From: Ferruginibacter sp.
GTDB taxonomy: Bacteria > Bacteroidota > Bacteroidia > Chitinophagales > Chitinophagaceae
DNA length: 64,000 bases
Assembly (NCBI GenBank): GCA_025352695.1
Contig: JANXSK010000041.1
Location: 29,151 to 93,150 of the forward strand
Direction of reading: 5' to 3'
Shown here piece by piece: positions 1 to 64,000 of this stretch. How positions within the stretch are numbered: position 1 is the stretch's first letter; every line of letters begins with the position of its first letter. The notes beneath the pieces were generated by a model. The model was not told the origin of the DNA. It was given only the letters and a program-made list of their open reading frames with translations, and made no database searches. Both the position numbers and the translations under genes were made by a program.

Positions 1-1
1 A

Positions 2-1558
2 TTGTTTGTTGAAAAAGGACCAACCTGTTTTGGAGGTATGAATGGTATGTTTGCTTTTGCTATTTTTGATACACAAGAAAAACTATTAACCATTTGCAGA
101 GATCATGTAGGCATTAAGCCATTATTTTTATACCAGGATGATGGGGTACTCATTTTTGCTTCTGAATTAAAAGTTATTAAATCTTTAATTGGTAAAGAAT
201 TATCTATTAATAAAAAAGCTATCCCCTATTTTTTGCACCTTGGTTTTATTCCACAGCCCTTAACTATTTATAATAAAACTACTAAATTTCCTTCCGCACA
301 TTATATTCAAATTTCTGCCAGAGGGGCTTTACTGAATGAGCATACCATAGTGTTTACTCCATTCTGGAAACTGGAAAATATTTTTGAAACTGAAAAAATA
401 AAGGATGAGTTGGCAGCAAAAAATCAGCTAAAAAAATTATTAATTGATGCAGTGCAAAAGCAATTAATTAGTGATGTACCGATAGGCACTTTTTTAAGTG
501 GCGGAGTGGATAGCAGTTTGGTTACAGCACTTTCAGCAAAAATTTCTGGTACTCAAAAAATAAAAACATTTAGCATTGCCATTGATGAGGGTAAATTTAA
601 TGAATCAAAATATGCTGCGCAGGTAGCAGCTCATTTAAAAACAGATCATCATGTATTTAATGTAAAAGAAAAAGAAGTAATTGAGCTGGTAGATAAATTA
701 TTACCCGCCTATGATGAACCTTTTGCAGATTCGTCTGCATTTCCAACAATGATGGTAAGTTGCCTGGCAAAACAGCATGTTACGGTAGCACTCAGCGGAG
801 ATGGGGGCGACGAATTATTTCATGGTTACGGGATGTACCAATGGGCAAAACGATTGTCTGCACCGCAATGGCAATTTTTAAAAGATCCATTATTTGCTGC
901 TTCCCGCTTGCTGAATAGTAAATACCAGCGAATTGGAAATATGTTTGCGTATCCGGATAAGAAGCATATAATAACCCACATATTTTCTCAAGAGCAGTAT
1001 TATTTTAGAGAACACGAATTATTGGAATTGTTGGTTAATGAAAATTATAATTTTGATGAAATAAATACATTGCCAAATTTAGCAAACGATTTAACGGATG
1101 CGGAAAGACAATCTTTCTGGGATTTCAATCATTATTTAAAAGATGATTTATTGGTAAAAGTAGATAGGGCAAGTATGCAATATTCTTTGGAAACGAGGGT
1201 TCCGTTATTGGATTACCGCGTAGTTGAATTTGCATTTAACCTGGATGAAAAACTTAAAATTAAAAACGGTACGATGAAGTACTTGTTAAAGCAGCTACTT
1301 TTTGATTATGTACCCAAAGAAATATTTGAGCGGCCTAAATGGGGGTTTAGTATACCGTTGGCAAGGTGGCTAAAAACTGATTTAAAATATTTATTAAATA
1401 AGTACACCTCCGAAGAAGTTATCACTAAATACGATATTGTACATTTTGATATTGTAGATGACATCAGGCAAAAATATTTAAAAGGTACAGATTATTTATT
1501 TAACAGACTTTGGCTTATCATAGTTTTACATTGGTGGCTTGAAGAAAATAATAGTTAA
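2..1558 (+). CDS. asnB: Asparagine synthase (glutamine-hydrolysing)-like amidotransferase, 5' end cut by window edge
   Basis: Contains SGGVDSSL PP-loop, ALSGDGGDELFHGY, and C-terminal ETRVPLLDYRVVEFAF; N-terminal Gln-amidotransferase start lies outside the window. Confidence 0.9.
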   Translation: MFVEKGPTCFGGMNGMFAFAIFDTQEKLLTICRDHVGIKPLFLYQDDGVLIFASELKVIKSLIGKELSINKKAIPYFLHLGFIPQPLTIYNKTTKFPSAHYIQISARGALLNEHTIVFTPFWKLENIFETEKIKDELAAKNQLKKLLIDAVQKQLISDVPIGTFLSGGVDSSLVTALSAKISGTQKIKTFSIAIDEGKFNESKYAAQVAAHLKTDHHVFNVKEKEVIELVDKLLPAYDEPFADSSAFPTMMVSCLAKQHVTVALSGDGGDELFHGYGMYQWAKRLSAPQWQFLKDPLFAASRLLNSKYQRIGNMFAYPDKKHIITHIFSQEQYYFREHELLELLVNENYNFDEINTLPNLANDLTDAERQSFWDFNHYLKDDLLVKVDRASMQYSLETRVPLLDYRVVEFAFNLDEKLKIKNGTMKYLLKQLLFDYVPKEIFERPKWGFSIPLARWLKTDLKYLLNKYTSEEVITKYDIVHFDIVDDIRQKYLKGTDYLFNRLWLIIVLHWWLEENNS

Positions 1559-1559
1559 A

Positions 1560-2804
1560 ATGGCTGATAAAAAAGTACTCTTTATATCCTACGATGGCAT
1601 GACGGATCCGCTAGGCCAAAGTCAGGTAATTCCTTATTTATCCAATCTCACCAAATATGGGTACACTTTTACCATACTCAGTTGCGATAAACCTGATAAG
1701 TATGCTGCCAATAAAGAATATGTAGAAAAATTGATTGCACTTTTTCCTATTAAATGGGTATCAATACCATATCACAAAAACCCTCCCGTACTTTCTTCTG
1801 TGTATGATTTTTATGCATTAAAAAAGACTGCAAAAAAATTACAGTATAGCAATCATTTTGATATGGTGCATACTCGTCCGGGCTTACCAAGCTTGGTTGC
1901 TATTTATATGAAAAACAAATTCGGAATAAAATTTTTAAATGATATAAGAGGTTTTTGGGCAGATGAAAGAGTAGATGGCGGTATTTGGAATTTGCGAAAT
2001 CCAATATTTAAAATTGTATATAAATTTTTTAAGCGGCATGAATATGATTGTCTGATTAAGGCAGATTATTCAATCTGCCTTACCTACAAAGGCCGGGATG
2101 TATTACATTCAAATAAAAATATTGCTAACCAACCCATTCCAATTGAGGTAATTCCATGTAGTGTAGATTTGGAGTTGTTCAACGCTAATAAAGTTGACCT
2201 GTTGCTTAAAGAAAAATTTAAGGCGGAGTTAAAAATCAAGGAAACTGATTTTATAATAAGTTATCTCGGTTCAATCGGTGGTTGGTATTTAACAGCTGAA
2301 ATGATGCGGTTTTGTAAAATGGTTAGCGATAAAATACCTACTGCAAAATTCCTATTTATTTCTCCACATAGTTATGCGGTAATAAATAGGGCTGCCAAAA
2401 AATGGCACCTTGCACCAGATAAAATAATTGCAAAGCAGGGTAAAAGACACGAAGTACCAGTATTATTATCTTTTAGTAATTACTCCTTGTTTTTTATTAA
2501 ACCATGCCATTCAAAACTATCTTCTTCGCCTACAAAACATGGAGAAATAATGGCTATGGGGATACCCGTAATTACCAACAGTGGTGTTGGCGATGTAGCT
2601 GAAATTGTTACAAAATACAATGCCGGTTATCTATTAAATGATTTTTCAGAGGAATCATTTACTGAAGTAATTGAAAAGATAAACGATGGGAACTTATTTG
2701 ACAAAGTATTAATACGTGCCGGTGCAAAAGACTTTTATGCACTTGAAACGGCTGTTGAAAGATATAAAAAGATATATGATCACATATTTGCATCACGAAA
2801 GTGA
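1560..2804 (+). CDS. Glycosyltransferase family 4-like (ATG at 1560 preferred over the upstream TTG at 1539)
   Basis: GT-B style sequence; C-terminal KHGEIMAMGIPVITNSGVGDVAEIV motif; located in EPS cluster. Confidence 0.8.
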   Translation: MADKKVLFISYDGMTDPLGQSQVIPYLSNLTKYGYTFTILSCDKPDKYAANKEYVEKLIALFPIKWVSIPYHKNPPVLSSVYDFYALKKTAKKLQYSNHFDMVHTRPGLPSLVAIYMKNKFGIKFLNDIRGFWADERVDGGIWNLRNPIFKIVYKFFKRHEYDCLIKADYSICLTYKGRDVLHSNKNIANQPIPIEVIPCSVDLELFNANKVDLLLKEKFKAELKIKETDFIISYLGSIGGWYLTAEMMRFCKMVSDKIPTAKFLFISPHSYAVINRAAKKWHLAPDKIIAKQGKRHEVPVLLSFSNYSLFFIKPCHSKLSSSPTKHGEIMAMGIPVITNSGVGDVAEIVTKYNAGYLLNDFSEESFTEVIEKINDGNLFDKVLIRAGAKDFYALETAVERYKKIYDHIFASRK

Positions 2805-3028
2805 CTGCTCAAATCTAATGCCTTACAGCTTATTATAATTTTTCTTTTTTCCTTTGCAGTTTAAATAATAAATGACCTTTTAGAACGTTTTTACAAAGTA
2901 TAGCTAACCAAATAAAAGATGTACGCACTTTTTATTATGAGCTTTACTATTAGGATAGTATAAAAAGTACTTAAAAGTACCAGTTTATTTTACAATTGGT
3001 TATACCGTATCGAATTAGATTACAAGTA

Positions 3029-4225
3029 ATGAAAAATAGTAATAAGGAAATTTTAATGATCGTTCAGTATCCGGAAAATGTTTCCCCATGCCAACGTTTT
3101 CGATTTGAATTGTACAAAGACTTACTTGCAAAAAATGGATACTCGGTTACTACAAAACCCTTTCTAGATAAAAAAGGATATGAAGTTGTACACCAGTATG
3201 GATTTTTCTTTAAAAAAATAATGGCTCTTTTAAAAGGGTTTATTGGTCGTTTTTTATTAATATTCCACATGGGTAAATATAATTTTATATTACTACAAAG
3301 GGAATTTGCACCTGTTGGTCCACCAATTTTTGAATGGCTGTTTATGAAGCTATTTCACAAAAAGCTAATCTACGATTTTGATGATGCAATATGGATTCCA
3401 TCAGTTTCTGAACAAAACAGTTTAGCAGGTAATTTTAAAAATGCACAAAAAGTTAAAGATATCTGCAAATGGGCTTACAAAATTAGTGGAGGCAACGAAT
3501 ATCTATGTAATTATGCGAGACAATATAACAACAACGTTGTTTATAATCCTACCTGTTTAGATACTGAAAATAGGTATAATGTATTAGCCAATCACGATGT
3601 GGAAAAAATTACTATAGTCTGGACGGGAAGCTTTTCTACCCTAAAATATTTAAACATTGTTGAAAATGTTTTAAAGCAATTACAAGAAAAATATGATTTT
3701 AATATAAAAATAATTTGTAATCAAAAACCTTCACTTAACCTTAAAAATGTACAATATGTTGAATGGACTGAAGCAAATGAAGTTTCTGAATTAGCAGCTT
3801 GCCAAATAGGACTGATGCCGCTAACCCATGATGAATGGAGCGAAGGAAAATGTGGCTTTAAATTAATTCAATACCTGTCATTGGGCATACCTGCAGTTTC
3901 ATCCTCTGTAGGTGTAAATAAAAAAATTATTGAACAAGGTGTAAATGGTTATTTTGCTGATGTTGATCAGGATTGGTATAACTGCATTGAAAAATTAATG
4001 CTGGACATTGATATACGAAAAAAAATGGGATTAGCAGGCAGGCAAAAAATAATTGATCTATACAGCCTGCAATCAAATAAAAATAATTTTTTAAGTTTGT
4101 TTAATAATAATGAATCAGCTTTTCTTACGATCATTCCTTCAAATTATTCAACAAATATTTATTGGCGTAAACTGGTAAATATTAAAACCTTTTCTTTTAA
4201 TTTATTTAGAAAAGAAATGCTTTAA
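3029..4225 (+). CDS. Glycosyltransferase (GT4-like)
   Basis: ECQIGLMPLTHDEWSEGKCGFKLIQYLSLGIPAVSSSVGVN-type donor-binding region; ATG at 3029 preferred. Confidence 0.75.
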   Translation: MKNSNKEILMIVQYPENVSPCQRFRFELYKDLLAKNGYSVTTKPFLDKKGYEVVHQYGFFFKKIMALLKGFIGRFLLIFHMGKYNFILLQREFAPVGPPIFEWLFMKLFHKKLIYDFDDAIWIPSVSEQNSLAGNFKNAQKVKDICKWAYKISGGNEYLCNYARQYNNNVVYNPTCLDTENRYNVLANHDVEKITIVWTGSFSTLKYLNIVENVLKQLQEKYDFNIKIICNQKPSLNLKNVQYVEWTEANEVSELAACQIGLMPLTHDEWSEGKCGFKLIQYLSLGIPAVSSSVGVNKKIIEQGVNGYFADVDQDWYNCIEKLMLDIDIRKKMGLAGRQKIIDLYSLQSNKNNFLSLFNNNESAFLTIIPSNYSTNIYWRKLVNIKTFSFNLFRKEML

Positions 4226-4259
4226 ATGGATCTTTATTTTTAGTTATTACAAAATTCAA

Positions 4260-5597
4260 TTAGCTAACAACTACATTTTTTATTTTACTTTTCTTTTTTG
4301 GAATAGCCTCTAATATTAAAAAAATTGCAATAATATAAAAAGGCATGCAAGGAATTTTGTATCGAACCAGTGTACCAAAATTAAGTGTTGTAGCACCTAT
4401 AAATATGGCAAATACGATAGAATAAAAAAAGCAAAAAAACACCATCGAATTCGTAAATATTGTTTTGAAAAATCTTAAAGGGCCAGCTCTTAAAAATACA
4501 TAGAGAGTAAGTAACATTAAAGCAAGACTTTCTACAGAAGACATGAGCGTAGAGATTTTTTTAGATTCCCAAAGAAACGGGCGGAAAAAAGTAGCAATTA
4601 TTGCAGCAGGCGTCATTTTTAATAAACTGCTCATAGTGCCATTATATTCCACACCTAAGGAGAAAGAAGATTCAGCTCCGTCGGCCATATTTATAAAATT
4701 TGTTTGCTGGGTTTTAACAGATTCGGTTATTTTATCTATGGCAAAAAAACCAAGTTGTTCTTTTAAAGTATCAGCTAATGCAAACAGTCCAAAAATACTA
4801 CTAGACAGTATTATAATCCCCAATGTAATTTTAGAAATGTTGCTTTTTAGTAGTTTTAGATTGTTTAAAATTAGGTATAAACCAAAAAACGGCAGGTAAC
4901 AAATAACGATGTACATTTTTACAATATAAAGAATGTAAGTTGCAGCAATAGCAATGATTATATTCTTAATCAATGATTGTCTTTTTTCAAAAATGCAATA
5001 GAGTGCATAAGTTAGCCATCCAAGCATACAAATGCAAATGGGATCTTTTAGTACACCCGAACTCCAAAAAATAAGTGTAGGCAAATAAATAATTGCAATG
5101 GCTAATTTTTTATGTAATTGTGGATAATGCTCGTTAAAGAATTTGTATAAACGCCATATTCCACTGTAAGCAATCATAGAAAAACAAAGGTTAATAAGCA
5201 GGTATTTTCCAAACGTTACAAAGGAAAGTATTGCCACCAATCTGGTTATAAGAAAATTACTTTCTAATTTAAAAGCGCCTATATTTTCCGGATCAAGTAA
5301 AAGGTTTTCATCGTAATTTATACCCGGCGTAAAAAGTAAATGTATATTATTAACCGGATCTTTTAAAATTAGTTGGTATAAATGATACCCTTCGGGATAA
5401 TACAACGAAGTGCTATCGCCGGGTGTTATGTAAACAAAAAAGATGGTAAAAGCGATACTACTAAATACCCTTATCCAAAAGCCATGGGTAAGATGTTTTT
5501 TTAAATATGGATCGTTAATATTTTTTCGTTTGGTCGAAAAAAACAAATGAAAAATAAAAACATAGAGTGGAAATAATATGAAGTCTGTAAAACCCAT
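4260..5597 (-). CDS. Polytopic membrane protein, possible polysaccharide polymerase/EpsG-like
   Basis: Multiple hydrophobic helices; convergent within glycan cluster. Confidence 0.5.
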   Translation of the reverse strand: MGFTDFILFPLYVFIFHLFFSTKRKNINDPYLKKHLTHGFWIRVFSSIAFTIFFVYITPGDSTSLYYPEGYHLYQLILKDPVNNIHLLFTPGINYDENLLLDPENIGAFKLESNFLITRLVAILSFVTFGKYLLINLCFSMIAYSGIWRLYKFFNEHYPQLHKKLAIAIIYLPTLIFWSSGVLKDPICICMLGWLTYALYCIFEKRQSLIKNIIIAIAATYILYIVKMYIVICYLPFFGLYLILNNLKLLKSNISKITLGIIILSSSIFGLFALADTLKEQLGFFAIDKITESVKTQQTNFINMADGAESSFSLGVEYNGTMSSLLKMTPAAIIATFFRPFLWESKKISTLMSSVESLALMLLTLYVFLRAGPLRFFKTIFTNSMVFFCFFYSIVFAIFIGATTLNFGTLVRYKIPCMPFYIIAIFLILEAIPKKKSKIKNVVVS

Positions 5598-5722
5598 TCT
5601 TTTTTAATCAGAATACTGTTTTTAAGTGAGCATGAACGATGTTTACCAACAAATTTATCCCAAATTATCATCTGCTATTCAATAATATAGAGTTATTTTG
5701 CCCATACTAAAGATAGTGTTAT

Positions 5723-7564
5723 ATGTGTGGTATTGCAGGCTCAATAAATTTTAAATTATCTTATCAGAATATTAATCAAAACCTGTTTCACCGTGGGCCA
5801 GATGAACAAAATGGTTTTATGGTGGATAATGTTGACTTTTATCACCTGCGTTTATCTATTTTGGACATTGAAGGGGGCAAGCAACCGATGCACTTAAATG
5901 ATCGGTACACCATCATTTTTAATGGAGAAATTTATAATCATGCTGAAATAAGAATAAGCCTTCATCTAAAAGGTAATAGTACTTCAGATACAGAAACCAT
6001 CTTACTATTATACCAAAAATATGGGATTGATTTGTTGCAGTACCTGGAAGGAATGTTTGCATTTGCAATTTATGATAGGCAGGAAAAAAAGTTATTTATC
6101 GCCCGGGACAGAGCAGGAAAAAAGCCACTTTATTATTTTAGTGATGGTGAAAAAATTATTTTTGCCAGCGAATTAAATTGTTTGAAGGGCTTATTGCCAG
6201 TGCAGATTGAGACTGACCATTTTTATCACTACCTGCGATTGGGTTCATTTTACGGATCACTAACGCCTTATAAAAATGTTACGGAATTAAGTGCAGGACA
6301 CTTTTTGATAATTGATTGTACTACACTGCACATCACAAAAAAATGCTGGTGGAGTATAAATAATTTTTATTTACAAACGCATAGAGATAGTTTTGAAGAG
6401 AGTCTGGAAAAGGTAGATAGCTATTTAAATACTGCAGTGAAAAGGCGAGTAGAATCGAGTGATTTGGAGGTAGGTAGTTTTTTAAGTGGCGGTATTGATA
6501 GTGGTTTAACTACTGCCATTGCCAGCCAATATAAAAGTAATATAAAAACTTTTACAGTTTCATTTGATGGAGAATATGATGAAGCGCCATTGGCAAAACT
6601 AGTAGCTAAAAAATACGAAACCAATCACACTGAAATAAAGATTTCTTTTGATCATCTTAAAAATGACCTTGAAAAAATTTGTTGTAATTATGGTGAGCCA
6701 TTCTTTGATAGTTCTGCTATACCCAGTTATTATGTAAGTGCTGCTGCAAAAAAATACCTTACAGTAATTTTAAATGGCGATGGGGCAGATGAATTATTTG
6801 GAGGGTATAGACGGTATGTACCGTTTGCAAAGTATGATTTTTTTAAAAGTAATATAGTCATTAAAAATGTAGCTATGCTTGCTAAAAATCTATTATCTCC
6901 GGGTAATAATAAAAAATCAGGATATAATTATTTTTACAGGCTTCTTTCTTTGGCATCTAAAAATAGTGTTGAAATTTATTTGTCTGCAGGGGTGGATATT
7001 ATGGAGAATTATGAGACCAATATCCGAGCAAATGGAATTGATTATTTGCATACAATGCGGGCTGATTTTAATACAATCGCTCATACAAATATTAGTGGTT
7101 TACGAAAGATAATGAACATGGATTTTAATACCACGTTGTTTAGTGATTTGTTAGTGAAAATGGACATTGCCAATATGGCTAATTCATTGGAAGGCCGCAG
7201 TCCTTTTTTATGTAAAGAGTTGCTGGAATATGCTCCTGGTATGAACGATGGATATAAAATAAAAGGAAGCACAACAAAATACTTATTAAGGCAGTTATCG
7301 AAAAAATACCTGCCGCAGGAATTAATCAATCAACCAAAAAGAGGTTTTGAAATACCTTTAAAAAACTGGGTAGAACAGGAATTAAAAGAAGTGGTATACG
7401 ATTACCTTACTTCGCCAGGGGCGCTTAGCAGACAGTTTATAAAACACCAATTTTTAGACGGCTTATTAAATAATACAATAAAAATTTCGGCAGAAAAAAG
7501 GGCAAAAATTTTATGGACGCTGTTGAGCATGGAAATATGGTATAAAAAGACTTATTTGCAATAA
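5723..7564 (+). CDS. asnB: Asparagine synthase (glutamine-hydrolysing)-like, second paralogue, complete
   Basis: Begins MCGIAGS (Cys2 nucleophile), RGPDEQNG, SGGIDSGL, LNGDGADELFGGYRRY. Confidence 0.9.
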   Translation: MCGIAGSINFKLSYQNINQNLFHRGPDEQNGFMVDNVDFYHLRLSILDIEGGKQPMHLNDRYTIIFNGEIYNHAEIRISLHLKGNSTSDTETILLLYQKYGIDLLQYLEGMFAFAIYDRQEKKLFIARDRAGKKPLYYFSDGEKIIFASELNCLKGLLPVQIETDHFYHYLRLGSFYGSLTPYKNVTELSAGHFLIIDCTTLHITKKCWWSINNFYLQTHRDSFEESLEKVDSYLNTAVKRRVESSDLEVGSFLSGGIDSGLTTAIASQYKSNIKTFTVSFDGEYDEAPLAKLVAKKYETNHTEIKISFDHLKNDLEKICCNYGEPFFDSSAIPSYYVSAAAKKYLTVILNGDGADELFGGYRRYVPFAKYDFFKSNIVIKNVAMLAKNLLSPGNNKKSGYNYFYRLLSLASKNSVEIYLSAGVDIMENYETNIRANGIDYLHTMRADFNTIAHTNISGLRKIMNMDFNTTLFSDLLVKMDIANMANSLEGRSPFLCKELLEYAPGMNDGYKIKGSTTKYLLRQLSKKYLPQELINQPKRGFEIPLKNWVEQELKEVVYDYLTSPGALSRQFIKHQFLDGLLNNTIKISAEKRAKILWTLLSMEIWYKKTYLQ

Positions 7565-8731
7565 ATGAATTACCCCCTTGTTAAGAAGAAAAAAATTTTG
7601 CATACCACTACCCGGTTGGTTTTAGGAGGAGGTGTAGAAAAAAATATTTATTACACAGTTAAAACACTTGCTGATGACTTTGAGTTTCATCTAAGTTGTG
7701 GTGCTGGTTTTAAAGATGATTTGTTTGAGAATCATCCGGAAGTTAAAATTATTATTTGTCCATATCTGATAAATTCCATTCATCCATTAAAAGATTTAAA
7801 AGCACTTTGGTTTTACTACTGGCTTATTCGCAAGGAGAAGTATGACATTGTTCACACCCACGAAACAAAGGCAAGTTTTATTACAAAATTAGCTGCCTGG
7901 CTCGCACGTTGTCCATATGTAATTTATGGCTTGCATGGCGTTACTTTTAATGATCCAATGAGTAGTTTTAAAAGAAAGTTTTACATATTGTTGGAAAAAC
8001 TAACCATTGGTTGCGCAGATATTATTGTAGCTGTCGGTAATGATACTATTGAAGCCTATCATAAAGAAAACATAGGAAAAAATATCCCTTTTGAGGTAGT
8101 AAGAAGCGGTATTGATATTGATGGCTATTTAAGCGAGGCAATACAGACGGTAGAAGGAAAATTGCAGTTTAGAAAGAAGCTAGGAATGAATGCGGAAGAT
8201 ATTGTAATGATTACAGTAGGCAGATTTTCTAATTCAAAAGCACAGCGCTATGCCATTCAGGCTTTTGCAGCTTTACAAAAAAAGTATACCTACCTAAAGT
8301 TTTTACTGATTGGTGAAGGGGAGATGCTGGATGAGTGTAAAGCCCTTGTAAAAACACTGAAAATACTTGATGGTAGTATTTATTTTTTGGGGTACCAACA
8401 GGATATCCCAAAGTATTTATCCATTAGTGATCTTTTTATCTTTACTTCATTACGAGAAGGATTACCTAGGGTTATTGTGGAGGCATCTTTACTTAAAGTA
8501 CCGGTAGTTACATTTGAAGTTGAAGGTGCTAAAGAAGTGTTGGAAAATGAAAAAAGTGGATTTATTGTGCCACAGACTAATTTAGATGAATTAATTTCAA
8601 AAACAGAACAGCTAATTTTACATCCGGCATTGCGACAAACTTTTGGTAAAAGTTCATATGATCATGTTATTCAATTATGGGATATGCGGATTATGGCTCA
8701 AAAGTTGTACAAAATTTACAACCGAAATTAA
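7565..8731 (+). CDS. Glycosyltransferase family 4
   Basis: VGRFSNSKAQRYAIQAF, FTSLREGLPRVIVEASLLKVPVV signature. Confidence 0.85.
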   Translation: MNYPLVKKKKILHTTTRLVLGGGVEKNIYYTVKTLADDFEFHLSCGAGFKDDLFENHPEVKIIICPYLINSIHPLKDLKALWFYYWLIRKEKYDIVHTHETKASFITKLAAWLARCPYVIYGLHGVTFNDPMSSFKRKFYILLEKLTIGCADIIVAVGNDTIEAYHKENIGKNIPFEVVRSGIDIDGYLSEAIQTVEGKLQFRKKLGMNAEDIVMITVGRFSNSKAQRYAIQAFAALQKKYTYLKFLLIGEGEMLDECKALVKTLKILDGSIYFLGYQQDIPKYLSISDLFIFTSLREGLPRVIVEASLLKVPVVTFEVEGAKEVLENEKSGFIVPQTNLDELISKTEQLILHPALRQTFGKSSYDHVIQLWDMRIMAQKLYKIYNRN

Positions 8732-8735
8732 GGGA

Positions 8736-9533
8736 ATGAAAATTGCATTTACAATCGATTTTGAAGACTGGTATCAGGGCATTGATCTGCCCTTTTCAAA
8801 TTGGCAAAATTTGGAAAAGAGGTTACACATAGGGCATTATAAACTATTGGAATTATTTCAAAAAGCCAATGTAAAAGCAACTTATTTTTTATTGGGAAAA
8901 ACTATTGAGGATCATCCCAAAATGATTAGCGAAATAATAAATGAAGGGCATGAAATTGCCTGTCACACTTACTCTCATCCTTTCATTTATAAATTAACAC
9001 CAACAGAGTTTAGGAAAGAATTGCAAAAATCTAAACAATTAATACAATCTTTTGGCATTAACTATTCCGGATTTAGAGCACCTTATTTTTCAATAGATTC
9101 AAGAAGCCTTTGGGCTATGGATATACTAAAGGATGAAGGTTTTACTTTTGATTCCAGTATTTTTCCGGGAGATGCCAAACGCACAGGAATTCCTGGTTTT
9201 AATCCTAGAATTCAGCAACTTGGAAACGGACTTATAGAATTTCCGATTAGTACAGTAAAGGTTTTTAATTTTGATTTTGGTATGGGCGGCGGTTATTTCA
9301 GATTGCTACCTTATACTTTTTTTAAAGAAAGCCTGGAAAAAATTTTAAAGGAGCGACACACTATATTTTATATTCATCCATGGGAGTTTGATATTAAACA
9401 GCCCAAGGTACCGGGTATAAATCGACGAATAAGGTTTACACACTACGTGAATCTTTATTCTACTGAAAAAAAGATTAAGCAATTGCTAAGTGATTTTGAG
9501 TGTACAACAGTATCAGATATTTTAAACAATTAA
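8736..9533 (+). CDS. Polysaccharide deacetylase family protein (start at ATG 8736)
   Basis: TIDFEDWYQG, ATYFLLGKTIEDHPKMISEIINEGHEIACHTYSHPF, FRAPYFS, YIHPWEFD. Confidence 0.9.
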   Translation: MKIAFTIDFEDWYQGIDLPFSNWQNLEKRLHIGHYKLLELFQKANVKATYFLLGKTIEDHPKMISEIINEGHEIACHTYSHPFIYKLTPTEFRKELQKSKQLIQSFGINYSGFRAPYFSIDSRSLWAMDILKDEGFTFDSSIFPGDAKRTGIPGFNPRIQQLGNGLIEFPISTVKVFNFDFGMGGGYFRLLPYTFFKESLEKILKERHTIFYIHPWEFDIKQPKVPGINRRIRFTHYVNLYSTEKKIKQLLSDFECTTVSDILNN

Positions 9534-9548
9534 TAATAATTAATTATA

Positions 9549-10226
9549 ATGAATAATAATAAAACATACTCGGTTTCTGAAACAAAAGATGTTGAAACAT
9601 TTTTTCACGGTTATGCTGCAGACTTTGACAGTATTTATGGCCATACCAAAAAAAGAAGTGTATGGGATAAATTTTTAGATAAATATTTTCGTAGGTCTAT
9701 GAGGTTACGATACGACCTAGTAATGAAATTTACTGCCGATAAAAAAATTCAAACAATACTAGATGTAGGCTGCGGTGGCGGGGTATATTGCGAAGCTTTG
9801 CTGAGTGCCGGTAAAACAGTTACGGGGTTGGATATTGCAGATGGCATGCTTAAGCTTGCCAAGCAAAAAACTAAAAAATTTATTGAACAAGGCAAGGTAA
9901 AATATATACATAGCGGGTACCTTGAGTACGATTTTAAAGAGAAATTTGATACAGCAGCTTTAGTAGGTTTTTTTGATTATATAAAAGAGCCGCTTGATGT
10001 TTTTATAAAATTAGAGAAAGAAACTTCAAAAGAGTTATTAATGAGTTTTCCAAAATCGGGAGGCTTTTTAGGCTGGCAAAGAAAGGTTAGATATAAGATG
10101 AGAAATTGCCCGTTATATTACTATTCCAAAAGCGATTTAGAATTATTATTTGCGAAAGTTGGTTGGCAAAACAAAGTGGAAATTATTAATATTGACAGGG
10201 ATTTTTTTGTTAGAGTAGTATTCTAA
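9549..10226 (+). CDS. Class I SAM-dependent methyltransferase
   Basis: ILDVGCGGGVYCEALLSAGKTVTGLDIADGML motif I. Confidence 0.85.
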   Translation: MNNNKTYSVSETKDVETFFHGYAADFDSIYGHTKKRSVWDKFLDKYFRRSMRLRYDLVMKFTADKKIQTILDVGCGGGVYCEALLSAGKTVTGLDIADGMLKLAKQKTKKFIEQGKVKYIHSGYLEYDFKEKFDTAALVGFFDYIKEPLDVFIKLEKETSKELLMSFPKSGGFLGWQRKVRYKMRNCPLYYYSKSDLELLFAKVGWQNKVEIINIDRDFFVRVVF

Positions 10227-10379
10227 ATAAAAAAATTACAAATTATAGTCCATCCTTTTTAATGCATGATTTATTTTTTAAATTAATTCAAAATAAAATA
10301 CTGTTAATCTTTTGTTCAATATCTTTAAACAATAATCAATAGAATTTTGTTATTGATAAAAATTGAAATTAAGAAAAAC

Positions 10380-11258
10380 ATGAATTCATTCACAATTAAA
10401 GATCTCGAAAATTTATCTGGCATTAAGGCGCATACCATACGTATTTGGGAGCAACGTTATAACTTTTTAAAACCTAGCCGGTCCGATACCAACATCCGTT
10501 CTTACAGTAATGATGAATTAAAAAAAGTGCTAAATATCGCTTTACTAAATAAATATGGGTATAAGATATCTCACATTGATAAAATGAGCGAAGTAGCGAT
10601 AAAAGAAAAAATACTATCTTTAACACAGGCAGAGGCCCAGCAGGAAAGAATAATAAATGATTTGATTCAATGCATGGTAGATTTAAACATTGAGAGGCTT
10701 GAAGATATCTTAGATGATCATATAAGATTACGTGGCATTGAAAGAACGATCATTCAAATTATTTTTCCTTACATGGAAAAAATAGGAATTTTGTGGCTTA
10801 CTAGTCATATAAATCCTGCACAGGAGCACCTTGTATCTAATATCATTCGCCAAAAATTAATAGTTGGTATCGAAGGAATTGTTACTTCATTAAAAGTAAA
10901 TAAGACCGTACTGCTATTTTTACCAGAAGGTGAATACCATGAACTAGGAATGCTTTTTATGTATTATTTATTAAAAAGCAGGGGTGTTTCAACTATCTAT
11001 TTAGGTGCTAATATCCCTTTGAAGGATGTTGAATATGTAGTAAATTTAAAAAAACCAGATTATCTATATTCCCATCTTACTTCGGTGGGACACAGTTTTA
11101 ATTTTGATAAGTTTATAACTAATATTATAAAAAGATTCAATGGTACGCCCATTATCATATCTGGATTATTAACTAATAGTTACGAAAAGAAGATTCCTTC
11201 ACATGTAACTTTAAAAAAGTCTTTTCCAGAAGTAATGAAATTTGTTTCCGAATTATGA
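10380..11258 (+). CDS. MerR-family transcriptional regulator with cobalamin-binding domain (CarH/LitR-like)
   Basis: N-terminal IKDLENLSGIKAHTIRIWEQRYNFLKPSR; WLTSHINPAQEH matches Wx9EH; EGEYHELG matches E/DxHxxG; start at ATG 10380. Confidence 0.85.
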   Translation: MNSFTIKDLENLSGIKAHTIRIWEQRYNFLKPSRSDTNIRSYSNDELKKVLNIALLNKYGYKISHIDKMSEVAIKEKILSLTQAEAQQERIINDLIQCMVDLNIERLEDILDDHIRLRGIERTIIQIIFPYMEKIGILWLTSHINPAQEHLVSNIIRQKLIVGIEGIVTSLKVNKTVLLFLPEGEYHELGMLFMYYLLKSRGVSTIYLGANIPLKDVEYVVNLKKPDYLYSHLTSVGHSFNFDKFITNIIKRFNGTPIIISGLLTNSYEKKIPSHVTLKKSFPEVMKFVSEL

Positions 11259-11380
11259 TTTTGATGTAATTCTTTTAAAATTATTTTGTTTAATATTTAA
11301 TATAGAAAAACTAAACATTTATTTGTTTGTTTCAAACATAATTGTTTAACTTTATATTCTAATAATTAAACACTTTTAAA

Positions 11381-11881
11381 ATGGCTACAGTCGATTTTGA
11401 TCAAATGCTAATAAGCAACACAGAATTTTTAAAACCCTTTGCTATTACCTTAACAAGAGATAATGAGATTGCAAAAGATCTTTTGCAGGAAACAATGTTT
11501 AGGGCATTGGCTAACAAAGAAAAGTATAATACAGGTACAAATATTAAAGCATGGTTATATACGATTATGCGAAATATTTTTATTAATAATTATAGACGCA
11601 AAGCAAAACAAAATACCATTTTTGATAATACGCCCAATGAGTTTTTATTAAACTACAATCAGATTACTACTACTAACGAAGCAGAAGGCGCCCTTAAAAT
11701 GAAGGATATTCAAGTGGCTATTCATCAGTTGCCATCTATTTTTAGCAATCCTTTTATGTTATATTTTGAAGGATATAAATACTATGAAATTGCAGATATG
11801 TTAAACGAACCTTTGGGAACCATAAAAAGTAGGATACATTTTGCCCGTAAATTGCTTAAAGAACAACTCTCCAGATATTGA
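11381..11881 (+). CDS. ECF RNA polymerase sigma factor
   Basis: Region 2 DLLQETMFRALANKEKY, IKAWLYTIMRNIFINNYRR; region 4 YYEIADMLNEPLGTIKSRIHFARKLLKE. Confidence 0.9.
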   Translation: MATVDFDQMLISNTEFLKPFAITLTRDNEIAKDLLQETMFRALANKEKYNTGTNIKAWLYTIMRNIFINNYRRKAKQNTIFDNTPNEFLLNYNQITTTNEAEGALKMKDIQVAIHQLPSIFSNPFMLYFEGYKYYEIADMLNEPLGTIKSRIHFARKLLKEQLSRY

Positions 11882-11942
11882 TAGGTTTTATTTTCTTGTA
11901 CCTTACTATTGTTTTAAGTGCAAATAATTATACCATATAAAA

Positions 11943-13436
11943 TTGAAAAAAGTAGTTGTAATAGGAAGTGGGTTTGCTGGTTTATCAGCAGCATGTTTTT
12001 TACGCAAAACAGGCTTCAACGTAACTGTATTGGAAAAACAATTAACCCCCGGCGGAAGAGCTAGGCAATTGCATGCGGAAGGATTTACTTTTGATATGGG
12101 GCCAAGTTGGTATTGGATGCCCGATGTTTTTGAACGTTTTTTTAATTGCTTTGGAAAAAAAGTAAGTGATTATTATAACCTCGACAGACTAAACCCTTCC
12201 TACAGAGTTTATTGGCCACAAGATGTAATGGATATCTCCGCCAACTACAATACCCTTAAAAACTTGTTTGAAAATATAGAAACCGGCAGTAGTATTATGC
12301 TGGATAAGTTTATCAATGAAGCCCAATACAAGTATGAAGTGGGCATTAATAAATTGGTACATAAGCCAGGTCAGTCAATTGCCGAGTTTGCAGATATTGA
12401 TCTTATAAAAGGTATATTAAAACTGGATGTGTTTACTTCTATAAAAAAACACATTGGTAAACATTTTAAAAATAAGCAGCTGCAACAATTATTAGAATTT
12501 CCTGTTTTATTTTTGGGAGCACTGCCAGAAGATACACCAGCACTGTACAGCCTGATGAATTATGCGGATATAAAATCCGGCACCTGGTATCCAAAAGGAG
12601 GTATGTATAAAATTGTTGAAGGCATGTACAAACTGGCAATCGAATTAGGTGTAGAGTTTAATTTTAATTTCAACGTAGTTAAAATGGATGTTGAAGCAAG
12701 TTTTATAAATAAAGTGTATGCAGAAACAATCAATAGTAACAATGAAAATAAAACGGTTGTATTTGAGGCTGATGTAATTATTGGCGGTGCAGATTATCAT
12801 TTTATAGAAAGTAAATTATTGCCGCTTAAGTATAGAAGTTATAGTGATGCATATTGGAACAAAAGAGTAATGGCACCAAGCTGTTTAATTTATTATGTAG
12901 GGTTAAATAAAAAACTAACCAATGTATTGCATCATACATTATTTTTTGATGTAAGTTTTGATGTGCATGGCAAAGAAATTTATACCACACCACAATGGCC
13001 GACAAAACCATTGTTTTATGTAAGTGTTACTTCTGTAAGTGATGACAGTGTAGCTCCGCCCGGATGTGAAAATTTATTTTTTCTTATTCCCGTAGCCGCA
13101 GGTTTGCAAGGCGATACCGAAGATTTACGGGATAAATATTTTGAAGATATTGTAAATCGTTACGAAAAGCGAATTGGACAAACTATAAAAGAGGCTATCA
13201 TATATAAAAAATCTTATTCGGTTAGTAATTTTATCGAAGATTATAATGCATTTAAAGGAAATGCTTATGGTTTAGCGAACACTTTGATGCAAACTGCTGT
13301 TTTAAAACCAGCATGTCGTAGTAAAAAGATTAAGAACTTGTTTTATACTGGTCAATTAACAGTTCCTGGTCCCGGTGTACCGCCAAGTTTAATTAGCGGA
13401 GAAGTTGTGGCTAAAGAAATTGGAAAATATTTTTAG
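11943..13436 (+). CDS. crtI: Phytoene desaturase
   Basis: VIGSGFAGLSAACFLRKTGFNVTVLEK FAD motif; C-terminal FYTGQLTVPGPGVPPSLISGEVVAKEI. Confidence 0.92.
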   Translation: MKKVVVIGSGFAGLSAACFLRKTGFNVTVLEKQLTPGGRARQLHAEGFTFDMGPSWYWMPDVFERFFNCFGKKVSDYYNLDRLNPSYRVYWPQDVMDISANYNTLKNLFENIETGSSIMLDKFINEAQYKYEVGINKLVHKPGQSIAEFADIDLIKGILKLDVFTSIKKHIGKHFKNKQLQQLLEFPVLFLGALPEDTPALYSLMNYADIKSGTWYPKGGMYKIVEGMYKLAIELGVEFNFNFNVVKMDVEASFINKVYAETINSNNENKTVVFEADVIIGGADYHFIESKLLPLKYRSYSDAYWNKRVMAPSCLIYYVGLNKKLTNVLHHTLFFDVSFDVHGKEIYTTPQWPTKPLFYVSVTSVSDDSVAPPGCENLFFLIPVAAGLQGDTEDLRDKYFEDIVNRYEKRIGQTIKEAIIYKKSYSVSNFIEDYNAFKGNAYGLANTLMQTAVLKPACRSKKIKNLFYTGQLTVPGPGVPPSLISGEVVAKEIGKYF

Positions 13437-13576
13437 TTTAATTGACAAATTCTCATTTTTTAATAAAAAAAATTAAATTAATTTAATATAAAATTAATTG
13501 AGTGATTGGTAATGACTGAGATTACAACTCTGTTGAATTTAATACATATAATCACACATTAAATAAGCAAAGAGGT

Positions 13577-14413
13577 ATGATGAACCTTTTTCATGAACTA
13601 AGCCAACAGTGCAGTAAAGCAACAACCGAGATGTATAGTACATCTTTTAGCAGCGCTATAAAATTATTACATCCGAGTTTGCGTACACCCATCTTTAATA
13701 TCTATGGATTTGTCCGTTTTGCTGATGAAATAGTTGATACTTTTCATCAGCATAATAAAGAAGGACTGCTGATAGAATTTAAAAAAGATGCCTATGCAGC
13801 AATTGAAAGAGGGATTAGTCTAAATCCGATTTTAAATAGTTTTCAATTAACAGTAAATAAATACGGAATATCACACAGCCTGGTAGATGCATTTTTCAAG
13901 AGTATGGAAATGGATCTTAGCAAAGCATCTTATGATTATGATGGCTATAAAGAATATATTTATGGAAGTGCCGAAGTTGTTGGGTTAATGTGCTTGTATG
14001 TTTTTTGTGAAGGAGATAAAAAAATGTATGCAAAATTAAAACCTTCTGCACAATTGCTGGGAGCAGCCTTTCAAAAAGTAAATTTTTTAAGAGATGTAAA
14101 AGCTGATTATGAACAACTAAGCAGAACTTATTTTCCTGAAGTAGATTTTCAAAATTTTACATCTGACATGAAGTTTCAGATTGAAGCAGAAATTGCCCGG
14201 GATTTTTCGGGTGCTTACAAAGGCATTGTTGAATTGCCTATTAAAGCAAGGTTTGGAGTGTACGTTGCCTATAAATATTATTTATCCTTGTTTAAAAAAA
14301 TCAAACAAACTGCGCCTGCAAATATTTTAGAACAACGAATACGTATACCGAATTATAGTAAGGTTTTTATAGTGGCAAAAGCAGGTGTAAGAAGTCAATT
14401 TAATATTTTATAA
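13577..14413 (+). CDS. crtB: Phytoene/squalene synthase family protein
   Basis: FVRFADEIVD and FLRDVKADYEQLSRTYFP motifs; adjacent to crtI. Confidence 0.92.
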   Translation: MMNLFHELSQQCSKATTEMYSTSFSSAIKLLHPSLRTPIFNIYGFVRFADEIVDTFHQHNKEGLLIEFKKDAYAAIERGISLNPILNSFQLTVNKYGISHSLVDAFFKSMEMDLSKASYDYDGYKEYIYGSAEVVGLMCLYVFCEGDKKMYAKLKPSAQLLGAAFQKVNFLRDVKADYEQLSRTYFPEVDFQNFTSDMKFQIEAEIARDFSGAYKGIVELPIKARFGVYVAYKYYLSLFKKIKQTAPANILEQRIRIPNYSKVFIVAKAGVRSQFNIL

Positions 14414-14425
14414 AGACTAGGTATC

Positions 14426-14941
14426 ATGAATGTTATTTTAGTAGATATTAACGATGTGCCAACGGGTACAATGGAAAAAATCGAAGTTCATCAAAAAGCT
14501 CTGTTGCACAGGGCTTTCAGTGTTTTTATTTTTAATAGTAATGACGAAATGCTGTTGCAGAAAAGAGCTTCTACCAAATATCATAGTCCTGATTTATGGA
14601 CAAATGCTTGTTGTAGCCATCCAGAACCCGGACAACCGACTTTGCCTGCAGCAACAAAAAGGTTGATGGAAGAAATGGGTTTTACCACAACGCTGAAAAA
14701 GGCATTTGATTTTATTTACAAGGCATCTTTTGATAATGGATTAACGGAGCATGAATTTGATCATGTATATGTGGGAACCTATGATGATACTATTATTTTA
14801 AACAAGGAGGAAGTAAGCGAGTATTGTTATAAAACGCTTAAACAAATAGAAAGTTCTTTGCAATCTCATCCACAAAATTATACGGAGTGGTTTAAAATTG
14901 CCTTTCCAAAACTGCAAACATATCTTGCCGCTAAAAACTAA
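14426..14941 (+). CDS. idi: Isopentenyl-diphosphate delta-isomerase type 1
   Basis: KALLHRAFSVFIFN, TNACCSHPEPG, EHEFDHVYVG. Confidence 0.92.
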   Translation: MNVILVDINDVPTGTMEKIEVHQKALLHRAFSVFIFNSNDEMLLQKRASTKYHSPDLWTNACCSHPEPGQPTLPAATKRLMEEMGFTTTLKKAFDFIYKASFDNGLTEHEFDHVYVGTYDDTIILNKEEVSEYCYKTLKQIESSLQSHPQNYTEWFKIAFPKLQTYLAAKN

Positions 14942-15072
14942 CTTTGAATTAAAACCTGCATATTATTAAGTTGATTCAAAAATTAGGTACTGCCATAAAT
15001 GGGATTATAAAATACTAAATTATATTTTGTATTATAGGGCATAAATTTAGGCAATATAATTTTTATTATATT

Positions 15073-16554
15073 ATGCGTACAAAAAAGGCAATCATTATTG
15101 GAAGCGGCGTTGGGGGTATGGCAATAGCCATTCGTTTGGCTGTGCAGGGGTTTGAGGTACAAGTGTATGAAAAAAATGACCAGCCGGGTGGTAAATTATC
15201 TGCATTTAAAAAAGATGGATTTCTTTTTGATGCAGGTCCATCTTTATTTACACAACCAAAAAATATTGAAGAATTATTTGCACTAGCTCAAGAACCAATT
15301 GAAGCATATTTTAGTTACCAGCCTGTAAATATTGCCTGTAAATATTTTTATGAAAATGGTAAAATAGTACAAGCATATACTAATGCAAAACTGTTTGCAC
15401 AGGAACTGAAGGAGCAATTAAATGAGTCGCCGGAAAAAGTAATAGCTTACTTAAAAGAATCTGAAAAAATATACAATAATATTGGAACTGTATTTTTAAA
15501 TAATTCTTTACACAAAAAAAAAACCTGGCTAAATAAAAGGATTGGACCTGCTTTAAAAACGCTTAGGTACGGTTATTTATTTAAAACATTGCACCAACAT
15601 AATAGTAAACATTTTACTTCGCCTGAAGCTGTACAATTGTTTAACCGCTTTGCTACATATAATGGCAGCAATCCTTACAAGGCTCCGTCCATGTTGAGCC
15701 TAATACCGCATCTTGAACAAAATCAAGGTACTTTTTATCCATTGGGAGGAATGATTAGTATTACCAATGCGTTGTACCAACTTGCTATAAAAAAAGGAGT
15801 TCAGTTTTATTTTAATTCGCCAGTGCAGCGCATTATTCATCAAAAAGGGTTGGTAAAAGGGGTTGTGGTATATGATAAAAGCAAATTGGCAGAAGTGGTA
15901 GTAAGTAATGCGGATGCTTATTTTACCTATAAAAATTTATTAGCGGATGAAGATGCGGCTAAAATAATATTACAGCAGGAACGTAGTAGCAGCGCTGTTA
16001 TTTTTTATTGGGGTGTAACTAAATTATTTCCCCAATTACAGCTACACAATATTTTTTTTAGTAAGGAGTATAAATTAGAATTTGATAATATTTTCACGCT
16101 TAAAAAATTGATAGATGACCCTACAGTGTATATCAATATTACTTCTAAAATGGAAAGTAGCCAGGCCCCCGAAGGACAAGAGAACTGGTTTGTAATGGTA
16201 AATGCACCTGCTAATATCGGGCAAAACTGGGCGCAATTAAAAATAATTGTACGAAAAAATATTATCAGTAAATTAAGTAGAATGTTAGGTGAAAATATTG
16301 AGCCATTTATTATCACAGAGCACACGTTAGATCCTTTGCAAATACAGGAGCAAACAGCTTCTTACATGGGATCACTGTATGGTACAAGTTCAAATTCAAA
16401 ACTGGCTGCATTTTTTAGACATGCAAATTTTACTGATACTATTAAAGGGTTATATTTTTGTGGCGGTAGTGTGCATCCTGGTGGTGGCATTCCGCTTTGT
16501 TTAAAAAGTGCAAAAATTGTAAGTGAACTTATAAAGCAACAGGATCTGCGGTAG
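15073..16554 (+). CDS. crtD: CrtI-family desaturase/oxidoreductase, probably CrtD-like
   Basis: IIGSGVGGMAIAIRLAVQGFEVQVYEKNDQPGGK; C-terminal GLYFCGGSVHPGGGIPLCLKSAKIVSELI. Confidence 0.75.
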   Translation: MRTKKAIIIGSGVGGMAIAIRLAVQGFEVQVYEKNDQPGGKLSAFKKDGFLFDAGPSLFTQPKNIEELFALAQEPIEAYFSYQPVNIACKYFYENGKIVQAYTNAKLFAQELKEQLNESPEKVIAYLKESEKIYNNIGTVFLNNSLHKKKTWLNKRIGPALKTLRYGYLFKTLHQHNSKHFTSPEAVQLFNRFATYNGSNPYKAPSMLSLIPHLEQNQGTFYPLGGMISITNALYQLAIKKGVQFYFNSPVQRIIHQKGLVKGVVVYDKSKLAEVVVSNADAYFTYKNLLADEDAAKIILQQERSSSAVIFYWGVTKLFPQLQLHNIFFSKEYKLEFDNIFTLKKLIDDPTVYINITSKMESSQAPEGQENWFVMVNAPANIGQNWAQLKIIVRKNIISKLSRMLGENIEPFIITEHTLDPLQIQEQTASYMGSLYGTSSNSKLAAFFRHANFTDTIKGLYFCGGSVHPGGGIPLCLKSAKIVSELIKQQDLR

Positions 16555-16644
16555 TAAAATATATTTACTACATTTCATAACGCTGCGCCTATTTTTACTA
16601 GCTCTTTAAGCTACATAATTGTTCTAAAAAACTTTCAATAATCA

Positions 16645-17337
16645 GTGATAAAAATTTTTTTAAAATATAAAATAGCAACAGGACTGGCAGTATTGTTTCA
16701 TTTGTTTGGAGTAATTGGAATATTATTTTGGAATAAGGATTTCTTTGTACAATCAACTCCTGTGAACCTTTTACTAATGTTTGTTTTGTTGGTTTGGACG
16801 CATGATGACAGAAATAAGCACTTTGTTATATTTTCTTTAATTGCTTTTATTATAGGATTTCTGGCAGAAGTAATTGGCGTAAATACAGGTTTATTATTTG
16901 GTAATTATGTTTATGGAAATGCACTCGGTATAAAATGGTTAGAAGTGCCTATATTGATTGGTTTAAATTGGTTTGTAATTATTTATTGCAGTGGTATTAG
17001 TACGTTCACTTTATTAATGAAAGCTATTAATAAGGTTTCTGTACAGGCGCAACAACCTCCCATGATATTAAAAGCATTTTCGGTAATTGCAGATGGCGCC
17101 ACACTAGCAGTACTTTTTGATTGGATGATGGAACCTGTAGCAGTAAAACTTGGCTTTTGGCAATGGAAAGGAGACGGATCTATTCCCTTGTATAATTACC
17201 TCTGCTGGTTTGTGGTAAGTATAGCATTACTTACATTATTCCACTTTTGCAAATTCGATAAAAGAAACAAATTTGCTGTAAATTTGTTGTTGATTCAAAT
17301 GATGTTTTTTCTTTTATTAAGAACATTTTTAAAATAA
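16645..17337 (+). CDS. cruF: Carotenoid biosynthesis protein (CruF/DUF422 family)
   Basis: Multi-pass membrane protein with GLLFGNYVYGNALGIKWLEVPILIGLNWF and DWMMEPVAVKLGFWQW; GTG start. Confidence 0.78.
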   Translation: MIKIFLKYKIATGLAVLFHLFGVIGILFWNKDFFVQSTPVNLLLMFVLLVWTHDDRNKHFVIFSLIAFIIGFLAEVIGVNTGLLFGNYVYGNALGIKWLEVPILIGLNWFVIIYCSGISTFTLLMKAINKVSVQAQQPPMILKAFSVIADGATLAVLFDWMMEPVAVKLGFWQWKGDGSIPLYNYLCWFVVSIALLTLFHFCKFDKRNKFAVNLLLIQMMFFLLLRTFLK

Positions 17338-17366
17338 TTTTCTCAGTTTATTTTTATTTAATCAAG

Positions 17367-17849
17367 ATGCATTGGATATTTTTTATTATAATTATTTTAA
17401 CTACCTTCTTTATTATGGAAGGCGTTACATGGCTTACACATAAATATGTGATGCATGGATTTTTATGGTATTTGCATGAAGACCATCATCAAAAAGACGC
17501 TGGATTTTTTGAAAAAAATGACGCTTTTTTTTTGATATTTGCCATACCAAGCTGGTTATGTATTATGTTTGGTTTACAAAACGGGTATTATCAGGTGGCA
17601 GCTATTGGTTTTGGGATTGCAATGTATGGGATGGCTTATTTTGTTATACACGAAGTAATTATTCACCAGCGCTTTAAATGGTTTACACGTAGCAACAATG
17701 AGTATGTAAAAACGATTCGGTGGGCACATAAAATGCACCACAAACATTTAAATAAAGAAGAGGGCGAAAGTTTTGGTATGCTGATAGTAGCAAAAAAATA
17801 TTGGGATAAAGTGCGGAGGGATAAAATGTTTCAACAACAAAATACATAA
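17367..17849 (+). CDS. crtZ: Beta-carotene hydroxylase
   Basis: His-rich HKYVMHGFLWYLHEDHH and HKMHHKHLNKEEGESFG motifs. Confidence 0.9.
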   Translation: MHWIFFIIIILTTFFIMEGVTWLTHKYVMHGFLWYLHEDHHQKDAGFFEKNDAFFLIFAIPSWLCIMFGLQNGYYQVAAIGFGIAMYGMAYFVIHEVIIHQRFKWFTRSNNEYVKTIRWAHKMHHKHLNKEEGESFGMLIVAKKYWDKVRRDKMFQQQNT

Positions 17850-17891
17850 ACAGGTTAATTGACCTTTTAATTTTTTAATAAATATTATTGT

Positions 17892-17913
17892 ACCGCATAT
17901 CTTTATGCGGTAT
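17892..17913 (+). terminator. Hairpin between crtZ and crtY (TACCGCAT/ATGCGGTA, then TTATTTT)
   Basis: 8-bp perfect stem, 6-nt loop, T-rich 3' tail; overlaps the annotated crtY ATG. Confidence 0.5.
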
Positions 17914-19083
17914 TATTTTAACAGGTATTTTAAATTGCAAAACAATCAAACCACATATGATTATATTATTTTAGGTGCAGGCTGTGCCGGACTAAGTTTA
18001 TTAATGCGTTTGTTGCATACCCCTAAACTTAACAATAAAAAGATAGTTTTAATTGATAAAAAATCTAAAACAAGCAATGACCGTACCTGGTGCTTTTGGG
18101 AGAATGAAAATGGCTTTTTCGACAGTATCGTCTATAAAAAATGGGATAAATTATCTTTTGAAAGTAACGTATATTCAGCACCGCTTACTATTGCGCCTTA
18201 CCAGTATAAAATGATCCGGGGGATTGATTTTTATAATTATTGTTTTGACACAATTAATCAGCAGTCAAATGTTGAAATTATTTACGATGATATTATAGAA
18301 TTTTCATCGAAAAAAATAATGCTGTTAAATTCAGAAATTGTATGTGACAATGCCATTGTTTTTAATACTACTTATAAAAATCTTCCCCAGCAAAAAGATA
18401 AACATTACCTGCTGCAGCATTTTAAAGGAAAGATTATTGAAACAGCACAACATTTTTTTGATCCTGAAAAAGCAACCCTTATGGATTTTAGGGTACACCA
18501 AAACCATGGAACCGCTTTTGTTTACATCATGCCATTATCACCAACACAAGCTTTGATTGAATACACACTATTTTCTTCCAAATTACTAATACCGGAACAA
18601 TACGATATTGAGCTGAATGATTACATCAGCAATACGCTGCAACTAAAAAACTATATAATAATTGAAGAAGAGTTTGGCGTAATACCAATGACCAATGCAG
18701 TATTTCCATCACTGCAGCATGGCGTGCATAATATAGGTACCGCAGGTGGACAAACAAAAGCATCTACAGGTTATACCTTTCAATTTATTCAAAAACAATC
18801 CGCCTCCATTGTAGCGCAGTTAGTGAAAAATAAAAAACCGTTTGCACCGGTTAGCTTTTTTGATAAGCGTTTTAAATTATACGACAGTACCCTGTTGAAT
18901 ATTTTATCCAACCAGCATTTAGACGGCGCTACTTTTTTTGCACAGTTGTACCGGCGCAATACGGCTGCAGCTATTTTTAAATTCCTCGACAATGAAACAT
19001 CTTTTATTGAAGAATTAAAAATTATGAATACTGTACCAAGGTGCTTATTTACAAAAATTGCTATCAGAGAAATGTTTAAATAA
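17905..19083 (+). CDS. crtY: Lycopene cyclase family protein
   Basis: YDYIILGAGCAGLSLL, DRTWCFWE, FGVIPMTNAVFPSLQHGVHNIGTAGGQTKASTGYTF. Confidence 0.88.
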   Translation: MRYYFNRYFKLQNNQTTYDYIILGAGCAGLSLLMRLLHTPKLNNKKIVLIDKKSKTSNDRTWCFWENENGFFDSIVYKKWDKLSFESNVYSAPLTIAPYQYKMIRGIDFYNYCFDTINQQSNVEIIYDDIIEFSSKKIMLLNSEIVCDNAIVFNTTYKNLPQQKDKHYLLQHFKGKIIETAQHFFDPEKATLMDFRVHQNHGTAFVYIMPLSPTQALIEYTLFSSKLLIPEQYDIELNDYISNTLQLKNYIIIEEEFGVIPMTNAVFPSLQHGVHNIGTAGGQTKASTGYTFQFIQKQSASIVAQLVKNKKPFAPVSFFDKRFKLYDSTLLNILSNQHLDGATFFAQLYRRNTAAAIFKFLDNETSFIEELKIMNTVPRCLFTKIAIREMFK

Positions 19084-19089
19084 CTGCTG

Positions 19090-20373
19090 TTAGTGTACTT
19101 CCTTCATTTCATTCCAGCGGGAAGTATATCTCGGGCTTCTCAATTCTTGCCGCATCTTCCAGTCACGGGTGGTTCCGCTGGCAGCAAATTTTACAACATC
19201 ATTTCGCATGGCAAAATTTACATTGTCTATCATACTCATCAGTAACCGTTTGTTATTAGTTGCTTCTGTTACAAATAAATTTCCCTGTATGGTTGTGTCA
19301 GGTACCAGTCCACTAAGCAGTACACCCGCCTTTTTATACAGTCTTCCTTTTTCAAACAATTTGTCTACCAGTTGCACGGCAGGTTTTATCAATTCATTGG
19401 TGGCAGAAGTAGCCACAGGCAAAGTAACATAGCTGCTAATGGTAGGCCCGTGCCTAAAGTGGGTAGTATGTGTTTGCTCTCTAGGTACTACAAATACACT
19501 AATGATAGTAGCGGCACTATGTTGCCGCCTTAATTTTTCTGCAGCTTTAGAAGTGTAAGTAGCTACCGCCTCTTTAATGTCATCAATATTTTTTACCGGA
19601 CTGCCAAACATCCTGGTGGTAGCAATCATTTTCTTTATGGTTAGTTCCTGCTTCATTTCATTGGCTGGTTCGCCTTTAAGTTCTTTCAACAACCGGACGC
19701 CTACTACACCACCTAAATTTTTATGTGCCCATTCTGCTGTTTTTTTAGTAAGATCGAATGCAGTAAATACGGCGTTCAGCTCTATCAATTTTTGAGCATA
19801 CTGCCTGCCCACGCCCCACACTTCTCCAATGGGCGTATCCTGCAATGCTTTGGCAATTTTTTCTTTTGTATCCAGTACCACCACGCATTGTGTGGCAATT
19901 TTATTTTTCTTAGCTAAATGATTGGCTACTTTCGATAATACTTTTGTAGGAGCTACACCTACAGAAACTTTTATACCGGTCCATTCTTCTACAGTCTCTC
20001 TTATTCTTAGCCCTGTTTCCTGTAGATTGCTGTTGCAAAATTCATCTAAATTTAAAAATGCTTCATCAACCGAATATACTTCTACGTTTTCTTTACCAAT
20101 CAGTATTCTTAGTGTTTCCATCACCCGCCAGCTAAGGTCGCCATACAAATTATAGTTAGATGAAAAGGTAGCAATATTATATTTCTCAATCAATGGCTTT
20201 GCCAAAAAATAAGGGCCAGCCATCTCTACACCAAATGCTTTTGCTTCATCAGTTCGGGAAATAATGCAACCATCATTATTGCTTAGTACAACAACAGGTT
20301 TGTTATCTAAGTGCGGCATAAATAATCTTTCACAACTGCAATAAAAACTGTTGCAATCTACAATGGCGTACAT
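19090..20373 (-). CDS. umuC: Y-family DNA polymerase (UmuC-like); ATG at 20373 preferred over 20442
   Basis: MYAIVDCNSFYCSCERLF, SVDEAFLNLDEF; the upstream 23 codons read through a GC-rich repeat. Confidence 0.9.
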   Translation of the reverse strand: MYAIVDCNSFYCSCERLFMPHLDNKPVVVLSNNDGCIISRTDEAKAFGVEMAGPYFLAKPLIEKYNIATFSSNYNLYGDLSWRVMETLRILIGKENVEVYSVDEAFLNLDEFCNSNLQETGLRIRETVEEWTGIKVSVGVAPTKVLSKVANHLAKKNKIATQCVVVLDTKEKIAKALQDTPIGEVWGVGRQYAQKLIELNAVFTAFDLTKKTAEWAHKNLGGVVGVRLLKELKGEPANEMKQELTIKKMIATTRMFGSPVKNIDDIKEAVATYTSKAAEKLRRQHSAATIISVFVVPREQTHTTHFRHGPTISSYVTLPVATSATNELIKPAVQLVDKLFEKGRLYKKAGVLLSGLVPDTTIQGNLFVTEATNNKRLLMSMIDNVNFAMRNDVVKFAASGTTRDWKMRQELRSPRYTSRWNEMKEVH

Positions 20374-20550
20374 ACCCCCTCTGCCCGCTGAAGGGGGAAC
20401 TTTAAGACCATGCTTGTTCAAAATGCATTCTATCTCCATCATATTTTATTTAACTTATTTCAACCACCGTAAGCCCACTCTTCAAACAAAAAATAGTGCT
20501 GTAAATGTTTAGGCTCCAGGTTTCCCCTTCAGGGGGCGAAGGGGGTCATA
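20371..20550. repeat. Pair of GC-rich CCCCTTCAG..GGGGG repeats in inverted orientation
   Basis: 20374-20405 (CCCCCTCTGCCCGCTGAAGGGGGAAC) and 20519-20545 (GGTTTCCCCTTCAGGGGGCGAAGGGGGT), related by inversion. Confidence 0.6.
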
Positions 20551-20977
20551 CATTCCGTATCACACAAATTACCACACCCCAAATTTTAAAATCCATAAAT
20601 TCGCCCACATCAATTGCTGCCAGCTTAGGTGTTTCAGGAATTAGCCGTAAACGGTTCATTGTTTTTTCATATCGACGTATCAGCATTTCACCATCAATTA
20701 CTGCAATCACAATTTTACCATTAACCGGTTTTACACTTCTGTCAACAATTACAATATCTCCATCAAAAATGCCTGCATTTATCATGCTGCTGCCACTTAC
20801 TTTCATAAAAAACGTAGCCGGTTTATTGCGAATCAGTTGTTCATTCAGGTCAATACCCCGTTCCATATAATCATCTGCTGCAGCACCAAAGCCGGTAGCA
20901 TTCGCAGTTGGCACATCGTGTTGGGTAAAACGTTTACTGCCTGTATAAGTACTCCCAAAAAAGTTTTCAACTTCCAT
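20546..20977 (-). CDS. umuD: UmuD-like/S24 LexA-fold autoprotease
   Basis: FFMKVSGSSMINAGIFDGDIVIVDRS and GKIVIAVIDGEMLIRRY (Ser/Lys dyad context). Confidence 0.88.
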   Translation of the reverse strand: MEVENFFGSTYTGSKRFTQHDVPTANATGFGAAADDYMERGIDLNEQLIRNKPATFFMKVSGSSMINAGIFDGDIVIVDRSVKPVNGKIVIAVIDGEMLIRRYEKTMNRLRLIPETPKLAAIDVGEFMDFKIWGVVICVIRNV

Positions 20978-20997
20978 AAAATTATTTTTGACTGTTA

Positions 20998-21012
20998 ACT
21001 AAATTATTTAGT
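20998..21012. promoter_or_regulatory. Palindromic operator candidate ACTAAAT-T-ATTTAGT upstream of umuD
   Basis: Perfect 7-bp inverted repeat about 20 bp upstream of the umuD start codon. Confidence 0.5.
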
Positions 21013-21067
21013 AAATTTATGCTAAAATAGTAAGCAATCAATTTTCTGTTTAATTAAATCTTATTGT

Positions 21068-21682
21068 ATGAAAAATAGCATCAATGCCATACCCGGGTAT
21101 AAAATATACGAATACTTATTGGTACTAAACCCACACGAAGAATTGCGCAATAAAATTATAGAAGTAAAAAAACATTTTACGGATAAGTACAAATCAGCCA
21201 CAGCCGTGCACAGTAAGCCACACCTGCCGCTGGCAAATTTTGTACAGTACGGCATGGTAGAAGAGCGGTTGCTGAACCGCTTAAATACCATCGCCATGGG
21301 CTATCATCCCATAAAAATAGAATTGAAAGATTACGGCAGTTTTCCTTCGCACACCATTTATATCAATATCACTTCCAAGGTACCTATACAAGATCTGGTA
21401 AGACAGATTCGTACAGAAGCACAACATCTAATGAAATTGAACAAAGACAACAAAGCCCATTTTATGATGGAGCCACATATAACAATTGCTCGAAAATTAC
21501 AACCCTGGCAATACGAAAAAGGATGGCTTGAATACAGTAACAAAAATTTTAGTAGCCGCTTTATAGCAGATGCCATGCTGTTATTAAAACGACCCATAGG
21601 CGAACTAAAATACCAGATTGTTCAGCAGTTTGAATTTCAAAATTTACCTGTTACAACTGTACAAGGAGCCTTGTTTACCTGA
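21068..21682 (+). CDS. 2'-5' RNA ligase/phosphoesterase superfamily-like protein
   Basis: HLPLANFVQYGMVEERLLNRL and PHITIARKL, HxT/S-like repeats. Confidence 0.65.
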   Translation: MKNSINAIPGYKIYEYLLVLNPHEELRNKIIEVKKHFTDKYKSATAVHSKPHLPLANFVQYGMVEERLLNRLNTIAMGYHPIKIELKDYGSFPSHTIYINITSKVPIQDLVRQIRTEAQHLMKLNKDNKAHFMMEPHITIARKLQPWQYEKGWLEYSNKNFSSRFIADAMLLLKRPIGELKYQIVQQFEFQNLPVTTVQGALFT

Positions 21683-21710
21683 GCAATAAAAATATTATCC
21701 AAACAAATAC

Positions 21711-21760
21711 ACAGCTATGGTCAGCATCGTTGCATCACCCTCTTGTACTGTATACCATTT
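21711..21760 (+). repeat. Dispersed intergenic repeat, copy A (GTTGCATCACCCTCTTGTACTG)
   Basis: Similar core at 31301-31320 and 62357-62376. Confidence 0.5.
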
Positions 21761-21927
21761 AGGGACGCTTTGTATTCGAAATAGCTTTTAATTCAATCCG
21801 ATAACAACTTTGTAAAGTTAGATTATTAAAGTACAATCCGATAGCTCGGATGAAACAATGGACGAAAAATGAGGAGGAGGTGAAACGAATACTCCTACTA
21901 AAATAAATCACCATAAAAAACAATAGC

Positions 21928-23070
21928 ATGGACAACGAATCAACATTCCCTTTTAAAGAAAAAGGGCAACAACTTCAACAAGATCATCATAAAGTGTCTG
22001 CCAAACCACAAGAGGAATCGATACAATATTTATCAGGTCGTGGTGCACAATACAATACTAAAAATCGGTTCCTTAAAAATGAATCCACCAGGGAACACAT
22101 TGAAGGCATAGACGATTGGGAAGAAAGCAATATACCCACGCAATACATAGAGCAGCAAAGCAAAACAATTGTAAATAAAGTAGAAAGTAAAGACGTAGGC
22201 ATGGGCTACAGTATGAATCCCTACGCCGGATGTGAGCATGGCTGCATTTATTGTTATGCCCGTAATGTGCATGAATACTGGGGTTATAGTGCCGGACTGG
22301 ATTTTGAACAAAAGATAATCATAAAAAAAAATGCACCGCAACTGCTGCGTAAATTCTTGATGCATCCTAAATGGGATGCTACTCCCATCATGCTCAGCGG
22401 CAATACTGATTGCTACCAACCTGCCGAACAAAAGTATCGTTTAACAAGAGGCTTGTTAGAAGTATGTAACGAATTTAACCAGCCGGTAGGGATACTCACC
22501 AAAAACTCGTGGATACTAAAAGACAAAGATGTGTTGCAGGATACGGCTAAGAAGGGCATTGTGTCTGCCATGGTAAGCATCACCTCTTTTAACGAAGATT
22601 TACGTCGCATAATGGAACCACGCACTACCACTGCTAAACAAAAATTAAAAGTAATCAACGAACTCAGCAGTGCCGGTGTACGCATGGGCGTAATGATGGG
22701 CCCCATGATACCCGGCCTTAACGAACATGAAATGCAACGCATTATGAAAGCGGCCGCTGACAACGGAGCCACCTTCACCGCCTATACTTTTGTGCGGTTA
22801 AACGGTGCCATCAAATTTTTATTTCACGACTGGCTATATAAAAACTTTCCTAACCACGCTGATAAAGTATGGCACCTGATAGAGCAAAGTCATGATGGTC
22901 AGGTAAACGATACTCGTTTTGGCGTGCGCATGCGTGGCGAAGGGCATATTGCACAAATGGTTGCGCAGCAGTATAAAAAATACGGAAAGTTATACAATAT
23001 GAATGCCGAAGAGTGGAGCTTGAATACAACTTTATTTAAACGACCAGGCGAACAAGGCAAACTTTTTTAA
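21928..23070 (+). CDS. PA0069/Rv2578c-family radical SAM protein (SPL-like)
   Basis: MNPYAGCEHGCIYCYARNVHEYWG; LSGNTDCYQPAEQKYRLTRGLLEV; GVRMGVMMGPMIPGLNE. Confidence 0.88.
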   Translation: MDNESTFPFKEKGQQLQQDHHKVSAKPQEESIQYLSGRGAQYNTKNRFLKNESTREHIEGIDDWEESNIPTQYIEQQSKTIVNKVESKDVGMGYSMNPYAGCEHGCIYCYARNVHEYWGYSAGLDFEQKIIIKKNAPQLLRKFLMHPKWDATPIMLSGNTDCYQPAEQKYRLTRGLLEVCNEFNQPVGILTKNSWILKDKDVLQDTAKKGIVSAMVSITSFNEDLRRIMEPRTTTAKQKLKVINELSSAGVRMGVMMGPMIPGLNEHEMQRIMKAAADNGATFTAYTFVRLNGAIKFLFHDWLYKNFPNHADKVWHLIEQSHDGQVNDTRFGVRMRGEGHIAQMVAQQYKKYGKLYNMNAEEWSLNTTLFKRPGEQGKLF

Positions 23071-23088
23071 TCATAAAAATTACATAGT

Positions 23089-23457
23089 ATGAACTCTATT
23101 ACCAAAAAGTATTTAACAGAAATTATTTTTAAAAAAACCAGTGAAACAATTGACAAATACCGGGAGTCAAAACAACACCAGTTTGATAATGTGCCTTACC
23201 CCGGCGCAACGGATGAAGAGGTATTGGATTTTATAATAACCATTCCGTACTTCGATCAAAAATTAAAGGATTTTTTATTGGGTAACCTTGCAGAAGATAC
23301 CATCATCATTAGCCAAACATGGGAGAATGAATTTATAAAAAACGTAAAGTTGTGGGCAGAGAGCTTTGAATGGCTACATGGCAATGATTATTTTTTGAGT
23401 GAGGCACATGTGAGTGGGATAAATAAAGAAAGGGTATTTTTGAGGTTGCCTTATTGA
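23089..23457 (+). CDS. Hypothetical protein
   Basis: Intact 122-aa ORF in the rSAM neighbourhood; no family recognised. Confidence 0.5.
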   Translation: MNSITKKYLTEIIFKKTSETIDKYRESKQHQFDNVPYPGATDEEVLDFIITIPYFDQKLKDFLLGNLAEDTIIISQTWENEFIKNVKLWAESFEWLHGNDYFLSEAHVSGINKERVFLRLPY

Positions 23458-23632
23458 AAGTTATGTAAGTATTTTATTTCAAAGGCAAGAAATGGGTTAA
23501 TAGGAATCGAGCGTAATATAGTTGTACTAATTCGTTTAAGAAATCAAATCTTTATAGAAAATTTTTTAAAGAAATGGATTCATCTTTTTAAAGTACTTAA
23601 GTTTGTTTCAAAATATTAATAGATCCTTTATG

Positions 23633-24466
23633 AATCAATTTGGAGGTAATTGGACTCAACAAAAAATAGAGATTGTGGCATCTTATGCTAAAGCATACTT
23701 AACTGTTATGAAAGACCGACTTTACTTTAAATTACTTTATTTCGATGGATTTGCTGGTTCGGGAGATATTTTTAAAGAGAACGAATATGACTTTGAGATA
23801 ATAGTAGGTACAACAATGAAGATTTTAGAAATTGATAGTCCTAGATCTTTTGATATGTATTACTTTGTAGAAAAGAATGAAAATAATAAGAAGCAATTAG
23901 AACAAAAAATAAGGATAAAATTTCCACAAAAAGACACACATATTGTTTGTGAGGATTGTAATAAAAAAATGATTGACTTAGCAAATTTTTTGAAAAAAAA
24001 TTTAAACTATAGAGTTTTAGCATTTGTTGATCCTTATGGTATGGAAGTAAATTGGAATTCAATTGAAGCATTAAAAGGTTTGGGAATTGATTTATGGATT
24101 TTAGTACCTACGGGAATAGGAGTTAATAGACTTTTAAAAAATGACGGAAAAATTTCAGATGCATGGCTTCAAAAATTAGAAAAATTTCTTGGAATGAATC
24201 CTAAAAGCATATTGGATTTTTTTTATAAAGAGAAAACAAGTTTTACTCTTTTTGGAGATGAAACTCTTTTTGAAAAAGAAAAAAAGGCAACTGATAAAGC
24301 AGCAAAATTGTATAGAACTAGACTAAATGAAATTTTTGATTTTGTTTCAGAACCTTTCATTATGAAAAACACTACAAATTCGGTGATGTACCATTTCATG
24401 ATGGCTACAAATAATAAGACAGCAATTAAAATTGCAAATGATGTAATTAAACCAAAGTATAAATAA
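23633..24466 (+). CDS. tcmP: Three-Cys-motif partner protein (TcmP-like)
   Basis: NQFGGNWTQQKIEIVASYAKAYLTVMK, LLYFDGFAGSG, FVDPYGMEVNW; immediately upstream of DUF5131 gene; likely start at internal Met (about 23630). Confidence 0.85.
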   Translation, partial: NQFGGNWTQQKIEIVASYAKAYLTVMKDRLYFKLLYFDGFAGSGDIFKENEYDFEIIVGTTMKILEIDSPRSFDMYYFVEKNENNKKQLEQKIRIKFPQKDTHIVCEDCNKKMIDLANFLKKNLNYRVLAFVDPYGMEVNWNSIEALKGLGIDLWILVPTGIGVNRLLKNDGKISDAWLQKLEKFLGMNPKSILDFFYKEKTSFTLFGDETLFEKEKKATDKAAKLYRTRLNEIFDFVSEPFIMKNTTNSVMYHFMMATNNKTAIKIANDVIKPKYK

Positions 24467-24468
24467 TC

Positions 24469-25194
24469 ATGGCAGAATCCTCAATAGAATGGACAGAAAT
24501 GACTTGGAACCCAACAACAGGTTGCGATAAAATATCAGCAGGTTGTAAATACTGTTATGCCGAAATAATGACAAGGCGTTTAATGGCAATGGGCATTGAT
24601 AAATATAAAGAAGGATTTAAAGTAAGAACACACGAAGACTCATTACATACACCGTTTGAATGGAAGAAACCAAAAGTAGTTTTTGTAAATTCCATGAGCG
24701 ATTTATTTCATCCCAAAGTGCCAATAGAGTTTATAAAAAAAGTATTTGAGGTAATGAACAAAACCCCACAACATACTTATCAGGTATTAACAAAAAGAGC
24801 CGATCGCCTTTTTGAAGTACACGAACAATTAAACTGGACAAAAAATATCTGGATGGGTGTTTCTGTTGAAGATAACAGGGTAACACATAGGATTGATTAT
24901 TTGAGGAAGACGAATGCTAAAACAAAATTCCTTTCTTGCGAACCGCTCATTGGTCCTTTACCAAAAATGAATCTTAAAAAAATTGATTGGGTAATTGTTG
25001 GTGGAGAAAGTGGCAGAACTCCAAGGCCAATGGATGCAGACTGGGTACTGAATATTCAAGATCAATGTGCAAAAAATAAAGTAGCCTTCTTCTTTAAACA
25101 GTGGGGCGGAACCAATAAAAAGAAGGCGGGAAGAGAGTTAGGAGGTAACACTTACAATGAAATGCCGTCAAAAAAAATAGTAGTTTCAAATTAG
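24469..25194 (+). CDS. DUF5131 / phage Gp37-Gp68 family protein (three-Cys motif)
   Basis: IEWTEMTWNPTTGCDKISAGCKYCYAEIM; FVNSMSDLFHPKVP; VIVGGESG. Confidence 0.9.
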   Translation: MAESSIEWTEMTWNPTTGCDKISAGCKYCYAEIMTRRLMAMGIDKYKEGFKVRTHEDSLHTPFEWKKPKVVFVNSMSDLFHPKVPIEFIKKVFEVMNKTPQHTYQVLTKRADRLFEVHEQLNWTKNIWMGVSVEDNRVTHRIDYLRKTNAKTKFLSCEPLIGPLPKMNLKKIDWVIVGGESGRTPRPMDADWVLNIQDQCAKNKVAFFFKQWGGTNKKKAGRELGGNTYNEMPSKKIVVSN

Positions 25195-25576
25195 TTTTTT
25201 ATTTGCCTAAGCCTATTTATTTTACCGATACTTCAGTCAATCAATTTTTAATTTAATAAAAATATTTTGCAGAATGAAAAAAATTTAATCAACAATAATA
25301 AATGTTTCGAATTAATAAAAATATGACAACATAAAAATGGAGTACTCCGCTATCGGATTATATATTTTCGGGGATAAACTGTATATCATCTTTACTAACT
25401 ACTGCTCAAGAATCTCGACAAAAAAGTTGCGTTTTTTTATGCAATAAAATAATCGTACCGAATATAAAAAAATATGGAAAATGATACTGGCTGCTACATC
25501 TTTTTTAGATATCATTTAATCTTTTTTAATTAAATAGCAATAAACAGATAAATAAAGAGCTATCAAAGGAGAGGAG

Positions 25577-25613
25577 AAGCGTTTCATCTGAGATGTTATA
25601 GGAACGCTTTTTA
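25577..25613. terminator. Hairpin AAGCGTTTC...GGAACGCTTTTT
   Basis: 9-bp stem (one wobble), 15-nt loop, followed by T-run. Confidence 0.45.
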
Positions 25614-25699
25614 AAGACATGGAATTTTTAAATTAAAACTAAAGAATCCTAAAAAATAAACTTTTAGGGTGCTTTATTTTGTAGCTTTTTCTATACTAT

Positions 25700-26938
25700 T
25701 TAATAAAAGTTTTTATTAAATATTTTATTGTCATCCGTAATAATTTTTAAAAAACATTGCCCGGCTGTTAAATTATTAATAGGTAAAAGTATGCTTGTAG
25801 ATGGAGTGCAAATATGTTCCTTTTTTTGTTGCAGCCTTACACCCATAATGCTATAAATAGTAATCAATGCATTTTCTTCATTTTCAGTGTTTATAGCAAT
25901 AATTAAATTTTCCGAACTATTGTCTTTATATATTTTTATAATCTTTAGTGCACTGCTTTTATTGGAGACACTAATTGTATTTGAATAAAGTAGGTGGTCA
26001 AAATACGTTACTTTTATTCTGTAAAAAATTTTTCCAGTAAGTGGATTTTTATCAATCACCGAATAGTCTGCTAATGGAGTAGTATTCTTAATATTTAAAC
26101 TAAGTGCATTTTTAAAATCTATGCCGTTCGTACTTGTTTACATTTCAAAAAGGGTATTCGGTTCCTGTAATTTCAGTGTGTCATTTAATACTGATGGCAT
26201 TATCGTTTGCTTCGGCACAAAAGTCGGTAATTTTTATAAGAAGTGGTGTTAGGATAAAGATATTTTTATCCCTCACTCTGCCAAATAAAAAACCATGTCC
26301 AATGTCATTAGGATTTATTGCCCTTGTGGGATCCCTTCTATCATCTCGTAGCATATTCAAGCCATCAGATGTTACAAGTTCATACCAAAAATTAATCGCA
26401 AATACCCCAAATTGAATATTGATAGAATCTTTAGTATCAAATAATGCCTTTCGTTGTAAAACACTGTAATCGTTTCTTGGCTGTGTTGTAGTTATATAAC
26501 ACAATGCTCCGCTTGCAGTGATACTGTTATACATTAACCTTAAATTATCCATTGTTTCGGTTATTGAATATCCTGCGCCAACATCATTACTAGGCAAACT
26601 CATAATAACTATATTGGGGCTGTAACTTAAAGCTTTGGTTACATTGTGTGCTACATCAGGGCTTGGTCTTGCGGCAGGTGGTATATAGCTGGATGGCATT
26701 TCCTGGTAGGTAGTATAGCCACCTATTGCTATGTTATAAAAAGTAGTATCAATACCATCTGTCGTATTGGTCTTAAAGCTGGCTTCTAACCTGCCTGCCC
26801 ACGATAATTGATAGCTGCTTTCCCCTAAACCTGCTGCAGTAGAAGAACCCATTATAACAACTTTTTTTGTGCAAAAGAATTGTTTATTAATAAAAACAGT
26901 GTTGCGCAAAGAAGCGGAAGAAGTATTTTAATCTTCAT
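25700..26938 (-). pseudogene. Decayed SGNH/GDSL hydrolase with T9SS C-terminal sorting domain
   Basis: Signal peptide MKIKILLPLLCATLFLLINNSFAQKK is out of frame with VVIMGSSTAAG (poly-A tract); further in-frame stops and a frameshift between the SGNH ORF and the type-A sorting domain. Confidence 0.85.
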
Positions 26939-27455
26939 TTATTTTATTAGTATAAAAAATGGCAAGGATGGACTTATGTGGGTTTTGTTTAAGATTTTAA
27001 CCGTGCAATCATATAATTTTATAGTGATAAAAGATTAACAGGATGCACCCACAACCTAAATCGGTAACATTAATTTCATTTTTATTTTAATTATAATTTA
27101 TTAACTAACCAACAAAGTAGGATAACAGTATATAAAAAATTTCCAGAAAATATAAATAATGGAAAAGTATTTAAACAAATCATGTAATCATTGTAAATCA
27201 TCTAAAAAGCACAATACCTTTTTTGTTACATGTGTATAAAATTATATTTTATCAAAAGCAATTTATGAACCTGGTGAAATGCGTAATGCTAATGTTTTTT
27301 GATTTGCTATTACTGTATTTATAAAAAAAAGATTTTGAAAAGCTGCTTAAAGTAAGCGGGTAGTTATTTGATATTGTAGGATCGAACACAGGTTTTTTAT
27401 CAAAAAAAATGATGCCCTCGCCACATCTGGAATAATTATTAAATTTAAATAAAAG

Positions 27456-27484
27456 AGTTCCCAAACTGCAACCCTTTGGGAACT
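27456..27484. terminator. Hairpin AGTTCCCAAA/TTTGGGAACT
   Basis: 10-bp perfect stem, 9-nt loop, then GTTTTATTTT. Confidence 0.7.
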
Positions 27485-27524
27485 GTTTTATTTTAAACTA
27501 TTTTTACCGCAATAACTTATTTTA

Positions 27525-28991
27525 ATGCTTATACCAACTGATAAAATAAAAGAACTTTTTGCAACCTTTTCAACTGCTGAAATTACAGCGATTGACAAGT
27601 TGCCGCCAGCTGGTAGTGAGCGGCATTACTTTCGTCTTTTTACTGTAGATAAATCCTTTATCGCTACTTATGGCGCCAATATAAAAGAAAATGAAACCTT
27701 CCTTTATTTTTCGGAACACTTTAAAAAGAAAGGATTGGCTACAGCACAAATATTTTGTATCAACGAGGAAAAGGATTTGTATTTACAAGAAGATTTTGGT
27801 GATACATCCTTATTGAATAAGCTCGAAGCGCAGGGTTATACAGCTTATGTGTATGATTTATATAAAGCGAGTTTGCAACAGTTAGCGTTACTACAGGTAA
27901 AAGGCCATGATGACCTGAATTATAATAAATGCCTCACCAATACTTCTTTTGGCAAACAAGCTATTATGGCAGATTTGCTATACTTTAAATATTATTTTCT
28001 GGATGCTTTACGCAGGCCATATAATAAACAAAAATTGATTGAAGATTTTGATGCATTGAGTAATTATCTGTCGCATACAGCATATGAATTTTTTATGTTT
28101 CGTGATTTTCAGAGTAGGAATATTATGGTAACTCCTTCTGCTGAAAATAGTTTGGAGGAGGTTGTACATTTTATAGATTACCAAGGCGGCATGAAGGGTG
28201 CGCCGCAGTATGATGTAGCCTCATTATTATGGCAGGCCAAAGCTAATTTACCCGACGAATGGAAACTTAGATTGCTTGAAGACTATATAATTTTTTTAGA
28301 AAAAACCATCAGCGAAACAGTAGACAGAGATGTTTTTAACAGCCAATACAATGGCTATGTGTTAATTCGTATATTACAAGTTTTAGGTGCTTACGGCTTT
28401 CGGGGTTTATTTGAGCGTAAGGCGCACTTCTTAACAAGCATTCCATCAGCACTGCAAAACTTAAAATGGTTTAGTAACAACCACGGTATTGGGATTGCGT
28501 TGCCCGAGTTTAAAAAGGTGTTGGAGATGTGTATTAGCGATGAGGTTATTACTGAGTTTACACCCGTGCAGGCTAACAATGAAACTCTATTGGTTGTTAC
28601 AGTTAATAGTTTTTCATTTATAAAAACTGGGTATCCAGCAGATGAAACAAAAACCGGAGGTGGTTTTGTTTTTGATATGAGGGGTATTTTAAATCCTGGT
28701 AGGTTTGATGACTATAAACATTTATCCGGTATGGATAAACCTGTAAAAGATTTTTTGGAACAACAAACCAAGATCCTAGAATTTTTAAACGGTGTATATA
28801 GTGTTATAGATATTTCAGTACATGACTATATTAAAAGAGGCTTTGAACATTTAACGATAAATTTTGGCTGTACCGGCGGACAGCACCGCAGTGTGTATGC
28901 AGCAGAGGCAATTGCGAGGCATTTAAGAAATAAGTTTAAAGTGAAGATTGTTTTGCAACATACAAACAAACAAAATTGGAAAATAATTTGA
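27525..28991 (+). CDS. Phosphotransferase (APH/AmgK-like) fused to RapZ C-terminal domain
   Basis: N-term ERHYFRLF...FMFRDFQSRNIMV...FIDYQGGMKGAPQYDVASLL kinase motifs; C-term FVFDMRGILNPGR...LSGMDKPVKDFL...INFGCTGGQHRSVYAAEAIARHL. Confidence 0.88.
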   Translation: MLIPTDKIKELFATFSTAEITAIDKLPPAGSERHYFRLFTVDKSFIATYGANIKENETFLYFSEHFKKKGLATAQIFCINEEKDLYLQEDFGDTSLLNKLEAQGYTAYVYDLYKASLQQLALLQVKGHDDLNYNKCLTNTSFGKQAIMADLLYFKYYFLDALRRPYNKQKLIEDFDALSNYLSHTAYEFFMFRDFQSRNIMVTPSAENSLEEVVHFIDYQGGMKGAPQYDVASLLWQAKANLPDEWKLRLLEDYIIFLEKTISETVDRDVFNSQYNGYVLIRILQVLGAYGFRGLFERKAHFLTSIPSALQNLKWFSNNHGIGIALPEFKKVLEMCISDEVITEFTPVQANNETLLVVTVNSFSFIKTGYPADETKTGGGFVFDMRGILNPGRFDDYKHLSGMDKPVKDFLEQQTKILEFLNGVYSVIDISVHDYIKRGFEHLTINFGCTGGQHRSVYAAEAIARHLRNKFKVKIVLQHTNKQNWKII

Positions 28992-29728
28992 AAGCAATCA
29001 TTTTTGCCGCAGGGCTTGGAACTCGCTTTAAACCCTGGACTGACGCACATCCTAAAGCCTTGGCATTGGTAAATGAAAAGAGTTTGTTGCAACGCAACAT
29101 TGAATACCTGCAGCAATACGGTATTACAGATGTAGTGATAAATGTGCACCATTTCCCCAAACAAATAATTGACGCTATTCAGCAAAATAACGGCTGGGGA
29201 AGTAAAATAATTATCAGTGACGAAAGCGACGAAGTGCTGGAAACTGGTGGTGGATTAATGAAAGCAAGGCATTTATTAGAAAGTGAAAAGCCATTCATTT
29301 CTTTAAATGTAGATATTCTTACCAACTTAAATTTAAATAAGCTGATGGCTTTTCATCAACAGCATAAACCATTAGTAAGTTTTGGTGTTACAAATAGAAA
29401 ATCATCCCGTGTTTTATTGTTGGATAATAATAACCAATTGCGTGGTTGGAAAAATTTACAAAGTGGGCAAGAAAATGGGCCACATTTAAAAGCTTTCGAA
29501 AAGGAAATACCAAAACCCGTTCTTCACGCAATGGCGTATAGTTGTGTGGTAATTTATCAGCCCGAAATATTTTCTTTAATCAAACAAAAAGGAAAATTTT
29601 CTATAATGGATAGTTACCTGGATTTAGCTGCCGAACAGATAATTCTTGGCTACGATCATAGCGGTGATCATTTAGTGGATGTGGGTAAACCTGAAAGTGT
29701 TGCAGCGGCAGAAAAAATATTTTTATAA
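28976..29728 (+). CDS. Nucleotidyltransferase (MurU-like NDP-sugar pyrophosphorylase)
   Basis: AIIFAAGLGTRFKPWTDAHPKALALVNEKSLLQRNIEYL; overlaps/abuts the upstream kinase. Confidence 0.88.
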   Translation: MENNLKAIIFAAGLGTRFKPWTDAHPKALALVNEKSLLQRNIEYLQQYGITDVVINVHHFPKQIIDAIQQNNGWGSKIIISDESDEVLETGGGLMKARHLLESEKPFISLNVDILTNLNLNKLMAFHQQHKPLVSFGVTNRKSSRVLLLDNNNQLRGWKNLQSGQENGPHLKAFEKEIPKPVLHAMAYSCVVIYQPEIFSLIKQKGKFSIMDSYLDLAAEQIILGYDHSGDHLVDVGKPESVAAAEKIFL

Positions 29729-29732
29729 AAAA

Positions 29733-29767
29733 AAGCACCACTTTTCAAAAGAGAAAAAGTGGTGCTT
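29733..29767. terminator. Bidirectional terminator hairpin AAGCACCACTTTT/AAAAGTGGTGCTT
   Basis: 13-bp perfect stem between convergent genes. Confidence 0.8.
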
Positions 29768-29803
29768 GCAGTTTGTTGGTTTAAAATATATTTTAGTTGT
29801 TGT

Positions 29804-31150
29804 CTATTTTTTCTGCGTAAATAACTCTTTCTTATCTACTACTTTTACTTTGTCTTTTTCTTTCAGGGTTTTACTTACTATGTCATAAGGGCCTGTTATT
29901 ACTTCCTCATTTTCTTTTAAGCCTTCAGTAATTTCTATGTAGTTAATATCCTGTATAGCTGTTTTTACTTTTGCCTTACTTACCAAACCATCTTTGTTTA
30001 AAAGAAATACTACCACATCAAGATCATCGGCAGTAACTGCAACAGCTACTCCATCTGCTGTTTTTTTAACCGTTTTTGAGCTGTCAATTTTTTCACGTGT
30101 GGTTACTGCATTTATTGGTACGCTTAAAACATTGATGTGGGTTTTTGTTTGTATATCCGCACTGGCGCTCATACCCGGCCTAAAAGGGTAACTCGTTTTA
30201 CCCATCAGATCGTTATAACTTTCTGGTAACAAACGAATGTATACTTTGTAATTGGTTACATCTGTGCTGGTATTGGCTAATGCACTTTGCGTACTGGCAC
30301 CGTTATTACTGCTTGCTATTTGTGTTACAATACCTTTAAATTTTCTATCGGTGTAAGCATCTACTGTTACAATTGCACTGTCGCCTAACAGCACTTTTGG
30401 AATATCACTTTCTCCAACATCTACCCTTATTTCAATTTTGCTCATATCTGCAATACGCAACATTTCAGTACCAGCCATCATGTTGCTACCAACCACACGT
30501 TCTCCTTTCTTTACACTTAATAAGCTTACCACTCCGTTCATAGGTGCAAGCACGGCTGTTCGGCTTAAATCTTTATTGGCTTTAGCCAGGTTGCTTTGTG
30601 CACTTTGTACCGCAGCTTGCCCACCACGTATGCCTTGTTTGGCAGCATTGTAATTTGCAAGGGCAGCTTTATAAGTTGCTTCTGCCACGTTAAATTCATT
30701 GGCACTAATCACTTTATCACCATACAATTGATTTTGCATTTTGTAGGTCTTTTCCGATTGGTCCATTTGCGCTTTTAATGCATCTAAAGCAGCCTGGGAG
30801 TTGGCAACCTGCGCCTGGCTTTGGGTTACACCACTAGCAGCCTGTGTAGCCTGAATACTGTAAATATCTGCATAAATACGAGCTACAATTTGTCCTTTTT
30901 TTACACTATCTCCTTCCTGCACTATCAGTTCGGTTATTTCACCACTAATATCCGGACTAACTTTTACTTCTATCTCTGGATATACTTTTCCACTGGCATT
31001 TACTATTTCGGTAATGGTACGTTTCTGTACTTTCTCCGCTGTAACTTTTGTTCCCTCATCTTTACCAAAAACACCGGCAGCTTTTAACCCAACCAGTAGT
31101 AGTACCAATGCTACCAACCCAATCAATATCCATTTAACGGTCTTGCTCAT
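29804..31150 (-). CDS. Efflux RND/ABC periplasmic adaptor subunit (HlyD/MacA family)
   Basis: VKVSPDISGEITELIVQEGDSVKKGQIVARI; AVLAPMNGVVSLLSVKKGERVVG. Confidence 0.9.
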   Translation of the reverse strand: MSKTVKWILIGLVALVLLLVGLKAAGVFGKDEGTKVTAEKVQKRTITEIVNASGKVYPEIEVKVSPDISGEITELIVQEGDSVKKGQIVARIYADIYSIQATQAASGVTQSQAQVANSQAALDALKAQMDQSEKTYKMQNQLYGDKVISANEFNVAEATYKAALANYNAAKQGIRGGQAAVQSAQSNLAKANKDLSRTAVLAPMNGVVSLLSVKKGERVVGSNMMAGTEMLRIADMSKIEIRVDVGESDIPKVLLGDSAIVTVDAYTDRKFKGIVTQIASSNNGASTQSALANTSTDVTNYKVYIRLLPESYNDLMGKTSYPFRPGMSASADIQTKTHINVLSVPINAVTTREKIDSSKTVKKTADGVAVAVTADDLDVVVFLLNKDGLVSKAKVKTAIQDINYIEITEGLKENEEVITGPYDIVSKTLKEKDKVKVVDKKELFTQKK

Positions 31151-31289
31151 GTTTATTCTATTTTACTCCTATAATCAATTTAGAAGATGATATTATATTA
31201 TTTATTGTATCCCTTCCAGTTTAAAATCAGTATTCTTAATAAAAAGCAATTTTTAATAATAACAACTGTTGGCCCAACATTTTATCCTT

Positions 31290-31330
31290 TATGCACTTCA
31301 CAGGCGTCGCACTCTTGTACCAATACCAAT
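31290..31330 (+). repeat. Dispersed intergenic repeat, copy B (CAGGCGTCGCACTCTTGTAC)
   Basis: Similar core to 21729-21750 and 62357-62376. Confidence 0.4.
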
Positions 31331-31441
31331 TTTGATCGTCTTCTATTTTATCCAACATTTCTTTTATCAATATTCTGCTAAATGTAATTAATAAAGTTTC
31401 TAAATACTTCCTAATCCACCCGATTAATAGGTGTTAGTTGG

Positions 31442-32875
31442 TTATAATTTTAAACCCTGGCCTCTGTAAAATTCTAACACTTTCATTTTAAAAACATAAT
31501 CATACTGGTTTAAAACCGCCTGCAACTTTGCCTTAAAAAAATTATTTTGTTGAGTAATTAATTCAAATGTACCCAGCATGCCAACCTGATATCTTTTTTG
31601 AGAAAAATCTAATGTACGTTGAGAAGCAGCTACACTTTTTTGACTAGCATTAAATTTTTCTAACGCAACTGTAGCGGCATTATAAGCCTGGTAAATATTC
31701 TGTTTGATAATTTGATTGTCCGCATCCTGCTGTAGCTCGGCATTTTTAATATTCAATTTACTACGTTCATAATTGGTACGTAACAAGCCACCACTAAAAA
31801 TAGGTACACTAATGCTCATTCCTACTTGCTGGCGAAAGTTGTTATCAACCTGTCTAAAAAAAGGAGTTGATTCTTTACCAATAACAGCATAGTTAGGCGA
31901 ATTGACTTTATAAATGGTGCCTCCAATATCTATCTGAGGACTTAAAAAAGTACTGCTATAAGAGCCTGTCGGCATGTATATAGAATTTTTAGTGTTTATA
32001 AAATTACTGCTCAATCCTCCAAAAGCACCAATAGAAGGATACATAGTAGCTTTTGTAGCCTCTGCTGATTTTTGCGCTGCTTTTAATTTAAAATCGTTTA
32101 CCCGTTGCTGTGGTAAATTCTTAATAGCTAAGAGATATACGGCATCTGGTTGCAGGTCTGCAATTTGTTCAATTGGAATCAGTTCTACAGGTGGTACGGC
32201 AACATCAAAAGGTAAAGCAACATCTAGATTCATGTTTGCTTGTAGTTGTAATACGGCCTGTACAGTATTTCCTTTTGCATTAATATAGTTGGCACTGTCC
32301 AACGCTTCCTGGGCTTCCAGTTCGGCAGCGTTTAACTCGGGCAAAGAGCCCGCATTTACCAATTTACGGGTATTACCTAGTTGAGCCTGTGTTTGTTTTA
32401 ACTGCACCTGGGCAATATTTTCCTGTTCTTTACTTAATAATATTTGCAGATAATTATTGGCTACAGTTAAAGAAATATCATTTTTTAATTTATCAGTACT
32501 GGCTTTCGCTGCTTCATACTGCCATTGGTTGGCAAGGATGGTATTTTTTTTGCTAAACCAGTTAAAAATGTCAATGCTGGTTTGCAGTTGCATTCCTGCA
32601 CTAAGATAGTTTTGGGTAATTAGGTTAAAAGATGTAGGATCCTGATTGCGGCCACTGTTAAGACTTGAATTGCCATTAAAACTTGCAGATGGGTATTGGC
32701 CAAGTTTACTTTGTGTATAGGTTAACCCAGTAATAGCAGCCTGTATATCTGCCTGTTTAATACTGATATTATTAGCTACTGCATAATCTACAATTTTACG
32801 CAGGTCCCATTTTTCCTGACAAAAGCCAATTGTGCTAAAAAAAATAAAGGGCGCTAAAAAATATATTTTCCTCAT
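31442..32875 (-). CDS. TolC family outer membrane efflux protein
   Basis: Signal peptide; KWDLRKIVDYAVANNISIKQADIQ; coiled-coil repeats; pairs with HlyD-like gene. Confidence 0.9.
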   Translation of the reverse strand: MRKIYFLAPFIFFSTIGFCQEKWDLRKIVDYAVANNISIKQADIQAAITGLTYTQSKLGQYPSASFNGNSSLNSGRNQDPTSFNLITQNYLSAGMQLQTSIDIFNWFSKKNTILANQWQYEAAKASTDKLKNDISLTVANNYLQILLSKEQENIAQVQLKQTQAQLGNTRKLVNAGSLPELNAAELEAQEALDSANYINAKGNTVQAVLQLQANMNLDVALPFDVAVPPVELIPIEQIADLQPDAVYLLAIKNLPQQRVNDFKLKAAQKSAEATKATMYPSIGAFGGLSSNFINTKNSIYMPTGSYSSTFLSPQIDIGGTIYKVNSPNYAVIGKESTPFFRQVDNNFRQQVGMSISVPIFSGGLLRTNYERSKLNIKNAELQQDADNQIIKQNIYQAYNAATVALEKFNASQKSVAASQRTLDFSQKRYQVGMLGTFELITQQNNFFKAKLQAVLNQYDYVFKMKVLEFYRGQGLKL

Positions 32876-33236
32876 CTACCAAAATTATGGCTTACATAAT
32901 ATTATTTAAAGAAATTTTTATAACGATGCTGTTTAGGCGGATGTGTGGTTATTTATCTATGTGTAAAACAGTTAGCGCAATCCAGCTATATTTTTTGCCA
33001 CAATTTATTGTATGGCTTATGTGCTGATTATTAAATAGATTTAATATTTGTTTGTGTTAAAAGCTATAGCTATAAATTTTCTTTTCAAATTAAAAAGCTA
33101 CTCCATTCTTGTTAATTAGGATTTATTAAGTACTTATTCTTTATTATTGGCAATTTATTATGCTTACCAATGTAGTAATTTATACAGGCATGCTTATCAT
33201 TTTAAAAACTTTTTACTTAGTTACCATTTGTAGAAG

Positions 33237-34400
33237 TCACTCATATTTTTCAAACGCCTGTGCTAAATCTTTAATTATATAATCCGGTTCTTCCAATCCA
33301 ACATACAGGCGCAACATTCTATGTTCTTTATTTAGAGCATTAAATTTTGTAGCTGCCATGCCGGAACATTTAGGAATAATAAGGCTTTCATGCCCACCCC
33401 AACTTACGGCCATCAAAATATGTTGCAGGCTATTGCAAAATTTTTCAATCTGCTCTACGGTAGTTGCTTTAATAATAAAAGTGAGCAAGCCACAGGCACC
33501 CTGCATTTGTTGTTTTGCCAACTGGTATTGTGGAAAACTTTCATCAAAAGGAAAAATAATGGCTTCAACTTTTTCGTGTTCCTTTAAATAATTAATCACC
33601 TGTTGTGTTGTTTGGGTAATCCTCTCAAGCCGCATGGGTAAAGTACGCAATCCCCGTATTAATAACCAGGCGTTGAAAGGAGAAATACCACTTCCAATAT
33701 TCATGTATTCCGAATTAAAAATTCGCTCAATCATTGCACTACTGCCACTTAATACGCCTGCTACAGTATCGCTATGGCCACCAATATATTTGGTGGCAGA
33801 TTGTAAAGTAAGATCAATGCCATAATCAATCGGTTTTTGATAAATTGGCGTGCAATAACTATTATCTATAATGGTTATGATATCTTCCGATTTTGCCAGG
33901 TCGGCCACGGCTTTTAAATCCTGTAGGGCGTAATCCCAGCTGTTCGGACTTTCCAAATAAATAACAGTGGTATTGGGTAAAATGGCCCGTTCAAAATTTT
34001 CAATATCAGTTCCATCAATGTAGGAGGTTGTTACACCAAACCGGGGCAAAATATCATTAAACATTTTTTGTGCCCAGGTATAAGGTTTGTTAACGGATAC
34101 AATATGGTCACCTGATTTTACATTGGCCAATACAGCAGCAAAAATGGCAGCAGCACCACTATTAAATACCAGGCAATCCTGGGCATTGTCCAGTGCGGCT
34201 AATTTTTTTCTTAAAATATCTACTGTTGGGTTTAAGCCCCTGCTGTAGAGATAGGTGGAATATTCATCTGCAAAAGCTTTGCGCATTTCATCAACCGTTT
34301 TAAAGGCAAAATTGCTACTTTGCACAATGGGTGGCGCAATGGCATTGTAATAATTTTCTCTGTCTTCTGCAAGCTCATTGATGATGTAAGAGATATCCAT
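33237..34400 (-). CDS. Cys/Met metabolism PLP-dependent enzyme (trans-sulfuration family)
   Basis: DNSYCTPIYQKPIDYGIDLTLQSATKYIGGHSDTVAG (PLP Lys). Confidence 0.88.
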   Translation of the reverse strand: MDISYIINELAEDRENYYNAIAPPIVQSSNFAFKTVDEMRKAFADEYSTYLYSRGLNPTVDILRKKLAALDNAQDCLVFNSGAAAIFAAVLANVKSGDHIVSVNKPYTWAQKMFNDILPRFGVTTSYIDGTDIENFERAILPNTTVIYLESPNSWDYALQDLKAVADLAKSEDIITIIDNSYCTPIYQKPIDYGIDLTLQSATKYIGGHSDTVAGVLSGSSAMIERIFNSEYMNIGSGISPFNAWLLIRGLRTLPMRLERITQTTQQVINYLKEHEKVEAIIFPFDESFPQYQLAKQQMQGACGLLTFIIKATTVEQIEKFCNSLQHILMAVSWGGHESLIIPKCSGMAATKFNALNKEHRMLRLYVGLEEPDYIIKDLAQAFEKYE

Positions 34401-34405
34401 TGATA

Positions 34406-35737
34406 TTATTTTTTAGCGAATGATTTTACAATAAAATAGACGGCAATAAATGCGGAAAGAATCCCTAATCCGGTTAATGCGGTAGTTGGTTTATCAACAA
34501 AAATACTGATAGCTACAAAACAATAGGACAGAATAAATATGACTGGCATTAGTGGGTACAATTTCATTTTGTAAATGCCGGTACCTTCTAAATGTTGGGT
34601 TCTTTTACGCAAAATAAAAATAGTTGCAGCAGAAAGTACCATACCAAAACAATCTAAAAAAATGGTAAAACTAAGTATCTCATCGAAAGTTTTTGCATAA
34701 AAAACAATAATGATACAGATGGCTGCAAATACACTTAATGAAGTAAGCAATACATCTGTTTTAGTTGTTCTTTTTTTAAAAGAGGCTGGCAAAATACCAT
34801 CTTCACTCATGGCTTGCATTACCCTTGGATTGCTCATCAATAATACATTTACATATGCCAGTACAGATAAGAAAAGAAAGACAGATAATATATTACCGGC
34901 AGCCTCGCCAAAAACATGACTGGCCATGATGGCAGCAATACCTTTTGCATTTTTTAATTCTTCGAAACCAATTACTTTATAATACGCATAATTTATGGTC
35001 AGATATAGAGCAATAATAATAAATATTCCGATGAAGATACCTCTGGGAATATTTTTTGGAGCATTTTTTACCTCACCACCAAAGTTAATTGTTTGCTGAT
35101 AGCCACCATAGGTAAAAGATACAGCGACAAGCCCTATTCCAAATGCCTTCAGGTATTCTTTAATACTCATGTTTACCGGATGATCTGTTAAATGAGTAAC
35201 TGATATAGTGTGCGATGAAAAAAACAATGGGGCTATTAATAACAATACCATCGAAATTTTAATGATGGTTAATATATTTTGTGCCCTGGCACTCATTTTT
35301 AATCCCATCAGATTTACACTATAAAAAATTAATATCGATACAATAGCAATGATGATTTGTATTGAAGAACTATCGGCTACATTGGGTAGTATCACCCTAC
35401 TGATATATTCAGCACCTATCAATGCTACACCAGCCAGGGATGCAGCATTGGAAATTAAGATAATACAGTTAACCGCAAATGCAATGGAAGGGTGATATGC
35501 GTAAGAAAAAATTTTATAATATCCGCCGGCTACCGGAAAACGGCTACCAATTTCTGCATAGGTTAGTGCTCCGCAAAGGGCAACCAGTCCGCCTGCAATC
35601 CATGCTGCAAAAAATAAGAAAGAAGTAGGTGATGCCGCAGCAACATTTGCGGGAGTACGAAAAATACCCATGCCAATTACAAGGCTTACCACAATCATTG
35701 TAAAATCAAACAGGTTTAATTTTTTTTCATGCTGCAT
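34406..35737 (-). CDS. APC family amino acid permease
   Basis: Multi-TM; VIGMGIFRTPANVA; GGYYKIFSYAYHPSIAF. Confidence 0.88.
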   Translation of the reverse strand: MQHEKKLNLFDFTMIVVSLVIGMGIFRTPANVAAASPTSFLFFAAWIAGGLVALCGALTYAEIGSRFPVAGGYYKIFSYAYHPSIAFAVNCIILISNAASLAGVALIGAEYISRVILPNVADSSSIQIIIAIVSILIFYSVNLMGLKMSARAQNILTIIKISMVLLLIAPLFFSSHTISVTHLTDHPVNMSIKEYLKAFGIGLVAVSFTYGGYQQTINFGGEVKNAPKNIPRGIFIGIFIIIALYLTINYAYYKVIGFEELKNAKGIAAIMASHVFGEAAGNILSVFLFLSVLAYVNVLLMSNPRVMQAMSEDGILPASFKKRTTKTDVLLTSLSVFAAICIIIVFYAKTFDEILSFTIFLDCFGMVLSAATIFILRKRTQHLEGTGIYKMKLYPLMPVIFILSYCFVAISIFVDKPTTALTGLGILSAFIAVYFIVKSFAKK

Positions 35738-35796
35738 AAACGAAAAGATACAGAAAGCCTTTTATAAAATGAGTTATCTATAAAAAGTTTATTTAT

Positions 35797-36073
35797 ATGT
35801 TCAAAAAGTATTTAAATAATATTCGCATTCATTTTATTTTTATCATCGATAGGGTTTGCACAAACTAAAAAGGTAGCCTTGGAAGCAATGAAAATATTTT
35901 ACTCTTTTATGTTGGTAACGCTTCATCCTTTAGATGAGGGTAGTCTGGCACCACTAAAATAACAAGCCGATAGCTTTGCAATTATGATTAAAATTTGGCA
36001 GGCTGCTGCTATCTCTGCTAATTATAAAACGGTTGAAACCAAGACGGCAATACAAAATTTGGTTGTAAAATAA
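35797..36073 (+). pseudogene. Relic of a small secreted hypothetical protein
   Basis: Reads FAFILFLSSIGFAQTKKVALEAMKIFYSFMLVTLHPLDEGSLAPLK*QADSFAIMIKIWQAAAISANYKTVETKTAIQNLVVK* with in-frame stop and an apparent frameshift near the start. Confidence 0.55.
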
Positions 36074-36180
36074 CGGGATAAAGTATTGTTATCTTACAAT
36101 TTTATGTATGCTGTTTTTAATAAACAGCGTTTCAGTTTGCTGAATATTTTCGGTTGTAAAAAGCATTCTCCCTACATTTG

Positions 36181-36498
36181 CATCGAATTTGGTTTTTTTG
36201 CTTCAATGCGAAGAATTAAAAGGGAAGCTGGTGTAATTCCGGCGCTATCCCCGTAGCTGTAAGGCATAGTGAATTTGGGAAAATTGAATAGTGAAAATTG
36301 AATGGTGAAAAAGTGAATAGTGAAAAAGTGGATGGTGAAATCTTTGAAGGATCCATCATTAACAATTACCTGTCACCACAATCCATTCTCCGCTATCTAT
36401 TCACCACTGCCCATTCACACTGTTGAATCTTCATACCACTAGGCGCTAAAATGTCCGGGAAGGTGTTCAACAGAAGCTGAGCCAGAAGACCTGCCAGG
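36181..36498 (+). promoter_or_regulatory. Cobalamin riboswitch with large internal hairpin insertion
   Basis: 5' core AAGGGAAGCTGGTGTAATTCCGGCGCTATCCCCGTAGCTGTAAGGC; 3' core ACCACTAGGCGC...CCGGGAAGG...GAGCCAGAAGACCTGCC; upstream of BtuB-like receptor. Confidence 0.9.
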
Positions 36499-36640
36499 TT
36501 TTACATTTTATCATTCACGGCTTTCGGGCGAAAGGCATGGAGTGTAAAAGCTGCAAGGCATTTATATTTCTAATCAATGTTGGGTATCATTTTACCTGCA
36601 TTGTAATTTTCCGGAAGCAGTCACAAAAATTTTTCAAAAA

Positions 36641-38572
36641 ATGAAAAAGAAAATTTTATTGGTGACTGCTGTAATTATCAGTAGTCAGCTGTACGCACAA
36701 GACAGTACAAAAAAAACATTGGATGAAGTAGTTGTAACTGCTACAAAAACTCCCATCAAACAATCGCAAACGGGCAAAGTTGTAAGCGTAATTGATCAGG
36801 TAACTTTACAACGCAGTGGGGGTAAAACCATTACAGAAATTTTAAACTACGAGGCAGGGCTTTATATAAACGGAGCCAACAATACTTTGGGAACTAATCC
36901 TGATGTTTACTTACGTGGCGCTTCTTCAGGTAATACGCTTATTTTACTTGATGGTATCCCGGTAAATGATCCTTCGCTGATAAATAACTCCTTCGACTTG
37001 AACAATATTAATCTTAACCAAATTGAAAGAATAGAAATTTTAAAAGGAGCCCAAAGTACTTTGTGGGGTAGCGATGCAGTTGCCGGTGTTATCAATATCA
37101 TCACTAAAAAAGGAGGTGCTGGTAAAATAACTCCTGAAGCAAGTATTTCTTACGGTAGTTACAATACATACAAGGCCAATGTCGGTATCAATGGTAAACT
37201 TGATAAATTTACCTACAACGTGCATTATAATTTTACCGATAGTAAAGGTTTTTCGTCTGCCTACGATAGCACGGGTATACAGGGATTTGGTAAAAATGGA
37301 TTTAAGCAACATAATTTTCAAACAAATCTTTCTTACACTCTTACGCCAAATCTTTCTATTTCCGCTTTTACCAATTATGGAAAATACAATAGCAATCTTG
37401 ATGCAGGCCCATTTAAAGATGATAAAGATTATACAGGTGTTAATACAAGTTTTATTAATTCACTAGGTGCAATTTATAAATTAAAAAAAGGTACTGTTCA
37501 TTTATTGTATACATTAACTAATACAAAACGAACGCTGCTAAATGATACAACAAGTGCTGTAGGTAATGGCGATTATTTGAAGGCAAATTATACAGGGCGA
37601 TCAAATGTTACAGATTTGTATAGCAACTTTTCTTTAAGCAAAAAACTTTCTTTGGTAAGTGGTGTTCAGAGATTGGGGCAAAATACAAACCAATCCGTTA
37701 CTGGATATAGCAGAGATTATGATTTTGGATATCAATCTGTACTTGGCAAAGACAGTACTAAAACCACCAATTATGCGGTGTACGCTTCGTTGCTATTATT
37801 GAACCAAAATGGCTTTAATGCAGAAGCTGGCATCCGTTACAATAACCACAGTACCTATGGAAGTAATACAACTTATTCATTAAATCCATCTTATAATATT
37901 GATGATAATACAAGAATTTTTATCAATATTTCTTCGGCTTACAAAGTGCCTTCTTTATATCAATTGTATAGTGAATATGGTAATAAAAATCTGCAGCCGG
38001 AAAAAAGTAATAATTACGAAATAGGTTTGCAATCTTTTACAAATAACAAAAGCAACTCTTTTAGAATAGTTGGCTTTGTAAGAAATATCAAAAACATTAT
38101 TATTTTTTCAGATCTACCAGTTGCGCCTTATGGTAAATATATTAATCGGGATGTACAAAACGATTATGGATTTGAAGTCGAAAATAATATTGCGATTGGT
38201 AAAAAGGGAAACTGGCTAAATAATTTTACTTATGTTGATGGCGAAGGGAAAGCAGACAACATAAAAATAAAAAACTTTTATCGCCGCCCTAATTTTACTT
38301 TTAACAGTATACTCACCTTGCAACCTGTAAAAGGGTTAACAATCATGCCTGCATTTCGCTTTGTAGGTACCAGGTTAAAAGGGCAATATGATGCAGGGCC
38401 TGCTACAATGCCTCAATATTATACAATCGATTTTTATACGGGGTATAATTTTGCAAAACAGGTTCGTGTATTTATTGACTTTAGAAATATAACCAATCAA
38501 AAATATTTTGATATTGTAGGGTACAATAGCCGACAATTTAACTGGACAACAGGGATAAACTATTCATTTTAA
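36641..38572 (+). CDS. btuB: TonB-dependent receptor, BtuB-like
   Basis: TonB-box/plug LDEVVVTATKTPIKQSQTGKVVSVID, RIEILKGAQSTLWGSDAVAGVINIITKKG; downstream of B12 riboswitch. Confidence 0.9.
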   Translation: MKKKILLVTAVIISSQLYAQDSTKKTLDEVVVTATKTPIKQSQTGKVVSVIDQVTLQRSGGKTITEILNYEAGLYINGANNTLGTNPDVYLRGASSGNTLILLDGIPVNDPSLINNSFDLNNINLNQIERIEILKGAQSTLWGSDAVAGVINIITKKGGAGKITPEASISYGSYNTYKANVGINGKLDKFTYNVHYNFTDSKGFSSAYDSTGIQGFGKNGFKQHNFQTNLSYTLTPNLSISAFTNYGKYNSNLDAGPFKDDKDYTGVNTSFINSLGAIYKLKKGTVHLLYTLTNTKRTLLNDTTSAVGNGDYLKANYTGRSNVTDLYSNFSLSKKLSLVSGVQRLGQNTNQSVTGYSRDYDFGYQSVLGKDSTKTTNYAVYASLLLLNQNGFNAEAGIRYNNHSTYGSNTTYSLNPSYNIDDNTRIFINISSAYKVPSLYQLYSEYGNKNLQPEKSNNYEIGLQSFTNNKSNSFRIVGFVRNIKNIIIFSDLPVAPYGKYINRDVQNDYGFEVENNIAIGKKGNWLNNFTYVDGEGKADNIKIKNFYRRPNFTFNSILTLQPVKGLTIMPAFRFVGTRLKGQYDAGPATMPQYYTIDFYTGYNFAKQVRVFIDFRNITNQKYFDIVGYNSRQFNWTTGINYSF

Positions 38573-38684
38573 TAAATTGATTAAACAAACTGCCAGTGTT
38601 TTAATAAAATAAAATAATTTTCGCCATTATATAATTCGGTGATTGAATATGTTTATTCATACCATTTTTTTTAAATTTATTTTT

Positions 38685-39182
38685 ATGGAACAGGAACGTT
38701 TAAATACTAGAGGGCCTTTATTAAGTTGGGATATTTTTTGTGGTACATATAATTCATTAATGGAAGATGCAGAAAAATACCAGCAATCTTTTAAAGAAAT
38801 AAAACAAATTGCCAAAAGCAATAAGTGGGGGAAAGAACAAACGAAGGAAGCACTGGAAAATATTCATAAGTATGTGATAATAATTACTGACCAGTTGCAA
38901 CAAATATCTTTTACGGGCAAAGGTTTTCAAGAAATGACAGGCTACACTTTTGGGGAAGTAAAAGGAAGAAATCCTAAATTTTTGCAGGGAGAAGCCACCA
39001 ATAGAAACAGTACCCGGGTTTTAAAAGAGCAATTAAATCACAACGAAACTTCAGAAATAATATTAGAGAATTATCGTAAAAACGGAGAACTGTATTTTTG
39101 CAAAATAATTATAAAACCAATAATTAACATACATCAAAAATTGGTAAACTATATTGCTTACGAGCTGGAAATTGCTGCATAA
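38685..39182 (+). CDS. PAS domain protein
   Basis: FQEMTGYTFGEVKGRNPKFLQGEATNRNS. Confidence 0.8.
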   Translation: MEQERLNTRGPLLSWDIFCGTYNSLMEDAEKYQQSFKEIKQIAKSNKWGKEQTKEALENIHKYVIIITDQLQQISFTGKGFQEMTGYTFGEVKGRNPKFLQGEATNRNSTRVLKEQLNHNETSEIILENYRKNGELYFCKIIIKPIINIHQKLVNYIAYELEIAA

Positions 39183-39383
39183 TTTCAAAAATTCCACAAA
39201 ATTTTGTATATATTAACAATAGGTTGTATCCTTGCTTTTAAAAAAAATCAACTTTTTTATGTGTGCAAAAAAACAAATAAGGGATATTAAAGTAAGCGTA
39301 ATTATTGATGATTTATTATAAGAAAAGCCATTTTAAATTGGTTGACTGCTAATAAATTATATTCTAATCTACATCCAGGTAAC

Positions 39384-41648
39384 ATGCGATATAAATTTAT
39401 TAGTATTTTTTTTATCAGCTTTTACGGAAGTTTGGTTTTAGCCCAAAATAATTATAAAGGGGTTGTTATAAGCACCGAAAATAACCAGCCGCTGGCAGGC
39501 GTTACTATTAGTATTGCCAACAAACCAATTGCTATAACAAATGGCAAAGGGGTGTTTCAATTTACGGATAGTAATAGTAAAGTAGTTATAGGGTTTTCGC
39601 ATATTGGATATCTTTCGCAATTAAATAATTACAAAGCAGCACAAACAATTACAGTAACACTGAATCCATCCGGCACTGTATTGTCAACCGCTGTGGTAAA
39701 GGCTTTTGAAAGAAATACTTCATTAAAAAATATCCCCGTTTCGGTAAGTGTGTTGGGTAAAGATGATCTGGAACGATATAGCAATACTTCCTTTTTACAG
39801 GCTGTTAATACAGTGCCTGGTGTTAAGATGGATGAACGCAGTCCGGGTAGTTACCGGTTATCTATCCGGGGTAATTTATTACGTTCTCCTTTTGGCGTAC
39901 GCAATGTAAAAGTTTACTGGAATGGTATTCCATTTACAGATGCTAGTGGTAACACCTATCTTAACCAGTTAGGCTTTAATAATATTGGTAAAATAGAAAT
40001 TATTAAAGGGCCAGGTGGTAGTTTGTATGGCGCAGGCACGGGCGGTGTAGTGTTGTTAGATAGCAGGGTAGCGGATAAAGATGAGCATAGTATTTCAATA
40101 AATACATTGGCGGGAAGCTGGGGAACGACTGCAGCAGATGTGGCGTATAAAAAAAATACGGATAATTTAAATGTTGCTTTTAGCTACGCACACCAGCAAA
40201 CTGATGGTTGGCGCAATCATACCAATATGCGCAGGGATGTGGCAAATTACACAGGATTTTTTACTATAAATAAAAAGGAAAATATTGCTGCAAATATTTT
40301 TTACAGCGATCTTTATTACCAAACACCTGGAGGTTTAACTACTGCTCAAATGGCTGCCAATCCTCGTCAGTCGAGGCCGGCCGCCGGCCCTTTTAAAAGT
40401 GCGGAAGATCAACAGGCAGCTATATTTATAAAAACATTTTATGCAGGGTTTAGTCATTTGTACCAGTTTAATAACAATTGGAATAATACTACCAGTATCT
40501 ACAGCTCCAATACTCGCTTTAGCAATCCCAGTATTTTAAATTACCAACGTAAAACAGAGCAGGGTATTGGAGGTCGTAGTATTACCCAATATCAAAACAA
40601 TCGTATTAAGGTACATTTGGGTGGAGAATACCAATATGGATTTACCAGTTCCAGAACCTTTGGTAATAAACTTGGTGTAACAGACACTTTACAGTTAGAT
40701 GATGAGATTGCCGCAAAGCAGTACAATATTTTTTTACAAACTGATATTAGCCTTCCAGAAAATTTTATCATTAATGCGGGAGTTAGTTATAATAATTACA
40801 ATTATGGATTTACAAGGTATAATCAACGGCCGGTAAAAACAATCACTAAAACCTTTGATCCTGCTGTTGGTCCCCGTATTTCTTTACTAAAAAAGATTAA
40901 TAAAAATTATAGTGTTTATGCAACCGTTAGTAAAGGGTATTCTCCTCCAACAATAGATGAAATAGTACCTTCCACCGGTATTTTTAATCCCTTATTGGAT
41001 GCGGAAAAAGCAGTGAATTACGAACTGGGTTTTAGAGGAGAACTGGTAGAAAATAAATTATTTATTGATGCATCTTATTACATTTTTTATCTCAATAATA
41101 CTATTGTTACCCGAAGGGATGCAAGTGGGGCAGACTATTTTGTAAACACCGGAAAAACTAAACAGCGTGGCTTTGAGGCGGCTGTAATTTATTATCCTAT
41201 CCGTTTTGCAACCGGCTTTGTAAAGGAGTTAAAATTGTGGAGTAATTATAGCGGTATCAATGCCAGGTTTAAAGAATATAAACAAACCATCAATGATTAC
41301 AGTGGAAATAAGCTAACTGGCACACCACCCAAAGTATTTTTATTTGGTACAGATGTAATTACCAAAAGAGGTCTGTACGCAAATGTAACGTATAGTTATA
41401 CTGATATAATTCCATTAAATGATGCCAATACTTTTTTTGCATCGCAGTATAATTTATTAATAGGTAGGGTTGGATATAAAAGAAAACTTTGTAAAGTTAT
41501 TGAAGGAGAAATTTATTTTTCTTTCGATAGATCGTTTAATACGCCTTACAGTCTTGGCAATGATTTGAATGCAGCAGGGAACCGTTATTTTAATCCTTCA
41601 GCACCCGAAAATTATTATGGTGGCCTCAAATTAAAATTCAATTTATAA
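39384..41648 (+). CDS. TonB-dependent receptor with carboxypeptidase-like regulatory domain
   Basis: YKGVVISTENNQPLAGVTISI; KIEIIKGPGGSLYGAGTGGVVLL; C-terminal beta-barrel ending LKLKFNL. Confidence 0.9.
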   Translation: MRYKFISIFFISFYGSLVLAQNNYKGVVISTENNQPLAGVTISIANKPIAITNGKGVFQFTDSNSKVVIGFSHIGYLSQLNNYKAAQTITVTLNPSGTVLSTAVVKAFERNTSLKNIPVSVSVLGKDDLERYSNTSFLQAVNTVPGVKMDERSPGSYRLSIRGNLLRSPFGVRNVKVYWNGIPFTDASGNTYLNQLGFNNIGKIEIIKGPGGSLYGAGTGGVVLLDSRVADKDEHSISINTLAGSWGTTAADVAYKKNTDNLNVAFSYAHQQTDGWRNHTNMRRDVANYTGFFTINKKENIAANIFYSDLYYQTPGGLTTAQMAANPRQSRPAAGPFKSAEDQQAAIFIKTFYAGFSHLYQFNNNWNNTTSIYSSNTRFSNPSILNYQRKTEQGIGGRSITQYQNNRIKVHLGGEYQYGFTSSRTFGNKLGVTDTLQLDDEIAAKQYNIFLQTDISLPENFIINAGVSYNNYNYGFTRYNQRPVKTITKTFDPAVGPRISLLKKINKNYSVYATVSKGYSPPTIDEIVPSTGIFNPLLDAEKAVNYELGFRGELVENKLFIDASYYIFYLNNTIVTRRDASGADYFVNTGKTKQRGFEAAVIYYPIRFATGFVKELKLWSNYSGINARFKEYKQTINDYSGNKLTGTPPKVFLFGTDVITKRGLYANVTYSYTDIIPLNDANTFFASQYNLLIGRVGYKRKLCKVIEGEIYFSFDRSFNTPYSLGNDLNAAGNRYFNPSAPENYYGGLKLKFNL

Positions 41649-41725
41649 AAAGATCTGTTGAAAAATAATGTGCATACTTTTTAACAGGCAACTAAAATGG
41701 GTGCTTGTTTGTAAGTTTAAATGTT

Positions 41726-42328
41726 ATGGAAATTTATCTTATTAGACACACAGCCCCAGATATTGATAAAGGTATTTGTTACGGGCAGTCAGACATTGAT
41801 GTAAAAGAAACCTTTTTAGCAGAAGCAGCCATTATACAAACATATCTTCCCAAAAATATCGGTACTGTTTACAGTAGCCCTTTAAAACGTTGTAAAAAAC
41901 TGGCAGAGCATTTATTTGCAGGGCATGCCATACAACTGCACAATAACCTTAAAGAGATTAATTGTGGCCAATGGGAAATGAAGGCTTGGGACAGTATTCC
42001 AAGAGAAGAAATTGACACTTGGATGAATGATTTAGTGAGGGTAGCCATTCCCAATGGCGAAAGTTACGAAGACCTTTACCAAAGAGTGAAACATACATTT
42101 ATAGACATACAAAAAAAAGTAACCCCTGCTATAATTGTTGCGCATGGCGGTGTACTAAGAAGTATCTTATCTTATTTAACCGATATACCACTAGAAGATT
42201 CTTTTAAAATATTTACACTCCATTATGGCTGTGTAATAAAAGTAACAAGTGTCAATGGTAGTTTAAGGCATGAGGTGCTATCCAATATTCCCCAAGAAAA
42301 AGAAACACATAAACCTTCTTATTTATAA
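41726..42328 (+). CDS. Histidine phosphatase family protein (CobC/alpha-ribazole phosphatase-like)
   Basis: MEIYLIRHTAPDIDKGICYGQSDI, VYSSPLKRCKKLAEHL, INCGQWE, IIVAHGGVLR. Confidence 0.82.
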   Translation: MEIYLIRHTAPDIDKGICYGQSDIDVKETFLAEAAIIQTYLPKNIGTVYSSPLKRCKKLAEHLFAGHAIQLHNNLKEINCGQWEMKAWDSIPREEIDTWMNDLVRVAIPNGESYEDLYQRVKHTFIDIQKKVTPAIIVAHGGVLRSILSYLTDIPLEDSFKIFTLHYGCVIKVTSVNGSLRHEVLSNIPQEKETHKPSYL

Positions 42329-42355
42329 TAGTTACCCATTTTTGAAAATGTATAT

Positions 42356-42967
42356 TTGCAAAAATGTTTAAACAACATGGATTTTCACAGTATCGCTTTA
42401 AAAGAAATACTAACTGTATCATTTACTTTGTTTGCAGTAATTGATATGGTAGGTAATATTCCAGTACTTGCCTCACTTAGGGTAAAGATGGGGGGCGAAA
42501 TTCGGTCGGCCCAGGCTACTTTCGCTTCAGGAGCTCTGATGATTTTGTTTTTATTTATTGGAAAACAGTTTTTGGATTTGTTAGGGCTGGATGTGCAATC
42601 ATTTGCTGTTGCAGGTAGTATCGTAATATTTATAATTGGGCTTGAAATGGTTTTGGGCCATGAGCTTTTTAAATCTGATGGCAATGCTAAAAGCGGTAGT
42701 GTAGTACCCATAGCTTTTCCTTTAATTGCAGGTTCAGGAACACTCACTACCATTATGAGTTTAAAAGCAAATTATGCTGATAGTAATATTTTTTTGGGTA
42801 TTCTTATCAACTGTGTGGTAATTTATTTGGTACTTAAATCTTTAAAATGGATAGAAAAAGGTTTAGGCTTTAATGGCATGATGATAATAAGAAAATTTTT
42901 CGGTGTAATATTGTTGGCTATTGCAGTAAAGATATTTGGAAGCAACATTAGCCACTTTGGAAAATGA
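42356..42967 (+). CDS. MarC family membrane protein
   Basis: FAVIDMVGNIPVLASL; VPIAFPLIAGSGTLTTIMSLKA. Confidence 0.88.
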   Translation: MQKCLNNMDFHSIALKEILTVSFTLFAVIDMVGNIPVLASLRVKMGGEIRSAQATFASGALMILFLFIGKQFLDLLGLDVQSFAVAGSIVIFIIGLEMVLGHELFKSDGNAKSGSVVPIAFPLIAGSGTLTTIMSLKANYADSNIFLGILINCVVIYLVLKSLKWIEKGLGFNGMMIIRKFFGVILLAIAVKIFGSNISHFGK

Positions 42968-42977
42968 TGAATAATTC

Positions 42978-43049
42978 GGCCTCGTAGTACAATGGATAGT
43001 ATAAGGGCCTCCGAAGCCCCAGATTCAGGTTCGATTCCTGACGAGGCCA
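42978..43049 (+). tRNA. tRNA-Arg (anticodon CCG)
   Basis: GGCCTCG...CGAGGCC acceptor stem, anticodon loop CTCCGAA, T-arm CAGGTTCGATTCCTG. Confidence 0.92.
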
Positions 43050-43210
43050 CAACATAATTATAAGCAATATAAAGTGCTATTATTTTTTAGTAGCTTAATG
43101 ATTTTTAGGTTTTGAATAGTACTTTTATATCTCATCTATTTTTCAAATAACTTTTCTTTAAAACCAACCCTGAGAAATAGAAATATTGTATTTTATTAAT
43201 ATTACCAAAC

Positions 43211-43813
43211 ATGATTAATGTAACTGCCATTCAGGAACATGTTCTGTCTGCACTGAAAGAGGGGCTATCTCCAAAACTCACCTACCATAACATCAATCAT
43301 ACTTTAGATGTAAACATTAAATGTTTGGAGATTGCAATTGCCGAAGGAATAACAAACAAAGATATTTTGTTAGAGTTGCAAATTGCATCCATATACCATG
43401 ATGTCGGTTTTTTATTTGTGTATGTAGGTCATGAAGAAAAAGGCTGTGAAATAGCAAAAAATGAGTTACCAAATTTTGGAGTCAATGACAAGATGATTGA
43501 AAACATTTGTGACATTATTATGGCAACTAAAATACCCCAATCGCCCAAAAATTTGTTACAACAAATTATTTGTGACGCAGATTTGGATTACCTGGGCAGA
43601 GAAGATTTTTTTAACATCAGCGAAAATTTATGTACAGAAGTTTTGGAGTATAAAATAGTAAGTAGTAAAAATGAATGGGAAGAACGCCAGGTTTATTTTT
43701 TACAAACACATAATTATTTTACTCAATCATCGCAAAAAAAACGAATGCCAGGGATGATAAAACATTTACAAAAAATAATGGCCGATAAAATGAAAAACAA
43801 GGCCCTACTTTAG
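43211..43813 (+). CDS. HD domain protein (phosphohydrolase-like)
   Basis: YHNINHTLDV, ASIYHDVGFL, CDADLDYLGR. Confidence 0.8.
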   Translation: MINVTAIQEHVLSALKEGLSPKLTYHNINHTLDVNIKCLEIAIAEGITNKDILLELQIASIYHDVGFLFVYVGHEEKGCEIAKNELPNFGVNDKMIENICDIIMATKIPQSPKNLLQQIICDADLDYLGREDFFNISENLCTEVLEYKIVSSKNEWEERQVYFLQTHNYFTQSSQKKRMPGMIKHLQKIMADKMKNKALL

Positions 43814-44237
43814 CCTTTATGGGTATGCCAACACAAAAAAGTTATTGGTTATGCATTGGCTTTACTAATGGTAGATTATATTGGATCATTAATCTGCTTT
43901 TGCGACGGAATTGAACATGTTGTCTTCTATTCATTTTTTTTATAAACATAAAGACAATCGGGACATATTTTGGAACATAAATATGCCAATAAAAACGATT
44001 TTAAAAATAGTACTTGAAATAAAGGAAATATGCTAGCATAAATTTTCCCTATCATAACTGAACAATGGCTTATTCTTTATATACTGCAAAATAGCAACAA
44101 ATTAAAATTATTAATTCATTATTTGATAGTTTTATAGATACCGAAAATATATTACTTACACAAACTGCCTACTATGTTAAACTAAATTTGTAAATTTATT
44201 TTATAATAATATTTACAGAAAAATTAAACTTTCTTTT

Positions 44238-44693
44238 ATGTCAACATCTGGTAATCAAAGTTTATCGCTGATAGAAAAAGTATTGCTTTTAAAATCACTC
44301 AGTATTTTTAGTGAAACACCTGAAACAATTTTGGCAGAACTTGCACCCTTAATGCAAGAAGTTGAAGTTGAACAAGGAACATTGGTTTTTAGAGAAGGTG
44401 AGCCAGGAGATTGTATGTATATAATTTTTAGCGGCGAAATAGAAATTCACAAAGGGAAAACTGCGCTCGCTATCCTGCAAACGAAAGAGGTGTTTGGGGA
44501 ACTTTCTTTACTAGATGCTGAAACAAGGAGTGCTACTGCCACAGCAAAAACTGATTGCTTCCTTTTTAAAATGGACCAGAAGCCTTTTTATAAATTGATT
44601 GAGTCAAGGCCCGAAGTTGCCATGGGATTTATAAAAATTCTTAGCAAACGCTTAAGACAACTAAACGATAAAACTGCCCAAAAAGCAGGTTAG
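44238..44693 (+). CDS. Cyclic nucleotide-binding (Crp-fold) domain protein
   Basis: VFREGEPGDCMYIIFSGEIEIHKG...VFGELSLLDAETRSATATA. Confidence 0.88.
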   Translation: MSTSGNQSLSLIEKVLLLKSLSIFSETPETILAELAPLMQEVEVEQGTLVFREGEPGDCMYIIFSGEIEIHKGKTALAILQTKEVFGELSLLDAETRSATATAKTDCFLFKMDQKPFYKLIESRPEVAMGFIKILSKRLRQLNDKTAQKAG

Positions 44694-44929
44694 TTTACTT
44701 TGTATAGTTTTTGTAATAAATAAATAGGGTTACAAAATAATTATTTAAGTGTTTTTATCAATAGCACATTTATAAAAACTTATCAAATATTTACCTCCAT
44801 AATAGCATTCATAAGGCGAAGATGTCTAACGGATTTTTTGTCTGTAATTTTAAAGCTTGTTTACACCATTCATTTTTAAGAACTAACTTACGCATTCATT
44901 ATTTTAAAAAAATTATTCAATTGTTTTGT

Positions 44930-45727
44930 ATGAAAAAACACTTTTCTTCTTCTTTAGGACTTCTTCTTTCTTTTTTATTTTTATTAAATAGCAGTTTTTC
45001 AACTGCCGGCAAAATACCGGTTGGTGATTACTACCAACTATCAATTTATCACATTAAAAATTCTGATCAATTAGCTGTTACAAACGCCTATCTAAAAAGC
45101 ACCTATTTACCAGCTTTACATAAAAGCGGGTTAAAAAATATTGGTGTATTTGACTCAATAGATAATGATACGGCAATTGATAAAAAAATATATGTGCTGA
45201 TACCATTTGCTTCTTTACAGAAATATGAATCATTTACCAGTGCATTAACAGCAGGCACATTATTACAAAATGATACCACTGTTTATTCCAATGCAGCTTT
45301 TAATAATGCACCTTACGAAAGAGTGGAAATAATTTTTTTAAAAGCATTTAAAGATATGTTGCATTTAAAAACACCGGTTTTAACTGCACCCAGAACCGAT
45401 AGGGTGTACGAGTTACGCAGCTACGAAGGACCAACAGATAAATTATATCGCCAAAAGGTAAGAATGTTTAACGAAGGCGGTGAAGTGGATCTTTTTAATC
45501 GATTACAATTTAATGCAGTTTTTTATTCTGAAGTATTAAGTGGCAGCCACATGCCTAACCTTATGTACATGACTAGCTTTAATAATAAGACAGAGCGGGA
45601 CGAACACTGGAAAAACTTTGTAAACGATACTACCTGGAAAAGGATTTCAGTTTTACCCGAATATTTAAATACAGTTTCTAAAGCGGATATATTTTTTTTA
45701 AGACCAACTGATTTTTCAGATTATTAA
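44930..45727 (+). CDS. NIPSNAP family-like secreted protein
   Basis: Signal peptide; YQLSIYHIKNSDQLAVTNAYLKSTYLPALHKSGLKNIGVF and VYELRSYEGPTDKLYRQKVRMFNEGGEVDLF. Confidence 0.8.
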   Translation: MKKHFSSSLGLLLSFLFLLNSSFSTAGKIPVGDYYQLSIYHIKNSDQLAVTNAYLKSTYLPALHKSGLKNIGVFDSIDNDTAIDKKIYVLIPFASLQKYESFTSALTAGTLLQNDTTVYSNAAFNNAPYERVEIIFLKAFKDMLHLKTPVLTAPRTDRVYELRSYEGPTDKLYRQKVRMFNEGGEVDLFNRLQFNAVFYSEVLSGSHMPNLMYMTSFNNKTERDEHWKNFVNDTTWKRISVLPEYLNTVSKADIFFLRPTDFSDY

Positions 45728-45796
45728 TCTTGTTTTTTTAGAAAGATTAAATAATTGACACATTTATAGTATTATTAAATTAGATTAAGCAACCAC

Positions 45797-46567
45797 ATGA
45801 AAGTAAAAAACATTTCAATGCTGCTAAGCGCAGTCTTAATTACAGCCACAACTTTTGCCCAACAAGGTGATCCTAAGGCTACCGAATTTTATAGTCCTGT
45901 TCCAAAAATAGTTACACCGGGTAAAACTATTTCTGATCCTCCTTCTGATGCCATGATTTTATTTGGTGGTAGAAATTTAGATGAATGGGTATCTACCGAT
46001 GATACTACAAAAGCAGCCATATGGACAGTGGCTAAAAATGTATTAACGGTAAATAAGAATTCAGGTAACATACAAACAAAAAAATCATTTACAGATTATC
46101 AGTTACACATTGAATGGCGCATTCCAGCAAACATAACCGGCGAAGGTCAGGCACGTGGAAACAGTGGTGTTTTTTTAGCCAGTACGGGTTCTGGAGATGC
46201 AGGGTATGAAATACAGATACTGGATTGCTATAACAATTCCACTTATGTAAACGGACAAACAGCGAGTGTTTACAAACAATCTATACCATTGGCAAACGCC
46301 TGTAAAAAACCAGGCGAATGGCAGGTGTATGACATAGCCTGGACTGCACCTCGTTTTAATGATGATGGTACAATAAACACACCTGCCCGAGTTACTGTTT
46401 CTCACAATGGGGTGTTAGTACAAAATAATTTCGAACTAAAAGGAGAGACTGCTTATATTGGCGCTCCAAAATATAAAAAACATGGTCCATCGCCCATAAA
46501 ACTACAGGCTCATGGCGACAAAAGTGAACCTATCAGTTTTCGCAATATATGGATTAGAGAATTGTAG
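45797..46567 (+). CDS. DUF1080 (3-keto-disaccharide hydrolase-like) secreted protein
   Basis: ILFGGRNLDEWVSTDD..., QLHIEWRIPANI...GNSGVFLAS, GYEIQILD, KLQAHGDKSEPISFRNIWIREL. Confidence 0.88.
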   Translation: MKVKNISMLLSAVLITATTFAQQGDPKATEFYSPVPKIVTPGKTISDPPSDAMILFGGRNLDEWVSTDDTTKAAIWTVAKNVLTVNKNSGNIQTKKSFTDYQLHIEWRIPANITGEGQARGNSGVFLASTGSGDAGYEIQILDCYNNSTYVNGQTASVYKQSIPLANACKKPGEWQVYDIAWTAPRFNDDGTINTPARVTVSHNGVLVQNNFELKGETAYIGAPKYKKHGPSPIKLQAHGDKSEPISFRNIWIREL

Positions 46568-46582
46568 AAATGAAATGACATT

Positions 46583-46615
46583 AAAAAAGGATAGTCAAAT
46601 TGACTACCCTTTTTT
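46583..46615. terminator. Bidirectional terminator AAAAAAGG.TAGTCA..TGACTA.CCTTTTTT
   Basis: Near-perfect stem with A/T flanks between convergent genes. Confidence 0.75.
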
Positions 46616-46682
46616 ATAAAAGAAAATTTATCCTGTTGCAACAAACCTATTTTTTTGTAAGCACATGTAATGCATCATTCAC

Positions 46683-47441
46683 TTATTTTACTCCCATCGA
46701 ATATTTAATACCCCCAAGTATATGTTGCAAAAACAATGGCTCGCTATAAGATTCAGTGGTATGTCCTAATTCAGTATAAAATACTTTTCCTCCCTCATAA
46801 CTATGGTACCAGGCCATTGGGTGATTACCGCCATTTTTTCCTCCAGTATAAGATGTTTCATCAATCTTAATTAAAACGGTTACATCGGGATTCATATTTT
46901 TAAAATTGTACCACTCATCCTTTCTTGTCCAGGTAGCGGATAAATGTTTGGTGGATAAATGCGTATTATCAACTACTACTAATTTAGCTTCCTGCTGCTG
47001 CGGATGCGATAAAAAACTTGCCCCTACCATTTTTACATACCATGGCCATTCGTACTCACAATCAGTTGCAGCATGTATGCCTACAAACCCACCTCCATTG
47101 TGTATAAAATTTTGCAATGCCACTTCCTGCTCTTTGCCTAAAACGGTACCGGTAGTACTTAAAAAAACAATTGTGTTAAATTTTTTTAAATTGTCATCCG
47201 TAAAATATGCGGAGTCTTCCGTAGCATCAACATCAAAATTATTTGTTGTGCCTAATTTTTTTATGGCGGCAATGCCCACTTCTATACTTTCGTGCCGGAA
47301 GCCACTTGTTTTTGAAAAAATAAGCACATTATTTTTTTTAACGGAAGCTGGTTGTGCTGTGTTTTTTTGAAAAGCAAAAGAGGCAACGACAATTAGTCCT
47401 AAAAAAAGTAAACGGGTAAATAAATTGGTAAGCAGTTTCAT
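46683..47441 (-). CDS. ThuA domain-containing protein (start at ATG 47441)
   Basis: NVLIFSKTSGFRHESI, GGGFVGIHAATDCEYEWPWYVKMVGASFLSHP, HPMAWYHSYEGGKVFYTELGHT. Confidence 0.9.
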   Translation of the reverse strand: MKLLTNLFTRLLFLGLIVVASFAFQKNTAQPASVKKNNVLIFSKTSGFRHESIEVGIAAIKKLGTTNNFDVDATEDSAYFTDDNLKKFNTIVFLSTTGTVLGKEQEVALQNFIHNGGGFVGIHAATDCEYEWPWYVKMVGASFLSHPQQQEAKLVVVDNTHLSTKHLSATWTRKDEWYNFKNMNPDVTVLIKIDETSYTGGKNGGNHPMAWYHSYEGGKVFYTELGHTTESYSEPLFLQHILGGIKYSMGVK

Positions 47442-47445
47442 ATTT

Positions 47446-48174
47446 TTATAAATTTTTAATGTTGATATTGCGATACCAAACGGTATTGCCGTGATCTTGT
47501 AATGCGATTTTTCCCTTTTTAAAAGTTCCAAAATCGGGCATGTCTTTAAATTTACTATTGGCAATTAATTGTTTCCAGTTATCACCCCACATAGTAGTTG
47601 TAACTACGTTGGTTCCATTTAAAAATATTTCCAACTTGCCTTTATTACTGATAATTTCTACAGCATTCCACTCACCAACTGGCTTTACTGGTTCTGATGA
47701 ACTTTTAATAAGATCGTATAAATCACCGGCCCGATGTTTAGTAATTTTTCCGTCCGGATGTCCATCATTATCCAGCACCTGAATTTCTGGTCCTGTTTTG
47801 TAAGTTTCCTGATATTTCGCAGCATCTTCTTTTACATTGAAGATAATACCGCTGTTACCTTTTGCAGAGATTTTCCATTCTAATTTCAAATCAAAATTTT
47901 CATATTCAGCGTCTGTAACTATATCACCACCTTCCTTTACAGATGGATCATTCATTATTGCACCATTAACTATTTTCCAGCGTGGACCAACGCTACTTTT
48001 TCCATAAGTGTGCCAGCCCTTTGTTGTTTTACCATCAAATAATGGCATCCAACCTTCTTTGCCCGAGATCGGAATCATGCAATCAACAGCAGGCTTTGGT
48101 ATAATTGTTTTTAGCAGAGCCGAATCATTATTTGTTGATAAAAAAGAAAGCAGGGCAATCGTTATTATTTTCAT
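47446..48174 (-). CDS. DUF1080 (3-keto-disaccharide hydrolase-like) protein
   Basis: WMPLFDGKTTKGWHTYGK; FDLKLEWKISAKGNSGIIFNV; IALQDHGNTVWYRNINIKNL. Confidence 0.9.
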   Translation of the reverse strand: MKIITIALLSFLSTNNDSALLKTIIPKPAVDCMIPISGKEGWMPLFDGKTTKGWHTYGKSSVGPRWKIVNGAIMNDPSVKEGGDIVTDAEYENFDLKLEWKISAKGNSGIIFNVKEDAAKYQETYKTGPEIQVLDNDGHPDGKITKHRAGDLYDLIKSSSEPVKPVGEWNAVEIISNKGKLEIFLNGTNVVTTTMWGDNWKQLIANSKFKDMPDFGTFKKGKIALQDHGNTVWYRNINIKNL

Positions 48175-48183
48175 ACTTATTCT

Positions 48184-48579
48184 TTATTTATTTTTTAGCA
48201 ATAAAACATATTTAGCAAGTGATTTTGCATCTTCAATAGATAATTTATCGTGTGCTGCCATAGGAATACTTCCCCAGTTACCTTGGCCACCTTTAATTAT
48301 TTTGTGTGCCAGGGTATCTATAGTTTCAGGCGTATCAGGGTATTTATTGGCAATATCCCGGAATGCAGGGCCTATTAATTTTTCATCAATTTTATGACAG
48401 GTAGCACAATCTGAATTCTTGATAAGTTCAAGGCCTTTTTGAAATTCAGGACTGTCAGTAGGATCGGCTTTGGCAATTTGAGTGGGTTCAGTTTTAGCCA
48501 CTGTTTTTGCATCGCCGGTACCATTGTTGCATGCATAGATGCCAGTAGTTAACAAACAAATGGTGATAATTCTTTTCAT
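48184..48579 (-). CDS. Class I cytochrome c (lipoprotein-like)
   Basis: CATCH haem motif in KNSDCATCHKIDEKLIGPAF; N-terminal lipobox-like TGIYAC. Confidence 0.9.
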   Translation of the reverse strand: MKRIITICLLTTGIYACNNGTGDAKTVAKTEPTQIAKADPTDSPEFQKGLELIKNSDCATCHKIDEKLIGPAFRDIANKYPDTPETIDTLAHKIIKGGQGNWGSIPMAAHDKLSIEDAKSLAKYVLLLKNK

Positions 48580-48620
48580 GTAAAAATGTTTTTTAATTAA
48601 AATTATAATTGATAAAATTA

Positions 48621-49676
48621 CTAATCTAATCCCAAAATAGTACGGTTAAATTTTTCGTTGCTTCCCGTATTGGCAAAATCATCAAATGCTTTTTCTGTTA
48701 CCCTAATAATATGGTCTTTGATAAATACAGAACCTTCTCTTGCACCATCTTCCGGATGTTTAATGGCACATTCCCACTCCATTACTGCCCAACCTTTATA
48801 ATTATAGGCGGCAAGTTTACTAAAGATTGCTTTAAAATCAACCTGTCCATCGCCCAACGAACGGAAACGGCCTGCCCTGTCAATCCAGTTTTGATAACCG
48901 CCATAAACACCCTGCTTACCTGTTGGGTTAAACTCAGCATCTTTAACATGAAACATTTTAATGCGTTCCTGATAATGATCTATGTATGTTAAATAATCGA
49001 GGCATTGCAACACAAAATGAGAGGGATCGTATAATAAACAAGCTCTTTTATGGTTGTTTACTTTCTCTAAAAACATTTCGTAACTAACCCCATCATGCAG
49101 GTCTTCACCGGGATGAATTTCATAACACAGATCAATACCCTGCTCATCAAAATGATTTAATATTGGTAACCATCTTTTTGCCAGTTCAGTAAAACCAGTT
49201 TCAACCAATCCTGTGGGGCGCTGTGGCCATGGGTAAACGGTGTGCCACAACAAAGCGCCGCTAAAAGTGCCGTGGGCGCTTAATCCCAGGTTTTTAGAAG
49301 CAATAGCGGCATACTTTAATTGTTGTACCGCCCATTCAGTTCTTGCTTTAGGATTGTTGCGAAATGCTTCCGGCGCAAAGCCGTCAAACAAAGCATCGTA
49401 GGCCGGGTTAACTGCTACCAGTTGCCCTTGCAAGTGCGTTGATAATTCTGTTATCTCTAATCCGCAACTGTTTACAATGCCTTTTAATTCATCACAATAA
49501 GTTTTACTTTCAGCGGCCTTTTGCAAGTCAATCAGGCGGCTATCCCAGGTTGGAATTTGCACGCCAACAAACCCAATGCTTTTGGCCCATGTACAAATGC
49601 TCTCCAGCGAATTAAAGGGAGCAGTATCACCCATAAATTGAGCAAGAAAAATTCCGGGTCCTTTTAATGTTGTCAT
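48621..49676 (-). CDS. Sugar phosphate isomerase/epimerase (TIM barrel)
   Basis: DLCYEIHPGEDLHDG...LLYDPSHFVLQCLDY...MFHVKDAEF...GWAVMEWECAIKHPEDGA. Confidence 0.88.
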   Translation of the reverse strand: MTTLKGPGIFLAQFMGDTAPFNSLESICTWAKSIGFVGVQIPTWDSRLIDLQKAAESKTYCDELKGIVNSCGLEITELSTHLQGQLVAVNPAYDALFDGFAPEAFRNNPKARTEWAVQQLKYAAIASKNLGLSAHGTFSGALLWHTVYPWPQRPTGLVETGFTELAKRWLPILNHFDEQGIDLCYEIHPGEDLHDGVSYEMFLEKVNNHKRACLLYDPSHFVLQCLDYLTYIDHYQERIKMFHVKDAEFNPTGKQGVYGGYQNWIDRAGRFRSLGDGQVDFKAIFSKLAAYNYKGWAVMEWECAIKHPEDGAREGSVFIKDHIIRVTEKAFDDFANTGSNEKFNRTILGLD

Positions 49677-49754
49677 AATTATGTTGTTAAAAAATTTAAT
49701 TTTTAATACTATTTTCCGGGCTAAGTGGCTATGTGAATCATTGTTGTGTCACTT

Positions 49755-49795
49755 GCCGACCTTGTCGGCATCCCGATGTTACACTTGAATCGGGA
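49755..49795. repeat. Two adjacent hairpins GCCGAC/GTCGGC and TCCCGAT/ATCGGGA
   Basis: Direct reading; upstream of the 48621-49676 gene. Confidence 0.5.
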
Positions 49796-49944
49796 CTTGT
49801 ACCTTTTCAACTTTTTGGTACTCTTTCTAAATTCGCTACCGTATTTATTTATTATATTTTACAACAGCAACGAACAACCAATTAAGTGCATAGTTCACAA
49901 ATAGAAAGAAATCAAACATCATAAATCAGCCATCAGACATTGCC

Positions 49945-51108
49945 TTATACAGTGTGTGCAAACCATTTTTTATCCGACTGGCTACTAGCTACTACATTAT
50001 CAATAAACGCCATGCCTCTAATACCATCCTCTACTGAAGGAAAATCCAATGCCTCTTTAGAAGGTATTGTTCCGTCAATTTTAGCAGATAAAGCTTGTGC
50101 AAAATTTCTATAGATATTTGCAAAAGCTTCCAGGTATCCTTCCGGATGACCGCCAGGTGTGCGACAACTGTTTTTTGCAAAGCTTGATAGTGCTGCATAA
50201 TTGGCTCCGGCTCTTAATATTTGGGTAGGTTGATCAAGCCATTTTACCAGCAATGTGTTAGGCTCGTGTTGTGCCCATTCAATACCACCCTTTTCTCCGT
50301 ACACTCTAATCTTTAGTGCATTTTCTTCACCCGCTGCCACCTGCGATGCCATTAAAACACCGGCTGCTCCGTTATTAAATCTTAGCAATACACTTCCATC
50401 ATCATCCAGGGCACGGCCATCTACTAAAATATTTAAATCGGCACACAATTGTGTTATTTGCAAACCCGAAATGTATTCTGCCAGGTGAGCAGCATGCGTA
50501 CCTATATCGCCCATGCAACCACTTTTACCACTTTTTGTAGGATCAGTTCTCCACGCAGCCTGTGCATTGCCTTCTCTTTCACTTAATTTACTAAGCCATC
50601 CTTGCGGATACTCTACCCATACTTTTCTTATCTTTCCCAGCGTACCTTCTGCACACATAGCCTTTGCCTGCTTTACCATTGGGTAGCCTGAATAAGTATG
50701 TGTTAAACAAAGAATCAAACCAGTTTCTTCTACTTTGGCTTTTAATTGCCTTGCTTCATCTAATGTAAAGGCAATTGGCTTTTCAATTACTACATGAAAG
50801 CCATGATCCAGCGCCATCATTGCAGGTGCAAAGTGGGCAAAGTTGGGTGTAACGATGGTTACAAAATCAATTCTTTTATCAGCAGGCAATTCACTTTCTT
50901 TTTTTATCAATTCGTCGTAAGTAAGGTAAGTCCGTTCTTTTGGTAAAAAAAGCATTTCACCTGATTCACGGGCAATATCAGGGTTAATACTTAATGCCCC
51001 CGCTGCTATTTCTATCAGCCCATCCATGTTAGCTGCAAGGCGATGTATAGCACCAATGAAAGCGTCTTTACCACCTCCAATCATTCCCATCCGTAATTTT
51101 CTGTTCAT
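49945..51108 (-). CDS. Gfo/Idh/MocA family oxidoreductase
   Basis: LRMGMIGGGKDAFIGAIHRLAA; VIEKPIAFTLDEARQL; CMGDIGTHAAHLAEYISG. Confidence 0.92.
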   Translation of the reverse strand: MNRKLRMGMIGGGKDAFIGAIHRLAANMDGLIEIAAGALSINPDIARESGEMLFLPKERTYLTYDELIKKESELPADKRIDFVTIVTPNFAHFAPAMMALDHGFHVVIEKPIAFTLDEARQLKAKVEETGLILCLTHTYSGYPMVKQAKAMCAEGTLGKIRKVWVEYPQGWLSKLSEREGNAQAAWRTDPTKSGKSGCMGDIGTHAAHLAEYISGLQITQLCADLNILVDGRALDDDGSVLLRFNNGAAGVLMASQVAAGEENALKIRVYGEKGGIEWAQHEPNTLLVKWLDQPTQILRAGANYAALSSFAKNSCRTPGGHPEGYLEAFANIYRNFAQALSAKIDGTIPSKEALDFPSVEDGIRGMAFIDNVVASSQSDKKWFAHTV

Positions 51109-51462
51109 ATTTTTTTAATTAAAAGTGATTGATTTTTTATTATGCAACTAATATTAAAAACAACAAGGTGGCTATAAAAATTTAAGTTGTTTTTCTTATA
51201 AAAGGTAATGGCATCTCGTTTATTTATCAGGTTAAAATTATCATTTTTATTTTATAGATAACTTTAATCAGTTTTAAAATTATATTTAAGATGGTAAATT
51301 TAAGAAAGGCTGGCCGGTAAATACACAACAGCAAAAAAATAAAAATAAAAAATTCCCAATTATAATAAATATCCAATTATCAATATTTTTATTAACGATT
51401 GGTTGTTTTAGTTGGAGAAATACTTAACTTGTCATTTCATTGTTCAAAAAAACCTAACGACT

Positions 51463-52752
51463 ATGCCTGCCAATATTCAAAAAAAACAACTGTTTTTAGC
51501 AAGTTGCCTTGCTCTTCTTGTGACTTCACTTTCCTTTGGCATACGTGCCGGAATTCTAGGTCGCCTTGGAGAAAAATTTAGTTTAGATGCCCAGCAACTT
51601 GGAACAATTGCGGCAACAGCTTTTTGGGGCTTCCCCTTAGCTATTGTAATTGGCGGAATGATAGTGGATGCCATAGGCATGAAAAAATTATTGATTGGTG
51701 CATTTGTATTTCATTTAGCAGGTATTGTATTAACCGTATTAGCAACAGGTTACTGGAGTTTATTTATTTCAACACTGTTTATAGGTATTGCAAATGGTAC
51801 CGTTGAAGCAGCATGTAATCCGCTGGTTGCAACTATACACAGCGACAATAAAACTACCAAACTAAATCACTTTCATTTATGGTTTCCAGGTGGCATTGTA
51901 ATTGGAACACTCCTGGTTTTCTTTTTAGATAAAATTGGTATTGGTTGGCAAGTTCAGGTTGGGTTAATGATTATTCCTACACTTATATATGGCTTCTTAT
52001 TTAACAAATTGGAATTTCCGGTTACTGAAAGAGTATCAAGTGGTATATCAACTTCAGAAATGTATAAATCACTTCTTAATCCACTGTTTTTATTAATGAT
52101 GATTTTAATGTTTGGTACCGCTATCACAGAATTGTTTACAGGGCAATGGATTGATGTATTGTTAAAAAATGTTACCGACAATGCCATTTTATTATTGACC
52201 ATCGAAACTGGTGTAATGGTTTTGGGCAGAGCCTTTGCAGGTCCTGTAGTACATAAACTTTCCCCTACCGGTGTTTTATTATTGTCTGCAATATTTGCAG
52301 CAATAGGTTTATATCTTCTTGGGCATACAACAGGAAATATGCTGTTTGTTGGTGCTTTTGTATTTGGCATCGGGGTATGTTATTTTTGGCCTACAATGCT
52401 GGGTTTTGTATCTGAAAATTTACCAAAAACAGGTGCCGTGGGGATGAACCTAATTGGTGGTGCAGGTATGTTTGCAGTATCGCTTTACATGATTTTTATG
52501 GGTGGTTATTACGATAAGCTGCAGGCCGCTCAATTGCCCGCCGGTTCTACCCTTCAAGCTTATAGAGATCCTTCAGCAACACCTGCTATGGTATCTGCAT
52601 TAAATGAAGCTAAGAAAGCCGCTGGTCCAGAAATCATTAATGCAACACTCACAATACCCATCATTTTAATTATTGCTTTTACTGCTTTATTTTTTTACAT
52701 GCGTTCAAAAAAACAAGCCCAGGTTCAATCATTTTCTAATTCAATTGCTTAA
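51463..52752 (+). CDS. MFS transporter
   Basis: Multi-TM, FGIRAGILGRLGEKFSLDAQQLGTI; GIANGTVEAACNPLVATI. Confidence 0.88.
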   Translation: MPANIQKKQLFLASCLALLVTSLSFGIRAGILGRLGEKFSLDAQQLGTIAATAFWGFPLAIVIGGMIVDAIGMKKLLIGAFVFHLAGIVLTVLATGYWSLFISTLFIGIANGTVEAACNPLVATIHSDNKTTKLNHFHLWFPGGIVIGTLLVFFLDKIGIGWQVQVGLMIIPTLIYGFLFNKLEFPVTERVSSGISTSEMYKSLLNPLFLLMMILMFGTAITELFTGQWIDVLLKNVTDNAILLLTIETGVMVLGRAFAGPVVHKLSPTGVLLLSAIFAAIGLYLLGHTTGNMLFVGAFVFGIGVCYFWPTMLGFVSENLPKTGAVGMNLIGGAGMFAVSLYMIFMGGYYDKLQAAQLPAGSTLQAYRDPSATPAMVSALNEAKKAAGPEIINATLTIPIILIIAFTALFFYMRSKKQAQVQSFSNSIA

Positions 52753-52765
52753 ATTTTAACCCTAT

Positions 52766-53668
52766 ATGTCTGATAATCAAAATAGGCGCAATGCCATAAA
52801 AAATATGTTAGTTGGTTCAGCAGCACTGGGCTCTTCTTCCATGTTATCCTCTTTTTCAACAAAAGAAAAAACAATAGAAAATCAAGTGAAATTAAAAGGC
52901 AATATTAATCACTCCGTTTGCCAGTGGTGCTACGGTTTTATTCCGCTGGAGGAACTTTGCCAGGCGGTAAAAGAAATTGGTTTTGGTGCCGTTGATTTAA
53001 TCGGGCCTAAAGACTGGCCGATACTGCAGAAATATGGTTTGTTTAGTTCCATGTGCTATCATGGAGGTTCTATTAGTTTAACCAATGGGTTCAACAATAA
53101 AAAATATCATGAACAATTGATTAAAGATTATACAGAAGTAATTCCTTTGATGGTTAAAGCAGGTTACAAAAACGTAATTTGCTTTAGTGGAAGTCGCAAT
53201 GGCATGGATGATGAAACAGGTCTAAAAAATTGTGTTGAAGGACTGCAGAAAATTTTACCAATAGCAGAAAAAAACGGCATCATTATACAAATGGAATTAC
53301 TCAATAGCAAAGTTGATCATAAAGATTATATGTGCGATAAATCTGCCTGGGGAGTAGAATTGTGCAAACGTGCCGGGTCAGAAAATTTCAAATTGTTGTA
53401 TGATATTTACCACATGCAGATTGATGAAGGAGATGTGATCCGCACAATTCAAGATAACCACCAATATTTTGGTCATTACCATACGGGAGGTGTTCCGGGC
53501 AGGCACGAAATCGATGAAAGACAGGAATTATTTTATCCTGCCATTATGAAAGCAATCTTAGCTACTGGATTTAAAGATTATGTAGCACAGGAATTTATAC
53601 CATCTGCAAAAAAAAATAAAGATAAACTGGCCGATTTAAAAAAAGCCATTTTAATATGTGATGTGTAG
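52766..53668 (+). CDS. Hydroxypyruvate isomerase-like TIM barrel protein with Tat-like signal
   Basis: NRRNAIKNMLVGSAALG N-term; ICFSGSRNGMDDETGLKNC, LLYDIYHMQIDEGDVIRTI, GHYHTGGVPGRHEID. Confidence 0.88.
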   Translation: MSDNQNRRNAIKNMLVGSAALGSSSMLSSFSTKEKTIENQVKLKGNINHSVCQWCYGFIPLEELCQAVKEIGFGAVDLIGPKDWPILQKYGLFSSMCYHGGSISLTNGFNNKKYHEQLIKDYTEVIPLMVKAGYKNVICFSGSRNGMDDETGLKNCVEGLQKILPIAEKNGIIIQMELLNSKVDHKDYMCDKSAWGVELCKRAGSENFKLLYDIYHMQIDEGDVIRTIQDNHQYFGHYHTGGVPGRHEIDERQELFYPAIMKAILATGFKDYVAQEFIPSAKKNKDKLADLKKAILICDV

Positions 53669-53764
53669 TTTTTTACTGAACTTATTTGTAACAAATTAAA
53701 AAGAAGTTGCTTTAAAAAAATAAGAGTGATAATGACAAATAATTTTTAATTGATATAACAGAAA

Positions 53765-55444
53765 ATGCCAAATAATATATATGATGCAATTGTTGTAGGC
53801 TCAGGAATAAGCGGCGGATGGGCTGCAAAGGAGCTTACCGAAAAAGGGTTAAAAGTATTAATGCTGGAACGTGGACGTGATATTGAACACGTTAAAGATT
53901 ATGTAAATGCTAATAAGGAAGCATGGGATTTCCCTCATCGTGGCGAGCGTAGCCAGCAAATGATAATGGATTATCCTGTTTTAAAAAGAGATTATCCTTT
54001 AAATGAAACCAACCTTGATTTTTGGGCTAGTGATAAAGACAGTCCGTATACAGAAATAAAACGCTTCGACTGGTTTCGTGGTTACCATGTTGGTGGCCGC
54101 TCATTAATGTGGGGCAGACAAAGTTATCGTTGGAGCGATTTTGATTTTGAGGCAAATCTTAAAGATGGCATAGCTGTTGATTGGCCGGTACGATATAAGG
54201 ATATTGCTCCCTGGTATGATTATGTAGAAAAATTTGCGGGCATCAGTGGTTCAAGAGATGGTTTACCGCAATTACCGGATGGACAATTTATGCCTGCTAT
54301 GGATATGAACATTGTGGAGAAGGATGTGAGTGCAAGAATGAACAAACATTACAACAGTTTTAGAAAAATGATTATCGGCCGAACGGCCAATATAACTGAA
54401 CCATTACCTGGCAGAACCAATTGCCAGTATAGGGATAAATGCTGGCTCGGTTGTCCCTTTGGTGCTTATTTCAGCACCCAATCTTCTACATTACCTGCAG
54501 CAAGGGCAACTGGTAACCTAACATTAAGACCATGGAGTATTGTTACAAAAATTTTATACGATAAAGATAAAAAAAGAGCCACTGGTGTGGAGGTGTTAGA
54601 TGCAGAAGATAACAAAACTTATGTATACAATGCTAAAATAATTTTTCTTAATGCATCTACTTTAAACAGTGCATGGGTATTGATGAATTCTGCTACAGAC
54701 GTTTGGGAAGGTGGTTTAGGAAGTAGCAGTGGTGAATTAGGACATAACATTATGGATCATCACCTTGGTGTTGGAGCAGGCGGAACAGTAGAAGGCTTTG
54801 AAGATAAATATTTATTTGGCCGCAGGGCAAACGGAATTTATGTTCCAAGGTACCGTAACTTATTTGGCGATAAACGAGATTACCTGCGTGGTTTTGGCTA
54901 CCAGGGTGGAGCAAGCAGGGATGGATGGGGAAGAAATATTCCTGAATTTAATATTGGCGGCGAATTTAAAGATGCACTAAGTGAACCTGGCGCATGGTCA
55001 ATGGGTATCGGTGGTTTTGGAGAAACATTGCCTTATCACGAAAATAAAATATCCCTTGATAAAACAAAAAAAGATAAATGGGGTTTAAATGTTCTTGCAA
55101 TGGACATTGAATACAAAGAGAATGAAAAGAAGATGAGAATAGACATGCAGAGAGATGCAGAAGAAATGCTAACCATTGCAGGCGTTAAAAATGTAACCAG
55201 CTATAATGGTGATGGAACCTTGGGCAGAGGAATACATGAAATGGGTTCGGCCCGCATGGGAAGGGATTCAAAAACATCGGTACTTAATAGTTTTAACCAG
55301 GTATGGGATGCTCCAAATGTATTTGTAACGGATGGATCTTTTATGGTATCCGCAGCTTGCCAAAACCCATCTCTTACCTATATGGCTTTTACCGCAAGAG
55401 CTGCCGAGCATGCAGTAAGTGAATTAAAAAAAATGAATTTATAA
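53765..55444 (+). CDS. GMC family oxidoreductase, copy 1
   Basis: YDAIVVGSGISGGWAAKELTEKG; CQYRDKCWLGCPFGAY; GRGIHEMGSARMG; NVFVTDGSFMVSAACQNPSLTYMAFTARA. Confidence 0.92.
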   Translation: MPNNIYDAIVVGSGISGGWAAKELTEKGLKVLMLERGRDIEHVKDYVNANKEAWDFPHRGERSQQMIMDYPVLKRDYPLNETNLDFWASDKDSPYTEIKRFDWFRGYHVGGRSLMWGRQSYRWSDFDFEANLKDGIAVDWPVRYKDIAPWYDYVEKFAGISGSRDGLPQLPDGQFMPAMDMNIVEKDVSARMNKHYNSFRKMIIGRTANITEPLPGRTNCQYRDKCWLGCPFGAYFSTQSSTLPAARATGNLTLRPWSIVTKILYDKDKKRATGVEVLDAEDNKTYVYNAKIIFLNASTLNSAWVLMNSATDVWEGGLGSSSGELGHNIMDHHLGVGAGGTVEGFEDKYLFGRRANGIYVPRYRNLFGDKRDYLRGFGYQGGASRDGWGRNIPEFNIGGEFKDALSEPGAWSMGIGGFGETLPYHENKISLDKTKKDKWGLNVLAMDIEYKENEKKMRIDMQRDAEEMLTIAGVKNVTSYNGDGTLGRGIHEMGSARMGRDSKTSVLNSFNQVWDAPNVFVTDGSFMVSAACQNPSLTYMAFTARAAEHAVSELKKMNL

Positions 55445-55467
55445 TTATAATCCGTTTCAATTGCTTT

Positions 55468-57210
55468 ATGCAATCGAAGCCACAAAAAGTAAATATGCCG
55501 CAGGATTCAACCAAGATTAACAACAAAGCCGACATACAAAATACCTACGATGCAATTGTTGTGGGTTCAGGTATCAGCGGAGGCTGGGCAGTAAAAGAAC
55601 TTACTGAAAAAGGATTAAAAGTTTTATTGCTTGAACGTGGTCGTGATATTGAACACGTAAAAGATTACGTAAATGCTAACAAAGAAGCATGGGATTATCC
55701 GCACAGGGGTAAACGTACACAGGAAATGATAAAAGAATATCCTGTGTTAAAAAGAGATTATCCTTTAAATGAAACCAACCTTGATTATTGGGCAAGCGAT
55801 AAAGATAGTCCTTACACGGAGGTAAAGCGTTTTGATTGGTTCCGTGGTTACCACATGGGTGGTCGTTCATTAATGTGGGGCAGACAAAGTTACCGGTTGA
55901 GTGATTTTGATTTTGAAGCCAATCTAAAAGATGGGGTTGCAATAGACTGGCCAGTTCGTTATAATGAAATAGCTCCCTGGTACGATTATGTTGAAAAATT
56001 TGCTGGTATCAGTGGATCAAGAGATGGTCTTGCACAATTACCAGATGGGCAATTTATGCCAGCGATGGATATGACCATTGTAGAAAAGGATGTTGCGGCA
56101 AGAATTAAAACACATTACAAAGGTAAAAGATCAATGATTATTGGGCGTACAGCTAATATCACCGAACCATTGCCAGGAAGAACCAATTGCCAGTATAGAA
56201 ATAAATGCTGGTTGGGTTGCCCGTTTGGCGCTTATTTCAGTACGCAATCCTCTACATTGCCTGCTGCTCAAAAAACAGGTAATCTTACGGTTCGCCCCTG
56301 GAGTATCGTAACAAAAATTTTGTACAATAAAGATAAAAAAAGAGCAACTGGTGTAGAAGTATTGGATGGCGAAAACAATAAAACCTACTTATACAATGCT
56401 AAAATAATTTTCCTGAATGCCTCTACTTTAAATAGTGCCTGGGTATTGATGAATTCTGCCACAGATGTTTGGCAAGGCGGACTTGGAAGCAGCAGCGGTG
56501 AATTAGGTCATAATATTATGGATCATCATTTAGGTGTTGGTGCCGGCGGACATGTAGAAGGCTTTGAAGATAAATATACTTTTGGCCGCAGGGCTAATGG
56601 TATTTACATTCCAAGATACCAGAATTTATTTGGCGACAAACGGGATTACCTGCGTGGCTTTGGTTACCAGGGTGGTGGTACAAGAGAAGGTTATAGCCGT
56701 TCTGCAGAAGAAATTTCTTTAGGGGCAGATTTAAAAGATGCTTTATCAGAACCAGGTTCATGGACAATGAATATTGGTGGCTTTGGCGAAACATTGCCTT
56801 ACCATGAAAACTTTGTAACGCTGGATAAAACTAAAAAAGATAAATGGGGGCTCAATGTTTTATCGATGGATATTGAATACAAAGAGAATGAAAAAAAGAT
56901 GCGTAAAGACATGCTTGCTGATGCCATCGAAATGCTGGAAGCTGCCGGTGTAAAAAATGTAAAAGGCCGTGAAGGTGACGGAACGTTGGGAAGAGGTATT
57001 CATGAAATGGGGTCTGCCCGCATGGGCAAAGATGCAAAAACATCGGTACTCAATAGTCACAATCAACTATGGGATGCAACCAATGTTTTTGTAACCGATG
57101 GCTCATTTATGACATCAGCCGCGTGTGTAAATCCTTCATTAACTTACATGGCATTTACAGCAAGAGCAGCAGATTTTGCTGTAAACGAATTAAAAAAGGG
57201 TAATCTCTAA
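55468..57210 (+). CDS. GMC family oxidoreductase, copy 2
   Basis: Near-identical motifs to copy 1; internal ATG at 55495 also possible. Confidence 0.92.
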   Translation: MQSKPQKVNMPQDSTKINNKADIQNTYDAIVVGSGISGGWAVKELTEKGLKVLLLERGRDIEHVKDYVNANKEAWDYPHRGKRTQEMIKEYPVLKRDYPLNETNLDYWASDKDSPYTEVKRFDWFRGYHMGGRSLMWGRQSYRLSDFDFEANLKDGVAIDWPVRYNEIAPWYDYVEKFAGISGSRDGLAQLPDGQFMPAMDMTIVEKDVAARIKTHYKGKRSMIIGRTANITEPLPGRTNCQYRNKCWLGCPFGAYFSTQSSTLPAAQKTGNLTVRPWSIVTKILYNKDKKRATGVEVLDGENNKTYLYNAKIIFLNASTLNSAWVLMNSATDVWQGGLGSSSGELGHNIMDHHLGVGAGGHVEGFEDKYTFGRRANGIYIPRYQNLFGDKRDYLRGFGYQGGGTREGYSRSAEEISLGADLKDALSEPGSWTMNIGGFGETLPYHENFVTLDKTKKDKWGLNVLSMDIEYKENEKKMRKDMLADAIEMLEAAGVKNVKGREGDGTLGRGIHEMGSARMGKDAKTSVLNSHNQLWDATNVFVTDGSFMTSAACVNPSLTYMAFTARAADFAVNELKKGNL

Positions 57211-57245
57211 TTTTTAAAATCATAGTATCTAATTAACAATAATTT

Positions 57246-58958
57246 ATGCCAGGCGATTCAACCCAAATTAATAATAAGGCGGTAAAGCAAAACACCTACG
57301 ATGCAATTGTAGTTGGCTCCGGTATAAGTGGAGGCTGGGCTGCAAAAGAATTGTGTGAAAAAGGGTTGAAAACATTGGTATTGGAACGGGGTAGAAATGT
57401 TGAGCACATAAAAGATTATACAGATACAACAAAAGATCCTTGGGAACTAACACATCATGGTGAACATACCCAACAGGATAGGGTTAATAGTCCAACGCAA
57501 AGTAAATGCTATGCCTGGAATGAAGTGTCAAAAAAGTACTTTGTAAACGATCTTGAAAATCCTTACAACCAGGTAAAACCTTTTGATTGGGTACGGGGTA
57601 ATCATGTGGGAGGCAGAAGTTTAACCTGGGGTAGACAGTGTTACCGGTGGAGCGATGTAGATTTTGGAGCTAATGCAAAAGACGGCCATGGCGTTGACTG
57701 GCCAATCCGATATAAAGATATTGCGCCCTGGTACGATTATGTAGAGCCATTTGTTGGTATAAGTGGATCAATTGAGAATTTACCACAGTTGCCCGATGGA
57801 AAATTTCTGCCACCAATGGAAATGAATTGTATTGAAAAACAGGTTGCAGAAAGAATAAAGAAAAACTTTGCGGATGGCAGAAGAATAATCATTGGTCGTT
57901 CGGCCAATCATACAGCAAAAGTTGGTGATCGTGGCCCATGTCAGTATAGAAATAAATGTCATGAAGGTTGCCCTTTTGGTGGTTATTTTAGCAGTAATTC
58001 TGCCACACTTCCTGCCGCAGCAAGAACAGGCAATATGACGCTGCGCCCCTTTTCTGTAGTAGAAGAGGTACTCTATGATAAGGATAAAAAAAGAGCTATT
58101 GGTGTACGTATTCTGGATACAGAAACAATGAAGACGCAAGAATATTATGCTAGGATTATATTTTTAAATGCATCAACTTTAGGAACTACACATATATTAC
58201 TGAATTCTGTTTCGGATGCTTTTCCTCATGGGTTGGGTAATTCAAGTGAACAGGTTGGACATAATTTAATGGATCATCATTATGGCGTAGGGGCATCCGG
58301 CGAATCGGATGATTTTAGTGATCAGTATGTTTTTGGCAGAAGGGCCAATGGTATTTATGTTCCAAGATTTAGAAACATAAACGAAACAACTAAGCAAAAA
58401 GAGTATGTTCGTGGTTTTGGTTACCAGGGTGGTGGTGGCCGTGGAAGAATAAGTATTGAAGACGGATTAGGGGGAGAGTACAAAGACTCCTTAACAGAAC
58501 CTGGTAAATGGACATTTGGCATAGGCAGCTGGGGGGAACATTTGCCTTATTATGAAAATAAAGTAACCCTTAATAAAGATAAAAAAGATAAATGGGGACT
58601 ACCTACTTTAGACATAGATTGTGAGTTTAAAGACAATGAAAAAGCAATGCGGAACGATATGAAAAATAGTGCGGTAGAAATGCTGGAGAAAGCTGGTTTA
58701 AAAAATATTACCAGTTATGACAGTGCTCCAGCCCCGGGTTTTTGCATACATGAAATGGGAACAGCAAGAATGGGGCGTAACCCAAAAACATCTGTGTTGA
58801 ATGGTAACAACCAACTGCATGAGGTAAAAAATGTTTTTATAACTGATGGTTCCTGTATGGCATCAAGTGCCTGTCAGAATCCATCAATTACTTATATGGC
58901 TTTAACTGCAAGAGCCTGCGATTATGCAGTAACTGAGTTAAAAAAAAGGAATCTTTAA
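57246..58958 (+). CDS. GMC family oxidoreductase, copy 3
   Basis: MPGDSTQINNKAVKQNTYDAIVVGSGISGGW; CQYRNKCHEGCPFGGY; FCIHEMGTARMG. Confidence 0.92.
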   Translation: MPGDSTQINNKAVKQNTYDAIVVGSGISGGWAAKELCEKGLKTLVLERGRNVEHIKDYTDTTKDPWELTHHGEHTQQDRVNSPTQSKCYAWNEVSKKYFVNDLENPYNQVKPFDWVRGNHVGGRSLTWGRQCYRWSDVDFGANAKDGHGVDWPIRYKDIAPWYDYVEPFVGISGSIENLPQLPDGKFLPPMEMNCIEKQVAERIKKNFADGRRIIIGRSANHTAKVGDRGPCQYRNKCHEGCPFGGYFSSNSATLPAAARTGNMTLRPFSVVEEVLYDKDKKRAIGVRILDTETMKTQEYYARIIFLNASTLGTTHILLNSVSDAFPHGLGNSSEQVGHNLMDHHYGVGASGESDDFSDQYVFGRRANGIYVPRFRNINETTKQKEYVRGFGYQGGGGRGRISIEDGLGGEYKDSLTEPGKWTFGIGSWGEHLPYYENKVTLNKDKKDKWGLPTLDIDCEFKDNEKAMRNDMKNSAVEMLEKAGLKNITSYDSAPAPGFCIHEMGTARMGRNPKTSVLNGNNQLHEVKNVFITDGSCMASSACQNPSITYMALTARACDYAVTELKKRNL

Positions 58959-58994
58959 TTTTATTGAATGATAGTATTTAAGTAACAATAATTT

Positions 58995-60707
58995 ATGCCA
59001 GGCGATTCAACGCAAATTAATAATAAGGCGACAACGCAAAATACCTACGATGCAATTGTAGTAGGCTCTGGCATTAGTGGTGGCTGGGCATCAAAAGAAT
59101 TAACGGAAAAGGGATTAAAAGTCTTAATGCTGGAACGTGGGCGTAATTACAAACACATAAAAGATTATGCTACAGCAAGTAAATATCCATGGGATTTTGA
59201 GCATAGGGGTCATACCACCGAAAAACAAAGAGAGCGTTATCCGGCAGTTCATCGTGGTTGGGCTGCAAACGAAGCTGTAATAAATAGTTGGGTTGATGAA
59301 AAGGAATGCCCTTATACTGAGGTAAAGCCCTTTACCTGGTGGCGCAGTTACCAGTTGGGAGGCCGGTCTGTTTTATGGGGTAGGCAGAGCTACCGCTGGA
59401 GTGATATTGATTTTGAAGCAAATGCTAAAGATGGTATTGCCATTGATTGGCCTATTCGATACAAAGACCTTGCACCTTGGTATGATTATGTAGAAAAATT
59501 TGCCGGCATTAGTGGTTCTGCAGAAGGGCTGGCACATTTACCGGATGGTCAATTTTTACCTCCGATGGATTTAAATATTGTGGAGAAGGATGTGGCTGCA
59601 AGAATAAAACAACAGTTTAAAAACCGTCATATGATTATTGGTCGTGTGGCAAATTTAACAGCTCCCTTACAGGCAAGAACGCAATGCCAATATAGAAACC
59701 GTTGTTGGGAAGGTTGTCCGTTTGGAGGTTATTTTAGTACACAATCTTCAACCTTACCAGCTGCAAAGGCAACAGGTAATTTAACCGTCAGGCCTTTTTC
59801 TATTGTAACAAAAATTATTTATGATAAGGATACAAAAAAGGCAACAGGGGTAGAAGTGCTGGATGCAGAAACGAATAAGACGTATGAATTTTATAGTAAA
59901 ATTGTATTTTTAAATGCCTCTACTTTAAACTCGGCCTGGGTGTTAATGAACTCCGCAACGGATGTTTGGAAAGAAGGGTTAGGAAGCAGCAGTGGCGAAC
60001 TTGGGCACAACATTATGGATCACCATTATAATCTTGGAGCCTCAGGTACGGTAGAAGGATATGATGATGTTACTACTTTTGGCAGAAGAGCGAATGGTTT
60101 TTATATCACCAGGTTTGCTAACCTATATGGTGATAAAAGAGATTACCTCCGGGGCTTCGGTTACCAGGGTAGCGCATCAAGACAAGGGTGGAGCAGAGAA
60201 ATTGCTGAACTAAATATTGGAGCTAACTTTAAAGAAGCACTTTCTGAACCTGGCTCGTGGACAATCGGCGCTACTGGTTTTGGAGAAATTCTTCCTTACC
60301 ACGAAAACAAAATTACGCTTGATAAAGCCATTAAAGATAAATGGGGTTTGCCGGTACTTGCTATGGACGCCGAAATAAAAGAGAATGAATATAAAATGCG
60401 CAACGATATTAAGTTAGATTTAGTGGCTATGTTTGAAGCCGCAGGTGTAAAAAATATTACTACCTACGATAAAGGGCACTCAATGGGGCATGGCATTCAC
60501 GAAATGGGTGCAGCCAGAATGGGAAAAGATCCAAAAACTGCTGTTCTTAATAGCCACAACCAACTGTGGGATTGTAAAAATGTTTTTGTTACTGATGGGG
60601 CTTGTATGACTTCATCTGCCTGCCAAAATCCATCGTTAACTTACATGGCATTAACAGCAAGGGCAGCAGATTTTGCTGTTATCGAATTAAAAAAAGGAAA
60701 TTTATAA
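58995..60707 (+). CDS. GMC family oxidoreductase, copy 4
   Basis: MPGDSTQINNKATTQNTYDAIVVGSGISGGW; CQYRNRCWEGCPFGGY; HGIHEMGAARMG. Confidence 0.92.
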   Translation: MPGDSTQINNKATTQNTYDAIVVGSGISGGWASKELTEKGLKVLMLERGRNYKHIKDYATASKYPWDFEHRGHTTEKQRERYPAVHRGWAANEAVINSWVDEKECPYTEVKPFTWWRSYQLGGRSVLWGRQSYRWSDIDFEANAKDGIAIDWPIRYKDLAPWYDYVEKFAGISGSAEGLAHLPDGQFLPPMDLNIVEKDVAARIKQQFKNRHMIIGRVANLTAPLQARTQCQYRNRCWEGCPFGGYFSTQSSTLPAAKATGNLTVRPFSIVTKIIYDKDTKKATGVEVLDAETNKTYEFYSKIVFLNASTLNSAWVLMNSATDVWKEGLGSSSGELGHNIMDHHYNLGASGTVEGYDDVTTFGRRANGFYITRFANLYGDKRDYLRGFGYQGSASRQGWSREIAELNIGANFKEALSEPGSWTIGATGFGEILPYHENKITLDKAIKDKWGLPVLAMDAEIKENEYKMRNDIKLDLVAMFEAAGVKNITTYDKGHSMGHGIHEMGAARMGKDPKTAVLNSHNQLWDCKNVFVTDGACMTSSACQNPSLTYMALTARAADFAVIELKKGNL

Positions 60708-60729
60708 TAATCATATAAAAACTATCAAT

Positions 60730-61293
60730 ATGGAAAGAAGAGAACTATTAAAAATGATTGCAGCCTTAACAGGCGGTGTGTTCATTGGAGGTGAATTACT
60801 CACTAGTTGTAAGTCCGGCTCATCAATTGGCGGTCTGGTATTTAGCGAAGCCGACACTGCATTTTTGGATGAAGTAGCTGAAACTATTTTACCTGCAACC
60901 AAAACACCCGGTGCCAAAGCTGCCAAAGTAGGACAGTTTATGGTTGTAATGGTAAATGATACTTATGAAGATAAGGATCAAAAAATATTTCATGCAGGCA
61001 TTGGCAAATTAGATGAAGCCAGCAAAAAAGCAAACGGAAAATCTTTCTTAGACTCAACTCCTGAGCAAAGAACAGCCTTGCTAACTGCATTGGATAAAGA
61101 AGCAAAAGACTATCAAAAAGCTAAAAAGCCAGAAGACCCAAGTCATTATTTTACCATGATGAAGCAGTTAACCTTGTTTGGTTTCTTTACCTCAAAAGAA
61201 GGTGCAACACAAGCATTGCGCTACATAGCAGTACCTGGTAAATATGATGGGGCTTATCCTTATAAAAAAGGTGATAAAGCTTGGGCAACGTAG
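60730..61293 (+). CDS. Gluconate 2-dehydrogenase subunit 3 family protein
   Basis: MERRELLKMIAALTGGVFIGGELLTSC (Tat-like plus lipobox); FLDEVAETILPATKTPGAKAAKVGQFM. Confidence 0.9.
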   Translation: MERRELLKMIAALTGGVFIGGELLTSCKSGSSIGGLVFSEADTAFLDEVAETILPATKTPGAKAAKVGQFMVVMVNDTYEDKDQKIFHAGIGKLDEASKKANGKSFLDSTPEQRTALLTALDKEAKDYQKAKKPEDPSHYFTMMKQLTLFGFFTSKEGATQALRYIAVPGKYDGAYPYKKGDKAWAT

Positions 61294-61331
61294 TATTTCT
61301 GTTTAAAAATGATTGTATTAATTCAACACCA

Positions 61332-61365
61332 ACATACGCCGTTAACTGCTGCTAACGGCGTATGT
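61332..61365. repeat. Perfect 13-bp inverted repeat ACATACGCCGTTA/TAACGGCGTATGT
   Basis: Direct reading; 8-nt loop; no T-tract immediately downstream. Confidence 0.6.
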
Positions 61366-61385
61366 CCAGGAATTTGTAAAATGTT

Positions 61386-62303
61386 ATGAAAAAAATTACC
61401 TTATTCATATTCCTATTATATTTTACGCCATTATTAGTGATGCCACAAACAGTAATACCATTATATAAAAAAGAGATACCGAATAGCAAGCCAGCGAAAG
61501 ACGAAGAAAAATCGGAGCTGTCTAATGGCATACTTATTATCAGCAAAGTTTCAAAACCTACAATAAGTATTTTTCTTCCTCCAAAACAAAAATCTAATGG
61601 CACCGCTGTAATTATTTACCCGGGGGGCGGTTATGGGGTTATTGCTGCCGGTCATGAAGGAGCCGACATTGCAAAAAAATTCAACGAAATGGGAGTGGCT
61701 GCGTTTGTGGTTAAGTACCGCATTCCTAATAGTGAAACAATGATCAATTCAGAAATTGGTCCGCTGCAAGATGCACAACAAGCTATTAAAATTGTGAGGG
61801 AAGGCGCAAAAGAATACAATATCAATCCTAACAGAATCGGAATTATGGGATTTTCAGCAGGAGGTCATTTAGCCGCTACTGCTGGAACACATTTTGAAAA
61901 AGCAGTTATTGCCAATACAAACAATACCAGCCTCAGGCCAGATTTTATGTTGCTGATTTACCCAGTTATAAGTTTTACGGATAGCCTTACTCACATGGGT
62001 TCCCGGGATCAACTGATCGGTAAAAATCCTTCTGCAGAAAAAATAAAAGAATATTCCAATGAGTTGCAGGTAAATAGCAAAACTCCACCTACTTTTTTAA
62101 TTCATGCAAGCGATGATGACGCAGTTAAGCCGCAAAATAGTATTGCATTTTACCTGGCATTAATAAAAAATCATGTGCCTGCCGAAATGCATTTGTATGA
62201 AAGTGGCGGGCATGGTTTTGGAATGCATTTGAAAAATAAAAATGAACAGTGGATGGAGCGATGTAAAAATTGGATGGAAAACAACGGTTGGTTAAACCCA
62301 TAA
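61386..62303 (+). CDS. Alpha/beta hydrolase (BD-FAE/acetyl-esterase-like), secreted
   Basis: AVIIYPGGGYGVIAAGHEG; RIGIMGFSAGGHLAATAGTH; FLIHASDDDAV; GGHGFG. Confidence 0.9.
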   Translation: MKKITLFIFLLYFTPLLVMPQTVIPLYKKEIPNSKPAKDEEKSELSNGILIISKVSKPTISIFLPPKQKSNGTAVIIYPGGGYGVIAAGHEGADIAKKFNEMGVAAFVVKYRIPNSETMINSEIGPLQDAQQAIKIVREGAKEYNINPNRIGIMGFSAGGHLAATAGTHFEKAVIANTNNTSLRPDFMLLIYPVISFTDSLTHMGSRDQLIGKNPSAEKIKEYSNELQVNSKTPPTFLIHASDDDAVKPQNSIAFYLALIKNHVPAEMHLYESGGHGFGMHLKNKNEQWMERCKNWMENNGWLNP

Positions 62304-62339
62304 TGCGTAAATAAAAATAATGGGTCCAGGCTAAAACAA

Positions 62340-62380
62340 CAGCTACAAGGAATATTGTTGCATCGCCCTCTTTTACAAAA
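62340..62380 (+). repeat. Dispersed intergenic repeat, copy C (GTTGCATCGCCCTCTTTTAC)
   Basis: Matches copy A core 21729-21750 with few mismatches. Confidence 0.5.
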
Positions 62381-62532
62381 AAAGCTTTGATGAATTTTTT
62401 TTAAAGCGTAAAAAATCAGCATGTAAAATTCAATCATAAAGTAACTATATTACTTCTTTAAATAAAAACTTTTAATAAATTTTACCTGTACTACTACTTA
62501 AATTAATCCTTTAACATTTAAAAATATCAGTC

Positions 62533-63411
62533 ATGGTTACACGTAGAAAATTTTTACAGCAAAGTTCAATATTGGCAGCTACCTTAATGGTAAATAAAAC
62601 AGCTTTATTCAAGCTGCACAAAGATCTTGGATTGCAACTTTACACCGTAAGGAATGAAATTAAAGATCTTAAAAATAGTCTTCAACAGATAGCGGCAGCC
62701 GGTTATACCAATTTGGAATTATATGGCTACAACAATCGCCAGTTTTTTGGAAACACCGTTCCACAATTTGCGGAATTATTAAAGCAAAACAATCTTAAAA
62801 CAGTAAGTGGTCACTATGGTCTTTCAGATATGTTACATTCACCAGATTATAACTGGGATACCTGGAAATATTTACTGGAAGATGCTACCATTTTGGGAAA
62901 CAAATATGTAACCATTCCCTATTTAGATGACAAGCACAGAACAGCCGATGACTTTAAAAGAGTTGCTGAAAGATTAAATAAAGGAGGCGAATTAAGTAAA
63001 GCAGCGGGAATTACTACCGCCTACCACAACCATAATTTTGAGTTTGAAAAAGCAGGCGATATCACCAAATATGAGATATTGTTGAATAACACAGATCCAA
63101 AACTGGTAAAATTTGAGATGGATTTGTATTGGGTTGCCTATGCGGAACAAAAACCTGCAGATTGGTTTAAAAAATATCCAGGCCGCTTTCCACTGTGGCA
63201 CATTAAAGATATGGAAGCAGCTACCACAGCGGCTCCAAAAGGACAAACCTGTGAAGTAGGCAAGGGTGTTATTGACTGGAAAGCAATTTTTGCAGCACAA
63301 AAAGATGCTGGCCTTGAGTATGCTTTTGTAGAACAGGAACAGTATAGAAGTTCGGTTTTTGAATGTATTAAAACCAGTGCCGATTACATGAAAAAAAATT
63401 TATTGAAATAA
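62533..63411 (+). CDS. Sugar phosphate isomerase/epimerase (TIM barrel) with Tat-like signal
   Basis: MVTRRKFLQQSSILAATLM; LGLQLYTVRNEIKDLKNSLQQIAAAGYTNLELYGY; PLWHIKDME; FVEQEQY. Confidence 0.9.
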   Translation: MVTRRKFLQQSSILAATLMVNKTALFKLHKDLGLQLYTVRNEIKDLKNSLQQIAAAGYTNLELYGYNNRQFFGNTVPQFAELLKQNNLKTVSGHYGLSDMLHSPDYNWDTWKYLLEDATILGNKYVTIPYLDDKHRTADDFKRVAERLNKGGELSKAAGITTAYHNHNFEFEKAGDITKYEILLNNTDPKLVKFEMDLYWVAYAEQKPADWFKKYPGRFPLWHIKDMEAATTAAPKGQTCEVGKGVIDWKAIFAAQKDAGLEYAFVEQEQYRSSVFECIKTSADYMKKNLLK

Positions 63412-63430
63412 AAGCTGAATAAATATTTTT

Positions 63431-63470
63431 AAAAATGGTTGTATTGGTTTAATACCTTGCAACCATTTTT
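63431..63470. terminator. Terminator-like hairpin AAAAATGGTTG...CAACCATTTTT
   Basis: 11-bp stem with T-run, just downstream of the isomerase stop. Confidence 0.7.
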
Positions 63471-63636
63471 TGTTGGCTAAACTATGGATACAACTGTATT
63501 GCAATGTGCTATAATGCCCCATTGGTGTATGTAACCAATGTAATGAAGGCTTTACAACTACCAATTAAATAGGGTCTGCTGATTTTCTTTAGACTCCATT
63601 AACTTCAATAGTTTTCAGGACTTTTACTTTAACCAA

Positions 63637-63890
63637 GTGCAAACAATAATGGCAAAAGCTCATAAAAGCCGTGCATCCAAGCAGGCCTACGTTAGTCCCA
63701 ATCAACCGCCCCTTGTCGGTTTTGAGTCTCCTTTTACAAGACAACTAAATTCCAACAACCGTTGGGTTGTCTTAGCGCATAGGATTCCCTGGGATACGCT
63801 GGTAAATGTTTATCAAAAGCAGTTGAAAAATAGTGAGACAGGAGCAGAAGGCATTAATCCCCGTGTGGTAATTGGCTCATTGATCATAAT
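63637..63890 (+). pseudogene. N-terminal fragment of an IS5/IS1182-type transposase (DUF772-like), interrupted
   Basis: VGFESPFTRQLNSNNRWVVLAHRIPWDTLVNVYQKQLKN...INPRVVIGSLII then switches to unrelated repeat sequence. Confidence 0.75.
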
Positions 63891-64000
63891 GGAAAATCCA
63901 CGCAAATTGACCCCTTCCCGCCACGGCAAAGCGACCCCCTTCGGCCATTTCAAATTGACCCCCTGATTCCGGCTCAAATTGACCCCCTAAAATAGCAGAA
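63890..64000. mobile_element. Terminal region of a second insertion sequence (multiple terminal repeats, IS21-like architecture)
   Basis: Four CAAATTGACCCC-like motifs at 63903, 63927, 63951, 63975 (24-bp spacing); sequence runs off the window. Confidence 0.6.

Follow-up and report, generated by a model that had tools for sequence, protein, structure and literature searches.

Here we describe a gene that joins, in a single open reading frame, an AmgK-like kinase domain of the APH fold to the C-terminal domain of RapZ (RapZ-C), and that is directly followed by a gene for a MurU-like nucleotidyltransferase (NTase). Both genes lie in a stretch of 64,000 nucleotides from Ferruginibacter sp., hereafter the window. 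The module very probably constitutes an anabolic MurNAc salvage pathway, with a predicted substrate and a predicted reaction, and the complete explanation, a MurNAc salvage kinase gated by its RapZ-C domain, has in our judgement roughly even chances. The parts are of kinds already known, and their combination is a variant of AmgK-MurU salvage. In a few genomes, the trio of kinase, RapZ-C and NTase appears to be the sole known route left to a basic cell-wall building block.

The fused gene and its neighbour

The features of the module in the window are the following:

27525-28991, + strand: kinase-RapZ-C fusion gene (ATG at 27525, TGA at 28989-28991; product of 488 aa)
27525-28484, + strand: AmgK-like APH-fold kinase domain, residues 1-320 (profile matches, invariant catalytic columns, structure match)
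28485-28559, + strand: linker, residues 321-345, mainly helical (helices 327-336 and 339-345; predicted structure)
28560-28991, + strand: RapZ C-terminal domain, residues 346-488 plus stop (PF22740, alignment, predicted structure)
28869-28892, + strand: RapZ-C pocket loop CTGGQHRS, residues 449-456 (alignment); G392 replaces E. coli H190
28988-29728, + strand: MurU-like sugar-1-phosphate nucleotidyltransferase gene (likely start TTG 28988; NCBIfam models)

An earlier note on this DNA had proposed the fusion of kinase and RapZ-C beside a MurU-like NTase, and it is borne out: one open reading frame of 488 aa holds both domains, the NTase comes next, and the motifs GCTGGQHRSVYAAEAIA and AAGLGTRFKPWT are found as had been claimed. 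In Pfam, RapZ-C (PF22740) scores 106 bits against a cut-off of 27 over residues 357-479 of the fusion, and APH (PF01636) 26.3 bits against 23.2 over residues 141-255. Among the NCBIfam models, that of RapZ is the best on the fusion protein (95.8 bits, far below its equivalog cut-off), and two AmgK models give 46.3 bits against a cut-off of 500 and 36.3 against 550, the kinase domain thus falling short of AmgK equivalog level. The catalytic residues D194, N199 and D218, a set that includes the Mg-binding Asp, are invariant in an alignment of 56 fusions, and the top structure match of the domain is 3csv, an APH-fold protein of Silicibacter (TM 0.76 by target). The APH fold, a feature of AmgK, is therefore present in the fusion (PF01636, 3csv), and the domain is predicted to be an anomeric MurNAc kinase, phosphorylating C1 of MurNAc/GlcNAc.

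The model of the full-length protein (pLDDT 92, pTM 0.82) fits a defined placement of its two domains relative to each other. An origin of the fusion by chance or by an assembly artefact was rejected, given that the architecture is shared by 27 of the 36 genomes with RapZ-C and by nearly all of 48 further loci.

The likely start of the NTase, TTG 28988, overlaps the TGA of the kinase by 4 bases (TTGA); TTG 28976, the mechanical start of its open reading frame, is probably not the real one. An identical overlap occurs in 10 of 68 loci, the one in the window counted, and the gap between the two genes is of 10 bases or less in 31 of the 68. As relatives overlap at the same place, the translational coupling put forward from the letters alone is plausible.

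Evidence for MurNAc salvage

MurQ is the catabolic etherase, and NamZ is an exo-N-acetylmuramidase. Outside a distant clade, f17, a strong MurQ (E below 1e-40) was found in 17 of 37 kinase genomes versus 196 of 196 kinase-less ones (Fisher p 4e-19, with related genomes counted as independent). Within family f16, none of the six kinase genomes has MurQ, and all ten kinase-less genomes have it. A mutual exclusivity of AmgK and MurQ has been reported for proteobacteria (PMC5371407). The genomic link of AmgK with MurU and with the absence of MurQ is hence also seen here, yet MurQ coexists with RapZ-C in 17 of 36 genomes.

A second line of evidence comes from genomes in which MurA and MurB are apparently both absent. 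There are four of them, 99-100% complete (G115, G132, G216 and G268, with loci L017, L026, L015 and L002, respectively), and all four keep the fusion and the NTase; the assembly of G132 is a single contig. In the tree, G115 stands apart from the other three, which group with one genome that has MurA/MurB, so MurA and MurB were likely lost at least twice. For genomes without the two enzymes the module would be indispensable, and independent of fosfomycin. These four organisms are candidate MurNAc auxotrophs. Furthermore, MurA alone is absent from G180, and the genome of the window itself gives no MurB match, perhaps through a gap in an assembly of 246 contigs.

Finally, in clade f17 (L128, L129, L130 and L131) the kinase and the NTase form an operon with NamZ and a sodium symporter, and NamZ is present in 35 of the 37 genomes tested. 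The symporter of that operon is a candidate MurNAc importer. TIGR00901, tried as a model for AmpG, had no match in the window's own genome. Altogether, the replacement of MurQ, the retention of the module in genomes without MurA/MurB and the distant NamZ-linked pair lend good support to the AmgK/MurU anabolic route that the earlier note had suggested.

It could be argued that kinase and NTase, working by the same logic, make an NDP-sugar from another salvaged sugar (e.g., heptose, mannose or GlcNAc). Indeed, neither kinase nor NTase reaches a MurNAc-specific cut-off: the best NCBIfam models of the NTase are two MurU models, at 126.9 and 97.6 bits where the equivalog cut-offs are 250 and 370, and archaeal GlmU and HddC models also match at 61-67 bits. 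However, MurU is the best model for the NTase whether the form is fused, split or that of f17, and the loss of MurQ as well as the MurA/MurB-less genomes point to MurNAc, which makes another substrate improbable. Conserved neighbours were tried as a further clue to the substrate and rejected, as outside the module they are lineage-specific and metabolically mixed.

Distribution and history of the module

The sample, confined to the phylum Bacteroidota, comprises 297 genomes spread evenly over it. PF22740 is present in 36 of them, and each of the 36 also carries a close homologue of the kinase, even where the genes are scattered. The two domains are fused in 27 of these genomes; in seven the module is split into adjacent kinase, RapZ-C and NTase genes, and in two it is dispersed. 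RapZ-C is a separate gene in six f4 genomes and in G031, the f4 order being kinase, RapZ-C, NTase in the five loci examined directly (5/5); in G180 and G272 it is not linked to the kinase. Locus L077 has the split form without a detected NTase.

All checked module genomes that lack an adjacent NTase (G017, G013, G034, G131, G128, G180 and G272) encode an orthologue elsewhere; in 16 module-less genomes no full-length match was found, two of them having weak partial ones. On account of this co-occurrence, non-adjacent NTases included, kinase, RapZ-C and NTase act as a single functional set. In the kinase tree, several forks of which are weak, the split forms are nested inside the fused ones; the fusion would therefore probably have come first and then broken at least twice. 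Since RapZ-C became a gene of its own at least twice and is unlinked in two genomes, it need not be covalently attached to the kinase.

One locus, L121 (6090-7801, in G009), holds a kinase-NTase pair without RapZ-C, though the other kinase-bearing members of f16 have the domain. The same genome is also devoid of AnmK, NamZ and a strong MurQ.

The pocket of RapZ-C

The model of the RapZ-C domain (pLDDT 94) superposes on the E. coli RapZ-CTD structures 8b0j/5o5o with a TM of 0.81, and no significant match besides RapZ was found among structures. In an alignment of 81 RapZ-C sequences, which takes in split and dispersed copies, G448-C449-T450-G451-G452, H454-R455-S456-V457, F383-D384, R386, N390-P391-G392 and H479 are invariant, and D404 nearly so. 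The pocket loop, Cys-Thr-Gly-Gly-x-His-Arg-Ser, is a CX5RS loop of the phosphatase type, kept in all 81; in the model, C449, R455 and S456 sit at a strand-loop-helix turn (strand 97-104 and helix 110-126 of the domain). Of the E. coli pocket set (H190, C247, T248, G249, H252 and R253), five residues are invariant, and the place of H190 is taken by Gly in 81 of 81 sequences.

E. coli RapZ-CTD binds GlcN6P (PMC7073468). His190 is one of its pocket residues, and RapZ is inactive once it is replaced by Ala; neither C247A nor C247S retains activity, a catalytic -SH having been suggested by the authors, and in the crystal with GlcN6P the ligand has probably been chemically transformed into a product (PMC9841335). 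With His190 invariably Gly, the identity of the E. coli ligand is not transferable to the domains described here. As far as conservation can tell, the invariant Cys suggests chemistry, and not binding alone.

Two parts of RapZ are missing. The RNA-binding tail was not found, the C-terminus reading VKIVLQHTNKQNWKII in place of the consensus RxRxKNxQxRHRTxxKRK, and the Walker ATPase half (PF03668) is absent from 20 of 20 genomes tested; in the fusion, the kinase stands in its place.

Gating or catalysis by RapZ-C

In the explanation that we favour, the kinase domain would convert MurNAc and ATP into MurNAc-1-phosphate, which the MurU-like neighbour would turn into UDP-MurNAc. RapZ-C, judged by its pocket, would bind an amino-sugar 6-phosphate and would gate the kinase, in one direction or the other, according to the supply of amino-sugar phosphate. 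A kinase regulated by an amino-sugar phosphate, as the earlier note had suggested, is plausible, and gating is the most likely role for the domain, though we hold it with some reserve. The binding of GlcN6P by the E. coli domain (PMC7073468) and the pTM of 0.82 of the fused model speak for it; the Gly at the position of H190 and the copies of RapZ-C that are separate, or unlinked, speak against it.

Rated slightly below gating, and tentative, is the possibility that RapZ-C is a cysteine-dependent sugar-phosphate phosphatase working at the MupP step, converting MurNAc-6-phosphate to MurNAc for the fused 1-kinase and then MurU; the module would then unite phosphatase, kinase and NTase. In all 81 sequences the Cys, Arg, Ser and His of the CX5RS turn do not change, nor does D384, and the dead cysteine mutants and the probably transformed ligand of E. 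coli RapZ (PMC9841335) are in line with such a chemistry. In addition, a commentary of 2020 pointed out that the RapZ pocket resembles the loop of Cys-dependent tyrosine phosphatases, and put forward hydrolysis (PMC7199280); phosphatase activity has been reported for YvcJ, a relative of RapZ (PMC7525490). RapZ-C is present in 26 of 26 genomes with kinase and AnmK, and of the 65 kinase genomes that lack AnmK, 55 are without RapZ-C; clade f17, where NamZ would give free MurNAc, is without RapZ-C, and in f4 the domain is a gene of its own between kinase and NTase.

Nevertheless, the association with AnmK is carried largely by the single clade f17. Over all genomes it disappears (26/36 versus 183/261, p 0.85, kinship ignored), and AnmK is missing from ten genomes that have RapZ-C, of which five belong to f16. 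AnmK was consequently rejected as a discriminating test of a MupP role, being confounded by clade. Moreover, the overall fold differs from that of a tyrosine phosphatase, and no general acid was identified. A global phosphatase fold for RapZ-C was likewise rejected, the PTPN22 rows having a probability of 0.01-0.02.

The view of the RapZ pocket as a phosphatase loop is already published (PMC7199280); its extension to the MurNAc-6-phosphate step in a fused kinase is proposed by the present analysis. A broader version, in which RapZ-C domains would be Cys-dependent amino-sugar-6-phosphate phosphatases, a non-HAD replacement of MupP in Bacteroidota from which E. coli RapZ sensing was derived, seems rather unlikely. 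That RapZ-C gives only a surface for oligomerisation or for RNA or protein docking, without a ligand role, is very improbable: the E. coli domain does dimerise and bind RNA and proteins (PMC7073468, PMC9841335), but the domains described here lack the enterobacterial RNA-binding tail, and few stretches of them are as conserved as the pocket loop.

Relation to known systems

The closest known system is AmgK-MurU of Pseudomonas, which works with MupP. The present module resembles it in the APH-type kinase adjoining a MurU-like NTase and in the anticorrelation with MurQ, as in proteobacteria (PMC5371407). It differs in that the kinase carries RapZ-C, the sequences are far below the equivalog cut-offs, and about half of the module genomes also have MurQ. 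E. coli RapZ and B. subtilis YvcJ share the C-terminal domain and its loop CTGGxHRS, but the Walker half, the enterobacterial tail and H190 set them apart. Cys-dependent tyrosine phosphatases have in common the CX5R(S) loop, placed where a strand passes into a helix and known here by sequence and model, in a different fold. For Tannerella forsythia, a MurNAc auxotroph, the absence of MurA/MurB has been described and AmgK/MurU proposed as the replacement route; the relevant sections of these reports do not mention a RapZ-C fusion (PMC7670621, PMC5790795).

In the open-access literature searched, neither the fusion nor the three-part module was found described, and AmgK and RapZ were not found mentioned together. 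A co-mention of RapZ and 'aminoglycoside phosphotransferase' was rejected as a prior description, the source being, by its title and abstract, a gene-finding study with one mention of each. The fusion architecture is probably present in protein databases, without a function.

The module places RapZ-C, known mainly as a metabolite sensor linked to sRNA, inside an enzyme of cell-wall salvage. Its small proteins make two questions testable: the essential cysteine of RapZ-C, and the making of UDP-MurNAc from salvaged MurNAc in Bacteroidota.

Other observations in the window

At 23603-25194 (+ strand) lies an adjacent gene pair that matches the PADLOC candidate defence pair PDC-M41A (413 bits) and PDC-M41B (428 bits); its second gene is a DUF5131 and also matches PDC-M30B. 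Between 25700 and 26909 (- strand), a GDSL-like hydrolase reading frame (26181-26909) stands beside a same-strand one of 119 aa (25700-26059), and the two are possibly one broken gene. Further on, 53765-60707 (+ strand) holds four tandem GMC oxidoreductase genes of 559-580 aa.
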